This document shows positions 1 to 12,190 of a stretch of DNA of 12,190 nucleotides, in pieces; position 1 is the first letter of the stretch; each line of letters starts with the position of its first letter. The translations under genes were made by a program, and so were the position numbers. The notes under the pieces were generated by a model. It ran no database searches, was not told the DNA's origin, and saw nothing but the letters and a program-made list of their open reading frames with translations. Source of the DNA: an uncultured beta proteobacterium (lineage in GTDB: Bacteria > Pseudomonadota > Gammaproteobacteria > Burkholderiales > Burkholderiaceae_C); the NCBI GenBank assembly GCA_903920405.1, contig CAIXMC010000274.1:1-12190 (forward strand), read 5' to 3'.

Positions 1-179
1 CCACTTCCCACTTCCCACTTCCCACTTCCCACTTCCCACTTCCCACTTCCCACTTCCCACTTCCCACTTCCCACTTCCCACTTCCCACTTCCCATTTCCC
101 ATTTCCCATTTCCCATTTCCCATTTCCCACTTCCCACTTCCCACTTCCCACTTCCCATTTCCCATTTCCCACTTCCCAT
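1..179. repeat. Heptanucleotide tandem repeat array (25 units, continues off the left edge)
   Basis: From position 3 to 177 the sequence is 25 perfect 7-bp units of two kinds, ACTTCCC and ATTTCCC, with no other substitution or indel. The order is 13 C-type, 5 T-type, 4 C-type, 2 T-type and 1 C-type. The block pattern suggests growth by slippage or unequal exchange of multi-unit blocks. It lies just downstream of alaS, after its probable terminator. The minus strand reads GGG every seven bases. No spacers are present, so it is not CRISPR. Its left boundary is outside the window. Confidence 0.97.
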
Positions 180-186
180 CTGATCA

Positions 187-214
187 ATAAAAATATCGGC
201 TTTAGGTTAAAGCC
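187..214 (-). terminator. Probable intrinsic terminator of the ridA-alaS unit
   Basis: On the minus strand GGCTTTA-ACC-TAAAGCC forms a perfect 7-bp stem with a 3-nt loop (plus positions 198-214). It overlaps the alaS stop codon at 207-209. It is followed at once by a T-rich run, GATATTTTTATTG (197 downwards). This is the standard layout of a Rho-independent terminator, although the stem has only three G-C pairs. It separates alaS from the heptamer array. Confidence 0.65.
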
Positions 215-2846
215 TGTGCAGCACCCACCCCGCCACGCTACCTAATGCCGCCTTGAGCTTGCCAGGGTCCGTTCCCCCCGCCATGGCCATGTCAGGCTTG
301 CCGCCGCCTTTGCCGCCCACTTGTGCTGCCACAAAATTCACCAGTTCGCCTGCGCTGATTTTGGCTGTGGTGTTGGGGGTGACGCCCACTGCCAATTGCA
401 CTTTGTCACCCTTGATGACACCTAGCACAATGATGGCGGTTTTAAGCTGGTCTTTGAACCGCGCAACGGTGTCGCGAAGTGTTGGAATATCGGCATTTTC
501 CATTTGGGCAACGAGCAGTTTGACACCCTGAATGTCTTGCACTTGATTCAATAAATCATCGCTTTGCGAACTGCTGTGCCTGGCTTTGAGGGTGGATACT
601 TCTTTTTCAAGGACTTTGATGCGTTCCTGCATCGACACTATCCGTTCGACAAGCGCTGTGACTGGCGTTTTCAGAATATTTGCTGCTTGGCTGATTGTGC
701 TTTCAAGATGTTGCAGATAGTTCAGGGCATAAACACCCGTCACAGCCTCAATGCGCCGAACGCCTGAAGCCACGCCGCTTTGGGCGACCACTTTGAACAG
801 GCCGATGTCGCCCGTTCGTTTCACATGGGTGCCGCCGCAGAGTTCGCGGCTTTGGCCAATGTCAAGGACGCGCACATGCTCACCGTATTTTTCGCCAAAC
901 AGCATCATGGCACCTGTTTTTTGCGCAGATTCCATGTCCATGACGCATGCGTTTGTGACGGTGTTGGCCAAAATTTCGGCATTGACACAGGCTTCCATCT
1001 CAATTATTTCTGCATCGGTGATGGGCGCGTTGTGGGTAAAGTCAAAGCGGGTGCGACTTTCATTGACCAGGCTGCCTTTTTGCTGCACATGGCTGCCCAA
1101 TACGTCACGCAGTGCGCGGTGCATCAGGTGGGTGGCCGAATGGTTGCGCTCGGTCGCACCACGCTGCGTTGCATTCACATGGGCGGTCACACTATCGCCC
1201 ATCTTCAGTACACCCGACTTGAGCACGCCGTGGTGCGCCCACACATCGGCCTTGACTTTTTGGGTGTCGGTTACGTCGAACAGTGCCAAGTCAGAAAAAA
1301 TGGCACCTGCATCGCCCACCTGCCCTCCGCTTTCGCCATAAAACGGTGTGGTAGCCAAAATGACCACGCCTTGTTGACCCTCCTTTAGAGTTAGAGTGCT
1401 AACGCTGATGCCATCTGCGTAGAGTGCTATTATTTCTGTAGTTACTGTCAATTGCTCGTAGCCCACAAATTGGCTGCCCGGGCCGCTGTAGTCCAGTGTC
1501 TTGTCCATTTTGAACTTGCCTGCTGCACGCGCTTTTGATTTTTGTTGTTCCATGGCGACGGCAAAACCCGCTTCATCAACCGTCAGACCCCGCTCACGGC
1601 ACACATCTGCTGACAAGTCGAGCGGAAAGCCGTAAGTGTCATGCAGTTTGAAGGCAACATCGCCGGGCAGCACCTTCACCTCCCCGGCAAGAGCTTCATC
1701 CAAAATCTGAAGACCTGTGTCAAGCGTCTCAAAAAACCGCTCTTCTTCGACCCTCAAAACGTCCATGATGCGATCAGCCTGTGCTGCCAACGAGGGGTAA
1801 GTGGACCCCATTAGCGCCACAAGATCAGGCACCAACTTATGAAAAAAAGGTGTTTTTTGACCTAATTTGTAGCCGTGGCGAATGGCGCGGCGAACAATGC
1901 GACGCTGCACATAACCACGCCCTTCGTTAGCAGGCAAGACACCGTCACTCACCAAAAAAGCTGTGGCGCGAATATGGTCGGCAATGACTTTGAGCGAGTT
2001 GTGATGTAAATCTGTGCAATGGGTTTCACGTGCAGCAGCCTTGATCAGCACATCAAACAAGTCAATTTCGTAGTTGCTATGAACGTTTTGCAAAATGGCA
2101 GCCAGGCGTTCCAGCCCCAAACCCGTATCGACGCAAGGCGCAGGTAAAGGTTGAAGCGTTCCATCGCTTTGCATGTCAAACTGCATGAACACGTTGTTCC
2201 AGATTTCAATGTAGCGGTCGCCGTCTTGATCAGGGCTGCCCGGCGGGCCACCGAGAACATCTGGGCCGTGGTCGAAAAAAATTTCACTGCACGGGCCACA
2301 AGGGCCGGTGTCGGCCATCATCCAGAAATTGTCAGAGGCATACTTTGCGCCTTTGTTGTCACCAATGCGAACCACACGCTCATGGGGCAGGCCGATGGTT
2401 TGGGTCCAGATGGCGTAGGCCTCGTCGTCATCAATATAAACCGTAGCCCATAGCTTGTCTGCTGGCAATTGATAGACCTGTGTGAGCAGTTCCCACGCCC
2501 ATTGCAGGGCTTCTCGCTTGAAATAATCGCCAAAGCTCCAGTTGCCCAGCATCTCGAAAAACGTGTGGTGACGTGCGGTGTAGCCCACGTTTTCGAGGTC
2601 ATTGTGTTTGCCTCCTGCGCGCAAACAGGCTTGTACGGACGCTGCACGAACATAGCTGCGCTGGTCTGTACCCAAAAACACATCCTTGAACTGCACCATG
2701 CCGGAGTTGGTGAACATCAGCGTGGGGTCATTACCGGGCACCAGCGGGCTACTTTGCACCACCGTATGGCCTTTGGAGGCGAAGAAGTCGAGAAAGGTTT
2801 TGCGAATGCCAGCGACAGTGGCACAAGTGTTGGAGGATGAGGTCAT
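207..2846 (-). CDS. alaS: Alanyl-tRNA synthetase
   Basis: Charges tRNA-Ala with alanine in the cytoplasm and hydrolyses mischarged Ser- and Gly-tRNA-Ala. The 879-residue length is normal for bacterial AlaRS. The class II catalytic domain is at about residues 10-260, beginning with the typical [10 protein letters not shown], then [10 protein letters not shown] and [13 protein letters not shown]. The editing domain shows its zinc motif as HSATH (H569, H573) and CGGTH (C670, H674). A coiled region lies near 735-775, and the C-terminal C-Ala domain carries the glycine-rich [15 protein letters not shown] at 844-858. The ATG start at 2846 fits the family N-terminus and no other start is near. Oddly there is no Shine-Dalgarno sequence: five TGGAA units abut the start codon. 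Residues 469-484 coincide with a copy of the 48-bp element described below. Lies 30 bp after ridA and is probably co-transcribed. Confidence 0.99.
1395..1442 (-). repeat. 48-bp interspersed element, copy C, inside alaS
   Basis: Reading the minus strand from 1442, these 48 bases align without gaps to the copies at 3369-3416 (28 of 48 identical, hand count), 8453-8500 (27) and 6216-6263 (24). It starts exactly on codon 469 of alaS and is translated as [16 protein letters not shown]. It uses ATA twice in a row, and the next codons include CTA twice, which look unusual beside the rest of the gene. Against this, ALY-DG is typical of AlaRS at this point, so the match could be partial or coincidental. 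It is the least certain of the four copies. Confidence 0.45.
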
Positions 2847-2870
2847 GGAATGGAATGGAATGGAATGGAA
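2846..2870. repeat. Pentanucleotide microsatellite (TGGAA x5) abutting the alaS start codon
   Basis: Five perfect TGGAA units on the plus strand (TTCCA on the coding strand). The last base of the array, read in coding direction, is the A of the alaS ATG. The array fills almost all of the 30-bp gap between ridA (stop at 2877-2879) and alaS and occupies the place where a ribosome-binding site would be. The coding strand here is pyrimidine-rich and has no AGGAGG-like stretch. Confidence 0.95.
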
Positions 2871-2876
2871 AATGGG

Positions 2877-3335
2877 TCAAGCGACTTCGGCAATCATTTC
2901 AATTTCAACACACGCACCCAAAGGGATTTGCGCCACGCCAAAAGCGCTGCGGGCGTGGGTACCTTTGTCTGCGCCAAAGACTTGAAGCATTAGCTCGCTT
3001 GCACCGTTGGTGACCAAATGTTGCTCAACAAAATCAGCCGTGGAGTTCACCAGCGACATCAGCTTGACAATGCGCCTGACACGATTCAAGTCTCCCACTG
3101 CGGTGTTCAAAGTTCCCAAAAGGTCAATGGCGATAGAACGAGCTGCCGCCTGCCCTTCATGTGTATTAATATTTTTACCCAACTGCCCTGTCCAGGGTTT
3201 TCCCTCTTTTCGAGCAATATGGCCGCTTAAAAACACCAGTTTGCCACTTTGCACAAACGGCACATAGGCAGCTACAGGAACGCTCACCGGTGGCAATACG
3301 ATGCCAAGTTCGGTCAGTCGGGTGTAAATGCTCAT
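2877..3335 (-). CDS. RidA/YjgF-family protein (probable enamine/imine deaminase)
   Basis: A 152-residue member of the longer branch of the RidA (YjgF/YER057c/UK114) family, annotated in many genomes as endoribonuclease L-PSP. Classical RidA hydrolyses reactive 2-aminoacrylate and related enamines made by PLP enzymes such as threonine dehydratase. The family signature is seen at the C-terminus as HARSAFGVAQIPLGACVEIE: R129 corresponds to the substrate carboxylate-binding Arg of E. coli RidA (R105), and E144, 15 residues on, to its E120. LVFLSGHI at 33-40 is the usual first beta strand. The ATG at 3335 follows GTGGGAAA, a weak Shine-Dalgarno. It ends 30 bp before alaS, so the two are likely one transcript. 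The substrate of this subfamily is not established and the label deaminase is by family only. Confidence 0.9.
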   Translation of the reverse strand: MSIYTRLTELGIVLPPVSVPVAAYVPFVQSGKLVFLSGHIARKEGKPWTGQLGKNINTHEGQAAARSIAIDLLGTLNTAVGDLNRVRRIVKLMSLVNSTADFVEQHLVTNGASELMLQVFGADKGTHARSAFGVAQIPLGACVEIEMIAEVA

Positions 3336-3368
3336 GTGAATTTCCCACTAAAATTAATGATGAAAAGT

Positions 3369-3416
3369 GGCTGTAACGCCCGTCCAATAAGCATAGTCAG
3401 CTACTAATTTGATAGT
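3369..3416 (-). repeat. 48-bp interspersed element, copy A, in the ridA leader
   Basis: Lies between the end of fapA (3446) and the start of ridA (3335). On the minus strand it begins ACTATCAAATTAGTAGCTG and ends ACGGGCGTTACAGCC. It aligns without gaps to copy B (29 of 48 identical, including a shared ACGGGCGTTA) and copy D (28 of 48). A further GCTTC is shared with copy B nine bases before the element. The frame-0 translation would be TIKLVADYAYWTGVTA, with no stop. It could carry or interrupt the ridA promoter; I see no convincing -35/-10 pair nearby. Confidence 0.8.
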
Positions 3417-3445
3417 TGTAGAAGCGGCTTGGGATATGATCAACA

Positions 3446-5422
3446 TCAAGTGCTGTATTTCCATTCCAGGCTGCCATGATCATCAGAGTAAATGCACCAG
3501 CGTGCATTAACTCGAGTACGCAGGAGATTGTGCAATTCCTTACCTGCTACGCCTTCAAAATGGGCCTCACCGTTTTGTGTGTGGATTTGTTGCACCACGG
3601 TGCTGCCGACGATCTTGGCAATTTTACATACCATGCCTTCAGACAGGGCGTTGTGCGCACTTATGAAATTTTCATGTTTTTTGCGCTTGGCAACCAGAGA
3701 TACATGCAGTTCGTCTTTTTCGGCCATGAGTTTTTCCATCAGTTTGATCGACGGTTGATGCCGTTTTTGCATCTGACGCAAATTCTGTTCCTGCGCAGAA
3801 GTCAATTCGAGTTTTTTTGATTGAACCATCTCTTTAATGGCCAGAAACCTGGAAAAATCCTGATCTGACTTGACCTTGTTCATGGCCGCAAGTGTTGCAT
3901 CCATCAGCCCCTGAACTTCCGTTACAGCTTCCTTCAATTTTGCGTTTCGGCGGTTGAACTCCTCAGGGTCAGGAACGGCCATCGACACCATGGTGGCATC
4001 GTCTTTGCGAACATCTGACATGCGAATGATGGCTGACCTTGCAGCGATGGAGCATCCCTGAGACCAATCCATGTACAACTCTTTTGCCACAATGTCACAG
4101 TTGATGGCATGACCAATGGTGACCGTTTGGCCGAAAATCATGCAGTTCTCGGCATACTTGACTTCAACGCTTCCGTTTTTTGATTCAATGGCGGCGTTGG
4201 AGGCCCGTCTCCGTATGACGATGCTGCCGCCATAGCTCCTGGCGCTGCCACCCACCAAGCTATCTTCCATCACAATGCGTCCACCGTACGAGATCAACGA
4301 TCCATAGACCGCTGACGTGAACTTCATGTTCTTTCCTTCTACCAGCCGACCTTCCTGAACTTCTCCGTGCTCAATAAACTCTTCAACGGTCAACGAAAGG
4401 TCGCCGGTTGTTTTGGTGCTAATGCCTTCGCTGTTCTCAATTTTGAGGGTGACAGATATCAGGTTCGATTGCACATCGATAGCCAGAAAACCATCGGCAA
4501 CAGCCACAATGAACTGAATGCCATCAATCAGTTCGATCTTTGTTCCTGGGCCTGAAATTCGTTCAAAATCAATATCCTTGGGTATCTCTGGATGGACAAC
4601 CTCGCCGGTGACCTTGTAGCCTGGTTTGCCAAATTGTCGAGGTATTTTGCTAACCACCTTTTGATCTTTGAGAATTTGGGGAAACCGGTTCTTGAAACGT
4701 CGCAAATCAGCGATGCCCGCCCTGATCATGGGAGAGTCGTCACGGTGAAGTTCTTCGTATTCTTCCTTTAACTCAGCGTCACGCCCAGGCGTGGGTACGA
4801 GTTGGGTGGCAATCACTGCACGAACCATTTTGGTCAGTGCGATTCCGGTTTCAACGGCTTTCACGTCCATGCCAAAGCGCACACCCTTGCACCACATGTC
4901 CGTCACGAACTCATCAAAATCAAGTTGGGTTGGCTGAGTGCGGATTTGTTCATCGTAACCCAAAATCGTGACCACGCCATATTTATCGGTATCCCCGTAA
5001 ATGGGATTACGGTAATGGTGTTCAAAAAAAACGGGTTCAAACATGTACTCGGCGCGTGCGCCGCCGTCCATTAACCGAACCTCCTTGTACAGTGCCCTGC
5101 GTTCAGGCACAAAGGCCACGATTTTCCTGGCCAGCAGGATGAAGCCGTCTTGCTTCACCAGAGGCTCGACTGGGTAAGCCAGGTTTTGAAACAACGGGTA
5201 ATCCAATCCACAAAACCGCCAACCCTGCGCAAACAGATGATCCACAAAGGTTCGGAAGTTACGGTCTGAAGTGACCAACGAAGGATTCACAAAAACGCCA
5301 TCCTGACGGCTTTGAATGAATGAAGGCAGAGTCGGCAATGGAGGATCAGATATCACATCCAAAGTGTTCGGCAAAATACGATAGACCTGCATATCAGAAG
5401 GCGTGTGTGGTACGTTGGACAT
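3446..5422 (-). CDS. FapA/DUF342 family protein
   Basis: A 658-residue soluble protein related to FapA (DUF342, named for flagellar assembly in Vibrio). No signal peptide or membrane segment is visible. Numbering from the chosen start, an N-terminal region (about 1-210) precedes the conserved DUF342 part, with KPGYKVTGEVV near 266 and DGIQFIVAVADGFL near 300. A glycine-rich repetitive beta stretch follows at about 365-470 (SAVYGSLISYGG, GGSARSYGGSIVI). A charged helical region at about 485-590 probably forms a coiled coil. The ATG at 5422 is chosen because it follows amiC by only 16 bp and has GGTAAGAGA upstream. A longer reading frame back to a TTG at 5491 would overlap amiC by 53 bp. Last gene of the tsaE-amiC group. 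No flagellar, pilus or chemotaxis genes are nearby, so its role is unknown; a part in motility or cell-envelope control is only a guess. Confidence 0.88.
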   Translation of the reverse strand: MSNVPHTPSDMQVYRILPNTLDVISDPPLPTLPSFIQSRQDGVFVNPSLVTSDRNFRTFVDHLFAQGWRFCGLDYPLFQNLAYPVEPLVKQDGFILLARKIVAFVPERRALYKEVRLMDGGARAEYMFEPVFFEHHYRNPIYGDTDKYGVVTILGYDEQIRTQPTQLDFDEFVTDMWCKGVRFGMDVKAVETGIALTKMVRAVIATQLVPTPGRDAELKEEYEELHRDDSPMIRAGIADLRRFKNRFPQILKDQKVVSKIPRQFGKPGYKVTGEVVHPEIPKDIDFERISGPGTKIELIDGIQFIVAVADGFLAIDVQSNLISVTLKIENSEGISTKTTGDLSLTVEEFIEHGEVQEGRLVEGKNMKFTSAVYGSLISYGGRIVMEDSLVGGSARSYGGSIVIRRRASNAAIESKNGSVEVKYAENCMIFGQTVTIGHAINCDIVAKELYMDWSQGCSIAARSAIIRMSDVRKDDATMVSMAVPDPEEFNRRNAKLKEAVTEVQGLMDATLAAMNKVKSDQDFSRFLAIKEMVQSKKLELTSAQEQNLRQMQKRHQPSIKLMEKLMAEKDELHVSLVAKRKKHENFISAHNALSEGMVCKIAKIVGSTVVQQIHTQNGEAHFEGVAGKELHNLLRTRVNARWCIYSDDHGSLEWKYST

Positions 5423-5438
5423 TTCTGTATCTCTTACC

Positions 5439-6836
5439 TTACGTCGATCTGTCGCGTGCCAAGGGTGGGTTTTTGGCAAAGTAGCCTTCAATGCCGCGCA
5501 TTAACGCATGGGTCAGTTGTTCCTGATAGTCATCGCTGTTGAGTTTGGCTTCTTCCTCTGGGTTACTGATGAAAGCAGCTTCGACAAGCACGCTTGGAAT
5601 GTCTGGCGCCCTGAGCACCAAAAATCCAGCCTGCTCTACCTTGGGTTTATGCAGCTTGCCAACTTTGCCCATTTCTCCCAACATGGTATTGCCTAATTGC
5701 AAACTGTCCTTGATTTGCGCTGTAGTGCTCATGTCTAGCAAGGTTCGTGTAATTTGTATATCTTTGGCTTGGACGTTCAGTCCGCCGATCACATCAGCTT
5801 TGTTTTCCTGGGTTGCCATCCAGCGTGCTGTTGTGCTGGATGCACCGCGTTGGCTGAGTGCAAACACGCTGGCACCTTGCGGGCGCTGGGTAAAAAATGC
5901 GTCGGCATGCAAACTGATAAAAAGGTCAGCCTGCACCCTGCGAGCTTTATTGACGCGCGTATGCAGCGGTACAAAATAATCGGCATCGCGTGTTAAGTAG
6001 GCGCGCATGGCATTGCCGTTCACCGTAGTGGCGTTGACGCGCTCACGCAGCCTGTGTGCCAGACGCAACACGACATCTTTTTCAAGCGTACCACTTGGCC
6101 CGATAGCTCCCGGGTCTTCGCCACCATGGCCTGCATCAATGGCGATGATGATGAGTCGATTTGTGACGGATGCTGCCTGGGTCTTGACAATCTGTAAATT
6201 TTGAGTATCTTTTTGGGCGCTAACGCCCGTGGTTGTAGCGCGACTAGCTATCAAGTTAATAGCATCTGAAGCAGGAATGGAGGCCACCTTCGGACGAAAA
6301 GTGTTGGACTGAAACTTCGTTTTTTGCACAATCAATTCGCCCAGGGGGTCAGTAGGTGCGGATGTACGCTTGCCAACGCTGTCTTTGATGCGATCGTTAA
6401 TCAAGGCGGCCAATGGATCAGGCGTTTGAAGGGGATAGAGGTCAAACACCAACCTGTGCTGGTATGCGGCCACTGGTGGCAACGTGAAGACTTGAGGTGC
6501 AATGGGCTGTTTGAGGTCCACCACCAATCGAACCACATCAGGGCCAAATTGCCCTACCCGAATGCCGTTGATGGTGGGATCGGTCGGCCCCACTTTGGCC
6601 ACCAGTTCTTTCAAGGCGGCATTGAGCGTAATACCTTTGACATCGACAGCCAAACGTGGCGGGTTGGGAACAAAATTTTGCACAAAGGTCATGGGTGCGT
6701 CAGATTCGATGGTCACGCGAGAATAGTCGTCAGACGGCCACACACGAACCGCCACAATCGCGGCACCGCGTGCCAGTTGCTGTGTGCCTAGCAATAGAAC
6801 CAAAGCACCCTGTTGTAGAAAATTGCGTCGATTCAT
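5439..6836 (-). CDS. amiC: N-acetylmuramoyl-L-alanine amidase, AmiC type, Tat-exported
   Basis: Cleaves the amide bond between N-acetylmuramic acid and the stem peptide of peptidoglycan, chiefly in daughter-cell separation, in the periplasm. The 465-residue protein starts MNRRNFLQQGALVLLLG, a twin-arginine signal (R3 R4, F6 L7, hydrophobic core to about 17), cut probably after about residue 25. An AMIN domain (about 28-135) targets it to the septum. A linker of about 135-225 follows, then the Amidase_3 zinc domain: IDAGHGGED (H237), E252, SLHAD (H310) as zinc ligands and VLVEAAF (E419) as catalytic Glu. All key residues are present. The start ATG overlaps the tsaE stop as ATGA (6833-6836) and lacks a clear Shine-Dalgarno, so translation is likely coupled. 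Linker residues 192-207 are encoded by a copy of the 48-bp element. Confidence 0.97.
   Translation of the reverse strand: MNRRNFLQQGALVLLLGTQQLARGAAIVAVRVWPSDDYSRVTIESDAPMTFVQNFVPNPPRLAVDVKGITLNAALKELVAKVGPTDPTINGIRVGQFGPDVVRLVVDLKQPIAPQVFTLPPVAAYQHRLVFDLYPLQTPDPLAALINDRIKDSVGKRTSAPTDPLGELIVQKTKFQSNTFRPKVASIPASDAINLIASRATTTGVSAQKDTQNLQIVKTQAASVTNRLIIIAIDAGHGGEDPGAIGPSGTLEKDVVLRLAHRLRERVNATTVNGNAMRAYLTRDADYFVPLHTRVNKARRVQADLFISLHADAFFTQRPQGASVFALSQRGASSTTARWMATQENKADVIGGLNVQAKDIQITRTLLDMSTTAQIKDSLQLGNTMLGEMGKVGKLHKPKVEQAGFLVLRAPDIPSVLVEAAFISNPEEEAKLNSDDYQEQLTHALMRGIEGYFAKNPPLARDRST
6216..6263 (-). repeat. 48-bp interspersed element, copy B, inside the amiC linker
   Basis: Minus strand from 6263: begins GCTATTAACTTGATAGCTAG and ends ACGGGCGTTAGCGCC. 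It matches copies A and D at 29 of 48 positions each, without gaps. It starts exactly at codon 192 of amiC and encodes AINLIASRATTTGVSA in the non-conserved linker between the AMIN and amidase domains. Its length of 16 codons keeps the frame. The 3' part GGGCG-TTAG-CGCCC is a perfect 5-bp hairpin. Confidence 0.85.
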
Positions 6837-7327
6837 GATATGACAGCACAGGCTTGCAGTAAGGTCATTCCCACATCTGTGTTGGCCGTGAACGTGACCT
6901 GCCGCGCATTTTCATCCACCACATAAAGATACACCACCAAGTCAGACAGAGGTAAACAGGGCGCAGCTTTGTCCGGCCATTCGACCAATTTGAGGCCAGC
7001 ATTGGCAAAAATATCACGAAAGCCGGCCTCTTCCCACTCGCGAGGGTCATGAAACCTGTAAAAGTCAAAGTGCCAAATGTCAAGCGTGGGTAACTCATAC
7101 GGTTCGACCACGGCATACGTTGGGCTTTTGACACGTCCTTGCACCCCGAGCGCGTGCAGAAGATAGCGAACCAGCGTGGTTTTTCCTGCCCCCAAGTCAC
7201 CTTGCAATGCGATAAAGGCATGACGCAATGTAGGTTGTGCGGCCAATGTAACGGCAAACTGCTGCGTTGCCTGCTCATCATGCCACACGGCGGTTAAAAC
7301 CCTATCAACAGTTTGGGAACTCATCAT
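6833..7327 (-). CDS. tsaE: tRNA threonylcarbamoyladenosine biosynthesis ATPase TsaE
   Basis: P-loop ATPase that works with TsaB and TsaD to attach threonylcarbamoyl to A37 of ANN-decoding tRNAs (t6A). The length of 164 residues is typical. The Walker A motif is GDLGAGKTT (43-51). It is followed by the family-specific KSPTYAVVEPY (67-77), HFDFYRF (86-92) and LVEWPDKA (114-121). Two ATGs are adjacent, 7327 and 7324, and the sequence does not decide between them. No Shine-Dalgarno is visible before either. First gene of the group tsaE-amiC-fapA, with a 4-bp overlap with amiC. It diverges from queG, another tRNA-modification gene, across only 16 bp. The partners tsaB and tsaD are not in the window. 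Confidence 0.97.
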   Translation of the reverse strand: MMSSQTVDRVLTAVWHDEQATQQFAVTLAAQPTLRHAFIALQGDLGAGKTTLVRYLLHALGVQGRVKSPTYAVVEPYELPTLDIWHFDFYRFHDPREWEEAGFRDIFANAGLKLVEWPDKAAPCLPLSDLVVYLYVVDENARQVTFTANTDVGMTLLQACAVIS

Positions 7328-7343
7328 TTTTTAAAATAAGCAG
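7328..7343. promoter_or_regulatory. 16-bp divergent gap between tsaE and queG
   Basis: The whole gap is an A+T-rich TTTTTAAAATAAGCAG. TAAAAT at 7332-7337 could serve as a -10 box for queG, and its complement TATTTT lies suitably for tsaE. No matching -35 box is evident, and neither gene has a good Shine-Dalgarno sequence. Promoter elements for each gene must lie largely inside the coding sequence of the other, or the transcripts have very short leaders. This is an inference from spacing. Confidence 0.35.
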
Positions 7344-8432
7344 ATGAACAAATCAGTAGCATATTCCACATCAGACATTGACGCGTGGGTCTTCAAAATT
7401 CAGGATTGGGGGCACGCATTGGGGTTTTCACATATGGGCATCACAGGGGTGGATTTATCCACCGCAGAGCCTGGATTATCCGCGTGGCTGGCGCAAGGTT
7501 TTCATGGGAATATGGCTTATATGGTGAAACATGGTATGAAGCGCGCCCGTCCTGCACAACTGGTGGCAGGCACAGTGAGCGTGATTACCGCACGCATGGA
7601 CTATTTGCCGGCGAATACGCCCACACAGTGGCAGACGGTTGAATTGGAACGGTTGCAACATCCCCTGGGAGCTTATGTCTCGGTTTATGCACGTGGGCGT
7701 GATTACCACAAGGTGATGCGCAGTCGCTTGCAAAAACTCTGTCACACCATTTCACAAGAGTTGGGTCCTTGGGGCTATCGCGTATTTACCGATTCTGCCC
7801 CCGTTTTAGAAGCAGAACTGGCCGAGCGAAGTGGCTTGGGATGGCGTGGCAAGCATACTTTGGTCGTCAGTCGTACAGCGGGGTCGATGTTTTTTCTTGG
7901 CGAAATTTTTGTGGATGTGGTACTGCCGCACAGTTTACCAGTCACCAGTCATTGCGGCCATTGCAGCGCTTGCATGAACGTCTGCCCCACGCAGGCCATT
8001 GTGGCACCCTACCGACTTGATGCACGGCGCTGCATTTCCTATTTGACCATTGAACACACAGGTGTCATTCCACTGGAACTGCGCCCTCTCATAGGCAATC
8101 GGATTTATGGGTGTGATGACTGCCAGTTGATTTGCCCCTGGAACAAGTTTGCACAAGTCAGTGCACTGCCAGACTTTAAGGAGCGCAACCCGTTGGCAAG
8201 CGATCAGCTTGTCACCCTTTTTGGCTGGAGTGAAGAAAAATTTTTGCATCAAACAGAAGGCAGTCCGATTCGCCGCATAGGCCACGAACGCTGGCTACGC
8301 AATATTGCCGTGGCACTGGGCAATGCCCTTCGTGCGAAGGAGCAACACCCTGCGGTGGTCGCCGCGCTATTGCAGCACGCCAAACATCCCAGTGCGTTGG
8401 TGCGTGCCCATGTGAGCTGGGCGCTAGGCTAA
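7344..8432 (+). CDS. queG: Epoxyqueuosine reductase QueG
   Basis: Cobalamin- and Fe-S-dependent enzyme for the last step of queuosine synthesis, reducing epoxyqueuosine to queuosine at position 34 of His, Asn, Asp and Tyr tRNAs. The protein has 362 residues, close to the usual length. The catalytic Asp lies in FTDSAPVLEAELA (D150). Cysteines for the two 4Fe-4S clusters are in HCGHCSACMNVCP (C204, C207, C210, C214), C230, and CDDCQLICP (C257, C260, C264). A HEAT-like tail at about 310-362 (EGSPIRRIGHERWLRNIAV) is typical of the family and contacts tRNA. The ATG at 7344 is the first one and gives the normal N-terminus. It is the only plus-strand gene and converges on dnaJ. Confidence 0.97.
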   Translation: MNKSVAYSTSDIDAWVFKIQDWGHALGFSHMGITGVDLSTAEPGLSAWLAQGFHGNMAYMVKHGMKRARPAQLVAGTVSVITARMDYLPANTPTQWQTVELERLQHPLGAYVSVYARGRDYHKVMRSRLQKLCHTISQELGPWGYRVFTDSAPVLEAELAERSGLGWRGKHTLVVSRTAGSMFFLGEIFVDVVLPHSLPVTSHCGHCSACMNVCPTQAIVAPYRLDARRCISYLTIEHTGVIPLELRPLIGNRIYGCDDCQLICPWNKFAQVSALPDFKERNPLASDQLVTLFGWSEEKFLHQTEGSPIRRIGHERWLRNIAVALGNALRAKEQHPAVVAALLQHAKHPSALVRAHVSWALG

Positions 8433-8452
8433 AAAAATAGAGAACGATTTAT

Positions 8453-8500
8453 GCCTCCAAGGCTTATGCAGTAAGCGTTGATAGCTATCAAAACAATAGC
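8453..8500 (-). repeat. 48-bp interspersed element, copy D, between queG and dnaJ
   Basis: Minus strand from 8500: begins GCTATTGTTTTGATAGCTAT and ends CCTTGGAGGC. Hand-counted identity is 29 of 48 to copy B and 28 of 48 to copy A, without gaps. It contains the perfect 14-bp palindrome TTGATAGCTATCAA (8478-8491), enclosed by AAGGCT (8459-8464) and AGCCTT (8498-8503). It also has a small 3' hairpin GCCT-TGG-AGGC. It sits between two convergent genes, so its folding may serve as a bidirectional transcription stop, but there is no adjoining T-run. Confidence 0.8.
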
Positions 8501-8537
8501 CTTGTGCCATGCGCTGTTCATGCAACTTTGCTGATCT

Positions 8538-9671
8538 TTAACTGAAAAAACTTTTCAGTCGATCCGTCCAACTGTCGCCACTGGGTGAATGTTTGCCGCC
8601 ACCACGTTTCAATGACTCATCGAGTTCACGCAAAAGTTTGCGCTGGTGCTCGGTCAATTTAATGGGGGTCTCAATCAAGATATGGCAATACAGGTCGCCA
8701 GGGTAACTTGAGCGAACGCCCTTGATGCCCTTGCCACGCAGTCTGAATTGTTTGCCGGTTTGGGTGCCTTCAGGGATGTCAATCGCGGCCTTGCCGGCCA
8801 GTGTAGGCACGTCAATTTCACCACCCAGTGTGGCCGTGATGATGCTAACGGGCACTGAACAATGCAAATCGTCACCATCCCGCTCAAAAATGTCATGTTT
8901 TTTCAAGCGAATTTCAATGTACAAATCACCTGGTGGGCCACCATTGGTGCCGGGTTCGCCATTGCCGGCGCTGCGAATGCGCATACCACCGTCGATGCCG
9001 GATGGAATTTTGACTTCGAGCGTTTTTTGTTTTTTAATTTTGCCTTGACCATGACAACTGACGCAGGGTTCTGGGACAAGTCTGCCAGAACCACGGCAGT
9101 TAGGGCAGGTTTGCTGAACGCTGAAAAAACCCTGACGCATCTGCACCGTGCCTGCGCCCCCACAAGTGCCGCACGATTTGACTTGAGTACCGGGCTTGGC
9201 ACCCGCGCCGTGGCAGATGTCACACGCCTCCCAACTGGGAATACGGATTTGCGCATCTTTGCCTTTGGCTGCTTCTTCCAGGGTAACTTCCATGGCGTAG
9301 CTTAAATCGCTACCACGATACACCTGTCTGCCACCTGCACGCCCGCGTGACTGACCGAACATGTCCCCAAAAATGTCGCCAAAAGCCTCGGCAAAACCAC
9401 CATAAGCTTCAGCGCCGCCCGGACCACCACGCATGTTGGGATCAACACCGGCAAAGCCATGCTGATCGTAAGCAGCACGCTTTTGTGCGTCTGACAGCAT
9501 TTCGTAGGCTTCTTTGGCTTCCTTGAATTTTTCTTCAGCAACCTTGCCCGCATCACCCTGATTGCGGTCAGGGTGATGTTTCATCGCCAGTTTGCGATAG
9601 GATTTCTTGATTTCTTCATCCGAGGCATTTTTAGGAACACCCAAAACCTCGTAATAATCTCTTTTTGCCAT
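8538..9671 (-). CDS. dnaJ: Chaperone protein DnaJ (Hsp40)
   Basis: Co-chaperone that delivers unfolded clients to DnaK and stimulates its ATPase. The protein has 377 residues, a full-length type I DnaJ. The J-domain (1-70) has the essential HPD at 33-35. The Gly/Phe-rich segment is at about 72-118. The zinc-finger region carries four CxxCxGxG repeats (C150/C153, C167/C170, C189/C192, C203/C206). The C-terminal substrate-binding domains follow, and the protein ends DRLKSFFS, as is usual in Burkholderiales. The ATG at 9671 starts [12 protein letters not shown], the expected N-terminus; its Shine-Dalgarno is weak. It follows dnaK by 152 bp containing two hairpins and converges on queG. Confidence 0.99.
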
Positions 9672-9700
9672 GGTCTATGTGTGCCTGGTTTCAATACAAA

Positions 9701-9729
9701 CGCCGCGTTAAAGAAACTTCAACGCGGCG
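9701..9729 (-). promoter_or_regulatory. Inverted repeat in the dnaJ leader
   Basis: CGCCGCGTT (9701-9709) and AACGCGGCG (9721-9729) form a perfect 9-bp G+C-rich stem, with a possible AAG/CTT extension inside the loop. In the dnaJ direction it is followed by TTTGTATTG, only a weak T-run, about 30 bases before the dnaJ start. It could be a partial terminator, an attenuator or an RNA-stability element. Confidence 0.6.
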
Positions 9730-9786
9730 GATGCTGTGGGTAAGTCAAAACAGATTCGCCATCTTCACTGCATGTGAAATAACTTT

Positions 9787-9819
9787 CATGGCCTTGGGAA
9801 AATCCCATCAGAGGCCATG
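9787..9819 (-). terminator. Hairpin directly after dnaK (weak terminator or 3'-end stabiliser)
   Basis: Starting four bases after the dnaK stop, the outer arms CATGGCCT/AGGCCATG (8 bp; plus 9787-9794 and 9812-9819) enclose an inner TGGGA/TCCCA stem with a 3-base loop. The following bases, AAAGTTATTTC, are a poor U-tract, so full termination is doubtful. It could instead lower dnaJ expression relative to dnaK by partial termination or transcript processing. Confidence 0.55.
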
Positions 9820-9823
9820 AGGT

Positions 9824-11803
9824 TCAGTGTTTTTTGACTTCTTTGACTTCTGCATCCACAACGTTGTCGTCACCCTGGGCTTGACCTGCTTGTGTGCTGC
9901 TGTGTGCAGAGGATTGTGCAGAGTGATGTGCAGAGGGTTGGGCATCAGAGGCAGCCGAACCTTCAGTTGCCTGCTTGGCCTGCATGTCAGCGTACATTTT
10001 TTCACCCAGCTTTTGGCTGACGGTCATCAATGCTGCGCTCTTTTCTTCAATCGCGTCCTTGTCATCGCCCTTCAAAACAGCTTCGAGTGCCTTCATTGCA
10101 TGCTCGATTTTTTCTTTTTCAGACGCATCAATTTTGTCACCGTACTCTGTCAAACTCTTTTTAATACTGTGCAGGCTGGCATCTGCCTGGTTTCTAGTTT
10201 GAACCAGATCAAGTTTGCGTTTATCTTCGGCAGAGTTCAATTCGGCATCCTTGACCATTTGCTGAATTTCTGACTCAGACAACCCAGAGTTGGCCTTGAT
10301 GGTGATTTTGTTTTCCTTGCCTGTGCCTTTGTCCTTAGCGCCCACATGCAGTATGCCGTTGGCATCAATGTCAAAAGACACTTCAATTTGTGGCACACCG
10401 CGTGCTGATGGCGGAATACCTTCAAGGTTGAATTCACCCAGCATTTTGTTGCCAGCAGCAATATCACGTTCCCCTTGAAACACCTTGATGGTCACCGCAG
10501 GCTGGTTGTCATCTGCGGTCGAGAAAGTTTGGGCAAATTTGGTTGGAATGGTGGTATTTTTGGCAATCATTTTGGTCATGACACCACCCAAAGTTTCAAT
10601 GCCCAAGCTCAAGGGTGTCACGTCCAGCAAAAGCACATCGCTGCGATCACCTGACAACACTTGCCCTTGAATGGCAGCACCGACTGCCACGGCTTCGTCA
10701 GGATTCACATCTTTGCGGGGTTCGCGGCCAAAAAGCTCTTTGACTTTTTCTTGCACCTTTGGCATACGCGTCATGCCGCCCACCAGAATCACGTCGTGAA
10801 TTTCACCCACACTGATACCGGCATCCTTGATGGCGATACGGCAAGGGGCAATCGTGCGATCGACGAGTTCTTCGACCAAAGCTTCAAGTTTGGAGCGTGT
10901 CAGCTTGATGTTGAGATGCTTGGGGCCACTGGCATCTGCCGTTACATAAGGCAGATTGATGTCAGTTTGGGAACTGCTTGACAACTCAATTTTGGCTTTT
11001 TCAGCGGCTTCCTTCAATCGCTGCAAAGCCAGAACGTCTTTACTGAGATCAACGCCTTGGTCTTTTTTGAATTCAGCGATGATGAAATCAATGATGCGCT
11101 GGTCAAAATCTTCACCACCCAGGAAAGTATCGCCATTGGTAGAGAGAACTTCAAACTGCTTTTCGCCATCCACATCTGCAATTTCAATGATGGAGATGTC
11201 AAAGGTACCGCCACCGAGGTCATACACTGCAATTTTGCGATCACCTTTTTCGTTTTTGTCCATGCCAAACGCCAGTGCAGCAGCGGTTGGTTCATTGATG
11301 ATGCGCTTGACATTAAGCCCTGCAATGCGACCGGCATCTTTGGTGGCTTGGCGCTGGGCATCGTTGAAGTAAGCGGGTACGGTAATCACCGCGTCAGTCA
11401 CTGTTTCGCCCAAATAGTCTTCGGCAGTCTTCTTCATCTTGCGAAGCACATCGGCACTGATTTGTTGCGGTGCCATGCGGTTGCCGCGCACTTCAACCCA
11501 AGCATCACCGTTGTCGGCAGCCGCAATTTTGAAAGGCATCAGATCAATGTCTTTTTGCACCTCTTTTTCAGTAAATTTGCGACCAATCAGACGCTTGACA
11601 GCGTAGAGCGTGTTTTTGGGATTGGTCACAGCCTGGCGCTTGGCGGACGCACCTACCAAAACTTCGCCGTCTTCCTGGTACGCAATGACAGAAGGAGTGG
11701 TGCGAGCACCTTCAGCGTTTTCAATCACTTTGGGACTATTGCCCTCCATGATGGCAACGCAACTGTTGGTGGTGCCCAAATCGATACCGATAATTTTTCC
11801 CAT
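9824..11803 (-). CDS. dnaK: Chaperone protein DnaK (Hsp70)
   Basis: ATP-dependent chaperone that binds exposed hydrophobic segments, cycling with DnaJ and the exchange factor GrpE. The nucleotide-binding domain (1 to about 385) shows [12 protein letters not shown] (6-17), [17 protein letters not shown] and DLGGGTFD (195-202), and VGGMTRMP (341-348). The linker [13 protein letters not shown] is at 389-401, followed by the substrate-binding beta domain and helical lid. The 659-residue length is slightly long because of a low-complexity tail (615-645) rich in Ser, Ala, His and Gln. The conserved end, [15 protein letters not shown], matches Burkholderiales DnaK. ATG at 11803 with AAGGA nine bases upstream. 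Lies between grpE (111 bp upstream) and dnaJ. Heat-shock control is expected from the family; a possible internal promoter is listed separately. Confidence 0.99.
9903..9935. repeat. 12-bp minisatellite coding for the DnaK tail
   Basis: TGTGCAGAG recurs three times at a 12-bp period (9903, 9915, 9927) on the plus strand, preceded by a TGCTGTGTG stretch. On the coding strand it yields repeats of Ser-Ala-(His/Gln)-(His/Ser) at residues 623-634 of DnaK. The period is a multiple of three, so gain or loss of units would keep the frame. Confidence 0.75.
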
Positions 11804-11811
11804 GATTTTTT

Positions 11812-11816
11812 TCCTT
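11812..11816 (-). promoter_or_regulatory. Ribosome-binding site of dnaK
   Basis: AAGGA on the minus strand, about eight bases before the ATG at 11803. It fits the start choice and is one of the few clear Shine-Dalgarno sequences in the window. Confidence 0.7.
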
Positions 11817-11831
11817 AGGTGTTAGGTGGTG

Positions 11832-11846
11832 GGGGCAATCTGCCCC
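11832..11846 (-). other. Small hairpin in the dnaK leader
   Basis: GGGGCA-ATC-TGCCCC is a perfect 6-bp stem with a 3-base loop, about 30 bases upstream of the dnaK start in the grpE-dnaK gap. There is no T-run after it in the dnaK direction, so termination is unlikely. It may stabilise or modulate the dnaK leader. Confidence 0.5.
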
Positions 11847-11874
11847 GCAGAGTATTGAAATTCAGATGTCAGTG

Positions 11875-11902
11875 ATGTGTGGATGAAACTGGTGAATTCA
11901 AG
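11875..11902 (-). promoter_or_regulatory. Possible sigma-32-type promoter between grpE and dnaK
   Basis: On the minus strand CTTGAA (11902-11897) is a perfect heat-shock -35 core. After 14 bases comes CCACACAT (11882-11875), which matches CCCCATNT at 5 of 7 specified positions. Spacing fits the sigma-32 range. It would allow dnaK to be induced apart from grpE. The -10 match is imperfect, so this is a candidate only. Confidence 0.3.
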
Positions 11903-11914
11903 CACTGGCAACAA

Positions 11915-12190
11915 TTATTTTGAAGCACTGACGGTCACCAGTGCTGGCCTGAGGACGCGATCTGCAATCAAAAAACCTTTTTGCAGCACAGTGACCACTG
12001 TATTGGCTTCCTGATCAGAGGGTACGACGGTAATGGCTTGATGCAAATGAGGGTCAAATTTTGTGTTGACTGGGGGGTCAATCGCGATGACCTTGTTGCG
12101 CTCCAGGGCAGACAGCAATTGGCGCAAAGTAGCCTGAGCACCTTCTCGAATATGGTCAATGGAGGCATCCTTGATGTTCAAGCCGGCCTC
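11915..12190 (-). CDS. grpE: Nucleotide exchange factor GrpE (C-terminal part, start beyond the right edge)
   Basis: Releases ADP from DnaK to reset the chaperone cycle. The frame is open to the edge of the window, giving 91 residues (the visible part starts [10 protein letters not shown]). They comprise the end of the long helix and the beta-sheet head: [36 protein letters not shown] and the closing [15 protein letters not shown], all highly typical of GrpE. The stop is at 11915-11917, 111 bp before dnaK. The N-terminal half and the true start lie outside the window, so the truncation is due to the window and not a broken gene. Confidence 0.97.

Follow-up and report, generated by a model that had tools for sequence, protein, structure and literature searches.

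A 48-bp DNA motif at hundreds of chromosomal places in a beta proteobacterium and its relatives, possibly maintained by a process acting on DNA

DNA uptake sequences of Neisseriaceae and Pasteurellaceae are described as being present in hundreds to thousands of copies, in and outside genes, with species dialects (PMC3630211, PMC1939737, PMC2346458), and it was suggested that they evolve via point mutations in pre-existing sequence, not by insertion (PMC1939737). Rickettsia palindromic elements are reported as inserts of about 150 bp (PMC10969869). BRE repeats are about 90 bp long, have 69% G+C in Bordetella, are often in tandem and have four copies in Rhodoferax ferrireducens T118 (PMC3110155). 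Furthermore, a survey of motif pairs published in 2017 described ATAGCT(N)22CAAAAG in Polaromonas naphthalenivorans and GCTTAT(N)5AAGCG in Acidovorax ebreus (125 and 114 copies), both mainly intergenic, often between convergent genes and reported as unexplained; R. ferrireducens T118 topped this survey, with 140 (PMC5217627).

The window analysed here, that is the whole stretch of 12,190 nucleotides from an uncultured beta proteobacterium, carries four copies of a 48-bp motif. The features concerned are given below, with scores from a matrix refined by iteration on 622,535 bases sampled from the same genome (34.5-53.4 bits for the four copies) and from a matrix built on R. lithotrophicus only:

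207..2846, minus strand: alaS, host of the copy at 1395 (Pfam tRNA-synt_2c, tRNA_SAD and DHHA1)
1395..1442, minus strand: motif copy in alaS, sense phase 0 (36.0 bits own-genome, 26.9 bits R. lithotrophicus matrix)
3369..3416, minus strand: intergenic motif copy downstream of the FapA-like gene (53.4 and 39.3 bits)
3446-5491, minus strand: FapA-like gene adjoining the intergenic copy 3369..3416
5439..6836, minus strand: amiC-type N-acetylmuramoyl-L-alanine amidase gene, host of the copy at 6216 (Pfam AMIN and Amidase_3)
6216..6263, minus strand: motif copy in the amiC-type gene, sense phase 0 (34.5 and 27.7 bits)
8453..8500, minus strand: intergenic motif copy between convergent queG and dnaJ (47.7 and 38.7 bits), also present in a close relative (L143)

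The resemblance among these copies is far above chance. An earlier note on this DNA had aligned them without gaps over 48 bases, all in minus orientation, and we reproduced this alignment as well as its six pairwise identities (A being the copy at 3369, B at 6216, C at 1395 and D at 8453): 29 of 48 for AB and BD, 28 for AD and AC, 27 for CD and 24 for BC. Phase 0 lacks stops in all four copies and gives the peptides quoted previously. The stop reported at positions 11-13 of phase +1 is found in all four, and so is an additional one at 14-16. With the R. lithotrophicus matrix, the rest of the window scores at most -2.7 bits, except where the left half of the 6216 copy, a palindrome, is matched at 8.1 bits. 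This copy encodes AINLIASRATTTGVSA and occupies the linker separating AMIN (Pfam 29-133) from Amidase_3 (231-450). The alaS copy encodes a 16-residue peptide located just upstream of a 13-residue motif.

The core of the motif spans 48 bp, with about 43 bits of information, and weaker conservation in the average of 115 copies reaches about column 66 (ATTT at 51-54, AA at 62-63). TAGC at columns 14-17 and GC at 25-26 are invariant. The motif contains two imperfect dyads, GCTAT-N7-ATAGC and CGC-N11-GCG, and its columns are apparently not fully independent, although the outcome of this test was ambiguous. The 622,535-base sample of the genome holds 115 sites; 20 of its stretches were picked for containing matches, and the 468,230-base subset without them (C1-C71) holds 83 sites, i.e. 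about 177 per Mb. In R. lithotrophicus, 151 sites of at least 14 bits were found in 800,000 bases (189 per Mb). Order-2 shuffled or reversed versions of the own-genome sample gave no match of at least 12 bits, and the R. lithotrophicus controls no site at the 14-bit cut-off. The excess over shuffled sequence that the earlier note had proposed as a test is present, and the motif, like uptake sequences, is strongly over-represented in either orientation.

The motif is restricted to the family of the window, in which it has a patchy distribution with species variants (for instance, C25 together with G39 in G040). It was matched in 105 of 299 genomes of this family, versus eight of 195 genomes of other families, with one match each. 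This supports the impression, voiced in the earlier note, that such sequences are frequent between Comamonadaceae genes.

On balance, we lean towards the explanation that a DNA-level process maintains this long motif (48 bp, weakly about 66) across hundreds of chromosomal places, the best reading being that this process acts on DNA rather than on RNA or peptide. A sequence-specific DNA-binding protein would read the motif, sites would arise and persist in place and, in genes, they would persist only where an Ala-rich peptide is tolerated. Sites are indeed found at matching orthologous positions in species that are 73% identical in protein. Among 50 ortholog pairs, genic sites were shared in four cases and unshared in two (at 18.5 and 24.6 bits), 3' sites were shared in four and unshared in six, and 5' sites were shared in two and unshared in none. 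The base-by-base comparison, which covers five distinct intergenic and four genic pairs, gave on average 26.6 of 48 identical bases for the intergenic pairs, versus 25.0 for random pairs, and 31.8 of 48 for the genic ones. All five intergenic pairs retain their orientation relative to the gene. Orthologous intergenic copies thus have no extra similarity beyond that of random copies, yet the motif is kept.

Some data count against this explanation. A gradual origin should leave many weak sites, whereas only five of 151 score 10-20 bits. The information content of the motif also far exceeds that of known uptake sequences. Half copies likewise count against it: of 148 left halves, 19 have no right partner, and of 141 right halves, 33 have no left partner, versus 0 and 6, respectively, in reversed sequence. 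The apparent incomplete independence of the columns counts the same way. In favour of the explanation, halves located independently were at the canonical distance in 128 of 129 pairs over the range examined, a result that concerns the spacing between halves.

Copies located in genes, which were called by our own hexamer method, show a marked phase preference: 65 of 86 are in two favoured phases, one per strand (30 in sense phase 0 and 35 in antisense phase 1). The even spread over six phases that would have spoken against a phase-conserved element is not seen; genic copies favour a pair of phases, however, instead of the single one suggested from the window. Since this preference exceeds what stop avoidance predicts, it is not explained by stop-free reading alone. 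Placement of conserved columns at wobble positions found no support as its cause, information being equal across the three column classes.

Two of the genic copies lie within conserved protein, in alaS and mutL, and correspond to no 48- or 66-bp insert. In alaS, comparison with 19 homologues revealed no insert at the copy, except for two extra residues directly after it. In mutL, the length difference is 0 relative to three relatives without the copy and 9 bp relative to a fourth. Of the 40 distinct mutL sequences, 14 reach at least 30 bits and 26 stay under 20 bits, with none in between; the high-score group shares codons (ATA in 13 of 14, GCT in 12, AGG in 13, GCT in 11) and its peptide resembles that of the low-score group. 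Origin by point change rather than insertion would suit mutL and alaS as well as a hydrolase-like gene. The picture is less clear for aroA, dapF and amiC, where some length differences count against in situ evolution: at the copy, EPSP synthase (aroA) and DapF exceed their solved homologues by 5 and about 10 residues, respectively, as read from alignments. Furthermore, an alignment with 80 relatives places the amiC copy in a length-variable linker, where length comparisons span -93 to +36 bp and many filled/empty differences are of -57 to -93 bp; this copy is compatible with an old insertion.

Among more specific explanations, one is that an abundant DNA-binding protein, chromosome-organising or other, binds the motif and that selection keeps each site; this is a real though minority possibility, which also serves as one of our two working models. 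It would account for the rigid spacing with imperfect dyads, for the low share of sites in divergent regions (7 of the 58 and 6 of the 95 sites classified) and for an orientation independent of transcription direction, tandem intergenic copies being 20/18 and 40/31 in the same/opposite direction and genic copies 17/15 and 22/32 in sense/antisense. It would also fit the orientation domains of R. lithotrophicus, in which neighbouring copies agree in 64% of cases versus 49.7% after shuffling (P 0.00025), with 34 plus and 17 minus copies below 1.1 Mb and 9 and 36 up to 2.1 Mb. However, these domains do not coincide with the two replication arms (53/59 and 20/19), and none was apparent in the short contigs of the window's genome, in which 27 of 48 neighbours agree. 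A segregation of strands by replication arm among the initial R. lithotrophicus matches was rejected on the same spaced samples. Copies within core-gene domains also argue against such a site, as does the scarcity of the motif in the genus: of 23 same-genus species searched, seven lack it and four have only 1-6 copies. The megabase domains also count against our preferred DNA-level explanation.

Our other working model, a DNA uptake (self-recognition) sequence that biased transformation and recombination would have spread, is tentative too; the orientation domains led us to lower it slightly and to raise the chromosome-organising site slightly, which reversed their order. ComEC was found in 36 of 40 genomes, including motif-free relatives, and not in G000, G023, G025 and G031. 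Its absence from the searches of the window's own genome and of G023, both motif-rich but incomplete assemblies, counts against the preferred explanation. In its fullest form, the uptake model would imply an unrecognised Comamonadaceae self-DNA recognition system, which we regard as doubtful; its motif would be longer than any known one of uptake type, would occupy about 900 sites in each genome, with species dialects, and would rewrite codons of core genes (mutL, alaS) in place towards its own sequence.

The earlier note compared the motif to Rickettsia palindromic elements landing in genes. A selfish mobile repeat of this kind, inserted in frame in genes and between them and now decaying, would explain the phase preference, the amiC length differences, the additional residues of EPSP synthase and DapF, the scarcity of weak sites and the 19 copies located within a separate 213-bp MITE bearing terminal inverted repeats. 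We nevertheless consider it unlikely. The alaS and mutL sites have no insert, genic sites are common to distant species and two phases are used; moreover, the spacing of the halves almost never shifts, and orthologous intergenic copies keep the motif while being only as alike as random ones. The 72 intergenic R. lithotrophicus copies include no clearly close pair, the minimum being 8 differences versus a mean of 9.0 with shuffled columns. Comparison of filled and empty orthologous sites, proposed in the earlier note, also argues against mobility: a near relative (G056), about 93-97% identical in the compared stretches, keeps a copy at all eight orthologous places with a spanning alignment, three of them weak (15.3, 24.6 and 27.6 bits). 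This count leaves aside one spanning match that is 73% identical, as well as places where a contig ended, the flanks were broken or the spacer had been replaced. A MITE-borne copy (L049:11664) is missing at the corresponding place in G056. Palindrome upkeep, a trait of Rickettsia palindromic elements, was not observed, with no covariation within species and a z below -2 for one of eight single-strand folds (above -2 for the other seven). For the column pair 5-13, pooled pairing is 0.50 versus 0.54 expected under independence, without excess within either species. For the second hairpin, covariation (z of 3.5 for 23-41 and 2.7 for 27-37) was apparent only because two species had been pooled, all six pairs having z<2 in each of them. 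Species variants such as C25/G39 leave pairing over longer times possible.

A REP-type palindrome mobilised by a RAYT (Y1 tyrosine) transposase is very improbable: a Y1_Tnp match was found in the window's genome and in all 23 other same-genus genomes searched, but these include motif-free species, and the RAYT of the window's genome, the sole one examined, lies among GTAGCCCGGATG-type repeats, a different family, with the nearest motif copy about 940 bp away and thus not flanking it; furthermore, there is no hairpin covariation and replication arms are alike. Equally implausible is a role in RNA, for instance as a terminator or as an mRNA-stability hairpin. Although often near gene 3' ends (median distances of 31.5 and 28 bp in tandem spacers), copies show no orientation preference relative to transcription and no covariation, and Rfam gave no match for the window, L041 or L255.

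Under the preferred explanation of a motif maintained at the DNA level, sites stay while free columns fully turn over (at about 73% protein identity), which would require a protein that recognises 48-66 bp at hundreds of loci in each genome. The motif would then shape codons of core genes such as mutL, and DNA-level steering of protein sequence would become testable genome-wide. As a caution, a seeming in-frame mobile element can be a motif evolved in situ.

As in uptake sequences of Neisseriaceae and Pasteurellaceae, many copies of the motif occur in and outside genes with species dialects; those sequences are however about 9-12 bp long, versus 48-66 bp here, and an uptake role would be by analogy. 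Rickettsia palindromic elements share with the motif many in-frame copies across unrelated genes and a conserved peptide, but they are inserts, whereas the present motif has no insert in two conserved host genes and uses two phases. BRE is likewise a dispersed repeat, of Comamonadaceae and Bordetella, with some genic copies; it differs by its length of about 90 bp, its frequent tandem arrangement and its mere four copies in R. ferrireducens T118. The Polaromonas and Acidovorax pairs come from the same bacterial family as the motif: ATAGCT resembles motif columns 13-18 and GCTTAT-N5-AAGCG columns 25-40. From this resemblance, the 2017 pairs are probably fragments of the present motif. As presented in that survey, they are spaced pairs, without full element, reading phase, in-place evolution or shared orthologous positions (PMC5217627).

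The window carries four copies of the 48-bp motif:

1395-1442, minus strand, motif copy
3369-3416, minus strand, motif copy
6216-6263, minus strand, motif copy
8453-8500, minus strand, motif copy

As described in the earlier note, all four lie on the minus strand and align without gaps, and our recount returned the same six pairwise identities, its labels following the order of its peptides (3369, 6216, 1395, 8453). Two copies are located in genes, one in alaS and the other in an amiC-type amidase gene, and two between genes (3' of a FapA-like gene; between the convergent queG and dnaJ genes). Synteny between the window and a relative, L143 (94% identical), ends near the intergenic copy that follows the FapA-like gene (window ~3438, L143:9768). 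Directly downstream of alaS, a 7-bp unit (CCCACTT/CCCATTT) is repeated about 25 times in an array at positions 1-179.

A 48-column matrix, built by iteration, detected 115 sites in a 622,535-base sample of the window's genome at a cut-off of 12 bits (matrix score), and shuffled and reversed copies of this sample each gave zero sites at or above this score. Twenty stretches of the sample were chosen for matches on their contigs; contigs C1-C71 of this genome, taken as a full run (three cut at 20 kb), contain 83 sites over 468,230 bases, a density of 177 per Mb. The genome G010, taken to be that of Rhodoferax lithotrophicus, consists of one contig (4,936,681 bases). Its first two thirds were sampled in forty 20-kb stretches, which contain 151 sites of at least 14 bits, or about 930 when extrapolated to the whole genome; the reversed control has no site of at least 14 bits. 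Nineteen of the 115 sites are near-identical because a separate MITE (213 bp, inverted ends) carries them. These sites are retained in the genome count, in the column averages over 115 copies and in the initial gene-phase calls, and excluded from the tests of phase, column information, covariation, spacing and transcription direction, ortholog sharing and pair identity. In this MITE (L049:11582-11797 and other motif-bearing copies of the genome), the motif lies near the centre; at the place of L049:11664, the relative G056 has instead a different repeat-like stretch containing a similar core. Another self-complementary repeat of ~165 bp (L041:10478-10643 and L044:17055-17222) has more than 30 matches in G056. 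Furthermore, contig C56 of the window's genome encodes a Y1_Tnp (RAYT-type) protein amid classic GTAGCCCGGATG repeats (L097:2084-2419), and 23 of the 23 other same-genus genomes searched have a Y1_Tnp match; mobilisation of the motif by a RAYT is unlikely.

The earlier note proposed an element resembling Rickettsia palindromic elements, with one conserved open phase in genes. Sites wholly inside genes called by a hexamer method (32 from the window's genome and 54 from R. lithotrophicus) are mostly in sense 0 (30) and antisense 1 (35), the others being in antisense 2 (8), sense 1 (6), antisense 0 (4) and sense 2 (3); 52 of the 68 copies of at least 30 bits are in the first two phases. Among 125 intergenic copies, the extended element is open in sense 2 in 29, in antisense 0 in 31 and in antisense 1 in 31. 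Since sense 2 and antisense 0 are open as often as antisense 1 between genes, openness alone predicts 36 genic copies there versus 7 observed, and 45 in sense 0 and antisense 1 versus 65 observed. This excess has a simulated p of at most 5e-6 for both species together and 0.0034 for the window's genome alone. Both favoured phases translate the palindromic GC steps as alanine codons (peptides read by eye). Hence, the phase effect is real (65 of 86), but it is symmetric between strands and involves two phases rather than one.

The motif can occupy orthologous places in both species. Among 50 reciprocal-best gene pairs (mean identity 73%), four genic sites are shared and two, both weak, are found only in R. 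lithotrophicus (Fisher p 6.5e-5); four 3' sites are shared and six unshared (p 0.006), and two 5' sites are shared and none unshared (p 0.001). The copies of each of five distinct intergenic pairs are oriented alike relative to the gene and have 23-29 of 48 bases in common (mean 26.6), where random pairs have a mean of 25.0 (sd 3.7); in the four pairs from genes, 27-35 bases are shared. Since intergenic pairs are as unlike as random ones, their free columns are saturated while the motif persists, which is the strongest sign of maintenance, seen in small numbers.

A pattern search allowing up to three mismatches found matches in 18 of 40 genomes, one of them that of the window. Copy numbers in the 23 other genomes of the genus are 61 to 466 in 12, 1-6 in four and zero in seven; among 17 more genomes, from the genus or related to it, 15 have 1 to 311 copies. 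Family-wide, with the window's genome counted, the pattern occurs in 105 of 299 genomes and in 59 of 141 genera; 77 of the 105 have at least 10 copies among the matches listed, and copy counts differ strongly inside genera. In other families of the order (195 genomes, 50 families), eight genomes have a single match each, versus 16 matched by a backward control pattern. Species variants occur, such as TTAGGCAATAAATACGCCGGCTAGAGGC in one genus and GCCCTT...AAGGGC in the genome G040.

The motif is probably neither a structural nor an RNA element. Hairpins suggested by GCTAT-ATAGC and CGC-GCG show no covariation within either species, seven of eight folded copies were unremarkable, an Rfam scan of three sequences returned no family match, and motif orientation does not depend on transcription direction. 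A pooled-species covariation signal at columns 23-41 and 27-37 disappeared once the species were separated. Sites lie close to upstream 3' ends, with few in divergent regions. When the two halves were located separately, 128 of 129 left-right pairs showed the canonical spacing, and half copies occur.

Some host genes suggest origin in place. The mutL site encodes AINSIADCAILSRASG or a near variant shortly after GFRGEAL; scored with the R. lithotrophicus matrix (one of the high scorers was in its training set), 14 of 40 distinct mutL sequences reach at least 30 bits and 26 fall below 20. ATA and AGG are each found in 13 of the 14, the low group having mostly ATT/ATC and CGC, and in some sequences (e.g. 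L185, L195) only the left half is element-like. The length of mutL differs by 0 from three relatives without the site and by 9 bp from a fourth. In several Rhodoferax and Curvibacter, mutL has two opposite-orientation copies, in the ATPase domain and in the linker (L169:16552 and 17379; L264:9049 and 8237). The region of the window's alaS copy is conserved in all 19 aligned homologues, with two extra residues just after the copy. A hydrolase-like gene (five loci) has an antisense-phase site with a net length difference of 0 from relatives without it, with short gaps in two of three local alignments. These three genes would point to origin in place; EPSP synthase and DapF, whose solved homologues are shorter at the motif by 5 and ~10 residues, and amiC (length differences from -93 to +36 bp) would count against it.

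We infer that a DNA-reading protein probably recognises the motif. A chromosome-protein site would accommodate the length of the motif, the few intermediate sites, ComEC and orientation better than uptake, but not its patchiness. In R. lithotrophicus (contig C1 of G010, sampled over 0-3.2 Mb), 64% of neighbouring copies share orientation versus 49.7% when shuffled (P 0.00025), in megabase-scale domains (plus/minus 34/17 below 1.1 Mb, 9/36 to 2.1 Mb, 21/10 to 2.75 Mb, 9/15 beyond). These ignore replication arms assigned from GC skew (53/59 versus 20/19, no difference). The corresponding agreement in the window's genome is 27 of 48 neighbouring copies. An uptake-type drive that maintains and spreads the motif would be consistent with evolution in place, dialects and patchiness; according to PMC1939737, an origin by point mutation has been suggested for uptake sequences. 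However, the motif is very long for such a drive, weak intermediate sites are few, ComEC presence does not follow it and the orientation domains are inconsistent with it.

No description of the whole element was found in the literature searched. The BRE (PMC3110155) is distinct from the motif, and PMC5217627 reports unexplained motif pairs, some of which resemble fragments of it.
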